Position numbers and translations under genes: made by a program | Part shown: positions 1-64,000 of the stretch, piece after piece | Layout: every line of letters begins with the position of its first letter | Numbering within the stretch: the stretch's first letter is position 1 | Notes under the pieces: generated by a model | The model's input: only the letters and a program-made list of their open reading frames with translations | The model's database searches: none | Told to the model about the DNA's origin: nothing | NCBI RefSeq assembly: GCF_020921035.1 | Contig: NC_063150.1 | Location: 8,494,001 to 8,558,000 of the forward strand | From: Rhodamnia argentea | Taxonomy: Eukaryota; Streptophyta; Magnoliopsida; Myrtales; Myrtaceae | Direction of reading: 5' to 3' | Length of the DNA stretch: 64,000 nt

Positions 1-635
1 TCAAAGTGCTATTTGTCTTGAAAAGAATTCGGTATTTCATTCAAGGACAAAGCATGTTGAGTTGAAGTATCATCACATTCGTGAGCTAATAGATGATGGG
101 ACATTGTTATTGAAGAAGATTCTTAGTGCAGAAAATCCAGTAGACATGTTAACAAAGGTTGTCACCATTGAGAAACTAAGGTTGTGCATTGCCTCAGTTG
201 GCCTCCATGGATAGTGATGAGGGGGCCGCCTCACTAGGACAATTTTTTGGTTACAAAGAGGAGTGAAGAGTATGAAAGATTATTGCCGTTTTGAAGATCA
301 GCCTCCAAGTGGGAGATTGATGGATTTTGTGGAGTCCGATAGAAAAAAGAGAAAAACAATATTAAGCATAGATCTTTTACATGGTATAGTTGTAATTATT
401 AAGCACGGAGCTTCTACATAGTATACTTGTAATTTACTTCTCAATTTTGTATGCCATAAACTCCCGTTATATATTAGAGCAATATCTTTTATATCTATAA
501 CGCAAAAAACTGATAGTGGAGAGATAGCCTAGTGCGACACTATGCCTTTTTCTCTTTCTGATTTAGAAGGTTTTTTCCACGTAAAAAATTCGCTTGTCTT
601 CTTCTTCTTCTCTTCAAAGATTCGCGTTCCTAACA
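1..635 (+). mobile_element. Ty1/copia LTR retrotransposon fossil, 3' end only
   Basis: Bases 1-213 read as the C-terminal end of a copia RNase H (the FHSRTKHVELKYHHIRE type of motif, then the DGTLLLKK and NPVDMLTK stretches usual for this family). A purine-rich tract at about 307-317 precedes a probable 3' LTR at 318-635 that opens with TG and closes with CA. Only the 3' end lies in the window, so the element's total size, wholeness and target duplication cannot be judged. It is a fossil with no visible link to the neighbouring genes. Confidence 0.8.
318..635 (+). repeat. Probable 3' LTR of the copia fossil
   Basis: The stretch begins TGATGG directly after the polypurine-like AAGTGGGAGAT and ends ...CCTAACA, the usual position and end form of a copia LTR. 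The boundaries are inferred from one end of the element only; the matching 5' LTR is outside the window. Confidence 0.6.
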
Positions 636-1400
636 CCAATGTTCATAGGTGATGCCTAGTTAACACCAGTAGCGTCCGAGTTGCATTGCCCTTCCGTGGT
701 TTTGAAGGCTATCTTACATTCGAAAAATTGAGGTATGTGGTCGAACGACAAAGAATGTTTAGATATTCATTTGTAAAATGGACAAAAAGTACTGATACTA
801 GCAGTGTCATTCTTCTTAAGATTCTAGATAAACTTATTTATCCCCGATTGACCCGATAATATATTTGTGCCGAAACCACCTGTTTCTCTCTTTTCGCTTC
901 AAACGCGTTTGCGTGCTCGAACATCTCTACTTATGCTCGGGGAGAGTCAAACGACAGTCCACATGAAAATCACCCACGTCGTCATTCTAGATGTTCGAGT
1001 TCGCTTGGTCGATCGATACAACGCGAGGCGAGAGACAAAGGTAAAACCACGGGGGAAAGCTTTCCTCGCTGTACCGTGGCGGTTTTTGTGGTTTTTGGGG
1101 GGGGTGTTTATTGTGAGAGTTTGGCGGAGGACATCAAGGCCATCATCGAAAGCCAATCAATGGGGGAGAAATCAATCATACAGTTAAAGTTCAGAAATGA
1201 TGTTATATATCGAGCTAAAGTTTAAGGATTATGAATAAATTAAAAGTTGAGGATCATATCGCACATTTAGCGTAAGTTAGGGGGACCATTTGTGCCATTC
1301 TTCGAGAGATAAAAGAATGCATAGTATCGTCCTAAAAAGTGATGAAGAAACACGTCGTATGAGCTTAATAGTCAACATTCAATACCAATACAAGTAAGGG
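636..1400. other. Gene-free spacer with a dispersed repeat end
   Basis: No convincing coding potential; the short ORFs here are overlapping shadows on both strands. Bases about 1180-1300 resemble 14750-14870 (both contain an AAATTAAAAGTT-type phrase followed by a 'GGACCATTTGTG' phrase), so this is probably one end of a dispersed repeat. Nothing else recognised. Confidence 0.5.
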
Positions 1401-1408
1401 CCTATAAT

Positions 1409-1681
1409 TAGACATGGCCACGGGCCGTGAATCGTCAATTCCGATTTGTGGCCATGCTTGAACCGGAACTGGTCATGCTTGAACCGGAACCGGCCCTTGA
1501 AGGGGCAATCCCGGTTCCGAGCCGGTTCCGATTCGACCCAATTTTGGGCCTTTGGACGGCTCTTTTCCCCTTTTTTTTTTTTTTTTGCAGTTCGGAACCG
1601 GTTCCAAATTTTTTTAAACCGTAACCGGCCCGTGAGGGGTTGGGCCGGTTTCGGGCCCAAACCGGTCCGTGGCCATGTCTA
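1409..1681. mobile_element. hAT-type MITE (273 bp)
   Basis: The ends are inverted repeats: TAGACATGGCCACGGGCCG at the left and the complement of TAGACATGGCCACGGACCG at the right. They are flanked by 8-bp direct repeats CCTATAAT (1401-1408) and CCTATAAC (1682-1689), which differ only in the last base. An 8-bp target duplication and a length under 300 bp fit a non-autonomous hAT element. The interior is a run of GGTTCCG/CGGAACC-like repeats around a poly-T tract and has no coding capacity. Confidence 0.85.
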
Positions 1682-1929
1682 CCTATAACGGGCAGCCTTT
1701 GTATCGTGTCAATTGCTTATGCATCGACGTATGCTATGGAGTGCGACCTCGTTCACCCCATTTGGTGAAGTATCGAGTACGTTCAACAGAAGTGATCCTA
1801 AATACGATAGAGTGAAGTAACGGAACCATGCAAATCATGATAAATGTTTGATCGTATGTGAACCCTTTAATTGTTTATCGTTTTGGTTTTAAGCGGATTC
1901 GTTTTGTGATAAAACCTTAATTAACAGTG

Positions 1930-2306
1930 AACAAGCCACCAAAAATCCTAAACTATGCCTATTATTATACATTTATCCTAAACTTTTTCTTGTGACACCA
2001 AAAACTCTAAATTTTTATTTATATGACACATTTACTCCAAACTTATTACTAGTATGACATATTTATTCTAAACTTTTTTTATGACACTAAAAATCCTAAA
2101 TTTATACCCGTGTGACATATTTATCTCAATATTGAGGATAAATGTGTCACATGATTATAAGTTTGGGATTTTTTTGTATCACAAAAAGATAATTTGGGGT
2201 AAATATGTTATATTGATAAAAGTTTGAAATTTTTTGTGTCACGGGAAAAATTTTAGAATAAATTTGTCACGACTTGCATGGTTTAGGATTTTTAGCGGTG
2301 TTTTCC
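1930..2306. mobile_element. Palindromic MITE, same style as the MULE-like element at 49151
   Basis: The two halves are inverted copies built from phrases like CCAAAAATCCTAAACT and TGTGACACATTTA, facing a matching right end GTTTAGGATTTTTAGCGG. The phrases recur at the termini of the 49151-50579 element and at 19795-20530. No clear target duplication was found. It lies about 450 bp upstream of the aspartic protease start codon, so it may overlap that promoter. Confidence 0.65.
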
Positions 2307-2556
2307 TGTGCGTGGAGATTCGAGAGGGAAGGTTGAATATCGACCTGGTCGGAGAGAGAAAGCGAGAGAGGGTCGCCGAGAGAGAGAGACGTATTGACCA
2401 TGAGCAAGCAAAGGAAACTCCAAGGACCATGACTTTGTCGGAGATACGGACGTCAACACAAAACGGGCAGAGATCGAAAGTTTTTTACTATTTTTTTCCC
2501 CTCCTTCCCGTTATTACAATCCCCACCACCGGCGTCGGTGTTGCTTCCATTGTAAA

Positions 2557-2560
<4 letters not shown>

Positions 2561-2594
<34 letters not shown>
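2561..2594. repeat. (CT)n microsatellite in protease leader
   Basis: About 17 CT units, 160 bp upstream of the aspartic protease ATG, probably in the promoter or 5' leader. Confidence 0.95.
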
Positions 2595-2597
<3 letters not shown>

Positions 2598-2752
2598 GTA
2601 CGGATGGTTCTGCATCTGAGGAATCCATGAACCAAATTCGAATGCTTTAGTTGCAGAAAGCACCAATCTTTGGGGGAAGAAAAAGAGGAAAGTTTGGTTC
2701 TTGCTTTGTGGGTTGGTGCTTTCTGCATACAATCTGTGTATCGTCTGGGAAA

Positions 2753-5700
2753 ATGGATCTGGGGAGATTGTTGTTGGCAATCGCGGCGGTGTTGAGTTTG
2801 ACCCCGGTGGTTTGTGGGAATGTGGTGTTCAAAGTTCATAACAAGTTCAAGGGACGCGAAGACAGGAGTCTCACCGCCATGAGAGCCCACGACGCTCGCC
2901 GCCACGGGAGGCTCCTCTCCGCCGTCGATCTCCATTTGGGCGGCAATGGCCATCCTTCTGAAACTGGGTCTGCACTCTTCTTTCAGCCTCTCTCTTGTGT
3001 ACACATGGAATTTGTCTGGTTCCCAGGTCTCCAATTTTGCGTTCTGCTTGCTTCTTGTTAATCCGTTTGATCTGCTATGCACCTTTTTCTTGGCGTTGTT
3101 TGGATCCAACCCTCCTGAGATTTTTGTCCCGGCTTATCAATCTTCATACGGGTTTCTGCTAGAATAGGTTTCTTCCCGGTGCATTCTCCTCTGCATTGAA
3201 GTCAGATTCTGCTTCGCTCCTAGAGGCCGTGTTTTGTGGTGATTAATGTCGGCATTAAGTTTCTTTCGTTTTAATTTGGAAAGAAGAACGCACGATATGG
3301 CTAAGTGGCTGGCTAATCTTGTGCTTAAGTTTACCTGCTAATTCTGATACTTGGATTTCTGCTGCTGTTCTTCCTTTAGCCGCTTTTGGTAGAGCACTAG
3401 TTCCTTTGGTCATTCTTCATAATTGAATTGCCACTCTGTTAGAAGCCATTTTTCCATTTGTTGTTTTTCATTGTATGTTTAATCAAGGTAACTGCTCTAG
3501 CCTCAATGGGTGCTTCTTTAATTAATTTGACTGCAGAGTAGCTTTCTATTTTTATTGCCCTCCTCCAATAAGAAGCAGCACATGAATTTTAATTTTGTCT
3601 CATGGTACTTTTCTGTCTTTGACGAAATGTAGACCGAGGACTTAAATTTCTGGCCATAACCTTCTCATGAAGCTAACTGAGTGATTCAGTTGTCTGGCAT
3701 AGTCAATTTAAAGCCGCGTGACCTTTTGCCTCTTGCAGGCTGTACTTCGCTAAAATTGGGATTGGAACTCCCTCAAAGGACTACTATGTGCAGGTTGATA
3801 CAGGAAGCGACATCTTGTGGGTGAATTGTATCGGCTGTGACAAGTGTCCAAGGAAAAGTGACCTTGGCGTATGTTTTCTTTTGTTCCCAATATTCAAACT
3901 ATTGTCTTCAGATTTAACTTAGCTCCTTTTCGTTGAGCTCAGATACATTATGATTGTTCTGATACAGATAGAACTCTCACTTTATGATCCTAAGAGCTCA
4001 TCAACCGGAAACCTGGTGACGTGCGATGAAGGGTTCTGCACTTCCACATACAATGGTCCCCTTCCAGGATGCAGGCCGGATCTGCTTTGCCAGTATAATG
4101 TGGTATATGGTGATGGAAGCTCCACCGCTGGATACTTTGTGAAGGATTCTGTGCAGTTAGATCAAGTGACTGGAAACCTTCAAACGTCATCCACCAATGG
4201 GAGTATCACATTTGGGTGTGTGGCAGTTTACATGTGGCACTTCTTCTATTGTGAAGCATGCCTGGCAATTCTGGCCTGGCTCTCTTTGTTCATGGATTTT
4301 TCTTTCCCTTTAATAGGTGTGGGGATAAACAATCTGGAGAGCTTGGCTCATCCTCTGAAGCTCTAGACGGGATTCTCGGTTTTGGACAAGCGAATTCATC
4401 CATGCTTTCTCAGCTTGCTTCATCAGGAAAGGTGAAAAAGATTTTTGCACACTGCTTGGATAGTGTAAATGGTGGCGGAATTTTTGCTATTGGAGATGTT
4501 ATGCAGCCAAAAGTCAACACTACTCCTTTGGTACCAAGCCAGTATGTTGCGCAGCTTCTACTTCTCATCTCTGTTGTGGCATTATTATTCTGTTGTCATT
4601 AGGTTGAAGTTTTCAATTTGTAAAATGTATAAAGCAAATGGTTTTCAATAGAAACATTTTTGCCTTATTCATTTGTTGTGGGACTGATCCCTTAAAAGTT
4701 TCTTTGGAGATATTGGCTGTAAAGTGTTTAGGTATGCATCTCTTTGACAATTGCTCATCAAAGAATGCATCTCTGTCATGATCTTTTGTGCCCCATTTAA
4801 TCAGCTCCTGGCATTCTTTGTAATTGTACCTCATTACTATTCTAGGCCGCATTACAATGTTATTATGAAGGAAGTTGAGGTGGGTGGTGATGTTCTACCA
4901 CTTCCGACAGATGTATTTGACAGTGGGGACGGGAAGGGAACAATAATTGACAGTGGCACAACTTTAGCCTATCTTCCAGATGAGGTTTATAAGCAACTTA
5001 TGAATGCGGTATACGATTTTTAACCGTTCTTACTTAGTTCTCCCCTTAAATTCTGTCTTTTCATTTACTTATCGTGCTAATTTTACTAATTTTATGTGAT
5101 TAGATCATGGCTAAGCAACCTGGACTGAAATTACATACTGTCGAGGAGCAATTCTCTTGTTTCCAGTTTGTTGGAAGGTGACACCTCTTCATTTCATCTC
5201 CATACTTTGAGGAAATTATGTTTATCTTATATGTTTCTCAAGCCCTTAGGTTCTAGCATGCCTGTCGCGTGAAGACATTTTTTGTCAATCTATCATTCTG
5301 TAAAGTCATGGTTGAACAGAGAGTAAAAAGGAATCCTTCTTATTTTATCTTCCTCTGTGATTGCAGTGTTGACGATGGATTTCCGGTGGTCAAGTTTCAT
5401 TTTGCCGGTTCTCTGACTTTGACAGTTTATCCTCATGATTACTTGTTCCAGATCCGTGTAAGTAATAGATTCTTCACACACTAACAGTTAGCTTTCTAGT
5501 CTAGATTTGTTTTAGACATGGAAATATCAATGGAGCTATTTTGATTTTCGGTTCCTCCCAAGCGTTGTATGTTGAGGATATTCTAACTTTATGTTGCTTA
5601 TGCTTATGTCACAAGGACCAAATGGCTATCGTACTAGATTGTCTTGGTTTCTTTCTTTCATGAAACTGACGAATTGATTGTGAGTACCTCTGAAGTTCTG

Positions 5701-7320
5701 GTAAACATCACTTGTTTCATGACCTATATGCAGGAAGATGCTTGGTGTTTTGGTTGGATGGACAGCGGGATCCAATCTAAGGATGGAAAGGACATGACCC
5801 TTCTGGGAGGTACTGCTAACTTTTACTAACAAACCTTTAATACGTCTGGCAGTTTCAAAGCATTAGTCAGTCACCGGGATTCACTGTTTAGGTTCACATG
5901 GCTATAAAAGTGGGGCTTATTTCTACGATTCTTGCCCACTCTACGAACTGAGTTTGCATATATATTGACTAATCAGTCAGTGCACCAGTGGTTTTGCCAC
6001 TTTTTGGTAAAGAGGAGGAACTGGACGATTGTTCCTTTAATTTAACAACTCTTACCATTAGCTAGAAAAGCTTTTACCTAGTTACTCAGCCAGACAAATA
6101 CATCTCTCTCTCTGCCTATATAAATACATATATGTATATTTTTATATACTTTGGAGAGGTTGGTCCATGCAGGATCATTCAGTCACTGTTAAACACTACG
6201 GGATTTGATCACATATTGAAGCTTTACCTGTATGTCTAAATGCAGATTTGGTGCTTTCAAATAAACTGGTTTTGTATAATCTGGAGAATCAGACAATTGG
6301 ATGGACAGAGTACAACTGTGAGTGCTGTCCTCTTAATCGTGTTTACTGGTAGAACTTGTGTTTTTATTGTGGATTTCATTATTCTCGCAGATTAGAAAGT
6401 TCAACAATAGGCACCAAGAAGGTGCAAACCCATATGAAAGAGCCCAAAAACTAAGCCATATACAAAACTGCTCCCAAAACCAAAAGGGAGCTCAAATACA
6501 ACATAAATCATTGACTATATCAACCCGGGGCATTTACATCCACATGCAAGTTTCCACTATGTATAACTTTAAGCCTTTTTCTTGGATATCTGACAAGGTC
6601 TTGTCAGTTAACTTGTCATAGATCAGACAGTTATTCATTGTCCTCTATTTTGTTCAGTGCATGGTGTGACTGGTCCTTTTTCTTTTCTTTTTTTTTCTTA
6701 ACATGTTAATTTGAGATATGTCTGTCTCTGGCTAGATGCTTTGTTGTCCTTCTAGACTGGCAATTCAAATAGCTTTTGCAATTTTTATGAGATTTAAAGT
6801 GACAGAATGACATATCCCATGGTTCTTTGAACTTTTGTCATTTCCTTTTGTTTCATAACATGTATTTGCTGATGGTATGACATGAGTCAACCAACGAAAA
6901 ATCTAGTAACTCAAGGTGCAATATTAGTGTGATCCAGTCCAATTTGTTTACACAAGATTGCTTATGTGGTTGCTTAGGGGGAAGTTGGAACTAAGTTCCC
7001 GCCAGCACTTCTTTGTGATTCCTCAAGTTTTAAACCAATAAAAGATCCACCGACATTTTCTCAGAAAGAAAAAAAAGAAAAGAAAAGGATTTAGATCAGA
7101 TTCATCTTAAAGCCTTCAATACAAGCACTCACCTTATATTTGGATTGGCAGTAATGTTTCCGTTCTAATTCCAGGTTCTTCGAGCATCAAGGTGAAGGAT
7201 AATAGTGGAGCAGTGTATTCTGTGGGTGCGCATGACTTGAGTTCAAGTGCCACCCTTGTCATTGGACGAGTATTCTCGGTTTTTTCATTGTTCGTATATA
7301 TGCTGCACAGTCTCCTATAG
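2753..7320 (+). CDS. Aspartic protease, A1 family, A36/A39-like
   Basis: Ten exons join in frame to 479 codons: 2753-2967, 3739-3868, 3968-4215, 4317-4541, 4846-5008, 5104-5177, 5367-5457, 5734-5809, 6246-6317 and 7175-7320, all with GT-AG junctions. The protein has an N-terminal signal-like hydrophobic stretch (residues 5-21), the first catalytic motif DTGSD (Asp92), the plant nepenthesin-type cysteine-rich insert, and the second catalytic motif DSGTT (Asp308). It ends with a Ser-rich stretch and a hydrophobic tail (SLFVYMLHSLL) suggestive of GPI anchoring. By family knowledge it is a secreted or membrane-attached endopeptidase; the nearest remembered relatives are Arabidopsis A36 (At5g36260) and A39, which act in pollen. 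The substrate is unknown. Intron 9 is long (about 860 bp). The gene looks intact. The start is the first ATG giving a signal peptide. Confidence 0.93.
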
Positions 7321-8270
7321 CAGATTAACAAGTTCAAAGTCTCAACCAAACAAAACAGAACGATGCTTACAAACAATCGCAATTCTTTCTTACACTTTAC
7401 TACCTCGGGTAACAGTTTTTTTACAATTGTTTCAGGGTTGTACGAGGATCTCTCTTCTGTAAAATACTCTCTTGTTTAAAGGCATTCACACTGCATACCA
7501 ATTTGCTGATTATAGAGATCTTAACTGGTCCATTCAACAGCTTTAGTAGGACAAGAAAACCTTTCTCTGTAGTGAATGTTTTCTTTCACCATTTGTCTGG
7601 GGCTTTGCCACAGGTGGCTGAACGCATTGACAGTGTATTTTTGTATACATGTCGTGTTGATTTGGTGCTGTAAATCACATCCGCCAGTTTTTTGGTGTCC
7701 ATGGTACTGTAATCTACCTCTAGTCTGCTGTATACAGCGAAGACATGAAAGGTCATAATACAAGTCAGGCAATTGGAATAACTGCACATCGAGGTGATTA
7801 TGAATCGAGGTGAAGAATGGAGAAGCATCATTTAGCAGACGAGTGATTGAAATTTGAGAGGATCCAACTATTTCTATGCGTTCCTTTGATCATGGGTCCT
7901 GGTTATGAGTTATCTGGGTGTTGACTGGATGGGCATTTGAGAAAGAGGTGGCAATTAAGCGGAAACTGCTTTTTGCACGTACTAATTTCACTTTGAAATG
8001 AGGGAAGTGTGAAGAACATGCTTTTCTACCCATTTGAAAGCTTTGGCCTGTTTTCTTTTAATGGGAATGGAATGCGAATCATGGGGGCACAAGGAAAGCG
8101 AAAACTCACCTGAGCAGTGAGTATAATTCAATGCAGATGCAAGAGGAACGATTTTCGCCCCGGTGAGAATCGGTTGAACGTAACCGGGAGTGACGAGTGT
8201 TAAGCAAGAAAGCATGGTTGTAAGTGTTGGCTATGGCTTCAAGATGGTAAAATCAACCAGAGTCAAATGG
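7321..8270. other. 3' UTR and spacer after the aspartic protease
   Basis: Probably holds the 3' UTR of the protease gene. No other gene, RNA or repeat recognised; the small ORFs on both strands are not supported. Confidence 0.5.
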
Positions 8271-8274
8271 GTTA

Positions 8275-8570
8275 AACTGTGACTTTGACAGGAAATTCAG
8301 CCACAGCATCTTCTTCTCTACTAAATAGTCTCCCAGCAGTGAAAAATACGGTATAGCCAGGCGGCAGGCAGTAATGTTTGCTCTTTAGATCAATCACTTT
8401 CACTCTTGAAACATGAGAGAAGTTATCAGGCCATTCCCCTTTAACAGGATAAGAACAGATAGGGTCACTACACTAGAGCGTGCTAAGATGCTCTGGGCAG
8501 TTCCATCATCTGTAATAAGCTCACCTATTACTTCTGGATCTTGATCCACCACCCCGCAGGCCTCAACAAA
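8275..8570 (-). pseudogene. Unidentified coding-like fragment
   Basis: On the minus strand about 8567-8470 reads ACGVVDQDPEVIGELITDDG and onward. After a one-base shift of frame, about 8466-8272 reads DPICSYPVKGEWPDNFSHVS and on to LPPGYTVFFTAGRLFSREED, ending ...AEFPVKVTV and a TAA. The amino-acid composition looks like real protein rather than noise, and an AG acceptor precedes the upper part. I do not recognise the family. The frame change suggests a broken fragment, but an unrecognised small intron cannot be excluded. Confidence 0.4.
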
Positions 8571-8886
8571 GGGAAAAAAAAAAGGTTTTTCCCTTTTGGT
8601 GTCTTTTGTTCAGTTGGTTGCTTTGATGGGGAGTCCATAAGTCTCGGATGAGGTAGGAAAAATGACCGACAGATTCTAACAACTGACCAAACCGTTCGAG
8701 AATTAAGCCAAAATCACACGGCAAACTATACTTAATAAGTGCAACCGTCCTCTGTTTTTTTCTCAGACACACATTGAAGTTCACGCCCCCATCATGCTCT
8801 TATCAATGTCTGACTCCTGACTACTGCTCCTTGTCTGCTCCTGCAACGCCTCCCTCTGCTTTGGCTGTGTGTTACAACCTTCCCAC

Positions 8887-8910
8887 AGAGAGAGAGAGAG
8901 AGAGAGAGAG
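8887..8910. repeat. (AG)n microsatellite upstream of SCPL locus 1
   Basis: About 12 AG units, roughly 300 bp upstream of the ATG at 9217. Confidence 0.95.
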
Positions 8911-9216
8911 AAGCAGAGTTCTTCCAAAGCAGCAATCGAAGGAACCTGAAAAAATCTCAGTCATTACATCGACCGCACATTCTCTGCTTTCACAGTGGCC
9001 ACCACTGCCGCTCCGGATGATTGGTCGGTCGACAACCCAAAAAAAGAAGATGCTGCTCTCGGCTTTTCTCCTCCCTTTTTGACCCATTAGCGTCCAAGCA
9101 CGACTTTTGTCTTGTTCTCAGATGAATCTATATCACTCTGTGTTTGTACCTCGGTGTACTTTGAGCTAGCGCGAGTCATCAGTTCCCAACCTTGATCGTT
9201 TGCCTCCCCAAAAGCC

Positions 9217-12200
9217 ATGGAGAAGAAGTACCGCTCTTGCGTTGACTTATTATTCTGCACGATGCTCTTGAGTGTTGCTTTCACTGAAGGAGCTCCAAAA
9301 GAGTCCCTCGTCACATATTTGCCCGGCTTCACTGGCACTTTCCCTTCACGCCACTACTCCGGGTTGGTTCTTTTTAGATTGTATTATGCAAGAAAGATTT
9401 TGGTCATCTAAATTAATAACCGTAAAAAAAAGTCTTTCTTTCTTCTGGGTTTATAATAGCAATACAAATCTTGTTTGAGGTTTTGCAGGTACGTGAACAT
9501 AGATGACAATACAGCTGGAAGAAATCTTTTCTACTACTTGGTCATGTCAGAAAGAAATTCCGCCAAAGACCCGGTTGTGTTGTGGCTGAATGGCGGGCCT
9601 GGATGCTCCAGCTTCGATGGCTTTGTCTACGAACACGGTATGCTTGATTCTCATTTCTAATCTCTTCATTTTCTCAGATGCTCTCTGAAGGTGGATTGCA
9701 TGCTTTAAATTCGGTACTTCTTAAAGCTTCATGAGCACAAGGTCTGATTAGATGGCTTACATGTAGAGTAACTGTCTATTTCGGTATATAGTATGAATAC
9801 TTTTGAATTGAATAGTTGCGAATGCACAAAGGTGACTACGTATTCTGTGCACAATTACACCCATGAGATCCTAGTCTGTTAAGACTTTTTCTCGTTGCTT
9901 TGTCCTCGTCTATGAGTTTGAATTATGCTATTACGTTGGTAATTAAGCTGACCATACCCACAGGGCCGTTCAACTTCGAAGCAGGAAAGACTAGAAGTGC
10001 CCTTCCAACATTGCATTTGAATCCATACAGCTGGTCCAAGGTCCTTTATTACTTTTGAACTGTCATTTCCTTCTTCACTTTGACGAGGAGGGAAACTTTC
10101 CTACTTATTTTGCAGCCTAAGTTTTAAATGACCATTTCTTCCCATCGACATAGTCTCAATTTCCTTATCAAGCAAATCGTTTTCATTTTCTCAGGTTTCA
10201 AACATTGTCTACTTGGATTCACCCTGTGGAGTTGGCCTGTCTTATTCGACGAACTCTCATAATTATGATACAGGAGACCTACAAACAGCCGCTGCTGCTC
10301 ATGCTTTCCTACTGAAGGTATCGTCATCTTTACTCAGACAAAAGTATTTCAGTGTGCATAATCCTAAGAAATTAGCATTCACACCAAAAGAATTCGACAT
10401 ACTTGATTGGTGTTACTGACCTGAGTTTGGTGGAGTTAATTGACCAATTATATTTTCCTGCACCTAGTGGTTTGAGCTATTCCCAGAGTTCATCAATAAC
10501 CCATTTTACATTGCTGGAGAGTCTTATGCCGGAGTATATGTTCCTACTCTCGCAGCTGAAGTAGTAAAGGGTAATTATTGCCTGCTTAGCAGATGTATCC
10601 TTTTTTTTTTAAAGTATAATCAAAGACGAAATTCAGGTTTAGTAAATGGTCCTTCTGCAGGTATAAATGAAGGCGCTAAACCAGTTATCAATTTCAAGGT
10701 AAGTAATTCAGCGATCCTGATAAGGATGGCAATATCATCTACTGAGACTTTTCCATCCTGCGCAGGGTTACATGGTGGGAAACGGGGTAACAGATGCGAA
10801 ATTTGATGGCACTGCCCTTATACCATTTGTGCATGGAATGGGGCTAATTTCAAATGGTATCTTTCATGTGGGTTCAATCTTCTTTAGCTGTACCAGATAT
10901 CTTGACAATTTCTAAGTGATCTCTTTGGGAAGCAACATTAAAAAAAGGATCTTTATTTACGTCTAATTTCTTTCATCTTCCCCCAGATTCAACCAAATTT
11001 ATTCTCTCTGTTGGCACTATGAATGTCTAATATCATTTCTCGCAGGAAGTTTATGCAAATTGTGGGGAAGTCTACTACAACAACGATAGTGAGAGTTGTT
11101 TGGCTAGCCTGCGTAAAGTGAAAAAGGTATCATGACGATCTTGACAGTTACTTCTAAATTAGGGACAAACTGGTGTGCTCTCTGCTGATAAGGGTTGGTC
11201 CTCAGGCAATCGGCAGTCTGAACATATACAACGTCCTCGAACCATGCTATCATGATCCATTGAACAAGCAAGATACAAATTGGAGTATGATCTTACCATT
11301 AAGCTTCCAGAAGTTGGGAGTAACTGAGAGACCTCTTGCTGTGAGGAAGAGGATGTTTGGTCGTGCTTGGCCTCTGTGGTTACCTGTTAGAGATGGCACT
11401 GTTCCATTATGGCCTCAACTGGCTGAAAAGTTTCACATCGCCTGTGTTGTAAGCTACTTGATGAAATGCTGATATGTCATACGCAGCAGAGACTTGTCCA
11501 TTTACACGATGCTTCTTTTTCTTGCTGGAGGGTCAGATGTGTCTAGACGATGCTATTATGACGAATGCTTTATTTTGATTACAGAACGATGAAGTTGCAA
11601 CTTCCTGGCTGAACGATGACCGAGTTAGGAAATCAATTCACGCAGCATTGGTACTTGGACTGGTTCTCTGAAATATGGAATTGACACATTCATTCTACAA
11701 CCAGGGTTTTTTCAACTATCTCCTTTGTGAATGAAAATGCAGGTAAATGTGTCAGGTCCATGGGAACTATGCACTGGACGACTCAAGTATCGTAGGAACT
11801 CTGGAAGTATGATACCTTACCACAAGAATCTGACTACCCAGAATTATCGCGCGTTAATTTTCAGGTAATATTCCAGGTCAAATAGGTTGTGGACTTAGCT
11901 AATTTGTGGGTTATCCCTTCAGATATCTCCATGTTGCATATTAAAATTATTATGATGTTAAAAGAAACAGTCATTTCTTTCTTATCTCGTGGTTCAAGAT
12001 GATTCTCTTGCTATCAGTATCCCTGGGACAGCATTATTTTCTAGGCCCACCATGTTGAGCTGCATTGGTGGCGTTATATTATTTTCTAGACCCAACATGT
12101 TGGGCTCTGTTCGTGTGTATTTGACTAGCCTTTCCTGGTCGTCTCAAACTAGTGGCATTCTGACTGTACGCGATGTGAACCACTGGCCAAGATTTTAAAT

Positions 12201-13261
12201 GATCGAGCCATTTAAAAAGTTACAGACTTGAGAGTTCATTTTCCCTTCTTCGTGATAGATTCATTTTCAGGTTGACACATTATAGAGGAATGTGATTTTT
12301 CTGTCACCAAAGTAGCAGGCAATACACGACCTTCTTTTCCTTTTTCCTGGTTTTTCTTTTTTTTCTTGAGCAGCTCCAAGAAACCTAGGATCCCCAAAAA
12401 AGCTAAAAATCCTGTTCTCTGGCAGTGGAGACCATGACATGTGTGTGCCATTTACTGGAAGCCAAGCATGGACTCAATCCCTCGGCTATAGAATTCTGGA
12501 TGAATGGAGGCCCTGGGTGTCAGCCAACCAAGTAGCCGGGTAAATTTCCAAACTTGTATGTCTCAATTCTAGTATTCATGATAGAGAAAACGCAAAAAAT
12601 GAAGGTGAGAGATTGTTGCAGATAGCATAAAATACCCCAGCAAACTCAAAACAGGTATACCTAACCCTGTAACGAACACTAAGTAAACGTTGTCAGGAGT
12701 CCCTTTACTTGCGAGCATAATGAAATCCCGCTATACTATAGCTGATTTAAACTGGACCTTGACTTGTCATAGGTACTTACAAGGATATGATCACAACCTC
12801 ACATTCCTCACCATCAAGGTATGTCGGTGAAACTACATCAACAGTCTTGTCCATCTTCAAATGTTGCAATGCAGTCGTACCAAATCTTTCGACCTGCTAA
12901 AACTGTAGGAGTTTTGTTTATTTTTGACTCCTACATCATATTGCACAGGATTGCTAGCGTCCTTAGGAATAAGAATTCCTTTCGGTTTTTTTTTTTTGTG
13001 GTTATTTCTTCTTCTCAACAAGTGAGATTTTCATTGTCCAAAACCAACGTTTGACGACTGCTATCAGCTCTGGCAGTACCTCCATTATGTATCCTCGCAT
13101 TCTTCTCCTTCCAAAGAAAATTTGTCTCAACATCCCATGCTAATACCTTCTAACTTTTTCTGAATTTGGTTGGGTAGGGAGCAGGGCACACTGTTCCAGA
13201 ATACAAGCCCAGGGAAGCTCTGGATTTCTATACTTGCTGGCTGGATGGAAACCCGATCTAG
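9217..13261 (+). CDS. Serine carboxypeptidase-like protein (SCPL20-type), intact
   Basis: Fourteen exons join in frame to 497 codons: 9217-9362, 9489-9637, 9964-10040, 10195-10317, 10468-10570, 10661-10698, 10766-10867, 11046-11126, 11206-11448, 11585-11650, 11743-11864, 12426-12539, 12773-12818 and 13178-13261. The product belongs to peptidase family S10. It has a signal peptide (about residues 1-25), the oxyanion/substrate motif [13 protein letters not shown], the nucleophile in GESYAG (Ser184), the Asp in SGDHD (417-421) and the His in GAGHTVP (His474), so all three catalytic residues are present. It is expected in the vacuole or apoplast, acting as a carboxypeptidase or, as in some SCPLs, an acyltransferase; the sequence alone does not separate these. 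The best remembered relative is Arabidopsis SCPL20. It is the only intact member of the four-locus array. Confidence 0.93.
12033..12111. repeat. Imperfect tandem repeat in SCPL locus 1 intron 11
   Basis: Two copies of an about 33-bp phrase starting ATTATTTTCTAG.CCCA.CA, spaced about 46 bp apart. Intronic, no function seen. Confidence 0.7.
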
Positions 13262-15189
13262 TAGCTGGACAGCTTTCACTAGATTGCTCGATTTTCTCAT
13301 GATAGCAACATTCATTATCTCTACGCTTTAAGCCGCGAGAAGATTACGAATATTAGGGACAGTGAGCAATCTGTGAATGCTTCATCCTCGTACCTTTGAT
13401 TAGGGTGATATATAGTATCCAACACCGGATATTGCTAGCGAATAAAGAAATGGACCCATCGCTTATGCGTATTAAAGGCACAATGACATGCCAAATCCAA
13501 ATGAAGTGTTCTACAGCGGCGGTTCAAGATTGATGCCTCCTGGAAGCCTGGGGAGATATCGTGCACTGTCATAGTGTCATGCAGTTCATTAAGATAGCTC
13601 ATCATGTCGAAGATGTGGGGGAATTTTACATGATGACACTTCTGTCTGTCTCTTTGCATCTTTCGCTTGTTATTCTACGTTCATGTCTGAGTTATTCGCT
13701 CCGTTGGTTTCGACCAACTTTCCCCCTGCACAAATGACCTTTCCCATAGACAACAAGACTATTGCACAAAGCATTCAAGTACGCACAAACCGCCCACCAG
13801 CTTACTCATAGGTTTACATGATTTTACAAAGGATAAACAGAAGAAAGTGATTTATCGGCTCACCAAATGGACCATCTAAGCCGAAGCGCAACGCCAAATA
13901 TTGTCAGCAAAGCGGGAGAAAATGAAAGTTGCACACAAAACAGAATTCGAGAAATTTAAATTCATGTATATGGCATTGGCACGATGTTCTTCATTTGTGA
14001 GACATCTTGAGTTATTGAAATGCCCCTTGAAATTAATATCGTTTCCTTGTCTATCTTCTCTTTTCTTTATCGAGATTCCCAGGTCGTTGGTAAATCAAGA
14101 AACTGCTTTGCAAATGCGTAGTTTAGGATTGTTCGAGATACGACGAACGTGGTCATTGATGTCTTGTACCAATTCAGTCCTAAAACTTTCAAATTTTGCT
14201 AAACGTCCAAAACTTTTTCACGTTATGCCATTATGGTCCATCTGGCCTATTTTGACTGGAAATCGCTGACGTGGATCCCAGCCGTCCTATGTAGTAGGAC
14301 TAATGCCGATATGGACCCGCTTGTCAGATTTTTCGATGTAGTTAAGCCCAGAAAATGAAATCCGTGACTCTTTCTGCAATGAATCATCGCAGATTAAGTT
14401 CATTTCCGCACCTCGAATAGGAATGTGAGACTAGTCTCTTACTTATTGGATAACCAAAGCAGCCATATACTAAATTCAGCCCCCTCTTTCTTGTTTGTTT
14501 CATCCATTCATCTATCGTCTCCCAAGTGTTTCCATTCTTAATACATCTCAGAAGTTATGAGTTTCAGCGTTCAATCGGACAGAATGCTCTGTCATTGCAA
14601 CCAACTAGAATATCGTCTTTTGAAGAAAGTCCTGTTACTTCCTCAGATAGCAAACACACAAAGAGAAGATTCCGTGATAATGTTCTTTCCACGCTAGATA
14701 TTATTGCCGTTTATTATGCTGTTGACATGATGTATGTAAATAAGTAGCTATGGGACTAAATTGAACATGCACCAAGTCCAAGGACCATCTTGAACAAATT
14801 AAAAGTTCAGGGACCGCATTGCACATTGGGCCAAAGTTCAGGAACCATTTGTGTCATTATGCATTGATTTTACCTCTCTCTGAAACTTTGTTTTGTAATA
14901 TGCTACCCAGCCAATTCGTCATGTTTTCCTAGCACAGTGGAGCAGCATAGTCAGAACAAACAATTTGATTGATGGAAGTTATTGCACGGCTCCAGACTCG
15001 TGCAAGTCCAATACACCTGAATTTTAGGTGGTTAAGAATGACGTTAAGACCTGAATGTGCTGGTTGCAGGCCGGAACTTTTCCAGGCGAAAACAAGAAGG
15101 AGAAAGAAAATTTAAGGGCAGGCAAGAGGAAACTGTAATCGAAAAACAATTGTAGACAAGAAAGGACTAGCAAGGGGCTAGAGCGAGAA
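13262..15189. other. Gene-free spacer between SCPL loci 1 and 2
   Basis: The 3' UTR of locus 1 is expected at the start. Bases 14750-14870 match the dispersed repeat end at about 1180-1300. Bases 14150-14290 have the AT-rich, 'GCTGACGTGG'-containing look of transposon termini seen elsewhere in the window. No gene recognised. Confidence 0.5.
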
Positions 15190-15573
15190 ACAGAATGCCA
15201 CCTTGCCACCATCCCTTTCAATTAATACAACAATCCGTTTAAAAAATTGGATGATCGAACCGAAGAATGTCAAACAAATCATTCTGTTTGTCTCTTTCAT
15301 CTATCACTTGTTCCATACTTGTTTCAAGTTCTCTTCTTCATTGTTTTAATCAGTTAACATTGCTCTGTCCGGGACAAAGGTACTTTTTCCATACAAAACG
15401 ATAGTGCAAAGCATTTCAGGGACTCCTATTTGTGTCTCCTCTTTCATCTCCTACTCCCTTTCTATCCATTGAACAACAACACATTCTAATTCAGCTCCTG
15501 GTTCCATCTATAAATTTTTTTCATAGGTTAAACGGGATATATGAGGTTCAAGAAGTTCTAAATTTGTGCAGAC

Positions 15574-18500
15574 ATGACAATCTCAAAGTTCATATCCAGT
15601 ATAACACTAGCTTTGCTTCTCACTGTTTCATTTGTTAGAGCAGCTCCTAAGGAATCTCTCGTAACTTCGTTGCCAGGATTCAATGGAACTCTACCCTCTG
15701 AACATTATGCAGGGTACGTAACCGCATATATGTACTCATGACAAGCTGTTTCTCAACTTGACTCTTTGTTAGCACAAGAGTTTGAATTTGGAATTTGCAG
15801 GTATGTGACTATAGATGGAAGTCCTGGAAGAAAGAACTTGTTTTACTATTTCATTGCTTCAGAAAGGAATCCTTCAAAAGACCCTGTAGTACTGTGGCTT
15901 AATGGGGACCGGGGTGCTCCAGCTTTGATGGATTCATCTATGAACATGGTATGGAGGTTAATCCTTGGTGATTATATTTAATGTGATGAGCATATTTCAC
16001 TTGGACATGTCGTGCACTGCTTGAAAGCCTAGTGCATTTTTCCAGGACCATTTAAATTTCAAGCAGGAAAGCCAAAGGGAAGCTTGCCAGTATTGCACCT
16101 CAACCTGTTCAGCTGGTCCAAGGTCATTGAGAACTTATCTTTTTAGTCGCAACTAAGCAGTATGTTCTGTTCCAGATTAAAACTGAATAATGTGTATCAA
16201 CCATGACACATTGATTCATGGATTGAATATAATGTGATATCTATTATCAATCATCTTCTCGGCTTGACACTTAATGCCACATTCTTGCAGTCTATAATAC
16301 CAAATTCCTGGACATCTTTCAGGTTTCCAACATAATATATTTGGATTTGCCATGTGGCGTTGGTTTATCTTACTCCGACGATCTAAAGAATTATGTGACA
16401 GGAGACCTACAGACTGCTCTGATACACATGCGTTTCTTCTCAAGGTAATGAGATCCTGAACTGATCTAGAAAAGCATTGGAAAAACCAGCCAGCCAAAAT
16501 TATTTGTCACTGCTAACAGTAATTCTTTGTTTCCATCAAGTGGTTCGAACTTTATTCAGAGTTCCTTTCAAATCCATTCTACATTTCCGGAGAGTCTTAC
16601 GCCGGAGTTTATGTGCCAACTCTTGCTTCTGAAGTGGTAAAAGGTAATGCATAACTCACAATAGGCCAGGTCCCTGTGTTGGAATCACTAAGTAATAGGA
16701 GATTTACCCCCCTGCAGGAATTCATCTTGGTGAAAAGCCTCTTATCAATTTTAAGGTATGTTCTTCGTATTCCATATCATTCAGTGATCTATAAATTTGA
16801 TACGATCTCAGACAAAAAGGCTTAATGCAGGGTTACATGGTGGGAAATGGGCTCACAGACGAAAAATTTGATGGCAATGCTGTTGTGCCTTTTGCATTTG
16901 GAATAGGGCTAATCTCAAATGACATCTACGAGGTGGGTTTGATCAGGGATTTGACTCACAGATTTTACTGCACTAAAGATGCTGTAGGAAGATATTAACA
17001 TTGGCACGGAACACTTTTGAAACAGAAACACTTTCCAGGGAGTGTTACCATACATGCCCTAATTCTTCCACACAAAATCTAAGTTTAGGTCCAGCATTGA
17101 ATGTTGAAATTACTGTGTGATGCCAGAAGCTTTCTTTATGCTATTTAACAATGTGCTTAAGATGGATCATATTTGATCGTTTCAGGCTTGCCAAACCACA
17201 TGTGGTGGGAAATTTTATGATCCTCCTAGTGAAACCTGCAAGGTGAATCTTCGCAAAGTTCATCTGGTGAGAATGTCACCGTACTGTTTATACTGGAAAT
17301 TAAGAGAGGTTTCTTTAGTTCTTTGTGCATGTTATGTAAATGTTAAGGGAGAGGAAAAGTGCTCAAGTAGATATGAATTAATCAAGGTTCTAATTTTTAC
17401 AAGTACTTTGGCCACTTTCTAGGCCGTCTCAGGTGTGAACTTGTATGACATTCTTGAGCCTTGCTACCCAAATTCAGAGACCAAGTACGAAAGTGGGAAC
17501 ACAAGTATGAGTTCGGGCTTCCATCAAATGGGGGTGTATAAGAAGCCTCTCCCTAAGCGAACAAGAATGTTCTGTCAAACTTCACCTTTTTGGACTGTTA
17601 GAGATGCTGGAGTTGCAAGCTCCGAATCACAGGACGAGTTTCACATTGAATGTGTGGTGAGTTAGTCGAAGTTTTATTATGTATTATGTGATTTTGCTTT
17701 ATCAGCACTCTTTGAGGACTTTCTCTTCGGGGGGTACTTTTGCTTTACTTGGTGCTCGCAATCTTCCCTTTAATTCCAGTACTTGCCGTCTGTTTTATAT
17801 GCTGAGTTATGATGGCACAGGATGATGAAGTTGCAGTGGCATGGATGAAATGATGGAGCAGTTCGCAAAGCTATTCATGCAGCGCTGGTAGTAAAAATAA
17901 TTTCCTCATTTTGTGTCACTGCATCAAGCGTCAAATAACTGATCAATATGGAATACATTCAATAGGCAACCGGTGCAGGTTCTTGGTGGATATGTGCCAG
18001 AAGCATGATCCCTTACCACAAAAATTTGACTTCCCAGGGATACCGAGTGCTCATATACAGGTGAGATATCAGACAGAACAAACGGAGGATTTAACCACAA
18101 ATATACAGTTTCTTACTAGCTGAGTAGGACTTGGATGAAATTAAATTGATATTGTGAAGATAGACAAGTAGGAGGGTCACAAAAATGTCCAACTGTTTAT
18201 GAATCAAGGACACTGGTATTGACCTGAAACTTTTGTCGACTGAGCTAAAGCGAACACCGCATTGGCACAGAAATCTAGGATAGATGTTTCTAGGCACCAA
18301 CTTAGTGTGTTGTGGCGGCATCTTTACATTTTGCTAACTTGATATATCAATACAAGTTTGTTTATGCACTGTCTGATTTAGTATTGCTCATAAATTGGTG
18401 AACTGACAGTGGAGATCATGATAGAAGAGTACCTTTCACTGGGACTCAAGCGTGGACCAGATCAATGGGATACAAGATCATTGACGAATGGAGGCCTCGG

Positions 18501-19063
18501 ATGACTGATGATCAAGTCGCAGGGTAAGTTTGGCCTATAAAACATTTGGGTCATATCAGCAGCGGCCATGGAATTGTGTGACTGCTTAGTGCCAGAAATG
18601 TGACCTATTACCCACAGGACTTTTCGCCAAACCTTTTCCTTTCACTACCCATTACTGTTAAGCTCTCCGTTTCGCAGTGAAATATGCTATGCAGCTCAAA
18701 CATTAACTATACATACTTTCTTGAATTGGTACAGGTATCTGCAAGGATATGACAACAACTTCACATTCTTAACAATCAAGGTTATGTGCAATAAACTCTC
18801 ACTATAAGTAATCTTGTCTCATCATTTACGATTTTGTTGAAAAGCTACCTAGCAGATGAAATTCCATCAGAGGAAGGAAGTTCATAGAAGGCGGCGTGAT
18901 TTATGCCGTTGCCTTGTTCTTTCCTTCTAAAATCTTCAGACAAAAGCCTGCTGATTCTACTGCTTATCTCACTGGTGCAGGGAGCCGGGCACACGGTCCC
19001 TCAAACCAAGCCATGAGAGGCATTGGAGTTTTATAGTCACTGGTTAGATGGAAAGCCAATCTA
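15574..19063 (+). pseudogene. SCPL20-type pseudogene, locus 2
   Basis: The exon order and introns follow locus 1, starting with an ATG and a good signal peptide (MTISKFISSITLALLL). Breaks seen: a base lost in exon 2 turns the expected [13 protein letters not shown] region into WLNGDRGAPALMD; one base is lost in exon 4 near 16418; an insertion and stop lie near 17850 (WMK then TGA); about 28 bp are missing in the exon at 17966-18060; and CCATGAGAG at the last exon puts a stop before the final 23 codons. GESYAG, SGDHD and GAGHTVP codons persist. Decay seems recent, because most exons and splice sites are still readable. Transcribed non-coding use cannot be excluded. Confidence 0.88.
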
Positions 19064-19385
19064 GCGTTAATGTATTCCCAGTTCTTAAATCAAAATGATC
19101 TCATCTCACAGTTTTAGCTATGAGGACACTCGACTCCCTCTATGTACCTGAAAGATAGCCAAATTCGATAAGATCTTCTACTCCACCAAGCTTTCTCCAG
19201 GACTCGAAAGTTGGTTGTGATGAAAGCTTCCAAGGCGATTGAATGAAACAAATTCGACATACATCCCACACCAAATCACACTTACCTAGGATGCTACTAT
19301 GTTCAGGATTGCCTCTCCTCCTAAGATGAACAAAACTCTCAGCTCTTTTGTTCATGCCTTTCTCAGGCCTTCGAAAACCTGTTCG

Positions 19386-19455
19386 AGTCCCTGTGCTTTG
19401 AGCTGAAATGGATGTCCCTGCTTCCGCATCCTTACACACCGAGGCAGCATGTCTC
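19386..19455 (-). pseudogene. Scrap of PP2C exon 2 in duplicon A
   Basis: The + strand text around the CTGCTTCCGCATCC and GAGGCAGCATGTCTCTTCA phrases resembles 32185-32240, inside exon 2 of the PP2C gene on the minus strand, and the better-preserved copy at 25530-25790. It lies downstream of SCPL pseudogene 2 in the same relative orientation as the real SCPL-PP2C pair. Confidence 0.5.
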
Positions 19456-19794
19456 TTCAAGGACATACAACAAATTTGTGGAGAGTAAATTAAAGATGTC
19501 GAGCTTACTGGCAGCAATAAATGACTCAAAGGAAAGAATGGCAGTGAAAATAGATGACGCCATCGCCCAAAAAGCTAGCAAACCGTTCTATCATGTGATG
19601 ACGAGAGCGGAAAAGCTAAAAAAACGGAGGCACCATCGCTATTTCCAGGAAAGGCGACGTGGCGATTGTTAGCAAATTTTGTCGCGGTGATCATCTTAGG
19701 TGTATTGTTAAAGCGTAGAAAGCATAATCGTATGAGAGCATTCGCTAAGGCAATTGCTAGAATAATTAAATATTAAATTGGCAATGGTCCCATA

Positions 19795-20530
19795 AAAGCC
19801 ATGAAGCAACGTATATGTTACCACGAAAAATCTCAAATCGGTACCTTTGTGACAAATTTATCTCAAACTGTTTTTTTTTATCACAAAAAATCTCAAATCG
19901 ATACACCTATGATAAATTTACCCCTAAAGTATTTTTTTTTTACTACAAAAAATATCAAATTTGTACACTTGTGGCAAATTTACCCCAAACTATTTTTTTG
20001 ACCTCCAAAATTTCCAAAATGGTACATTTATGACAAATTTATCCTCCGTTGGTTTTCATTAAATATTGCTATCAAATTAATGAACTGGATGACAATTGGC
20101 GGTTGACAAAGATGCAAGCGTTATCCGGAATGATTGGGTGTAAAGTGTTTGTAGGTGAACCCTTTTTTTTATTTGGTATAACTACTTGAGCCGGATGAAA
20201 GTAAACTTTCACATCTAATTTTGAAGGAGAGAGATCCTATACCAATTTGGGGTTTTTACCCTCTATTTGTTATATGTGCATCAATTTGGGATTTTTAATG
20301 ATATTAATCCAATTCAATGAAAATTAATGATGGGTAAATTTGAAATAGGTGTACTAGTATGGGGTTTTTGTTAGTCAAAAAAATTAGTGTGGGGTAAACT
20401 TGTTATAGATGTACTGATTTGGGTCTATTTTGGTTATAAGTGTACTAGGTTGGAGTTTATTTTGCTCAAAAAAATAATTTGATATAAATTTGTCACAGGT
20501 TTTGTGGTATTATTATTTTTGCCAAAACTC
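19795..20530. mobile_element. Palindromic element with AT-rich inverted arms
   Basis: The left arm (19810-20060) repeats phrases such as ACAAAAAATCTCAAAT and GACAAATTTATC; the right arm (20240-20520) holds their complements (GGGGTAAACTTG, TTTGGGATTTTTAATG, ATAAATTTGTCACAGG). The phrases match the 1930-2306 MITE and the ends of the 49151 element. The exact ends and target duplication are unclear. The central gap carries a plastid 16S rRNA piece. Confidence 0.6.
20111..20157 (+). other. Plastid 16S rRNA fragment (NUPT), 47 bp
   Basis: GATGCAAGCGTTATCCGGAA and the following 27 bases match the conserved plastid 16S rRNA stretch just before the 'GGGCGTAAAGCGTCTGTAGG' segment. About three differences, all C to T, are seen in that second part. 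It is far too short to be an rRNA gene. A nuclear plastid insertion or filler DNA at a repair junction, now decaying, is the simplest reading. Confidence 0.8.
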
Positions 20531-20599
20531 ATGGAAGAGGTTCAGGGCCACGCCCCGTGGCGCATTTTTTCAAAAATGGTATACATGTAATTTCCACCA

Positions 20600-20800
20600 T
20601 ACTTTTATATGCATCTCCTTTGTAATTGAACTAAATCTTGTTACCGATAGTGAATAAGATTGCATAGTTGGGTACAATGATTTTTTTGCTTCCTGATTTT
20701 GAAAGATTTTTCACGTACAAAAATTATCAGTCTTCTTCTATAATTCCTTTTCTTTTACATGTTTCATGCTTAACATGTGGTATTAGAATTAATGATTAAT
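20600..20800 (+). mobile_element. Probable copia LTR remnant with primer-binding-like site
   Basis: The text runs like the end of the LTR at 318-635 (AAAGATTTTTCACGTACAAA, then a TCTTCTTCT tract, ending ...CTTAACA) and is followed by TGTGGTATTAGAA, similar to the tRNA-Met-type primer site. It is a small, old, incomplete fossil; no internal region recognised. Confidence 0.4.
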
Positions 20801-21259
20801 TGGATATTAGTTCCAGTATATAGTGAATCATAACCATCCCGATGGCAACTTTCATTGTTCTGTCTGGCGAAGGAGAGTGGGCGATATTGTTGTTGTTGTC
20901 CTCACACGTGGCAAAGTGCAAATTCAAGTAGAGATATCTAAATGTGAAAGGAAACCTGAATTAAGGGAAGCAGACCCATCATTGAGCTCACACTTAAGGC
21001 AGAGATTATTGAGAGGCATGCTGTGAATTATGTCAGCAAAATCCCATGTCAGAGAATTGGTGTGGCGTGGAGCGATTAATAATCTTAATCTGTCCATGTC
21101 ATATTAGCTTAAACTAGATACTTGTGAAGATTTGGGCTCTTCCTTGACAATCTCCTCGTGTGAAGGAGTGTTGGAAGTTTGGAACTCTGCCTGCTCCCAA
21201 CACGTTTTCCTTTATCAATATAGACAGGAGTGGGACTACAAGGTTCCAGAACTCGGATT
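20801..21259. other. Spacer before duplicon B
   Basis: Nothing supported. A 67-codon ORF at 20823-21026 has no recognisable motif. Confidence 0.4.
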
Positions 21260-21523
21260 ACCATGCAACTTTGCCGCCACCCCTTTTGATTGATACAATT
21301 CCGTCAAATGAGGAATGGTTGAACCAAAGCATATCAACCATCTCATTCTGCTTGTCTCTTTCATTTCAGCTTCTCCTATTTGTCTCTTCTCTTCCATCTT
21401 TTACTCTCGATCTCGACCCCGACCCTGACGACACAATCTATTGGACTCCTGGTTCCATTTATAAATGTTTATAGGTTACGCGGGATACATGAGCTTCGAG
21501 AATTTCCATTTTCATGCAGACAT

Positions 21524-24500
21524 ATGAGTCTTGAGTTTCGTATGAAGCATATCAGCCGCGCTGCTTCTCACTGTTTCATCTGTTAGAGCAGCTCCTAAGG
21601 AATCTCTCATAACTTCGTTGCCAGGCTTCCAAGGAACTCTACCCCCGGAACATTATGAAGGGTATACAACCACACATATGTTCTTGCGACAAGCGGTTTT
21701 TTTACTTGAATCTGTGTTATCTCGGGAGTTTGAAATTCCGAATTTGCGGGTATGTGACTATAGATGGAAGTCCTGGAAGAAAGAACTTGTTTTACCATTT
21801 CATTGCTTCAGAAAGGAATCCTTCAAAAGATCCTGTAGTACTGTGGCTCAATGGTGGACCCAGTTGCTCCAGCTTTGATGGCTTCGTCTACGAACATGTT
21901 ATCCTAGTTAATCCCTGGCGACCATAGTTTATGTGATGAGCATATCTCCCTCGGACATAGCGTGCTCCGCTTAACAGCCTAGCGCCTGTTTCCAGGACCA
22001 TTTGAATTCCAAGCAGGAAAGCCAAAGGTAAGCTTGCTCGTATTGCACCTCAACCAGTTCAGCTGGTCCAAGGTCGTGGAAACCTATCTTTTCAGTTGCA
22101 ACTAAGCAGTATGGTTTGTTCCAGATTAAAACTGAAGAATATGAACCAAGCATGCCACATCGACTCATGGATTGGGTTTACTGTCATTTCTAATGTAAAT
22201 CATCTTCTAGGCTTGACCCTTTGTATGATACCATATTCTTGCCCATCTCTCAGGTTTCCAACATAATATATCTGGATTCCCCATGTGGCGTCAGTTTATC
22301 ATACTCCGATAATCCAAAGAATTATGTAACGGGAGACCTACAGACTGCCTCTGGTACGCATGTGTTTCTTCTCAAGTTAATGAGGTCCTAAAATAATCAG
22401 GATAAATTTTGGGAAACCAGCAGGCCAAAATAATGCGTCAGAGCTAATACTGGTTCTTTGTTTCCATCTAGTGGTTCAAACTTTATCCAGAGTTCCTGTC
22501 AAATCCATTCCACATTTCCAGAGAGTCTTATGCAGGAGTTTATGTGCCAACTCTCACTTCGGAAGTGGTAAAAGGTGATACATACTCACCAGAGACGAGG
22601 TTCCTGTATTGGATTGAATAAGTAATATGAGATTTACTCTCCCTGTTGGAATTCATATTGGTGAAAAGCCTCTTATCAATTTCAAGGTACGTTTTCTTCA
22701 TATGCTGTAATGGTTCTAGGCAATGCAGCATTCAGGGAATGATCATGAATTTGAAACAGCTAGTTGAGATCTCAGCCTAAGTGGCATGATGAAGGGTTAC
22801 ATGGTGGGAAATGGGGTCACAGATGAAAAATTTGATGGCAATGCTGATGTGCCCTTTGCTTTTGGAATGGAGCTGATCTCAAGTGACATCTACAAGGTGG
22901 GTTGGATCAGGGAGTTCGCTCAGAGATTTTACTGCACTAAAGCTGCTGTGGCAAGATAATTGACACTGGCGTGAGTAATTGTGCCACACAAAAACTAACT
23001 ACTGACTAACTTCAGATCAAGCATTAATTGTTGAAATCCCTGTGTGATACGAAAAGCCATCTGTATGCTAATTAACGGCGAGCTTAACAAGGATCATATT
23101 TGATCGTTTCAGGCTTGCCAAACCACAGGAGGTGGGAAATTCTACAATCCTCCTAGTGAAACCTGTCAAACAAATCTTGAAAAAGTTGAACAGGTGAGAA
23201 TGTCACGTACTGTCTTATACTGGCAATTAAGAAAGCTTCCTTTAGGACTCCGTGCATCTTCTGTAAATTTTAAGGAAGAGGGAAAGGTACTCAAGTAGAT
23301 TATACATGAGTCAAGGCTCTGATTATCTCAAGTGCTTTGTCCACTTTCTAGGCTGTCTCAGGTCTAAACGGGTATGACATTCTCGAGCCATGCTACAGTA
23401 ATTCAGAGACCAAGAATGAAAGTGAAAGCACAAATATGCCTTTGGCTTCCACCAAATGGGGGTGCATAAGAAGCCTCCCCCAAAGCGAACGAGAATGTTT
23501 GGTCAAGCTTCACCTTTTTGGACCGCAAGAGACACTGGAGCTTCAAGCCCTGGACCACAGGATGAGCATCACGTTGAATGTGTGGTGAGTTAGTCAAAGT
23601 TTTACTGTATCACGTTGAATGTGTGGTGAGTTAGTCAAAGTTTTACTAAGTATGAATTGATTTTGCTTTATTAGCTCTCTTCAAGGATTTTTTTCTTTTT
23701 CTTTTAGTACTTCATTTCCAGTACTTACAATCAGTTTTACATGCTGAATTGTGATGGCACAGGATGATGAAGCTGCAGTTGCATGGTTGAACGATGAAGC
23801 AGTTCGCAAAGCTATTCATGCAGCACCAGTAATGAAAAAATTGTCCTCATTTCGCATCACTGTATCAAGTGTCAAATAACTGACCGGTCTGGATTGCCTT
23901 CAATAGGCCAGCATGGCGGGTTCTTGGTGGATAAGTGCCAGAAGAGTCATGAACAATTATTCGGGTGATACCGGAAGCATGATCCCTTACCACAAAAACT
24001 TGACTTCCCAGGGATACCGAGCGCTCATATATAGGTGAGATATCTGACAGAGCAATCCTGCATCCACTATAACATGGTAACACGCTAGATCTTCTATCAA
24101 ACCCCATTTGTTTCCAGAAAAAGGGTCCAATTTTACCATGTCATACGGTTTTTACTAGCTGAGGAGAACTTGGATGGGCTAAACTCATATTGTCAAGATA
24201 GACAAGTACGAGGGCCACAACAATGTCCAACTTCTTGGAAACAAGGACACTGGTAGTGACCTGGAACTTTTGTTGACTGAGCTAAAGAGAGCATCAGTCA
24301 AGAGCATCTGTGCAAAAATCTAGGGTGGAACTTTCTGGGCACTAACTTTGTGTGTTGTGGTGGCACCTCTACATTTTGCTAAATTGGACAGACCAACAGA
24401 AGTTTGCTTGTGCATTGACTTAATAATGTATTGACTACTGTAAATTCATCTTTCGTTGGTGTACTGGCAGTGGAGATCATGATATGGCAGTACCATTCAC

Positions 24501-25112
24501 TGGGACTCATGCATGGACCAGATCAATGGGATACAAGATCATTGATGTGTGGTGGCCTTGGATGATTAACAATCAAGTCGCAGGGTAAGTTTGACTCTTA
24601 TATGTATTCCGGTCACATCAGCAGCAGCTGCAGAATTGTGTGACCACTTAATACCAGAAAATGACCTTTTACCGAATAGGACGCGTCAATCCCACTCCTT
24701 TCATCACCAATTGCTGCTAAGCACACCAAATTGCAGTGGAACTAAGCTATGCTGTTGAACATTAACTATGCATGCTTTCTTGAATGGTTCAGGTATCTGC
24801 AAGGATATGACAACAAATTCACATTCTTAACAATCAAGTTTATGTGCAACATATGCTCCCTCTTAACTATCGTTGTTTCATCATTCATTAAGCTGACTAC
24901 CGAGTGAAAGTCTGTAAGACGAAGGAACTTCATTGAAGGCTGCAGGATGCATACCGTTGCCACATTTTTTCCTTCTAAATTCTTCAGAGAATCCCCTCCA
25001 GATACTACCATCTATCTCACTGGTGCAGGGAGCGGGGCCCATGGTCCCTCAAACCAAGCCACGAGAGGCGTTGGAGTTTTATAGTTGCTGGTCAGATGGA
25101 AAACCGATATAG
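21524..25112 (+). pseudogene. SCPL20-type pseudogene, locus 3
   Basis: Exon order as in loci 1 and 2, but heavily damaged. The ATG at 21524 is out of frame with the signal-peptide codons (about 2 bp shorter than locus 2). The exon 2 acceptor reads TTTGCGG instead of TTTGCAG. The donors after exon 2 and exon 4 read TT instead of GT. The exon 6 acceptor reads TG. A base is lost in exon 9 near 23437. GESYAG has become RESYAG, GGPGCSS is GGPSCSS, and the catalytic GAGHTVP is GAGPMVP, so His is gone. It is more decayed than locus 2, from which it differs little in intron text. Confidence 0.9.
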
Positions 25113-25529
25113 CGTTATTGTGAACCCTGTTCATTGAATCAAAATGATCTCATCATACAATTTTAGTGCATGAGGACATACAACTTCTTCTATGTACCAG
25201 AACGATTGCAAAATCATTCGGTAATATCTTCAACTTCACAGCCCTTTCTCCCTGGGTCGATAAGTTGTGATGAAAGCATCCAAAGCAAAGGAATAGAACA
25301 AATTCGACATATATCCCACACCAAACACGCTTACTTTAGGCATGATTATTATGGTCTGGATTGCCTCTGCGAAGTATATTAGCCAAATAACCCAAGAATT
25401 TCATCTACTTTGCGGATGCAAAAGTGAGGAATGAATCATGAAATAATGTCTAATAAGATGAACAAGCCTCTCAGCTCGCTGTTCGTGTCTTTCGAGGCCT
25501 TCAAAAAGCTGTTCGTGTCCCCGTGCTTT

Positions 25530-25790
25530 TCTGTTTCCTCCAGCTCAATGGATGCCCTTGCTTCCTCATCCCTGCACCCCAAGGCAGCAATGTCTCTTCA
25601 GAGTAATCCCGACAGAATTCGGGTTGACGCGCACTGAGGCAGCAAGTTAGAAGCCACTCCTGCAGTGCCACTAAGGCTAAATTTTCAGAGAACATCTCAG
25701 TTTTGATATGGAGTTCCCAGGGAACGCTCAATTTCTAGGAAATTGGATCCTCGCTTGACAACCATGGACCATGGCCATCTATGACATGAT
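25530..25790 (-). pseudogene. Fragment of PP2C exon 2 in duplicon B
   Basis: The + strand text matches the reverse of PP2C exon 2 (32165-32390) in order: TTTCCTCCAG, TTCCTCATCC, GAGGCAG, TGTCTCTTCAGAG, CACTAAGGCT, GGAGTTCCCA, GGACCATGGCCATC (the FDGHGPYGH region). A duplicated internal piece sits at 25615-25650. It lies tail-to-tail behind SCPL pseudogene 3, the same arrangement as SCPL locus 4 and the intact PP2C. Confidence 0.75.
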
Positions 25791-25854
25791 AGAAAAGTTT
25801 GTTTCAACTACCTATAAGAAATTCAAAAATTTACACGGTGTGGCAAGAAAACTA

Positions 25855-26035
25855 AAGATGTCAAGCTCATTGTCCGTAATAAATGCCTCAGGAAAAAGAA
25901 TGGCAATGAAAATAGATGACACCAGCACCCAAAAGCTGGTGTACCGTTCTATCATATGATTCAGAGAGCGCTAAAGCTGAAGAACAGAGGCACCATCTCC
26001 TTTTCCAGCAAAGGCGACATGGCAATTTCATCGAG
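25855..26035 (+). other. Short coding-like stretch shared by both duplicons
   Basis: It reads like MAMKIDDTSTQKL...FYHMIQRALKLKNRG with a frame change; the partner at 19490-19660 reads MAVKIDDAIAQKASKPFYHV. No family recognised. It is probably a fragment of an unknown gene or transposon carried in the ancestral unit. Confidence 0.3.
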
Positions 26036-26040
26036 GTGAT

Positions 26041-26801
26041 TATCTAGGCCTGTTGTCGAAAAAAAAAAATAATTGAATGAAAGAGGGGCATGCCAACAGG
26101 ACTATCAACCATTTGTTGGGAGCTCAATCTAACTTACAAGTTATGGGCTCATTAGGATATATTAACCACCCACATCATACTGATTTTCCCACGTGGGACT
26201 AACACAACTAACACGAACATCTCGTGATCAAAACATATATTTTTAAATACCATAACAAGGATCAAGTTTCTTGAGGGCAAGCTAGTGAATTAGACAAAAT
26301 ACAAGCTTGGTGCAGACTTTACATTAAAAAGCACTATAAGAATTTAAAACAAGAATTACACAGAATACCCTATCTTCAGTCGGTTCCAATAAGGAGATCC
26401 TTCAGAATAATGCAAATGGTTGCATAAAGCATCGCAGGCAACTCATCTACTTCTCTTTCATTTGTTACTTACTCCTTGTTCCATTCAAATTTTCTTGTAA
26501 TCACTGTCTTCTACAGTGTGTTATCCAGTACTATCCCCCAAATCAGTTCATTTTCGGTTACTACATCACACCAAGCTCCTGCACGTCTTATTTCATTACT
26601 GCACATTCCTACTTCGGATGTGTACTTAGTCTCACTCACCTTCAGTTTATTTTCTATGTTTGCTTTTCTTCTTCCTCTGTTCTCTCTCCTTCCCACTCCC
26701 ACTCAGAAATACATGATAGTCTACTTCTAATCTTCCCTACACTACCAATAGTAATTTTATCTGTTATTTTCACATTTATATCATTTAGTAGATACAGAAG
26801 C
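26041..26801. other. Spacer before SCPL locus 4
   Basis: Dispersed-repeat-like text at 26100-26240 (TTATGGGCTCATTAGGATAT, CCCACGTGGGACTAACAC). The rest should include the locus 4 promoter. No gene supported. Confidence 0.4.
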
Positions 26802-29800
26802 ATGGTCATCTTGAAACTAATATCCATCATAGCGTCTAGCTTAATTTACACTGTTTCAGTAACTAGAGCAGCTCCTAGGGAATCTCTAATTATTACCTAC
26901 CTGGCTTCACTGGCACTTTTCCCTCCGAACATCATGCAGAGTAATATGTTCTTACAACATGTTCCTGTAACAAGCTATTGTTGATCTCTTGACTCTTGGT
27001 GTTTCATTATCATGAAAATATTTTGCATTTCAACCTTCGCAGCTATGTGACAGTAGATGCAAAGCATTTAAAGAAGAATATGTGCTGTTACTTGGTTGCA
27101 TCTGAACGAAATCCTTGCAAAGACCCTGTAGTGTTATGGCTTAATGGTGGAGCTGGGTGCTCTAGCCTTGGTGGATTTATCTTCGAACACGGTATTTAAT
27201 AATAAGACATTTCTCTGTTACATGTGTTCTGCTGTCAAAGATGTATTTCTGTTTCATTTCTTTGCCTCCATTAGGATTGATGGAGTAATTAAATATTAAA
27301 CCACGCCTTCATCTAACAGCTTAAGCTTTTGAACAGTTGGCAGTGGTCCCACAAAATTTCACATGATATTAGAGCAGGAGGTCTTGAATTTAAATCTTTC
27401 CAGGCCCTATTTGCCTCCCTAATTAAGTATGTCCACGCTTAGTCTAGTCAGTACTAGGCAAAAGACTAGACTAAGCGTGAGAGGGAGTGATAGAGTAATT
27501 AACTATTAAACCACGCTTTCATCTAACAACTTAAACTTTTAGAAAAGTTGACAATGGTCTCACAAATCTCACAAGGACCATTTTATTTTAAAGCAGGAAA
27601 GTCAAAGGAAAGCTTTCCCACATTGCACCTCAATCCCTTCAGCTGGTCCAAGGTTGACAAGGAACTTTGATTATTGGAAACCAAATTTACCAGGTACGCT
27701 ACTTATTGGGATGATCTTATGAGGGAATATACATCATTGGTCGCTCATTCTCTTAAGAAAATGATTTCCTTGATAGAAGATTTTCGTACATCTTTCAGGT
27801 TTCCAACGTACTATATCTGGATTCACCATGTGGAGTAGGTTTATCTTACTCCGACGATCCAAGGAATTGTCTGATAGGAGACCTACATACCGCATCTGAT
27901 ATGCACGCTCTTCTTCTCAAGGTAAAGAGGTTCTGAACTTATATAAATGTTTCAAGAAAATCCAGCAGGAAAGATAGTGCTCTGGCCAATTTCTGGAGTT
28001 GAATGGCATAGATAGTATGGCAGCAGCTCTGGCAGCCTGTAAAACCATTCATCGATTAGTTCTCTATGTTCCAACTCTTGGCCTGCATATTTGCCTTTCT
28101 TTTCATCTAGTGGTTTGACCTTTACCCAAAGTTCCTTTCAAATCCATTTTATTTCTCCAGAGAGTCCTATGATGGAATCAACTCTTGCTTCTGAAGTGGT
28201 AAAAGGAAGAATACACTAACCTCTATAAAGGATAGTTCATGTTACTCAGTTCAGTCTGAATTTTTTATCTCTCCATGTACAGGTATTGAACATGGTGAAG
28301 AGCCTCTAATCAATTTCAAGGTATGTCCTCTTCCAGTATTCTGCTGAAAGCACTGAGCAGTATATTAGTTCAATGAATGGCTTGGAGGTTCTGTTTCAAA
28401 ATGGAAATTTGAATAGGCAGTCTGCAGGGTTACATGGTGGGGAATGGACTTAACAGATGTCAAATTGGATGGCCTTGCTGCTCGCGCGCCATTCACTTTT
28501 AGGTATAGGATCAATCTCGAGCGACTTCTTTGAGGTGGGTTACATCCGGGAGTTCAGACCATGCTGTGCAGCACGGACAGTGCTATATCAAATGATTGAG
28601 ACCATGTATGACTTTCTTTCTATATGAGCAGAAGGATTGGCATGTGATACTATGCATTTATTAGCGGAATTACTTTTTGGTTGATGCAATCCATCTTTTT
28701 CATCTTGAAGGGTACGTTGAGCATACATAAAGGGAAAATTCAACGACCCTCCCAGCGGAAGCTGTAGCAAAAATATCGACAAGTTTTTACCAGGTGCAAC
28801 TTCCAGATATTGTATTTATGCATAATTTCTGCTCCTTGTGCAATGTAGTAAGAAATCAAAGAAGAAACGAAGTATGCTCAAACAGATATGTAACTAGATT
28901 AGGGTGCTGATTTCTTGAATTTCTTGGTATTTTCCAGCTGACAGAAGGTCTAAAATGGCTACAATATTCTCGAGCCTCGCTACCCCTATCAGAAAACAGT
29001 AAACGATGAACACAAGCCAATCGCGCCTGTGAATTCCAATAAACTATAGCAACTCAGGAGCCTCAACCAATGAGGAAGAGAATATCAGGAGCAAGGAATG
29101 GTCCATGTCAGATGAGTTCTTTGCTTTCCTTCCTTTTCCTTGCAGGAAGTCAAGGCAAATCCAATATCTTATACATAAAGAAAGCAAGTGGTTGACCCAC
29201 TGGTTGCAAGTTGCAACCACAAATTTCACATTTATTCTTCTAATTTATTTGTGGTGTCCATTGAGTGACACTCTTTAAGGTGCCAAATCTCTTGAATATT
29301 ATCGCTGTACAAATTTATTAGATTAACCTATTAGCCTACGGTGATAATAAGATCAGAATCTGTATTGATGCACTTCAACTTGTGAGTAAATCTCTATAAA
29401 AGATGTGACTTGGCAAAGGAGACCTGATCATCAAAGAAAAAGTAAAAATTGTGGGATTTGCGCGATCTCAAGTCAGAAGCAAAGTTTTTTTTTTTTAATC
29501 AGATTCTCTATTTTGATTTGTTTTCATCTTTTTATATTACCACCCACATTTAAGAATAGTATTCACAAATATTAGAACTAGCTATTGTCCTGTGATGCAC
29601 TGGGAAAGCTCTTTTCTTCCGAAAATAGTTCAGGTATCTGAAAGGATTTGACAACCACCTCACATTCTTGACCATCAAGGTTATTAGCAAAGAGACTCCC
29701 ATATTAGCTCAAGAGTTATTTCACTTTAAGAAATTAGCTTCGGATTCGTGAAGAGAAATTAGACATATGAAAGTACCATGTTCTTGCATGCTCAGGCAAA

Positions 29801-30113
29801 AAACTTTGGTAGAATGTGGCATGACATACACAGTTCCAATTTTACAAAACCTGCACAGTTGACGCCTGAAAATGGAAGTGCTTCTTGACCCTCTAGTTAA
29901 TACAGTGAAATCTTCGCAACTTTCCTTTCTTTTGAAAAGACTGCTCAAAGTCATTAAGCCATCGTAAACAAGTCACCATGACTTGTATCACCTTCTGATA
30001 TTGTTTATCATTGTTCAGGGATCTGGGAATATGATTCCCTATTACAAGCCAAGGGAGGCATCAGACTTCGATAGCCGTTGGTTAGATGGAAGGTTAGATG
30101 GAAGGCCAATCTG
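26802..30113 (+). pseudogene. SCPL20-type pseudogene, locus 4
   Basis: The signal peptide (MVILKLISIIASSLIYTVSV) and exons 2-4 are well kept ([33 protein letters not shown]). Breaks: frame change in exon 1 near 26890; exon 5 lost about 8 bp so that [12 protein letters not shown] becomes RESYDG then a stop; the donor after exon 5 changed to GA; frame change in exon 7 near 28450; exons 10-12 missing between about 29080 and 29630; and the catalytic GAGHTVP is GSGNMIP in the last exon (30020-30113). That exon also holds a 12-bp tandem duplication (WLDGRLDGRPI). A TRIM fossil sits in intron 2. This is the most divergent copy, probably an older duplicate. Confidence 0.9.
27278..27573 (+). mobile_element. 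TRIM (miniature LTR element) fossil in SCPL intron 2
   Basis: Two direct repeats of 86 bp, 27278-27363 and 27488-27573, both open TGAT and close with CA. The left one is followed at once by TGATATTAGAGCAGG, the form of a tRNA-Met primer site, and the right one is preceded by a purine tract GAGAGGGAG. Total 296 bp, no coding capacity, so a terminal-repeat retrotransposon in miniature. It looks whole. The two LTRs differ at roughly one site in seven, so the insertion is old. Flanks AGGAT (27273-27277) and AGGAC (27574-27578) look like a 5-bp target duplication. Confidence 0.88.
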
Positions 30114-30565
30114 ACATACTTCTACACTTAAGTAGCATGACAAATACAACTCCCCCATGTACTTGGAAAAAACAATAATCTAATTTCAAATAAGATGTCA
30201 TTTGCATAGTGTCCTCAGAAAGCACATGCATCGAGTTTGGTCCATATTCTAACACAAGAAGATCATTCATGCCAATAATTGGATTTCCAGCACAATTGTG
30301 AGGCACAAATGTTCTGTATATAGAAAATAACAATCGGCGGAGAGTAGGATTTCTACAAAATTGCACATCCATCCAACACCAAAAACGAGAGATTGGACAT
30401 TCTCCCAGTCCCAGGCATGCTAATAAAGCCGGGCCTAACTGTTCAGAACAATTGCCAAACCTAAATGTGTATCCTTTTCTCCCATCCATTCTGCAGACAA
30501 AGAAACGGGAAAGGGGAGAAAAGAAAACGACGTGTTGAAAAGCGAATGACAGAGGTAAACCTTCT

Positions 30566-33500
30566 TTATGATTGTTTGAGACTCCTTGGATCCCTAACTG
30601 CCTTTGTTTCCTTTTGAGCAACAAACCTCGGCAGAGTCAAGAGAGTGTTTACCCGAGACACTCCTTCAAGAGCAGACCAATCTTTCTCCGATTTGGAATG
30701 CATCTCCTCATGCCTAGATGCACAATCTTTACCATCTTCAACCATCACGTCTGATCCACAGAGGTCAGCCATTGCAACAACCTTTTCTCTGTTACTGCTT
30801 GTGTCAACTTGATCCCCCAAAGTAAGTTGTTCCTTGGATTTTAAATTGGATGCTGTGGACAAATTGTCGGAGTCCAGAAAGAGGCAAACAACAGCACAGT
30901 CATCAACTTTGGAAGTGGGGTATTTGCACTTCCATGCCCGAACTGCTGACTCCACCAAGGTTCGAGCTGCAGAGGAACGTGCTGGGGCTGAAGCAACAAT
31001 GTCTACCACTTCCTTGTTTGACAACACATCCCAGACCTGTGAACAATTTAGGAATATTAATCGCTTTTATTATCTCTAAACTAAAGGAAGTGGTGATGCA
31101 TTACAGCTTGACCAAGTACCCCATCTGTTGCCAGAACAACAAATTCATCCTTCTCTGTTAGACATCGGTATGATATTTCAGGTACAGAGATTAGACCAAA
31201 ATCCTTAAGGCAGAAATCACCAAAAGCTCGTGCCATTGCAAGGCCAGGGGAGTCATTGTGTGGTAACCAGACACGAGCAACTTCTGGTTCATCTAGAAGA
31301 GAGAATACCCGTCCCCTACACTTCCGGATTCTCTCTGCTTCCGCTGTCTCAAATCAAAGGAATAAGATACTTAAGAAAAATATGGCTTAAAAGAAATTGC
31401 AAGAATTAGGTGAGAACTCAGTCACTCTTTTGGCATCCAACTCCAGAATCTAGACCCAAGAGACATAAGAAGGAAGAGACTTTCTGCATTGGTAGGCATT
31501 GTAAACTGTTCCCGAAAATTCATCACTTTCGAGTCAAAACCTCACAGAAATAATGTCATATAGTTATAAAAAGCTCAATATGATCTATACAACTGATTAA
31601 TCTAATCCTGCCATTTGCCCCTTTTAACTACATCTCTTGGTTGCTGACAAGCAAGGTGTACAAGTTTCGTTGTATGTGTGTTCTCTTTTACCAAATTTCT
31701 TGAATTAAACAATGCACTAGCCCTAAGCAATTATAGCTCATAAGCATGACTTTTCCCATTTCCTTTTTTCTTTTCAATTTTCGATTGTGAGAAAGAGAGA
31801 AAGAAAGAGAGAGAGAAACCTGGAAGATTAGGCTTGAGATCAACAGTTAACTGAACTGCAGTGAGAGAGTTATCTACATCTCGTGTACCTAGTACAGCTC
31901 TGGAGTCCCCAACATTGCCAATCACAAGGTATCGACCCTACCAAAACCGTAGACGAACTCATTATCAAGATCCCTTTATTATGAAGATAAATCAGAATGA
32001 AGGTCCTTAATTATGCTTAGGTAGTAACCTGCTTGACTAACGTCACTGCTGTTGTCCCACTGCAGAAGCAATCAATGTCAGCATGCATCCTCAGCTCTCT
32101 GTCCATGACTTTAAAAGACTTCAAAAATGATTTTTTGAGTGCCTGAAAGACCTCAGGGTGCTTTTCCGTTTCCTCCAGGTCAGTAGAGACCCTTGATTCC
32201 TCATCCAAAGATATTGAGGCAGTATCTTCAGAATTCATGCTCGTCAAGGCACTAAGGCTGATTTCTTTGAGAGCATCCGCAGTTTTTATAGAGACTTCCC
32301 AATGAGCAGTCAATTTTAGGGGAAGTGAATCTCTCACTCTCTTTGCAACCATATGACCATAGGGCCCATGGCCATCAAAGACACCACAAAAAACTGTGTC
32401 TTTCCTTGAGCAGAAATTCTGAAAATTCACAACTTTATTGTATGAGAGGAGAACTCATATTGAAAAAGCACACATATAAATTATTCAAGGAACCAAACCG
32501 CATTGCTAAAACATGACACCACCATCCAATGCTACATAGTCTCCAAACCTTTAACACGACTTTGAGAACATAAAAGGTGCAGAAGAGAGAGACCTTCTTT
32601 GTTTTTCAAGCCATGAGACAAAGAAGACACAGAACTTCATCATTCTATTTCATGATTACTTGATAAAATTAGAATTATCATCAACTCCCAGGTGAAACTA
32701 TAGAGACCTTTCACCAAGGAAAGAGAAAAAAACGTCATGATAGCATTTACAAGTGCCTACAACCATACGTCAGCAACAACTGAATAGATAAGAAGAGGTA
32801 ATTATTCAAACAATATAAGCAGATGAGCAGTCAAGAAGGGTACAACAGAATAGCAACATTTATGAACAGACCAAATGGGGAACCCAACCAAATAGCTGCA
32901 CTTGTAGTTTACAATAAATTGCACTCAGACAAAATCATCTGCCTAGGTGTTTATCCAAGAGGAACTTCATGTACTCATAATTATTCACTAGACAAAGGAG
33001 GTAAGCCAACCATTTCTTTTCGCAAAAACCGATTTCCAAAGTAACAAGTTAATATACCGAAACTTTCAACCAGTAAGGTGAGCATTACCGTATGAAACTA
33101 CAATATGCAGAGAGGAATTAGAACATAGGAAAATCGTGTTTCTTTCCTTAAGCAGAAAATAGAAGCTGATAGCATGGATCTCTACACATGGAAAGAGAGT
33201 CATTATGAAATAGGATAGATAGGGTTCGCATATTCGTGCAGGTAGACTAACTCACAGTAAAGAGAAAACGTCATCTACTTAAGAAAAGCAATGTCAAAAG
33301 TTGATCTACAACTCAATTAGGCCTTCAAAGACTTTAAAAAATGAACATGCTTTCCACTTTGATACAGCAACAGCTTTTTCTGGGTAGAGATGGTTACATT
33401 ATTGCCAAATCTCAAGAAGCTGATACCGTTCAAATAATTTAAGTACCTATTGTAAGCTAACGTGGAGATATAACAATATGTTCAATCCCTTTAAGTGCAC

Positions 33501-33906
33501 AACATGAAAAGGAAGCAAACCCTGTATGACACATCAAGCATGCTGAGACCTTCAGAAACTTGTGTATTGCTCTTTACAAGCTAAAATGATGCAAAAAGTT
33601 TTTAATCCCCATCCCCAGAACTTAGCAAAATACAGGAGGAAAGGACTTGACCTCCCATACAATCATGGCATCTTGATTGGTCCCTTTCTTTCCTTGCCGA
33701 GTAAATAAGCAGGCAGTTTCGCTTGATCCATTCAGAAATAACCTTCCAGGAATCCTATGCAATGGTTCCTCCCTCCGGTAGTCAAAGGAAGAATTTCGCG
33801 ACCCTGGTCTTTTCTTCGAGTTTTTCCTCTTCCTAACGCTCAGTGCCGGAGATATTGGTGAGCCGGGGACAGGGCTCCTGCTTTCCACGGATAAGCAGGA
33901 CCCCAT
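30566..33906 (-). CDS. Protein phosphatase 2C, PP2C33-like
   Basis: Five exons on the minus strand, 33906-33652, 32418-32029, 31937-31820, 31343-31120 and 31036-30566, join in frame to 485 codons. The ATG was chosen because it gives MGSCLS, an N-myristoylation/palmitoylation start usual in this clade, rather than the upstream in-frame ATG at 33951. PPM-family metal and catalytic motifs are present: the GKKGTNQDA region, DGHGPYG (100-106), GNVGDSRAV (222-230), and ATDGVWDVLSN (326 on). The last exon ends with a long acidic, variable tail and the conserved SALEGVSRVNTLL. Expected to be a plasma-membrane-attached Ser/Thr phosphatase; the partner is unknown. Close by memory to Arabidopsis At3g02750 and At5g36250. 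It lies tail-to-tail with SCPL locus 4, 450 bp apart. Confidence 0.93.
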
Positions 33907-34843
33907 TCTCAGGGCCCTGATTATGCTTATTAAGCACTCCAGAGCAGCCACACAATTAGACTCCCTATTATCAGAAGATGGATCCGTCAGATACTATTGG
34001 CAAGAACCTGCTTAAAATGACCTCAATTTCTGGTCTTAACGAGTAGTGTTAATAGATCCTGCGACTCAGTCTTACCTCTCAGCTACGACCAGGAAGCAAG
34101 GATTCCAACCTCGTGCATTCACAACTCGATAATCAGACATTAATCAGCTGATCAGCCCTTATTTCATGAGGCTTCTTAAATGACAACCCAACAGTAGCAT
34201 TAGTCTACAAGTACATCAGAATACTATCTGGATTCTAGCAGATTGCCACATACCCTTTTAAGCTCGCAACCTGTTTCACTCGCATAACCCGCCGCGGAAA
34301 AAAAAAATTGGGGAAACAAAAAAAAAATCCACCTTGTGGCACAAGCTAATTGCAGCAATAAAAGGCCTTCAAAAAGCTAGTATGCAGCAAAATGTTTTCT
34401 TTCCTCCTCTCTCTTTTCACTTTCCAAACACGAATGAGATGATCCTTCTACGACGGCAGCTAAAAACGGCAGCAGATCGTGCAGCGAAAAAAAAACGCAT
34501 CTGCAGACAAATCCAATCCAGTAACCTTTCAGAAGAAACCACTTCAAGGACAAAACTCGGTTGATCCAACCAATCACTCGACCGCGTCTATCACGATCAA
34601 ACTTGCATCACTCAAATGTCTACACTGAGAGGTAAAGATCCCCGCCCCACAGCATCACTCGTTGCTTCGCAGATCAAAGCAAGCAAGCAAGCGACTCTGA
34701 CGCAAGAACTATAATCAAAGCACGAAGCTTCTCGAAATCAAGCAAATGAAGCTGAGAAAGAAACGGAGTTGAGAGGTCCCGTGAAGATGAAGCAGAAACA
34801 GAGCATCCCAATGAGGATCCACCAGAAACACCCAGTGGGCACA

Positions 34844-34875
<32 letters not shown>

Positions 34876-34960
34876 TGGAGAGAGCCCCAAACAGTGAAGA
34901 AGGGACACAAGTTATTAGACTTTTTAATGGGAGCTTAGGATAATTGCGGAGGCTATTAAC
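33907..34960 (-). promoter_or_regulatory. PP2C leader and promoter region
   Basis: Holds the probable 5' UTR, perhaps with a leader intron, and the promoter of the PP2C gene. A (GA)n microsatellite lies at 34842-34876. No coding sequence supported. Confidence 0.5.
34842..34876. repeat. (GA)n microsatellite upstream of PP2C
   Basis: Slightly interrupted run of about 17 GA units, about 940 bp upstream of the PP2C ATG. Confidence 0.9.
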
Positions 34961-35794
34961 AATAAACCAGAACTACACAAAAACACGAAAAACAATATTC
35001 ACACATGTATATAGTTAATAATTGTGGATAACCAGGAAATGAAGAAACTTAGGGGGCCATCGCAACACTTTTACTCCGAAAATCAACTTCTGGCCGGAAG
35101 TTAATTTTTCTACTTTTTCAAGTGACTTCGAAACTATTTATAGAGTAAAAAATATATATATATGTTTCAAAAGTAGAAAAATGAAGTTGCGTAATCAAAT
35201 GAATTTCTATTCCAGAAGTTGCTTTATCAAATGGATTTTTGCTCCGGAACTTATGTACAATGGACATTTTTTTTTCCTTTGGATTTACGCTCTTTCGATT
35301 TTTCGGTACTTTCTTTTGGATCTTTTACCTCCCATTTTATTTGATTCGATGGTGCATTTTTATTCTACATTTGTCTAAAACTCATAGTATTTTGCCTCCA
35401 TTTTTTCCTTGGAAAATTTTTTTGGAATAAATTATTTAAGCAAAACAAGAATTTAAAAGCCCATCGCACAATTCCTAATTTAATAATCCATCAAGTGGAA
35501 GAAAAGAAAATGAGGCAAATTAAAAGTGGGCCTTCTTTTATGTTGGCCGAGAGATGTTCTTATTCTTGTCTAGAAAGTGTGAGACTTTATCAAAAATGTA
35601 AGATGCTAGATTGATTTATCACAATTATAAAGAGGAAAAGATTCAATGGTTCACCGTCTGCCTAATCGCATTTTGATTTTTTTTTTTTTGTGTCAATTCT
35701 TTATTATTATTGGTATTAATGAAAAAGGATTGTTGACTATGTAATAAGATAAATATGAATAGAAAACTAGATGAAAATTATTTTTTAAAAAAAA

Positions 35795-36464
35795 GTGCAC
35801 TGAAAATCCTAAAACTTATTAAGAATGTGCAATTAAGTCCTAAAACTTGAAAAAAAATATAATAAAGTCTTAAAACTTGTCAAATTGTTGCGTTCGAGTC
35901 TTTTCGTTAACTCCGTTCAATTTTGGCTAACGAAATATATTGATGTTGCTTTTTTTTATTTTTTATATTCTATATGATGTTGATGAGGTCAAAATGACGT
36001 CATTGTGATCTAAATCTCATTGTTTAATATAAGATTTATTTAAGTTATGTTAAATAATAAGTAAAGTTTAAAAAAATACAAAAAAAAAAAAGGGAATGAA
36101 GAATGCAACCAAGGGCTGCATTGTAGCCCTTGTCGCCGGCACCCCACCATCTCCAGGAAGGGCCGATGACGATGGGGGAATGGTTTGCGGAGGTCGCCGG
36201 GTCACGGGCAAGAGCAATTGGCGGCCCTCACCTACATCTTCATTCTTTTTTTTCCTTTTTGTATTTATTTAAAATTTACTTATTATCTAATATAACTTAA
36301 ATAAATTTTGTATTAAAAAAATCATCTTTAGATCAAAACGACGACGGAGTTAACGGAAAGATTCGATTGCACGAATTTGATAATTTTTAAGACTTAATTG
36401 CACTTTTTACAATTTTTGGGGTTCATTTACACTTTTGTGCCAATTTTTAATATTTTTTGTGCAC
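35795..36464. mobile_element. MULE-like non-autonomous element with GC-rich core
   Basis: Inverted ends start GTGCAC at both sides, with shared phrases AAGTGCAATTAAGTC.TAAAA and CTTTTCGTTAACTCCGT / AACGGAGTTAACGGAAAG. The interior 36090-36240 is GC-rich (GTCGCCGGCACCCC) between poly-A and poly-T tracts. The 37.4-37.8 kb copy of the host block lacks it, confirming an insertion. No clean target duplication read. Confidence 0.75.
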
Positions 36465-37588
36465 ATATCCCTTTAATTATTAGCCAAAAAGGTATCCACA
36501 TGCTTTTGCGTCAGCTTGAGTACGACAGCTAAAAGTTAATGACGGTCGAAATATGGCCATAATATTTGGGATTAATAGAATGAGATTCGGGTAGAATATT
36601 TTCAAAAGATAGTAGAATCTCGCAAATAATGACCTATAAAAGACCCACCCATCTTTTTACATCAACTTAATCTTTTTTTGTTAAATTATGTCTCTAATTT
36701 GAATTATTGAAAAGGTGGGGTCTAAGTAAAATTTCCAAATCTAAATAAGACTCGTAGTTTGACGTCGAAACAAGTAAAAATTCATTGAAACACTTTCCCC
36801 GTTGGAGTTGGATCTCTATTTTGTGTCAGCAAGTCAAATAGAACGTATAAAAACTGAATTCTACTCTTGTTATTATACATCAGAACAAATAAAATGAGTG
36901 TTCGGATTTGCGCGCCGTAAATTTTCTAAGCAAACTTTTCCGTAAGAGATTGTGAGATGTGTGGGTCTTGCTTTGATTTTTTTAACTAGGGTTGTAAAAT
37001 ATATATCTGGTTGAGCGATTGTAAACCGTGTATTCTCCACGGTCATAGTGAAACTCTTGGCGTCTAGCTCTTCTCGTAAAGTAGGGTCCGATACTTCTAC
37101 TTAACTACGTGAGTTTTAGGGTATCCTTACCTTTCCTCATCGATTTTTCTAGTTTTTTTTTTTTTTTTTTTTGCGTTAGACTTAAATTACAAAATCCATT
37201 AACTTCCATGTTATCTCAAAACATGTTTTGCCAACTTTATCTGGTATCACTCCCTTTATGCCCCTTAATAAGCCCGATAAAAAGTGGGGTTTTTTTTCTT
37301 TCTATTTTGTGGTATGATTTGCTCCTCTGCGCTTTGTTTTCTTAACTTTATTTCATGATCAGCTGCTTGCCTCTTTTTCATATTTCTATCATTAGTTTTG
37401 CCGCCCATTTTCTTGGATTAAATTCGACTTATTTTGGTGCGAAATAAGAATATAAAAGTGAATTGTCGTGGTGATATCTAATTTAATCAACCATAGAGTG
37501 GAAGGAAAATGGGAAAATCGAAAGCGAGGCTTCTTTTGATGTTGGCCGAGGAATGTTCTTATTCTTGTCTAAAAGGTGACTCTTTCAC

Positions 37589-37589
<1 letters not shown>

Positions 37590-37627
<38 letters not shown>
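37590..37627. repeat. (TAA)n microsatellite
   Basis: About 12-13 units, present in only one of the two copies of block B. Confidence 0.95.
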
Positions 37628-37628
<1 letters not shown>

Positions 37629-38218
37629 GTAAGATGCTAGATTTGATGAAATTTCTTACCATGAAAAAGAGGATGGGAATCACTAGCACATCATCTGCCT
37701 AGCTGCATTTTTGTGCCAATCCTTTATTATTGTTGACTATCTAACCATCTGTCCATCTATATGAGCACAAAACTTTATGAAAAAGCATACAGAAATTAGC
37801 CAAGAAAGTACCAACATGCTTTTGTGTCAGCTTGAGTACGACAGCTAAAGCAAGTGAGTTTCATTTTTTTTGGCCCATTGATTTTTCCATTTCTGCTTCT
37901 AATCATAAATTAATTTTTCTATCTTTAAAGAGAAGTGAAAAAAAAAATTACATCTTCAACCGGCTCCAAAACTACTTTCGAAGCCAAAAAAAAAAGGCTC
38001 GCAAAGTAGAAAAATGAAATTACAAAATCAAACAGATTTCTGCTCTAAAATTTGCATTGGCATACGGATTTCTGCCGCGAAAGCATTTCTGGAGCAGAAA
38101 ATTCTACTTCAGAAGTGTTGTCATGCGCACCTTTAAACTTTTGGATTGGATAATCCAACATAAAATATGGCATAATTTTGCCCTTTTTTTTTTCCAAAAC
38201 TATCATCAATGTTGTCAT

Positions 38219-38380
38219 TAGGGGTGTCAATGGTTCGGTTCGATTTGTTTTTTTAGAAAAATTGAACCGAATCGAACCATTAGGATGAGTAGCTAAACCG
38301 AATCGAATTGCAAACCAAACCAAATACAAACCGAATCGAAAATTCAATTCGATTCGGTTTGGTTTTTCGGTTTTCCTTTC
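38219..38380. mobile_element. Possible hAT-type end
   Basis: TTAGGGGTGTCAATGG is a typical terminal sequence of plant hAT MITEs, followed by AACCGAATCGAACC-type inverted phrases. The other end and target duplication were not identified. Confidence 0.35.
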
Positions 38381-38824
38381 TATAATGCTCTAGCCTTTCA
38401 ATAATGAAGCATGTGATCGAGCATTCGATTTCTATAAGGCATGTCCTCCAATCATGGCTGCTTATCGGTTATCACCAAAGTTAAACAACAGAGAATAGCC
38501 AAGCTGGTTATTAAAAGCTAGAATAATCGTACTTGCATTTGAATAAGCTCTTCTCCATAAAGTAACAATTTCTATATTATTAAACACCTCATCATTTAAT
38601 TCAACCAAACCTTGGCATATATGGTTAGATCGTTGGTTGTCGGCCTCAATGGATCGAATTATTAGCTCGAAGCCCCCACGTGAAACACGCCAGAGACGTA
38701 CTTGGTTCCTCGCCCTCATGTTCCATCACAGCCAGGCATCATGCATCAAAGACAGTGATGAAGCACCTAGAATGATGCCGGTGATCCGCACGATCGATGC
38801 CCATCTCAAGCGATGAAATTATCT

Positions 38825-39065
38825 GATTTAATATTAAATTTTTCAATTGTGCCACCCAATTGTATCGTAAAACCTTTCAATAATTTTGCCAGTTCAATTC
38901 TAAATATTTTCATTGTGTCAATTCAATTTCGAACATTTTGACGATTTGACTAGTCATAAAAATTTTTGACGATTTTTCATTTTATGATTGAATTGATAAA
39001 GGTCTAAGACTAAATTGACTCGGTTGAAAAGTTTAAGATTAAATTGACGGTACTATAATATAGTG
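38825..39065. mobile_element. Possible small inverted-repeat element
   Basis: TCAATTCAATTTCGAAC and TTTCAATAATTTTGCC phrases face inverted counterparts (AGATTAAATTGACGG, TTGAATTGATAAAGG). The boundaries are uncertain. Similar phrases recur at 50950-51050. Confidence 0.4.
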
Positions 39066-39300
39066 TCGATTGGCCGGTTGAAAAAGAAGGTTATGGGTCC
39101 GATCGAAGATGGTATGATAGTGTGTGTGAATCAGCCTGGGATGGTGACCATTGTATCTTAAATTAATCTTAAACTTTTTAAATAATTATCTCGTGTCGAG
39201 CCGGAACACGACCAGATAAGCAGAATCGCAGGATTTCCATCGCTCTAAATCAAATCCTAGAATCGGTCAGAGTTGCTCGATTTCGTGTATAAAGAAATAG

Positions 39301-39302
<2 letters not shown>

Positions 39303-39343
<41 letters not shown>
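39303..39343. repeat. (CT)n microsatellite
   Basis: About 20 CT units with no gene nearby on either strand. Confidence 0.95.
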
Positions 39344-39347
<4 letters not shown>

Positions 39348-39571
39348 CATGGTGGCAGCGTCGGCTTGCGCCCATTGTCAATGAGAATGTCCTCCTCGTC
39401 GATCTCAAGACACGACAAGACAACCCACGCAGCTGTAAGTTTAACCCCCGAAAGTCGGTGGCTCCATGTTCTGTCCTTTCATAACTCATCGAATGTTCAA
39501 CCTTAGGGCAAATAATGCACGCATGCACAGGGAGAAAAACCCTAGTTTTATTGATCCCACGTGCATGAAAT

Positions 39572-39971
39572 TAAGGGTGAACAAAACGGACTGATCGAAT
39601 TAAAAATTGCTCGAATCGAACTGAACCGAACCGGCAGATTCGATTCAGTTTCCAATTTCATAAAATTGAAACTCATGATTTTCCATCCAGTTTCAAGAGG
39701 GATCGGACTGATTATTATTTATTTATTTATTTCTTAAATGTAAAATTAATAATCTACTGATTATTTGTTATTTCTTAAGTGTAAACTTAATTCTAATTAA
39801 TATATTAAAATTAAAGTTCGTATTGCTCACCCCTATTAATGATACAGCGGTTCTATTAAATCGCCCGAGAACCGATCCAGTTCATGGTTCCAAAAATCGA
39901 GAATTGATATTCCCGATCCGGTTTCCGATTTTTGGATAAGATCGGACCTCATCGAGAATCGATCACCCCTA
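39572..39971. mobile_element. hAT-type MITE (400 bp), perfect 8-bp target duplication
   Basis: The ends are TAAGGGTGAAC at the left and, inverted, TAGGGGTGATC at the right. They are flanked by CATGAAAT at 39564-39571 and 39972-39979, an exact 8-bp duplication. An inner GCTCACCCCTA at about 39822-39836 looks like a second, older right end, so the element may be composite. No coding capacity. Confidence 0.85.
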
Positions 39972-39999
39972 CATGAAATACTTTGAATGAACTCGAGAG

Positions 40000-41598
40000 G
40001 AAGATGCCGACCCACCATTCAATTTCCAAAACAAAGCAGACGTTCTTATACAGGGAGTGTTTGTTTGCATGGAAGAATTTTTCGTGTATTTACTTTTTAG
40101 ACTTTCACACATTTATTTTATCGCAAATAATCAGTCGACGGAAAACCAACTAGGGAAAAACATACTCCTAAAAAAAAAATATTTTCTCGAAATTATTTTT
40201 TTTATCATGAAATATTTCTCAAAACAAACGCAACCTTAATAGCGTAAATCCTATCAACACGCAAGTGGTAACTTTGTAATGATTCTGCGGGGGCTGGCAA
40301 TGCGAGAGCAAGTCAAAAGGTGTTGCCCTACCTAGTCGCACTCTCATCACGTGCTACGTGGGGAATTCAAGGCCTCTCATAAGAGTCATAACGGTGTAGG
40401 ATTCAGAACTTCCATGAGGAATTGGAACAGTGACATTTTTTAGCATGGACCTCCCAACAATGAGAGGGTCCTGTCGTGCCCAGACCTGATGATTCGAAAT
40501 CGACGCGGAGAAGATCGAAGGAAAACACTCGGGCATCGCGTCAGATTCGCTTAACATCCCGATCCGAAGATATGTGGCATGTACATGACCATTCCTCGCG
40601 GACTTAGCTTTGTGCGTGGCGCGCAAGGAAAGAGAGCCGCGGCGGCAATAGCTAATTAGCCATAAAGGCCAAGAGAAGAGTGGAGATTTAGACGATGGCT
40701 GTCGTGCATCCAACGCCAAAAGAGTGGCATGGGCTTCTGCTTGGGGGAAGGATAACCATCACATTACTTTTCATGTCATGGTTCTCATTTATTGCAAAAC
40801 AAGACCAAAACGCTCGGAATCCAATTCCATTCCAGAAGCTCTCCTTCAGCCGTGCAAGCAAATGGACTACCAATTGGGTTGTCCCGTGCATTCGAACCAA
40901 GGGAAGGGCATTTTGTTTTGTAATTTCCGGGAAATATTGATGTTGATCCTGCTAAATCACAGCCGTTGATCATGTGGGCACTGCGATATACCGGGTACTG
41001 CGATATACCGGGTTCGCTAAGCGCGAGTCTAGCCAAGAAATTCCCCCACAGTTTCCTGCCCCACAACACAATCATTCGGACGACAAGAATAAAAGTAGAA
41101 AATCGACAAGCCGAGCCACCACCGGGCCGAACTCATGCCATCATCAAAGTTCATCGACTATCTTGTCCTCTTGATCAAAAGTCGTGTCGTTTTCGCCTCT
41201 TTACCTACCAAAACCAGAAGTTCCTCCACAAAATATTTTTGACTTTCTGGACTCTCTACCTAAAGGTGATCCTAGCTTTCTGCACTCACGTTTTATTTGT
41301 CCACCAAGAAGGTAAAGAGAAAACAAAGAAGAAGAAATCAAGTTTTGTTTGTCAATGCATATGACGCAAGCTGATTCTTTTCTTTTTTCTTTTTTATCTT
41401 GAATTCCTTCCTTCTGGTGAGGCTAATGCATTGCAGTGACCCTTCTAAGGACACATGCGCTTGGCTTTTCATTCATTCTCGTTCAGTCATGTGGGTTAGG
41501 ACTCCAGATGACCCAAGCAAAGGACCACCTTGCAGGCTCCCCCCACAAACCATGCCATTAGAGACAGATTTATTTGTCGCATACTTGAAAATAATTCA
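40000..41598. other. Gene-free spacer 40.0-41.6 kb
   Basis: ORFs of 60-132 codons overlap on both strands around 40350-41360; none has a motif I recognise. A 17-bp perfect tandem repeat (ACTGCGATATACCGGGT, twice) lies at 40980-41013. Confidence 0.5.
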
Positions 41599-41610
41599 CA
41601 GTTTTCATCA

Positions 41611-41910
41611 TCATGATCAACAACAAGCAGTCAATGTTTCCCAGAAGCGTGGAAACGAGTTTTGCGTTATTCAGAAAGCTAACCGGCAATATTAGTACAT
41701 AGGAACAAGATTGGCTATGGTGTCATCATATGCCGTTGTGGCTGCGTCTAGTCTTTCGTCGTCATGATCACCAACAGGCAGTCAATGGTACCCAGGCACG
41801 TGGAAACAAGTCTTGCGTTATGCAGAAAGGTAACCAGCGATAGTAATACATAGGAACGAGATTGGCTATGGTGTTATCGACTGCCATTGTTGCTGCGGCT
41901 ACTCTTCCTC
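41611..41910. repeat. 151-bp tandem duplication over the W2 gene's 3' end
   Basis: 41611-41761 and 41762 to about 41910 are imperfect direct copies (TCATGATCA.CAACA.GCAG, ACATAGGAAC.AGATTGGCTA). The second copy includes the last codons and stop of the minus-strand W2-domain gene; the first copy is now pure 3' flank. Confidence 0.85.
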
Positions 41911-44900
41911 CTCTGCTTCCTCCAACCAATTCACAAAAGGCTCCAGCGCTTTCACAAATATTTGCCTGCACAATACAACTAAATAAGACGCGATTGTTGG
42001 GCAGGCAGGTCACAGAAATCAATAGGTCACATCAAGTACGACAAAAGAAGGGAAACTATCCAGAGCAAATTGATCCAATTCGACACACCTACTATAATGA
42101 GTGAACGCTGTAAACCCAGGTCTCTTAAGGCCACAAGTCGTTTATGTACATTTGCCTCACTTCAGATCCAGCCAAACCACACACAGCTCACTGTGTCAAG
42201 TCAATCCATATACTGACCTCCTTTATTCCTACTCCTAATATATCATGACCAAATTGTGTGCAACTCAATAAAAGTTCTGAACACAGGAAACTGACGCTGT
42301 CCTCTGCAGGCATTCATCGGTGCAATAATGTATAAGGGAGGTATACCTGCCCTTGGGGTTGGTTCCTTTGCTGAACCAATGAAGAATGGTGTCTTCTGCA
42401 AGCACATCCTGGTCGTAGAGGGACCTCACAATTTCAGGAAACAACTTCATCAGCTTAGTATCCTCATAGCATTGCATTTGGACTTTGTACATGAGCTCCA
42501 GCTCAAGTTTCCCACTTGTGCAGAAGGTATTTAAAAGTCCGGCCCATGTTTTTACCTTCAAAATGAAGCAAATTGTTGTTAAAACCTTTAAAAAAGTAAA
42601 AGTTTCACGAGAACTTGTAAAGGTAGGTTAATAAACTTTCAACAGGTGAGAAGACATCCGCATGACCAAAGTGGAACTGTTGTCAAGATAGTATAAAACC
42701 AATCAGATATTGATTGGTTAGAACACAGAGCTGGAGAATTTCTAAGGAATGGCAACTTCTTAATAACATCCAACATTCTAATGTGTCATTTTAACTCATC
42801 TCCAATGCACATCAACCATCTGTACTAAGCAAACTGCTATGTAAATAGCAGTTCCTGTTCTCAATTTTTAAGTAAATCCTTCAGGCAAACATTCATGTTG
42901 CGCATGCAATATGCCTCTAGTATACGAAACCATCAAGCAGCATGTCATTAATCATCAGCAACATTTTCTAGCACTATGAACTCGACCAGACAGGCAACCA
43001 GCTCCCTGTTAAACCAGCTCAGCTGATCTGGTTTTCAAAAGGTTGCCATGGCCAGGGAAATCACCATCGTCATTTACATGGCAAAGATTCATGTGAAAGT
43101 CATAATCATTTTGGCTCATGAGATAAAACTAGATGATCACGATACAAAAGACAAGAAAGAAGGGAGACAGAAAACAAGTGCACCTGACGCAGAGCTGCAT
43201 TAGCATTCTGCTGCTGATTCTTCCCAGACCACTGAACAGCATCCATAATGACATCCCATAGCAGTCGCACCACCTCAATGTCGGGTAACTTGGCATCCTT
43301 AAGGCGCTGCTTCACAGTGTCTATCACTTCAGATATATCGGTTTCCTCTTCAATCTGAGCAGTCAGGGCAGATTTCATCTCCTTCAGTCTCCCATCAAAT
43401 AATTTCTTCTCGTTGTATTCCACCAAGGGTATAAGCCCTTCCTTGCTGAGATTAACAAAACTTTTATGTGTAAACCTTTGAAGTAAAATAAAGACTGAAG
43501 GAGGGATTGGAGGTTGCAACTAGAGATATGACTATAATATTGACAGTAAAGACGGAAATTATGAAGATAAATATGACGATAATAAAGTCAAAGTAGTGAC
43601 TACTACCAGTGAAATTAACAGCGAAAACTTGGATAGTAAGATTCTTACACAGAGATTACAGATGTTGCATAATAATATTCAGGTTGCCAAGACATTTCTC
43701 CATATCTTATTAGTGGGAGAATTACAAACCCAGTGTGCTATTACCAAAGCACTAAGATGCTTGCATATGGTGACAGGGAGAGAGAGAGAACTGAGTTTTC
43801 ACCACCTAGATTGTGCAAGAACCCGCTAGCTTAAAGCTGAAAGCTTGTATTATGTACACAGCAAGGAACGGCCCTTTCTCAATAGCCATTAACATTTTCA
43901 GATTGATTCAGAGCTCAAGCAAACAGTGAAACAAGGTCTCGAGAAGAAGAAAATCACAAGTATGCAGGTTATATAGTCTAGACCATAAATGACAAATCGA
44001 CACACACCAAAGACAATACCAGGAAATTTCTTAGTCATCTCACATTACAAGAAGAGGTACTCACGTGAAATGCTCAGAGAAACCTTCAGCAGAGCGCTTA
44101 GCCGATGGGAAAAATTTCAGAAGATCATCCTCCACCTTTCCACGCTTTAGGATTGCAATCAGATCATCAAGGCTGTTGTCCACCAGATATTCCTTAAAAA
44201 AATCAGTTACAAATGAGAGAACTAGCCCTTTTGCCACGAGATTATCCTTGAGCAGGGGCTGCAATACGGTCTCCGGTGGAAGCCCAGATAGTTTCTGGGA
44301 GAACGCAAGTGCCGTAAAAATTGCCAGTTTCTTCCTTTCATTTTCTTCAAGAAACTCCATCGATTGTAAAAGTTTTTGCATAACATTTTCGAGATTCTTG
44401 ATGAGAAACGGCCTTCGCCGCAAAATTTTCTGTATGTAGATAACAGATGGCAGGATTGCTTCACGCTTGGACTCACAGTCTAGAATAGAGTAAGGGTGGC
44501 GCTCCCCTTCATCAGGTTTAGTAGTGCCAGGTTGTGTACGCCCTCCCGTGAAAACGACCTGTCATGGCAACACAATTCAAATATTTATGGTGTAACAGAA
44601 TGAATATAAAACAGAACTGCCCACTGATAAAGACAGAAAAATTCAATAAAAATAGCTTCATGTTTAAGAAATGCAGTACATTAAAAATGTCTGTAGCTTA
44701 TACGCATATCAAAAGTCAAGGTTTCTTATAATCTTCATCAACATAACTTTGGCAACTCCCAAGAATATATGACTATGAAAAGAGTAAGTTTCTGTTTTTG
44801 GTCCAATGACAAGAGTAAGTTCACAGAAAGCAAATTGCACCCACTCAAGGAATCACATAAGCACATGTATACAAAGGATGGATCAGACTGGGGCTGGAAG

Positions 44901-46994
44901 GGGCCATGGTCCCCTCAGCCCAATGAAATTCCTCTTGGTGTCAATGTGATCAAATGAAAACTGGGCTTTCCATTTTGACAAGTTAAGTACTTGGCCCCCC
45001 CAACTTGCAGCCCACTCTCTGTATCTCTTTCTCATCTACTTCTTCCTTTTCTATGGCCAGATCCCTTACCCCCCATCACTTGGTTATTTTTAATCCCTTT
45101 TCCCCATGAATATCATAAATATATTTACCAACTAATGAGCATCCATTAGGCCATAAGTGTACATGGTGTTCTTAATGAAAGGGGCTAATGCAAAGATTTT
45201 TTTTTTCCTTTAGTCCACACCTCATAAAACGCAAAAATTTCGAGTAAAATATTATTTAAATTCTTTTTAATCCTCATAACGTTAGGAAGATGGAAACTTA
45301 TTAATTCATTGAGCAATAAATGTTCTTTCTTGAAAAAGAAAGCTTGACAAAAGTCTAAAACATTCTCCCTCACTTTTCATACAGTTATGATATCCTTGTT
45401 ATATGTGGAATTATTATTCTTTGCAAGTGAAAATTTTACTTTATTTTGAACTACTATGTCAGTGTAACTTAGAAAGAATGCAACAAGAGATCTGTTGATT
45501 CAATTGTAATGACAAAACTTCAGTGAATTGAATCACTTTCTTTGATAAATACATGGTCTAGCATGCCAAGCCAGAAAGTTCAATGATGAATACACTTCCA
45601 ACATATGTCATGCAGAGCTTAGCAGTTAACACTCCGATAAATTGTAGAAGTAAAATATTGATACAGTAAACCTAGTCAGTTGACCATATTTTAATTTAAA
45701 CATAATTGGTAGCTAGCTTCTAGGCTACTAGCAAGCGCCTGTCAACATCATGAAACCCAAAAGTATTCATTGGAATTCAATCAGCAGGAAGCTCTAATCC
45801 TGACAAGGTTATATGGACAATAATAAGACAAAACAAAATCTTTACATATGCACAAAAAGCTGCATAGTTGTATTGCATCTAGCAAAAGGCTCCAAGCAGT
45901 CTCAATATCTAGGGGGTACAAGGCCATTGCTAGATAATGATGCCAATGGAAGGAAGGAGAGGAAAAGAACTACAGTATTAAAAGGCTTGCCTCAAAAAAG
46001 GTGTCACCATATCTTGAGAAGTTGAGATCTGAAGCTTCAACACTTTTTGCAAGAAGATCCTGATCAAAAACTAAATATTCAGTAAGCTGCATGAAATTTT
46101 GGTCACCGGGTGCAACAAACATGCGTAGTGCTGGAAAATGTCTTCATTACAAAATACAGTTACCAGATCACCAGCATTATCCAGATAAATCTGGACCACT
46201 GCATCAGCAAATGCTGCAGGGTCCAGTGGAGCAGCAATATTCCGTTTGCGGGTCTTAATCCGCGTGCCACTGCATGGAGTAGTAGAGTATCACAAAAGAA
46301 GACTACAATTTCCATATAGAACTTAGCCTCACTAAGCAGTTGTAAAAGAACTGTCTTAATCATGGAATAGCAAAAACCAAAACTGCATGAGATATACGGG
46401 AAAGCTGCAGACTTACCCGAGAGTGGGTTTCTCCTTCGAGCTGCATACACGAAAATAATCTAGAATCAGCTAAAAGTCACCCATCTCTACAGCTCAACCA
46501 CAATTCTGAGTCATCTCAATGAACTCAGAAAGGAGGAACAAATAAAAGCCCGCCATTTTGACAAAGCAGATGAACCGAACGTAGAGTAAAAAAGCAATCT
46601 TTGAGGAGATTAATCAGCTACAAGTCGCAAAGTGAAACACAGGACGAAACGCGACATCATTCTTCAGTCAACAAAACCTCGGAGAGCCCGAATACCAAAT
46701 TTTGAGGACCAAAATTGGGGCGTTCTAATGCGAACCGAAAAAAAAAAAAAGAAATCTTCAATCGAACTGAGCTCAGCTGAATAAGCTGCACATCGTTACA
46801 TGTAAGGACAACGGAAGGTTGACAGGATCCAGGTCTTAAATCAAGAAACCGATCAAAGAACAGACACCAACGACATGAAGATCCCAAAGATTCGATCTTT
46901 CGCAATTAGACGAGTCGAGAAGCGCGTCGATAGATTGACGAGACCGAATGAGATCTTCCGGGGTAGCACCAACAACAGCGCGTAAAGATTAAGC

Positions 46995-47039
<45 letters not shown>

Positions 47040-47045
47040 CCTCAT
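41899..47045 (-). CDS. eIF5-mimic / BZW-type protein with C-terminal W2 domain
   Basis: Eight coding exons on the minus strand join in frame to 411 codons: 47045-47041, 46440-46417, 46269-46164, 46059-45991, 44558-44065, 43445-43184, 42555-42347 and 41965-41899. The first coding exon holds only ATGAG, completed by the 24-bp second exon to give MSSKEKPTLGG. The middle has the ARM/MIF4G-like helices (SFSQKLSGLPPE-type region). The C-terminus is a W2/eIF5C domain ending in an acidic EEAEEEE tail. By family knowledge it binds eIF2/eIF3 as a translation-initiation regulator (5MP). The remembered Arabidopsis match is At5g36230. The intron after exon 4 uses a GC donor (GAG|GCAAGC). The gene looks intact. 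Confidence 0.92.
46997..47036. repeat. (GA)n microsatellite next to a splice donor
   Basis: About 20 GA units (CT on the gene's strand), beginning within six bases of the intron 1 donor GTAATC of the W2-domain gene. Confidence 0.95.
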
Positions 47046-47487
47046 AAACCAAGATGAGGAGGGATCGAAGGTGACCGAGTCCTGAGAGACTCTGCGCCCA
47101 GAGAGATTGCTCGAGAGGAAGAGGAAGAAGACGAGGAGGAGAAAGAGAGATTTGTCTTCTTGGAGAAATGGAGAAGAGAATATGATGGGCAGTTAAAAAA
47201 GAGGGCAATAAATTCCAAGGTTCGGAATCGGATAACTTAGCTATAATTTATAATAAAACAATTATAGCAATCATAAGAAATGGTCATTGTAAAATATATT
47301 GTTTCAAATTAGAGAAAAAAAAAATTATGGAAACGACGTATTTGAATCTCCATGTGGAGTATCGTCAAAATTTCAAGAACTTTAAATTCAAAATAAAAAA
47401 CGTGACTTTAATTAGACGACATGTTCTCGACCGAAAATAAATAAATAATAAGTAAAAATCAAGTTAGACATGTGTGTCATCAATTAC

Positions 47488-48163
47488 GAGAAAAGTACGT
47501 GTTAAAAGTTGTGTATGGCGTTCACTTTAGTATTAAAAATTTTCGCCGAATCACTTGAGTGGCAAGTCGGAGAGAAAACGATCATTTAAGTGCCTCGGAC
47601 GAAAAATTTTGACCAAAGTGATTACGTGGCATTTATAATTAATTTTTTTTTAAATTTGATGCGGCCAATTGTTTGTAAAATACAGTCCATGTGGACTTAG
47701 GTGTGGATTTATAAAAGTAAAAACGAGCTGAAAAAATTAAATTAAAATTAAGAAGAAAAGCTATAAAAGAAAGAGAGAACAAAGGGTTGCACAGGCAGCC
47801 GGCTACCCCCACGGCCCTACCGACCACTGGCAATGGTGGGGTTGCGGCAGCTTGTATTCTAATTTTTTTTTATTTTAGCTTAATTTTATTATTTTAATCT
47901 AATTAATTTTGTATTTTGTACTTTTTAACTTATTTTTTTTAACTTTTCTCTAGTTTTTATTGCTAAGTGGACCTCCGGCGAGCCACATCGACTTCAAATA
48001 CTAATAAAAAAATGGCACGTCGAATTCTGGCCAAACATATCGATATTGGCAATTAAGTGATTATTTAAAAAAAATAATTAATACTTAAGTGTTCTGGAGA
48101 AAACTTTTGGCACTTAAATGATCGTCATACATAACTTTTGACACTTCTAGTATACTTCTACCC
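47488..48163. mobile_element. MULE-like non-autonomous element with GC-rich core
   Basis: Inverted arms share AAAAGTTGTGTATGGCG / complement of GATCGTCATACATAACTTTT and CACTT(G/A)AGT phrases. The core 47765-47860 is GC-rich (GCCGGCTACCCCCACGGCCC) between AT-rich tracts. Flanks ATCAATTAC (47479-47487) and ACTAATTAC (48164-48172) look like a 9-bp target duplication with two differences. Confidence 0.75.
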
Positions 48164-48534
48164 ACTAATTACTAACTTATGTTATCTCCATTGTATGGAA
48201 ACTAAGCTTATAGAGGGAATTGAATCTTAAAATTAACTCTTGTATGCTAACCAAAAGAAATATGACGACACAATCGAGATAATTGTTATGTTGACTAGTA
48301 CTTAAAACATGATACTTTCCTAAATCGCATAATGATTTCAAGTCCTCCATGTTTTTCAATTTCTTTTCTAAATAAATTATCATTCTTGCATGTTTTCTTT
48401 TTACCTCTCATCACACACATTTGATTGGACTAAACAACTAAAAACATCTTCTTCCACAACTTTTCCAAACTCTGTATACTTTGATTGGACAAATTTGCCC
48501 CTAACAACTCATTCAATTTGTAAATTCTACGAAA

Positions 48535-48890
48535 CTATGACCAACCATCAAATTGAGTAGGTGATAAAAGAAAGTCTAATTGACAGTGTTTTGAAGTACT
48601 CCCTCTCCTGCATAACCATCCCGTTGACGGAGACTGTCCAAGCGTTGACCCACAATATGGAGCGGGCCGGGTCGAAGCCCTCGCGTAAGGATGTTGGGGC
48701 CGAAGGATGGGACGGAGATGTGCCGGAGCCGAAGGAGGCGACGGAGATGGGGACGGAGCCGAAGGTGTCATCCAATGTGGCAAAAGACAGCACAGCCGCC
48801 GACGGGATGGAATCACCGCTCGAGGCGAGGGGAGAGTATGCGGTGAATGTCGTCGCATTTCTATTGTTACTGAAAAATTAATCTTTTTAA
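48535..48890. other. GC-rich coding-like patch, unidentified
   Basis: Open on both strands (minus strand reads ...GFDPARSILWVNAWTVSVNG). The GC content is far above the flanks. No family recognised; it could be a captured gene fragment of a transposon. Confidence 0.3.
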
Positions 48891-49149
48891 TGTACTTTTC
48901 ATTTTACGCTTTGAATTTTGATGTATTACGCATTCGTCCTCTAACTTTCGAAACTGTTACCAAACTCTCCATAAATTTTCATTTTATCAACGATTAACCC
49001 TTCTTTTGTTCTTTTTTACGTCAATAAGCACAATGCACATGACTTTTAAGAGAAAAAAAATATAATTTTTTTTAGGAAGTATCTCCTTAACCCGTTATTA
49101 CTGTAAAAGAATACTAGAAAGTGTTCACCTTGTGACTTTTATAGTTTAT

Positions 49150-50579
49150 TGGGAAAATACCACTAAAATCCTTCAACTATACCTAATGTGAGCCATCTAT
49201 CCTGAACTTTTTTTGTGGCGCAGAAATTCCCGAATTATGCCTATTGTGACACATTTTCACCGAAATTTTCTTTGTGACACCAAAAATCCCAAACTTATAT
49301 TCATATGACACATTTACCCTCCGTTAAGGTTTCGTCAATAAACGGCGTTAAAGATATGATGTGGCGGCTGACGTGACATTGTTATATTTTTTCAGAATAA
49401 ATTAGGCTGATGTGGCGCTTGCCACATCATAAAAAAATTGAAAAGATAAAATTAAAAAAGCAAAGGAAAAAAGAAACAAACTAGAGGAGAGAGATTGTGG
49501 ATGGTCCGGGGGGCCACCCCCGACTTCGCCAGCTAGGATCGTCGACCACCGTGGACTGCGACCCCCTGCGGCCAAGCAGGGCTTGGTCCCAGACGGCGTC
49601 GAGTTCAGCGTCCTGGCTGGGCTTGCCCAAATCGAGCAGATGGCAAAGAAGCTTCGAGACTCTAGCGTAACAACTTGGCTTGCCTAGATTGTGGCCGTAG
49701 GTTAAGAATCTCTAGGTGTGGCCTGAGAAAGTTTGATGGATTTGAGAACTTCTCTCTCTCTCTTTTTTTTTTTTTTATGTGGTAGTTTATGTCTTGGAGT
49801 TCTGGGTTGATTCTTGATTTGCAATTTGTCATATTTTGTGTGTATCCGTAGCTTTGTTGACGATATCAATGGTGTCTTTTTCTCCCACTCTAGCTTCGGT
49901 GATTACCTTAGAAGACGTCTTGGAGTTGCTCAGGAACGATGGCACCATCGACGGTCCCCGTTTGAAGATCTTCAACCATCTCAAAGCCAACATAACCACC
50001 TCTCTCTTTCTGTAGATCCGACGGTGGCCGATGTTGAAGTTGTCGTCGTCGTCGTCATTGTCTCACATCGCCTGATAACAAGTCTTATCTTTATATTTAT
50101 GTGGTCTTCCTTCATTTATCAGCTTAGACTTTTGCATTGGACTTTTTAATATGGTATCAGAACGATAATGAATTTTATTGCTCTTTATATTCATGTGGTC
50201 TCCTTTCAGCTTTTAGATTGGACTTTCTGACGGTTCTCTCTCTCCTTTGGTTTGATTTTTTTCTTTTAGGGGTTTCATAGTTTTTTTTTTCCTCCGTAAT
50301 ATAAGCGCCACATCAGCCTAATTTACACTAGAAAAAAATAACAATGCCACGTCGACCGCCACGCTAGATATTTAACGTCATTTATTGACGAAACCTTAAT
50401 GAAGGATAAATGTGTCGCACGAGTACAAGTTTGATGTTTTTAGTGCTACAAAAAGAAAGTTCGTGGTAAATATGTCACAAAGGACATACTTTGAGATTTT
50501 TGGTATCACAAAAATAAAAAAAGTTCCGGATAAATGTGTCACAACAGGTATAATTCAGGATTTTTGGTGGTATTTTCCT
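49150..50579. mobile_element. MULE-like element with about 270-bp inverted repeats and captured DNA
   Basis: The ends GGGAAAATACCAC and, inverted, GGAAAATACCACC continue as inverted arms to about 49425 and 50300 (GGCTGATGTGGCGC against GCGCCACATCAGCC). The same 8 bases TAGTTTAT flank both sides (49142-49149 and 50580-50587), within a 9-bp window with one difference, as for Mutator-like elements. The unique interior 49430-50290 includes GC-rich text and a 48-codon ORF at 49869-50015. No transposase is visible. Confidence 0.82.
49869..50015 (+). pseudogene. Captured gene fragment inside the MULE-like element
   Basis: A 48-codon reading frame contains the phrase LEDVLELLRNDGTIDGPRLK followed by IFNHLKAN, with the look of a conserved helical protein start rather than transposon DNA. 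I cannot name the donor gene with confidence. Followed by a (GTC)n tract. Confidence 0.45.
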
Positions 50580-50587
50580 TAGTTTAT

Positions 50588-52100
50588 GTGTATAATTGAA
50601 CATGTGGATTTCTCCTCGAACGAAAATAAAAGTAAAAAAACATGTAGATTTCCTTCCACGACAAGTGTGAACAAAAGGTCACAAGAGTCACATTGGAGGC
50701 TGCTTCTCATATGAGCCGACCCTAGCCAATTTCGACAAAAGCCTCCAATGGATGTATTACCAAAAGATTACCTAGTGGCTAGTGGTGACCCATATCGTAA
50801 TAGTGCAATAAATTGTAGTTAAAAAGCAAAAGATCTCTATCCCTAACAACCTTTAGATTTCAATTTGAAGATATCTTTTCTTAGGTTAGTCATATTGCTT
50901 TTTATTGAAGAAGAAATATGAGGAGAAAATTATTAAAAAAAATTCTAAACCTATTACAATTGTGTCAATTCAAATCGAAACTTTTTTTTTTTATCAATTG
51001 AGTTTTAAACTTTTTGTATTTATATCAATTCAGTCCATCCGGCAAATTTTGATTGAAAAATCGCCGACATGACCATCGGCCGATGTTGACGTGAATTTTT
51101 TTTTAATAATGTTTTAAATTTTTTATATATTTATTTTTGGTTATTTTTTCATTCCTTTTTTTTCCTTTCTTTTTTTTTTTCCCTTCACTTCCTTCTTCCT
51201 CCGGCCGGTCGCCGAACCTCCATAATCGGTCGGAGGAGAGGGCCGACGAGGTCAACCTCGCTGGGGAGGACAAGGCTGGCCGTCGCCACGCGACCTCGCC
51301 CTCACCGGCCAACCTTCACTGCGCGACCTTGCCCTCGCCGGTGGCCGACAAGAGCGAGCTTCGCCGGAGGCCGACGAGGTCGACAAGAGTGAGCTTCGCC
51401 GGAGGCCAACGAGGTCAACTTCGTCGGCCCTCGCCTCTGACCGATCACGGATCACTTCGTTTGGATGACGAAGGAAGGGAAGGAATGGGGCATTCCTATG
51501 AGATGCCCATTCATCCGTATGAGCTCCGGCCACAACCGCAAAGGCCATGGGAGAAGCACGCCGGGATCCCCACCGAGGAAGGTGCCGGCGGTTCATCATC
51601 GGGTCAATCCCATCTCTCTTTTTGTGCTACACAAGCTCCTAGGGCGGAGAAGACCATACCGAAAACACAAAAGCGATAACACGTGACGCTGGCGAGTAGT
51701 TTGTGTTCACAAAATCTAGGATCCTCAAGAGAAGTCATTTTCTACTTGATCATCAGTGGGATTCAGGTTTTTAATTTTGTGGATGGGAAACGTGCGAAGG
51801 GAATCGAAGATGGTCGAAGAAATGAAACCCAAACAAAGATTTGTCGATTCCCACGTTTGACATGCTTCACCAGAACCAAAGAAAAAAGAAAAAAAAAAAG
51901 AAAAGACAACCTTAATTCCTAATCCTACAAAGCTAATCTTCACCTCACAGCCGACTAAAATTTGTCATCAATCAATGCATGACATCCACCAACTTACCCA
52001 AAAAGAAACAAAAAAAAAAAAAAAAATTCTATTTTCCCATTTTAGTGATGGGAAAAAATAAAATAAAATAAAAACATAATAAAAACCCACCAACCTCTGC
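50588..52100. other. Repeat-rich spacer upstream of IPP isomerase
   Basis: 50930-51120 looks like the left arm of another inverted-repeat element (ATTGTGTCAATTCAAATCG, ATCAATTCAGTCCATCCGG), followed by a GC-rich, repetitive patch 51195-51460 (GCCGACGAGGTCAACCTCGC-like units). A matching right arm was not found, so it may be truncated. The long ORFs across the GC-rich patch on both strands are compositional. The IPP isomerase promoter lies at the end. Confidence 0.5.
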
Positions 52101-52108
52101 GTTCAACA

Positions 52109-52170
52109 ATGGCGGATGCTCTCAGTCCAACCCGAAGCAGCCGAGCTCTCCCTCCTCTTCCTCCAACCCA

Positions 52171-52180
<10 letters not shown>
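52109..52180 (+). promoter_or_regulatory. Upstream ORF overlapping the IPP isomerase start
   Basis: ATG at 52109 in good context (ACAATGG) opens a 23-codon frame that ends TGA at 52178-52180, overlapping the main ATG (52171) in another frame. If it is in the mRNA it should reduce use of the 52171 ATG. Confidence 0.55.
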
Positions 52181-54970
<2,790 letters not shown>

Positions 54971-55035
54971 GATCGGTTAGAAACGAACACTTCTGGGATC
55001 TATGCTGACGACAGCATCCTCGACTGCCGTATATC

Positions 55036-55041
55036 AATAAA
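55036..55041 (+). terminator. Polyadenylation signal of IPP isomerase
   Basis: AATAAA 66 bp after the stop codon. Placement fits; no transcript evidence. Confidence 0.5.
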
Positions 55042-55099
55042 GTCACATGTCGAAAGGTTCCGAAGCAGCAGGCATTATGTGGTTATTTAGTAATGGTCT

Positions 55100-56255
55100 G
55101 CTCTTTTTTCAGTTGAAAGCTTCTCTTCTGCCTTGGTTTTTATAAGATCTCTTCTTATGCCAAGACATGCTTTTGGATATTGGTCTATGATATCAATTAA
55201 TTCTCTTTTATCTTCTGAATCTCATGATGTTTGCAGACAAGTCCATCATCCTGATTGTAGATTTAAGTCGAGGTGTCTTATGTTGTACAAAATGTCAAGG
55301 GTGCTCATTTCAGTAATACATAAACGCAACCATTTCCAGGAAAGCTGTGTCAACCTGCATAAGAAAACTGAGAAACTGAGTGAAGATTTGGAAATTATAA
55401 CACTGGACGACACACGTTGAAGTGGAAAGAAACAAGGGCAAAAGGCTCGAATTGACCCCCGTTTTTTCTCAACGACATCTCTCGGTAACCAATCGAGCCT
55501 CCAAATTTGCAAGTCGCAAGAGAGGGGGGATACCATTGATACCATGAACGATTGACAGAATGCCAGCAAACAACCATTGAACTTCTTAGAAGGCAAAGTG
55601 AACAGGACCGTTGGAGCGCAAAAAGTGAGTCTATACGGACTGTAGAAATTGCTGTCTCTTCCCTTTCCAAGGCTTTGACGGAAAGAGAGGGAAAAAAGTA
55701 AATCCCTTGTAGGGTGTAAAACATTGGAATGTTGTCTGCAATGTCTGGAAAACTTGGCCTGTCAACAGGACTGAATCAAGCTTTTCTTTCCTTGCCCTTT
55801 TTTTTTCCTTTCTTCCTTTTCGGAGTCTTGTTTGAGCGGTGAATGCAAGACTCAGCATCTTGAGCAGCTGATGAGCAAGGATTAGTCGAAATAGACGTCG
55901 GAAGTGACGGAAAGATTGGATAAGTAAATTTTGCCAGTTCGGTTTTATGATTGAGAGGGTGTTGGCGTCAGATTGCACTTTATGCAAACGATGAGGATCT
56001 CTGTCATATTTATTATGCAATCCTCTTAAAGAAATAAATCTCTGGAGTTGATACACCTATTCAGGCATGCAATCTGACCTTTACTCAGTTCACCCCTGGC
56101 CTCCTCCTATATCTACAGGGATGATTGATTCATTTCTCTCTGCTTCCTTCCCTCCCACCTCAAAAATTTCAGCAGCCTAATCAATCAAAACCTGCCATTT
56201 TCGTTCAGTTTTTCAGTTCACTGCCCTTTAGTCCATTTCTCTGAAAAAAAAAAAC
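55100..56255. other. Spacer and PIN promoter/leader
   Basis: No gene supported. Minus-strand ORFs of 109-141 codons at 55246-56056 overlap each other in different frames and show no motif. The last 200 bp before 56256 are pyrimidine-rich, as in a 5' leader. Confidence 0.45.
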
Positions 56256-58540
56256 ATGATTTCTGGTAAGGACATTTACAAGGTCGTTGAGGCGATCACT
56301 CCCTTGTATGTGGCCATGATCTTAGCCTATGCCTCCATTCGGTTTTGGAAGATCTTCACCCCGCAACAGTGTGCCGGCATCAACAAGTACGTGGCCACTT
56401 TCGCCGTCCCCATTCTTTCCTTCCACGTGATTGCAACTTGCAACTTCTACGACATGAATTTTCGCTTTATTGGAGCTGACGCTCTCCAGAAAGTGGTGAT
56501 TCTAGCCTCTCTTGCACTGTGGTTCATCTTTAGCCCGAACGCGAGCCTCGAGTGGGTGATTTCTTTCTTCTCCCTCTCCACCCTTCCAAACACTCTGATC
56601 ATAGGCATTCCTCTCCTCCAGGCCATGTACGGAGGATCCTCAGGTAGTCTGATGGTTCAAATAGTGGTCCTGCAGTCTTTAATATGGTATACACTACTGC
56701 TAATCTTGTTTGAATATAAAGGTGCAATGATCCTAATCAATGAACAATTTCCTGATTGTGCACGGGCCATAACCTCCATCAGGGTCGATCCTGATGTTGT
56801 TTCGCTCAATGGTCGCGAACCGTTAGAGGCAGAGGCGGAGATAGATGACGATGGTAAAGTTCGCGTAGTGGTCAGGAGATCCTCCGGTTCCTCCATGGAG
56901 TCCACACTTCGTAAATCCCTTGAAAGATTGAGTTCCATATCGATAACCCCACGTGCTTCAAACCTGTCCGGGGTAGAGATTTATTCATTGCAGTCTTGGT
57001 CAAGAACATCAAGCCTTAATAAACCTGACGGTCTTTATGGAAGCCAAAAACACGGAAATAGTGGCAGTACAGAGGCCGCATCTTCTTTACATGATTCAAA
57101 ATCAACAAATGCACAAGCTGATTGGATTGTTGATGCGGAAATCCCTCGCACTGGCAAGAGAAGTTACAAAGGAAGGAATCAGAGCAGCGAGTCGATAAAA
57201 GACTTCCGGTTTCCATTGCACCAGCCTTCTCACTCGATTTTTATGACGGCTCCCGGCGAGGTGCCAATGATATTCAGTGACAATAACTCCAGTGCAGTGC
57301 CTGCTAAGGGGCTTCACATGTATGATTGGGGCTCGAGCACAGACAAGTTGGGATACGCCAGCTCTAGGATCACACATGGTTCTTCTGATCTTGGTGTTCA
57401 AGAGGAAACAGCTACTTTTACAGGTTCTTTCGAAACCTTAACATCCCCTTCACTAGTCACACCTCACAAATCGTGGCATCCGAAATGTATTACAAAAAAG
57501 ATTATGGCGCTATGCTTCCCAGTTATATTTGATGCTTGCTTTGTCGCAGGCGGTCAAAATTTTCGAGAAAGATTGAATGAACATGCCGAGAATGCATCCG
57601 AGATGAACGATAAAGAATGGAATGCAGTGCATACTGAGCTTGGGATGCCTCCAGGGAGTGTGATGGCAAGACTCGTCGCATTGATGGTTTGGAGGAAGCT
57701 CAGTGGAAACCCTAACATATACGCCAGCATTCTGGGTCTAGCTTGGTCTCTACTTTCATTCAAGTACGCCGTCTCTCCCTCTTAAAGTCTCTACTTGTAG
57801 CAGCATTCAGGGTTTTCGCATTCGAGACTGTGATTATATTGAAAATATGATCAAGAATTCACTTGTCCTTCCTTCCTAATTGCAGGTTGCACCTCCGTTT
57901 GCCTCTGATCATCGAGGGGTCGATACAAATACTCTCGAATACAGGTCTCGGAATGGCAATGTTCAGTCTAGGTACTTGTACAGTACACACATTCACTCAT
58001 TTGTGATTGATGCTTTCCAAGTATGAATGACTTCACACTCATGTACTTGAGCAAACAGGTTTGTTCATGGGATCGCAGCCGAAACTGATACCTTGCGGAT
58101 ATTCGTTAGCAACATTGGCCATGGCCTTGAGGTTCATAGTAGGACCTCTAGTGGCTGCTGCTACTTCGGCTGCGCTGGGTCTTCGTGGCAATCTTCTGCG
58201 CATATCCATTTTACAGGTGAAGTAACTTATAAGTTAACTACTCGATATTCTTGTAATATAGGTAGGCATCTGCAAAGCATTGAAACATCACGGTTCTCGT
58301 AAATTGCAGGCCGCCCTTCCAGAAGGGATTATTCCATTTGTATTCGCCAGCGAATACAAAGTACATGCCGATATAATGAGCGTTGCGTAAGTTTATCCTC
58401 CTCGGCTGTGCGCGTTCAATTGATTTACCTTGCTGTATTCTAACATTGAAGGGCAAGTCGTAATATGCAGGGTCGTCTTCGGAATACTGGTATCGTTGCC
58501 GGTGGCATTGCTCTACGGTGTGGTTCTCGCAGCGATCTAG
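56256..58540 (+). CDS. PIN-type auxin efflux carrier, long central loop
   Basis: Five exons, 56256-57763, 57886-57971, 58059-58216, 58310-58386 and 58471-58540, join in frame to 632 codons. The N-terminal half has five membrane helices with canonical PIN text ([41 protein letters not shown]). A hydrophilic loop of about 320 residues contains NGREPL and one TPRASN phosphorylation motif (231-236). The C-terminal half gives five more helices with [14 protein letters not shown]. By family knowledge it exports auxin at the plasma membrane. Within PINs it keeps YKVVEA at the start and EGSI in the C-terminal half, which I also recall from the short-loop PIN5. It ends VVLAAI rather than the usual LLGL. 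The subclade is not certain. Confidence 0.93.
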
Positions 58541-59374
58541 GATGGAAGCTTGAGTGAATTGGGCTCCATGCAGAGGGAAGAAGAAGATGGTTGAAGATGG
58601 ATGTCTTCATAATAAGATATGAGTGCTCAGATTGTAAAATGATACTCGTTTGGCTACTCACAGTGCAGTTAGTCTGCGTTATCCAAGTTCCTGTGTACAT
58701 CTTTCGTTTATAGGGTGAAGATGCATCTTGTATGCCATGCCATTTCTAGGATTATTTATGCAAGAGCAGGGAAACTTTGTACCGTAGATGCAAATGTGAC
58801 AAAATAGGTCAAGTACCCATATTTTAACCTGTATTTAATAGTGTAGTTCATAGATGGATTGTTTAACAAACTTTGATCCTAAATGAGTCACTTAACAACT
58901 TAATGGATCTTAAATGGATTTTAAATGAGACATAAATTGGTTATCCATCTAATTTTTTTTTTCTGATTCTTTTATTTTTATTTTTATATTCTTTTGATTT
59001 TTCTTTTTTTCTTTCTTTTACTTTTTTTTTTGGACCAGTTCGGTGAGGACAAGTCCGCTGTGACCCTTGCTGGACTTTGAAAAAAAAGGAAAAGAAAAAA
59101 TGATTTATTATTATTTTTTGTTTATTCAAGTACTCATAGAAATTGTCCATAATGTTTTAGTAATATAATTTTTTAATAATTAATAATTTTTGCTAAATTT
59201 GATTAAATATGAAAGTTTTTTCGTGATATGAGTCGGGTATGGGTTGGGTCGGGTATGAATGGTTACATTTATACTACATGAAAATATGTTAAATTGGTCA
59301 ATATGGATCGGATCATATTCGACCCAATCTAAACCAAGCCGACCCACCTGTTTGACGCCTCTACATAGATATAA
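58541..59374. other. PIN 3' flank with repeat-like text
   Basis: The 3' UTR of the PIN gene is expected to about 58790. 59220-59365 has GGGTCGGGTATG and the complement of a GGGTCGG-type hAT terminus ending GACGCCTCTAC. The other end was not identified. Confidence 0.4.
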
Positions 59375-59377
59375 AAT

Positions 59378-61094
59378 ACTTCACTAGCTAATAGCATTCT
59401 GAGAAAAACTTTGCACAATGTGATTTCTACAAATTAGAAATAGTTGGGAGTTTGACGCAATAACTTCGAGCGCATCTTAGGATGCCCGAACTTGAAGAAA
59501 GTAATGGACGATACATTTCGTTCTAAAGTTGGTCACTTTCACATGATGGAATATTTTTGGGAAAACACGTGTCTTATATTCTTCACTAAATTTTGATTGG
59601 AATTATAGTGCTGCCAACCATTTTTATATCATTTTATGTTTTCAGATTGATTTATTATGCTGTGCTATCTTCCGCACTAATTAGTTATTATTAACAAAAG
59701 CAAACCAACTAAAAGTTTGTCCCTCTACAAGATTGTTGGACACCCCTCTTATGTTCAATACCTTGTTCACCTTCTTTGAACCGGCCACATTAAGTCACAT
59801 TATTCTCATCGTTTATTTTGTGCGTCGAGCGTGCATTTTACAGCTAGTATAAATGAGTATAAGCTTATTTTCTCTACTTAGACCATATGTGACATGCACG
59901 CGAATTGCATAGTTGGCAATGGGGCCAAAAATCTTGCAGAGCGACAAATGTTTAAGTTGATTTGTTGTTGTTAATAACTAATATGTGCGTAGAAGAGCAT
60001 AACGTAATAAATCAATTTAAAACGTAAAATGATATAAAAAAAATGTTCACTGTACTAGAAGTCCATTCAAAATTGAGTGATGCAGATAAGACACATGTTT
60101 TCCCTAAAATATGGGGCAAAATTTCAAATAAGGACTTGAAGTGCCTTTATTTTCTCTAATAAGGGTTTGAAGTGAATTTTGTGTCAAATAAAGGCATAAA
60201 ATGACAATTAAGTCTCAAAAAAGAGTCTGGTCTTAAGGGTATTTTTGTCATTTTAATTTTTTTTTCCTTTTTTCTTTGTCTTTTCCTTTTTCTTTTTTGT
60301 TTAATTTTTTTTAAATACACATAGGCAGCTCCTCACCGCCGGTGGGGGTGTCGGCCAAGGCCAGCGAGGCCGCCAAGACCTTGGCGAGGGCCGGCGACCC
60401 CGCCGACCAAAGGAGAGGGCACGTAGGCCCTCTTCCGGATTTGGGGGAGGGTTGCCAACCCTTGCCTTGACTGGTAGGTGACACCCGGGACTGGCAGGTG
60501 TCACCCTGGTCGGGGTGAGGGACAATGACCCTCACCCATATCCGAGAGAGGGCCCGACCCTCTCCTTGTTTTGGCAAGGGCCTGCCCGCCCTAGCTTCTA
60601 GTCAACGGGGTCGTTGGCGACTCCACCTGCCTTCACCAAACCCCCACCGGTGGTGAGGCAATGGCCACCCTCTCGTTTGTGTTTGTTTCCTTTTTTTTTC
60701 AATTTTTTTTAAAATTTTAGAAAAACAGAAAAAGGAAAAAATAAAGAAAAAGTAAAAAAAAAGAAGGGAAATGACAAAAATGCCCTTTAGGCTAAACCTC
60801 TTTTTTTTAAAGATTCCACGACCATTTCAAACCCTTATTTGAAACTGTTATGCTAGTTCATACCCTTATTTGAAATAAAGTTCACTTCATGCCCTTATTG
60901 GAGAAAATAAAAGTACTTCGAGCCTTTATTTGAAATTTTTCCTAAAATATGCCATCGTTTAAAAGTGACTAACTTTAGAACAAAATATATTATTCATTAC
61001 TTTATATAATTGCGTTAAACTCTCAACAATTTCTAATTTGTAGAAACCACAATGTATGAAATTTTTTTACATAATACTATTAACAAGTCCACTT
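59378..61094. mobile_element. Foldback element with about 320-bp inverted arms
   Basis: The left arm, 59378 to about 59710, is matched in reverse by about 59950-60104 plus 60952-61094: GATTTCTACAAATTAGAAAT faces ATTTCTAATTTGTAGAAACC, and GGGAAAACACGTGTCTTAT faces ATAAGACACATGTTTTCCC. The spacer is about 240 bp with no coding potential. The right arm is interrupted by the 60114-60942 element. No transposase; class unassigned. Confidence 0.78.
60114..60942. mobile_element. MULE-like element nested in the foldback arm (829 bp)
   Basis: The ends GGGCAAAATTTC and, inverted, GGAAAAATTTC extend as inverted arms (AATAAGGACTTGAAGTGC / complement of TACTTCGAGCCTTTATT). An exact 9-bp duplication TAAAATATG flanks it (60105-60113 and 60943-60951). 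The core 60320-60680 is strongly GC-rich (GGTGTCGGCCAAGGCCAGCG). No transposase. Confidence 0.88.
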
Positions 61095-62391
61095 GAATTT
61101 CCCCTTGGCCACTCTCGTAACTGAAGTTTTCGAGATACATAAGAATGTTGGAGTTGGCACCTAATATGAGAAGTTCTAATTGCACTTTGGTTGTCTATTT
61201 GACTCCAAAATCAAGGACATGGAATCGTCTAACGTGCATTAAAGAAGTAAAATTGAACTCGACTTTAGTTTGGTCTTGGATAAGATAAGGCAAGTCCAAG
61301 TTCAAAATTTTGTCCACAATCGCATGAAGACAATTCATAGTTGGTCTTCAAGTGACAAGTTGGCAACAAGATGGCACCTGCGGCTTGCCAAAGTAAATGG
61401 GCCCCACCAATCTTCATGAGGCAGTGAACTTGAACTTATAAATGAGGCTTAGAGGGAAGTTTTTCATGTTTTGTGACAACATGCAAGGGTGAGCTTCATA
61501 AGAGAGAGTAATTCTGTGCTTGTATCGGCTAGTTTGCTTTGAATTTTTGAGTGTGGTGTGATAAAGTAGATTGTAATAGTGTATGAGATGATATTTGAGT
61601 GTTGTACTTTGTACTGCACTTTGGTATAACGAGTATATCTCAAATTGTTCTACTACAACTCTCTTGTGTTACTACACCACGACACTTTCGCAAACATTAT
61701 GGGTAATATCAAATAAAGGTTGCACATTTTACAAAGAACGCCAAGAAATATCAACAATCAATGTAAGACATCCCATGACTAATATTACATGCGAAGCAAA
61801 GAGAAATGAGGCAAAGAAGGCCGATGAACAAACTCTCACTTCCCAGAATATCCGACATGTCGTATAATACTACAATAACCCGATCAAAATCAGGATATTC
61901 TTAAATTCAAGTAACAAAGTCATAGATGATGTGGCAATCATCACTTCATCGAGAGGTTGCCGTTGCATTTTAAACCTCATCAATAATATGTTGGATAAAG
62001 CTCCCCAAAGTTTTCCCCATCAAAAGCAAAAGGGAGAAAAATTAGCCTCGATTGCACTAACAGGGCCAACATGTATATTGGGCTTCGTTTTTCGACACAC
62101 ATATTAGGCTCCATTTTGTTTCGTGAAAAATTCTAAAAAGATCGCTTGTGTCGCTTAAAAAAATAAATGAAAATTTTCATATTCATAACCACAAAGATAT
62201 TTAAATATGAACTATTTTCAATAACAAATTATTTTCCATTGACTAATATTTTAAGTGACACAGATAATTATTTTCAAGTGCATTAGTGTGCTCGGGGTCA
62301 CTTATCTCTTGAGGGAACTCCAAAGCATAGAGACTCAAATTGGGCAGGGAGTGCACTCAGGCGTGGCATCTGCTTTCATCCTTAAAAATAA
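61095..62391. other. Gene-free spacer 61.1-62.4 kb
   Basis: No gene recognised. 61430-61640 has a TATAAATGAGG box and repetitive GTGTTGTAC/TTGTACTGCAC text and could be an old LTR-like remnant, but no partner repeat was found. Confidence 0.4.
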
Positions 62392-63165
62392 GGAAATTTT
62401 TTTAATAAGGGCCACAAATGCTCTCATTTTTTCAAATAAGGATTTGAAGTTGACCTTATTTTAAATAAGGACCTGAAGTGGATATTGTTTCAAATAAGTG
62501 CTTAAAGTGGCCATATTAGTCTCAAAAAAAGGGCCTAACTCACCGATTGATAGGGGCATTTTCATCATTTCATTTTTTTCTTTGTTTTTATTTTTCTGCT
62601 ATTAAAAAATTTGAAAAAAAAATAAAACTGCAAAAAAAGAAAAAGAAAAAAAGAAAGGAGATACAAACCGGAGGGGGCTGCCCTCCCGCCGATGGGGCTA
62701 CAATGATGGCCTTGAGGTCACCGACACCTCGACGGGGACCTACTAGCCCTCACCGGACTAGGGGGTGCCAATCGTGCCCTCGGCCGGATTTGAGAGAGGA
62801 TCGCGACTATCTCCTACGAGGGCCGGCGCCCTCGCCGCCCATCGTTGCTACCCCACCGGTGCCTTCTCGCTTGTGTATCTCCTTCCTTTTTTTTTTTTTT
62901 TTCACTTTTACTTTTTTAAATTTTATTTTAATAATCTAAAAATTGGGTTAAAATTATATTTGACGAAAATACCATTGATCAACCGAAATATTTGATTAGC
63001 CTGTGAACCGTCAATATCGGGCTCTTATTTGAAACGGGCATCACCACTTGAGGCTTTTATTCGAAACAAAGAAGGGACTTTGACACCTTAATTAAAATAA
63101 GAACTACTTCATGTTCTCATTTAAAAAAAAGAAGGCACTTGAGACTTTTATGTAAAAATTTCCCC
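62392..63165. mobile_element. MULE-like element with GC-rich core (774 bp)
   Basis: Relative of the 60114 element: arms with AAATAAGGATTTGAAG and AAATAAGGACCTGAAG face inverted AACTACTTCATGTTCTCATT and CACTTGAGGCTTTTATT. GC-rich core at 62670-62880. Flanks TAAAAATAA (62383-62391) and AAAAAATAA (63166-63174) fit a 9-bp duplication with one difference. Confidence 0.78.
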
Positions 63166-63516
63166 AAAAAATAATAATACATGCTCAACAAGATTCCTAA
63201 TGGACGGACTTAGACACATCATCAGCCCGCCCAACTTAATCGAAGACAAGCGATTCAACCCACACGTGCACAGAGCTTAAGTGTCTGCAACTTCCGCAAA
63301 TCCGTGACTGATGATTAATTCTCAAAAATATCGAGAAATCTCAAGTGTTTCATCGAAGAGGCAATGTCAAGTCCAATCGACATCGAACGTCGACCCGGAC
63401 AAGGAAAACACGTGCGTTGGGTTTAATCCGACCTTTGAAAATTTAATCAAGACATTACTATAAAAATGCGCATGCGTTTGATTAGACCAGGTCACAAAAA
63501 TTACGTGCGAAGAGCA

Positions 63517-64000
63517 CTAGCTCAAGCACACAGACTCCGAATCCCAAACCTCATCTTCCTCCATGCTCGCGCTCGTGTCTTCTCGAGTCACGTTCCTGCT
63601 GGACGCTGCTGACGAACCTTCACCTTGGAAAACAAACCTGGCCTTCCTCTTCCCTCTGCTCTGCTGCCACTTCCTCAACAACTCCGCAACCTCGTCTCCA
63701 TCGTCGCCGACTCTCGCCTCTTCTTCCCTCGCTCCGCCATCGCTCTTCTTCACATCGACCTCGGACACGCCGTTGTGCCCCATGGAGGAGACCCCCGTTG
63801 CCAACCCGGACGGCAGGACCAGGGTTTTGCAGCACCAGAGGAGGGCGAGCAGGAGAGTGGTGTACGTGCAGAGGGACGCCCACACGCAGAAGCTCCATCT
63901 CCAGTTGTGGACCACCTCTTTCGCCCATGGCAGCTGCGAGTTCATCGCGATCTGGGCCTCGTACACCTGCGGCAGCGGCAAAGTCCCCGCCCTCGGCATC
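63517..64000 (-). CDS. Seipin-like protein, 3' part of gene
   Basis: The minus-strand frame runs off the window end and stops at 63517-63519, so about 160 C-terminal residues are seen. It reads GTLPLPQVYEAQIAMNSQLP then AKEVVHNWRWSFCVWASLC, the end of the seipin lumenal domain and the second membrane helix (TTLLLALLWCCKTLVL), followed by a cytosolic tail rich in charged residues with ELLRKWQQSRGKRKARF and an acidic end. By family knowledge seipins act in the ER membrane at lipid-droplet formation sites. SEIPIN1 (At5g16460) is suggested by the neighbouring IPP isomerase and PIN. The true start lies beyond the window. Confidence 0.85.
   Translation of the reverse strand, partial: MPRAGTLPLPQVYEAQIAMNSQLPWAKEVVHNWRWSFCVWASLCTYTTLLLALLWCCKTLVLPSGLATGVSSMGHNGVSEVDVKKSDGGAREEEARVGDDGDEVAELLRKWQQSRGKRKARFVFQGEGSSAASSRNVTREDTSASMEEDEVWDSESVCLS

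Follow-up and report, generated by a model that had tools for sequence, protein, structure and literature searches.

The question raised by this locus is which acceptor an intron uses once a small retrotransposon has landed on its 3' end and copied the terminal AG. The intron belongs to the fourth SCPL locus of the analysed window (the whole stretch of 64,000 nucleotides); locus 4, counted from the first visible ATG up to where the gene model ends, covers 26802-30682 and lies, as do all its features given below, on the + strand. Exon 1 is the signal-peptide exon, exon 2 occupies 27043-27191 and is followed by the donor GT at 27192, and exon 3, which begins with GPFYFKAGKSKES, was placed at 27576-27652 by spliced protein alignment. 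Two ends are conceivable for intron 2: at a downstream AG, the solution given by the same alignment (27192-27575), or at an upstream AG, which leaves an intron of 83 bp (27192-27274).

The two AGs are separated by an element of 296 bp (27278-27573) that runs from LTR to LTR and has TG...CA ends. The 5' LTR (27278-27363; 86 bp, TG...CA) is followed by a primer-binding site, TGATATTAGAGCAG (27364-27377), which agrees at 10 of 14 positions with the TGGTATCAGAGCCA expected for initiator tRNA-Met; further on come an internal hairpin (27434-27479) with a stem of 16 bp in the window copy and of 10 bp in many relatives, the purine tract CGTGAGAGGGAG (27476-27487), adjoining the 3' LTR on its 5' side, and the 3' LTR itself (27488-27573; 86 bp). 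A preliminary description of this DNA had proposed a 296-bp TRIM with two 86-bp LTRs, a primer-like site and a purine tract, and each of these parts was found at 27278-27573. The flanks that it had taken for a 5-bp duplication are likewise present, AGGAT at 27273-27277 and AGGAC at 27574-27578. The native acceptor AG (27273-27274) is contained in the 5' copy, which is one C-to-T change away from the AGGAC of the sister genes, and the AG of the 3' copy (27574-27575) abuts exon 3. At fixed ends the two copies agree at 4/5 positions, an imperfect match with a chance of about 1.6% under equal base frequencies; the duplication is secure despite this, because of the empty sites of the sister genes and the rest of the element family. 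The coding capacity is nil: the longest listed reading frame wholly inside the element comprises 37 aa with a TTG start, and 296 bp is well short of 1 kb. With short LTRs bounded by TG...CA, a 5-bp target site duplication (TSD), a primer-binding site, a purine tract, no coding capacity and multiple copies, the element is a TRIM.

The 16-bp perfect inverted repeat at 27434-27479 is private to the window copy among the 40 copies compared. Nine bases of this hairpin (27441-27449) are missing in more than 80% of the relatives and have the look of a fold-back templated insertion. RNAalifold, run on a 49-column segment round the hairpin in 40 rows, returned no structure, and for this reason no covariation is claimed.

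The family was sought in the window's own genome (346.7 Mb in 74 contigs, 11 of them chromosome-size, 24-37 Mb). Forty of 1030 first-look candidates were scored; the 41 matching rows represent the window copy and 39 others, one of them in two pieces, so that the sample (n=40) consists of the window copy and 39 copies retrieved in 38 regions. The same whole element stands at these 39 other sites between different flanks, most of them with 5-bp duplications of their own, and its length is 286-297 bp in 36 of the 40 copies (median 291 bp). When the ends were freely searched, a 5/5 duplication was obtained for 28/40 copies against 312/1934 swapped flanks (16%), and one of at least 4/5 for 39/40 copies against 1339/1934 (69%); since such a loose search also matches many swapped flanks, the telling figure is the one restricted to TG..CA ends, where a 5/5 duplication is seen in 18/40 copies (the window copy counted) and in 3/1934 flank-swapped controls. 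Scored against the complement of the 3' end of initiator tRNA-Met plus CCA, with tRNA-Met genes taken from the same genome, the primer-binding site reaches at least 11/14 in 30/40 copies (the window copy, at 10/14, is not among them) and in 0/800 shuffles. The purine share of the 12 nt before the 3' LTR averages 82% over the 40 copies, compared with 50% over whole elements. The internal-hairpin pattern occurs in the genome 129 times in forward and 128 times in reverse orientation (reversed control, 0 and 0), the two sets largely repeating the same places because the pattern is nearly palindromic.

The K2P distance between LTRs, over the 38 other copies with a duplication of at least 4/5, ranges from 0 to 0.42 (median 0.155), the largest value coming from a copy (L073) for which the ends were probably called at the wrong place; from this spread it follows that the family has been active for long and at least once recently. 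In one copy at 35.30 Mb on C2 (L055) the LTRs do not differ at any of 85 sites, which points to recent movement. Diverged copies with about 77% identity occur on C5 at about 15.395 Mb (L078:1330-1599) and, as a partial match, in L079; they sit upstream of intact-looking SCPL paralogs. The idea that the family favours targets containing an AG was weighed and rejected, since AG is present on the element strand in 6 of the 28 perfect TSDs and equal bases would give about 7.

The place of the insertion can be read from the sister genes. At the corresponding junction SCPL loci 2 and 3 of the window read CCAG followed by GACCATTT, two SCPL copies on C5 (15.356 and 15.397 Mb) read GCAG followed by GACCATTT, and SCPL locus 1 reads ACAG followed by GGCCGTTC; the empty site is AGGACC in four sister copies and AGGGCC in one (locus 1). 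This comparison comprised 11 rows: the junction is visible in six (the five sisters and locus 4) and not in four that came out on the opposite strand, and the last row (C5 0.85 Mb) belongs to another region; the remaining SCPL copies were modelled by spliced protein alignment with an intron at the same place. By blastn (E <= 1e-5) the element has no match at the corresponding place in loci 1-3 and seven other SCPL regions. The insertion therefore fell across the boundary of intron 2 and exon 3 and duplicated the acceptor AG. The exact landing on an SCPL intron acceptor, as the preliminary description had it, is thus upheld by the sister empty sites: in the alignment of the intron with loci 1-3 that it had proposed, the intron ends in the same way in these loci, and the element is missing. 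The 5-bp duplication also carries, as had been claimed, an AG (27574-27575) directly before the exon 3 start at 27576.

The two AGs were compared with a weight matrix derived from acceptors of SCPL relatives, of which 42 were left after near-identical sites had been removed from an initial 65. On this matrix, which is limited to 42 sites of one gene family and places even the empty site (3.08) in just the 19th percentile, the upstream AG scores 3.62 (19th percentile of the 42) and retains its pyrimidine tract, and the downstream AG scores -5.04 (2nd percentile). The acceptors of loci 1-3 score 5.13 to 7.66 (locus 1 being one of the source genes of the matrix), and the median of the 42 sites is 7.18. 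Of the 3814 AGs examined in the window, 10% reach the score of the upstream AG and 69% that of the downstream AG. The stretch between the duplicates holds 25 AGs, 19 of which outscore the downstream AG; those at 27343 (8.83) and 27377 (7.06), inside the element, outscore both duplicates. Another AG, at 27596 and thus 21 nt inside exon 3, scores 8.44 and is in frame with the downstream AG; because these three outscore both duplicates, a third acceptor might have been used.

The predicted product of splicing at the upstream AG is FEHGLME-stop, reading into the LTR and ending after four codons, and that of splicing at the downstream AG is FEHGPFYFKAGKS, with the frame restored. On these scores the main product was most likely truncated. 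The duplication preserved a frame-restoring AG in a weak context, and the native site stayed upstream. The proposal that the element became the 3' end of the intron is not borne out, given that the native upstream AG survives with a score of 3.62 against -5.04; of the functional reading, the frame-restoring AG before exon 3 stands, and its likely use as an acceptor does not (2nd percentile, 25 AGs between).

The AG content of the LTRs adds little to this choice. Of four AG sites the 3', exon-proximal LTR retains one and the 5' LTR all four; among 78 other LTRs, 5 keep one or none. At one of these four positions just 12/39 (5' LTR) and 16/39 (3' LTR) relatives carry an AG, and within the family the sites often change from G to A. 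When all AGs of the last 86 nt are counted, the window copy has four, and 9/39 relatives are as low or lower; over the last 78 nt this holds for 2/39. The loss of AGs from the exon-proximal LTR is at most a hint. By comparison with relatives, 8 of the 10 differences between the LTRs are derived in the 3' LTR. A reading of this asymmetry as selection was rejected, because 8 to 2 falls short of significance and because in 7 of the 8 transitions a G/C of the 5' LTR stands opposite an A/T of the 3' LTR, a type of change often seen in the family.

The host gene retains a Pfam PF00450 match over 150 residues that start at LPGF and reach into exon 5. Neither a stop nor a frameshift interrupts the stretch between LPGF and the serine motif (exon 5), which is perhaps better preserved than would be expected after a long neutral history. 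Lesions lie elsewhere: exon 1 has a one-base frameshift between the signal-peptide frame and LPGF, spliced protein alignment shows lesions in exons 5 and 7, and GSGNMIP is read where relatives have GAGHTVP, the His of which we take to be the catalytic one. Three consecutive exons of locus 3 (23763-23828, 23907-24034 and 24471-24584) have no counterpart in locus 4 among the tblastx matches listed. Past about 28530 the locus 4 model is unreliable, being stitched from unrelated sequence that, except for the last exons, is not protein. Locus 4 contains no intact Peptidase_S10 and is a pseudogene; the spliceability of exon 3 is for this reason without coding consequence today.

The age of the insertion was estimated from the LTR pair, in which 10 of 85 aligned sites differ (8 transitions, 2 transversions), in addition to two one-base indels; K2P is 0.131 (bootstrap 95% 0.061-0.230). 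A divergence of about one site in seven, as previously stated, is obtained if the indels are counted and not for the substitutions alone (10/85). At a substitution rate of 2.5e-9 per site and year the insertion is 26 My old (12-46). With the rate of PMC3281118, 1.3e-8 per site and year (its exponent stands there, in the available part of the source, without the minus sign), the age is 5.0 My (2.4-8.8). A K2P of 0.131 thus corresponds to 5 to 26 My, and the insertion is old, as had been held.

The timing of gene loss was approached through the trio of locus 2, locus 4 and an SCPL region of C5 (L077). The locus 4 branch has dN of about 0.115, dS of about 0.33 and a ratio of about 0.35, and the ratio of locus 2 is about 0.16; these values were split by hand from pairwise values, and the reference locus 2 is itself broken. 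With an assumed constrained ratio of about 0.13, the relaxed share of dS on the locus 4 branch is about 0.08, compared with 0.066 per lineage since the insertion as derived from the LTRs. The two values are close, which fits a loss of function at or near the time of the insertion, with a large error.

The arrangement is very probably to be explained by a TRIM insertion across the SCPL acceptor, in which the AG was duplicated, the upstream AG mainly used and the gene disabled, to become the present pseudogene. In this course of events a short non-coding LTR retrotransposon of a large family, of the TRIM kind and of SMART size, was inserted by ordinary integrase action into a 5-bp staggered cut between AG and GAC, at the boundary of intron 2 and exon 3 of an SCPL (Peptidase_S10) gene. 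Gap repair copied AGGAC to each side, and it is because of this duplication that, as the sequence shows, the acceptor AG now stands twice, 301 bp apart. Before decay, the spliceosome most likely kept to the upstream AG, the pyrimidine tract of which was retained. In that case exon 3 would have started at GAT and entered the LTR, and the stop after four codons would have disabled the gene. With the downstream AG the whole element would have been removed and the protein restored, presumably as a minor event only. The insertion is old, 5 to 26 My (2 to 46 My if the bootstrap limits are taken into account), and the gene is at present a pseudogene.

It is also possible, although the balance is against it, that locus 4 had become a pseudogene before the insertion and that the acceptor landing never affected a protein. 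The one-base frameshift of exon 1 accords with this, as does the condition of the adjoining loci 2 and 3, which are broken too and suggest that the SCPL cluster decays readily; however, the rough dN/dS split makes the relaxation about as old as the insertion and not clearly older. A working acceptor at 27574-27575, with the TRIM as intron end and the gene functional for a time, is unlikely: that AG does restore the frame and the protein (FEHGPFYFKAGKS), the coding stretch from LPGF to the serine motif is unbroken, and the exon-proximal LTR keeps 1/4 competing AGs, a level reached in 5/78 other LTRs, yet the AG lies in the 2nd percentile, a better native AG with its tract stands upstream, 19/25 intervening AGs are better, the AG loss is weak (12/39 and 16/39 at one site, 9/39 relatives as low or lower in total, G-to-A common), and the gene is dead. 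Still more improbable is the bolder form of this idea, in which the duplicated AG would have been used for millions of years, with the TRIM as the last 300 bp of a functioning intron, and selection for the TSD acceptor would have cleared competing AGs from the exon-proximal LTR (3/4 gone) before the gene decayed.

Two further explanations are refuted by the comparative evidence and retain a negligible probability. Local duplication of the 86-bp repeats, which the preliminary description had itself named as a possible refutation, would dispense with transposition and agrees with the finding that no other full copy lies within the window (blastn, E <= 10); it is ruled out by the whole element at 39 other places, with other flanks and mostly its own 5-bp duplications. 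Creation of intron 2 by the element, in the manner of an introner, could appeal to a TSD that carries a splice site, a mechanism which the available part of PMC9860276 describes for some introners; but the sister genes share intron 2, at the same place and in the same phase, without the element, and the donor and 81 bp of the intron lie before the target duplication. The landing of a TRIM on an acceptor can be set against chance. With uniform landing, an assumed 100,000-150,000 acceptors and four offsets that keep the AG within the 5-bp duplication, 129 copies should yield 0.15-0.22 acceptor landings and 1030 copies 1.2-1.8; the genic bias of TRIMs would raise this expectation and purifying selection lower it. 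One such landing is no surprise, since about 1,000 candidate copies predict about one.

In the maize waxy gene, retrotransposon and Ds insertions alter splicing, as transcripts attest; the present case resembles them as a transposon at or near an intron of a plant gene, and differs in being known from sequence alone. In size, LTR length, 5-bp TSD and lack of coding capacity the element is like SMART (FRetro129), a likeness by description only: as far as the available part of PMC3281118 describes it, SMART measures 292 bp with 85-bp LTRs and a 5-bp TSD, is non-coding and lies in and near genes, and of the 50 sorghum and 83 maize genes analysed 11 have an altered structure. SMART is called grass-restricted by its authors (same part of PMC3281118); the window element comes from a plant genome with 11 chromosome-size contigs. 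Plant TRIM families, according to the accessible text of PMC4717578, have short LTRs and a TSD, are enriched in genes and recruit on average 2.7% of their copies per genome as exons; the smallest measures 233 bp, so that 296 bp is no record, and in the main text of that source, so far as it is available, Eucalyptus and Myrtaceae are not mentioned. Introners are like the window case in that a duplicated target supplies a splice site; they create new introns and, according to the authors in the available part of PMC9860276, mostly move as DNA, whereas here an LTR-type element duplicated an existing intron end. These introners (PMC9860276) apart, no plant TRIM case of exactly this kind is found among the matches listed from the literature on TEs, TSDs and duplicated splice sites and on TRIMs in Eucalyptus.

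The anatomy of the element was correctly read in the preliminary description and its function over-read; the event appears to be an ordinary insertion at an unfortunate position, and no known principle is changed by it. It is of value as a clear natural example in which a target duplication copied a splice acceptor and paralogs supply the empty sites, and it illustrates how two rival acceptors may be left behind by a small LTR element. It further puts on record a TRIM family that is abundant and very short, with copies whose LTRs range from identical to strongly diverged.

The spliced protein alignment was purpose-written and guided at first by an SCPL20-like protein; SCPL genes were recovered with 13 or 14 introns. 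Against this guide, locus 1 and the C5 copy at 15.356 Mb show in-frame gaps only; their later clean result is trivial because they were then run against their own proteins. Three further C5 models show no events against the 15.356 Mb protein, and the four C5 models contain a short exon beside a non-GT donor, a possible artefact. On C1 the models at 4.955 and 4.965 Mb have in-frame gaps only, and that at 4.978 Mb is a poor model with stops and frameshifts. Locus 1 (9319-13258) looks intact, and its product of 463 aa matches Peptidase_S10 with E 2.5e-132. Locus 2 (15670-19061) is degraded by frameshifts and a stop, and locus 3 (21618-25109) by a frameshift, with several non-GT donors in its model. 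Two very similar SCPL pairs lie in opposite orientation on C5, at 15.35-15.40 Mb and 28.36-28.40 Mb (L077-L080); these paired segments either arose by inverted segmental duplication or are duplicates made in assembly. Dispersed A/T-rich repeats are present in the window at 1933-2140, 19818-20058 and 49157-49317, the first two with a period of about 60 bp.
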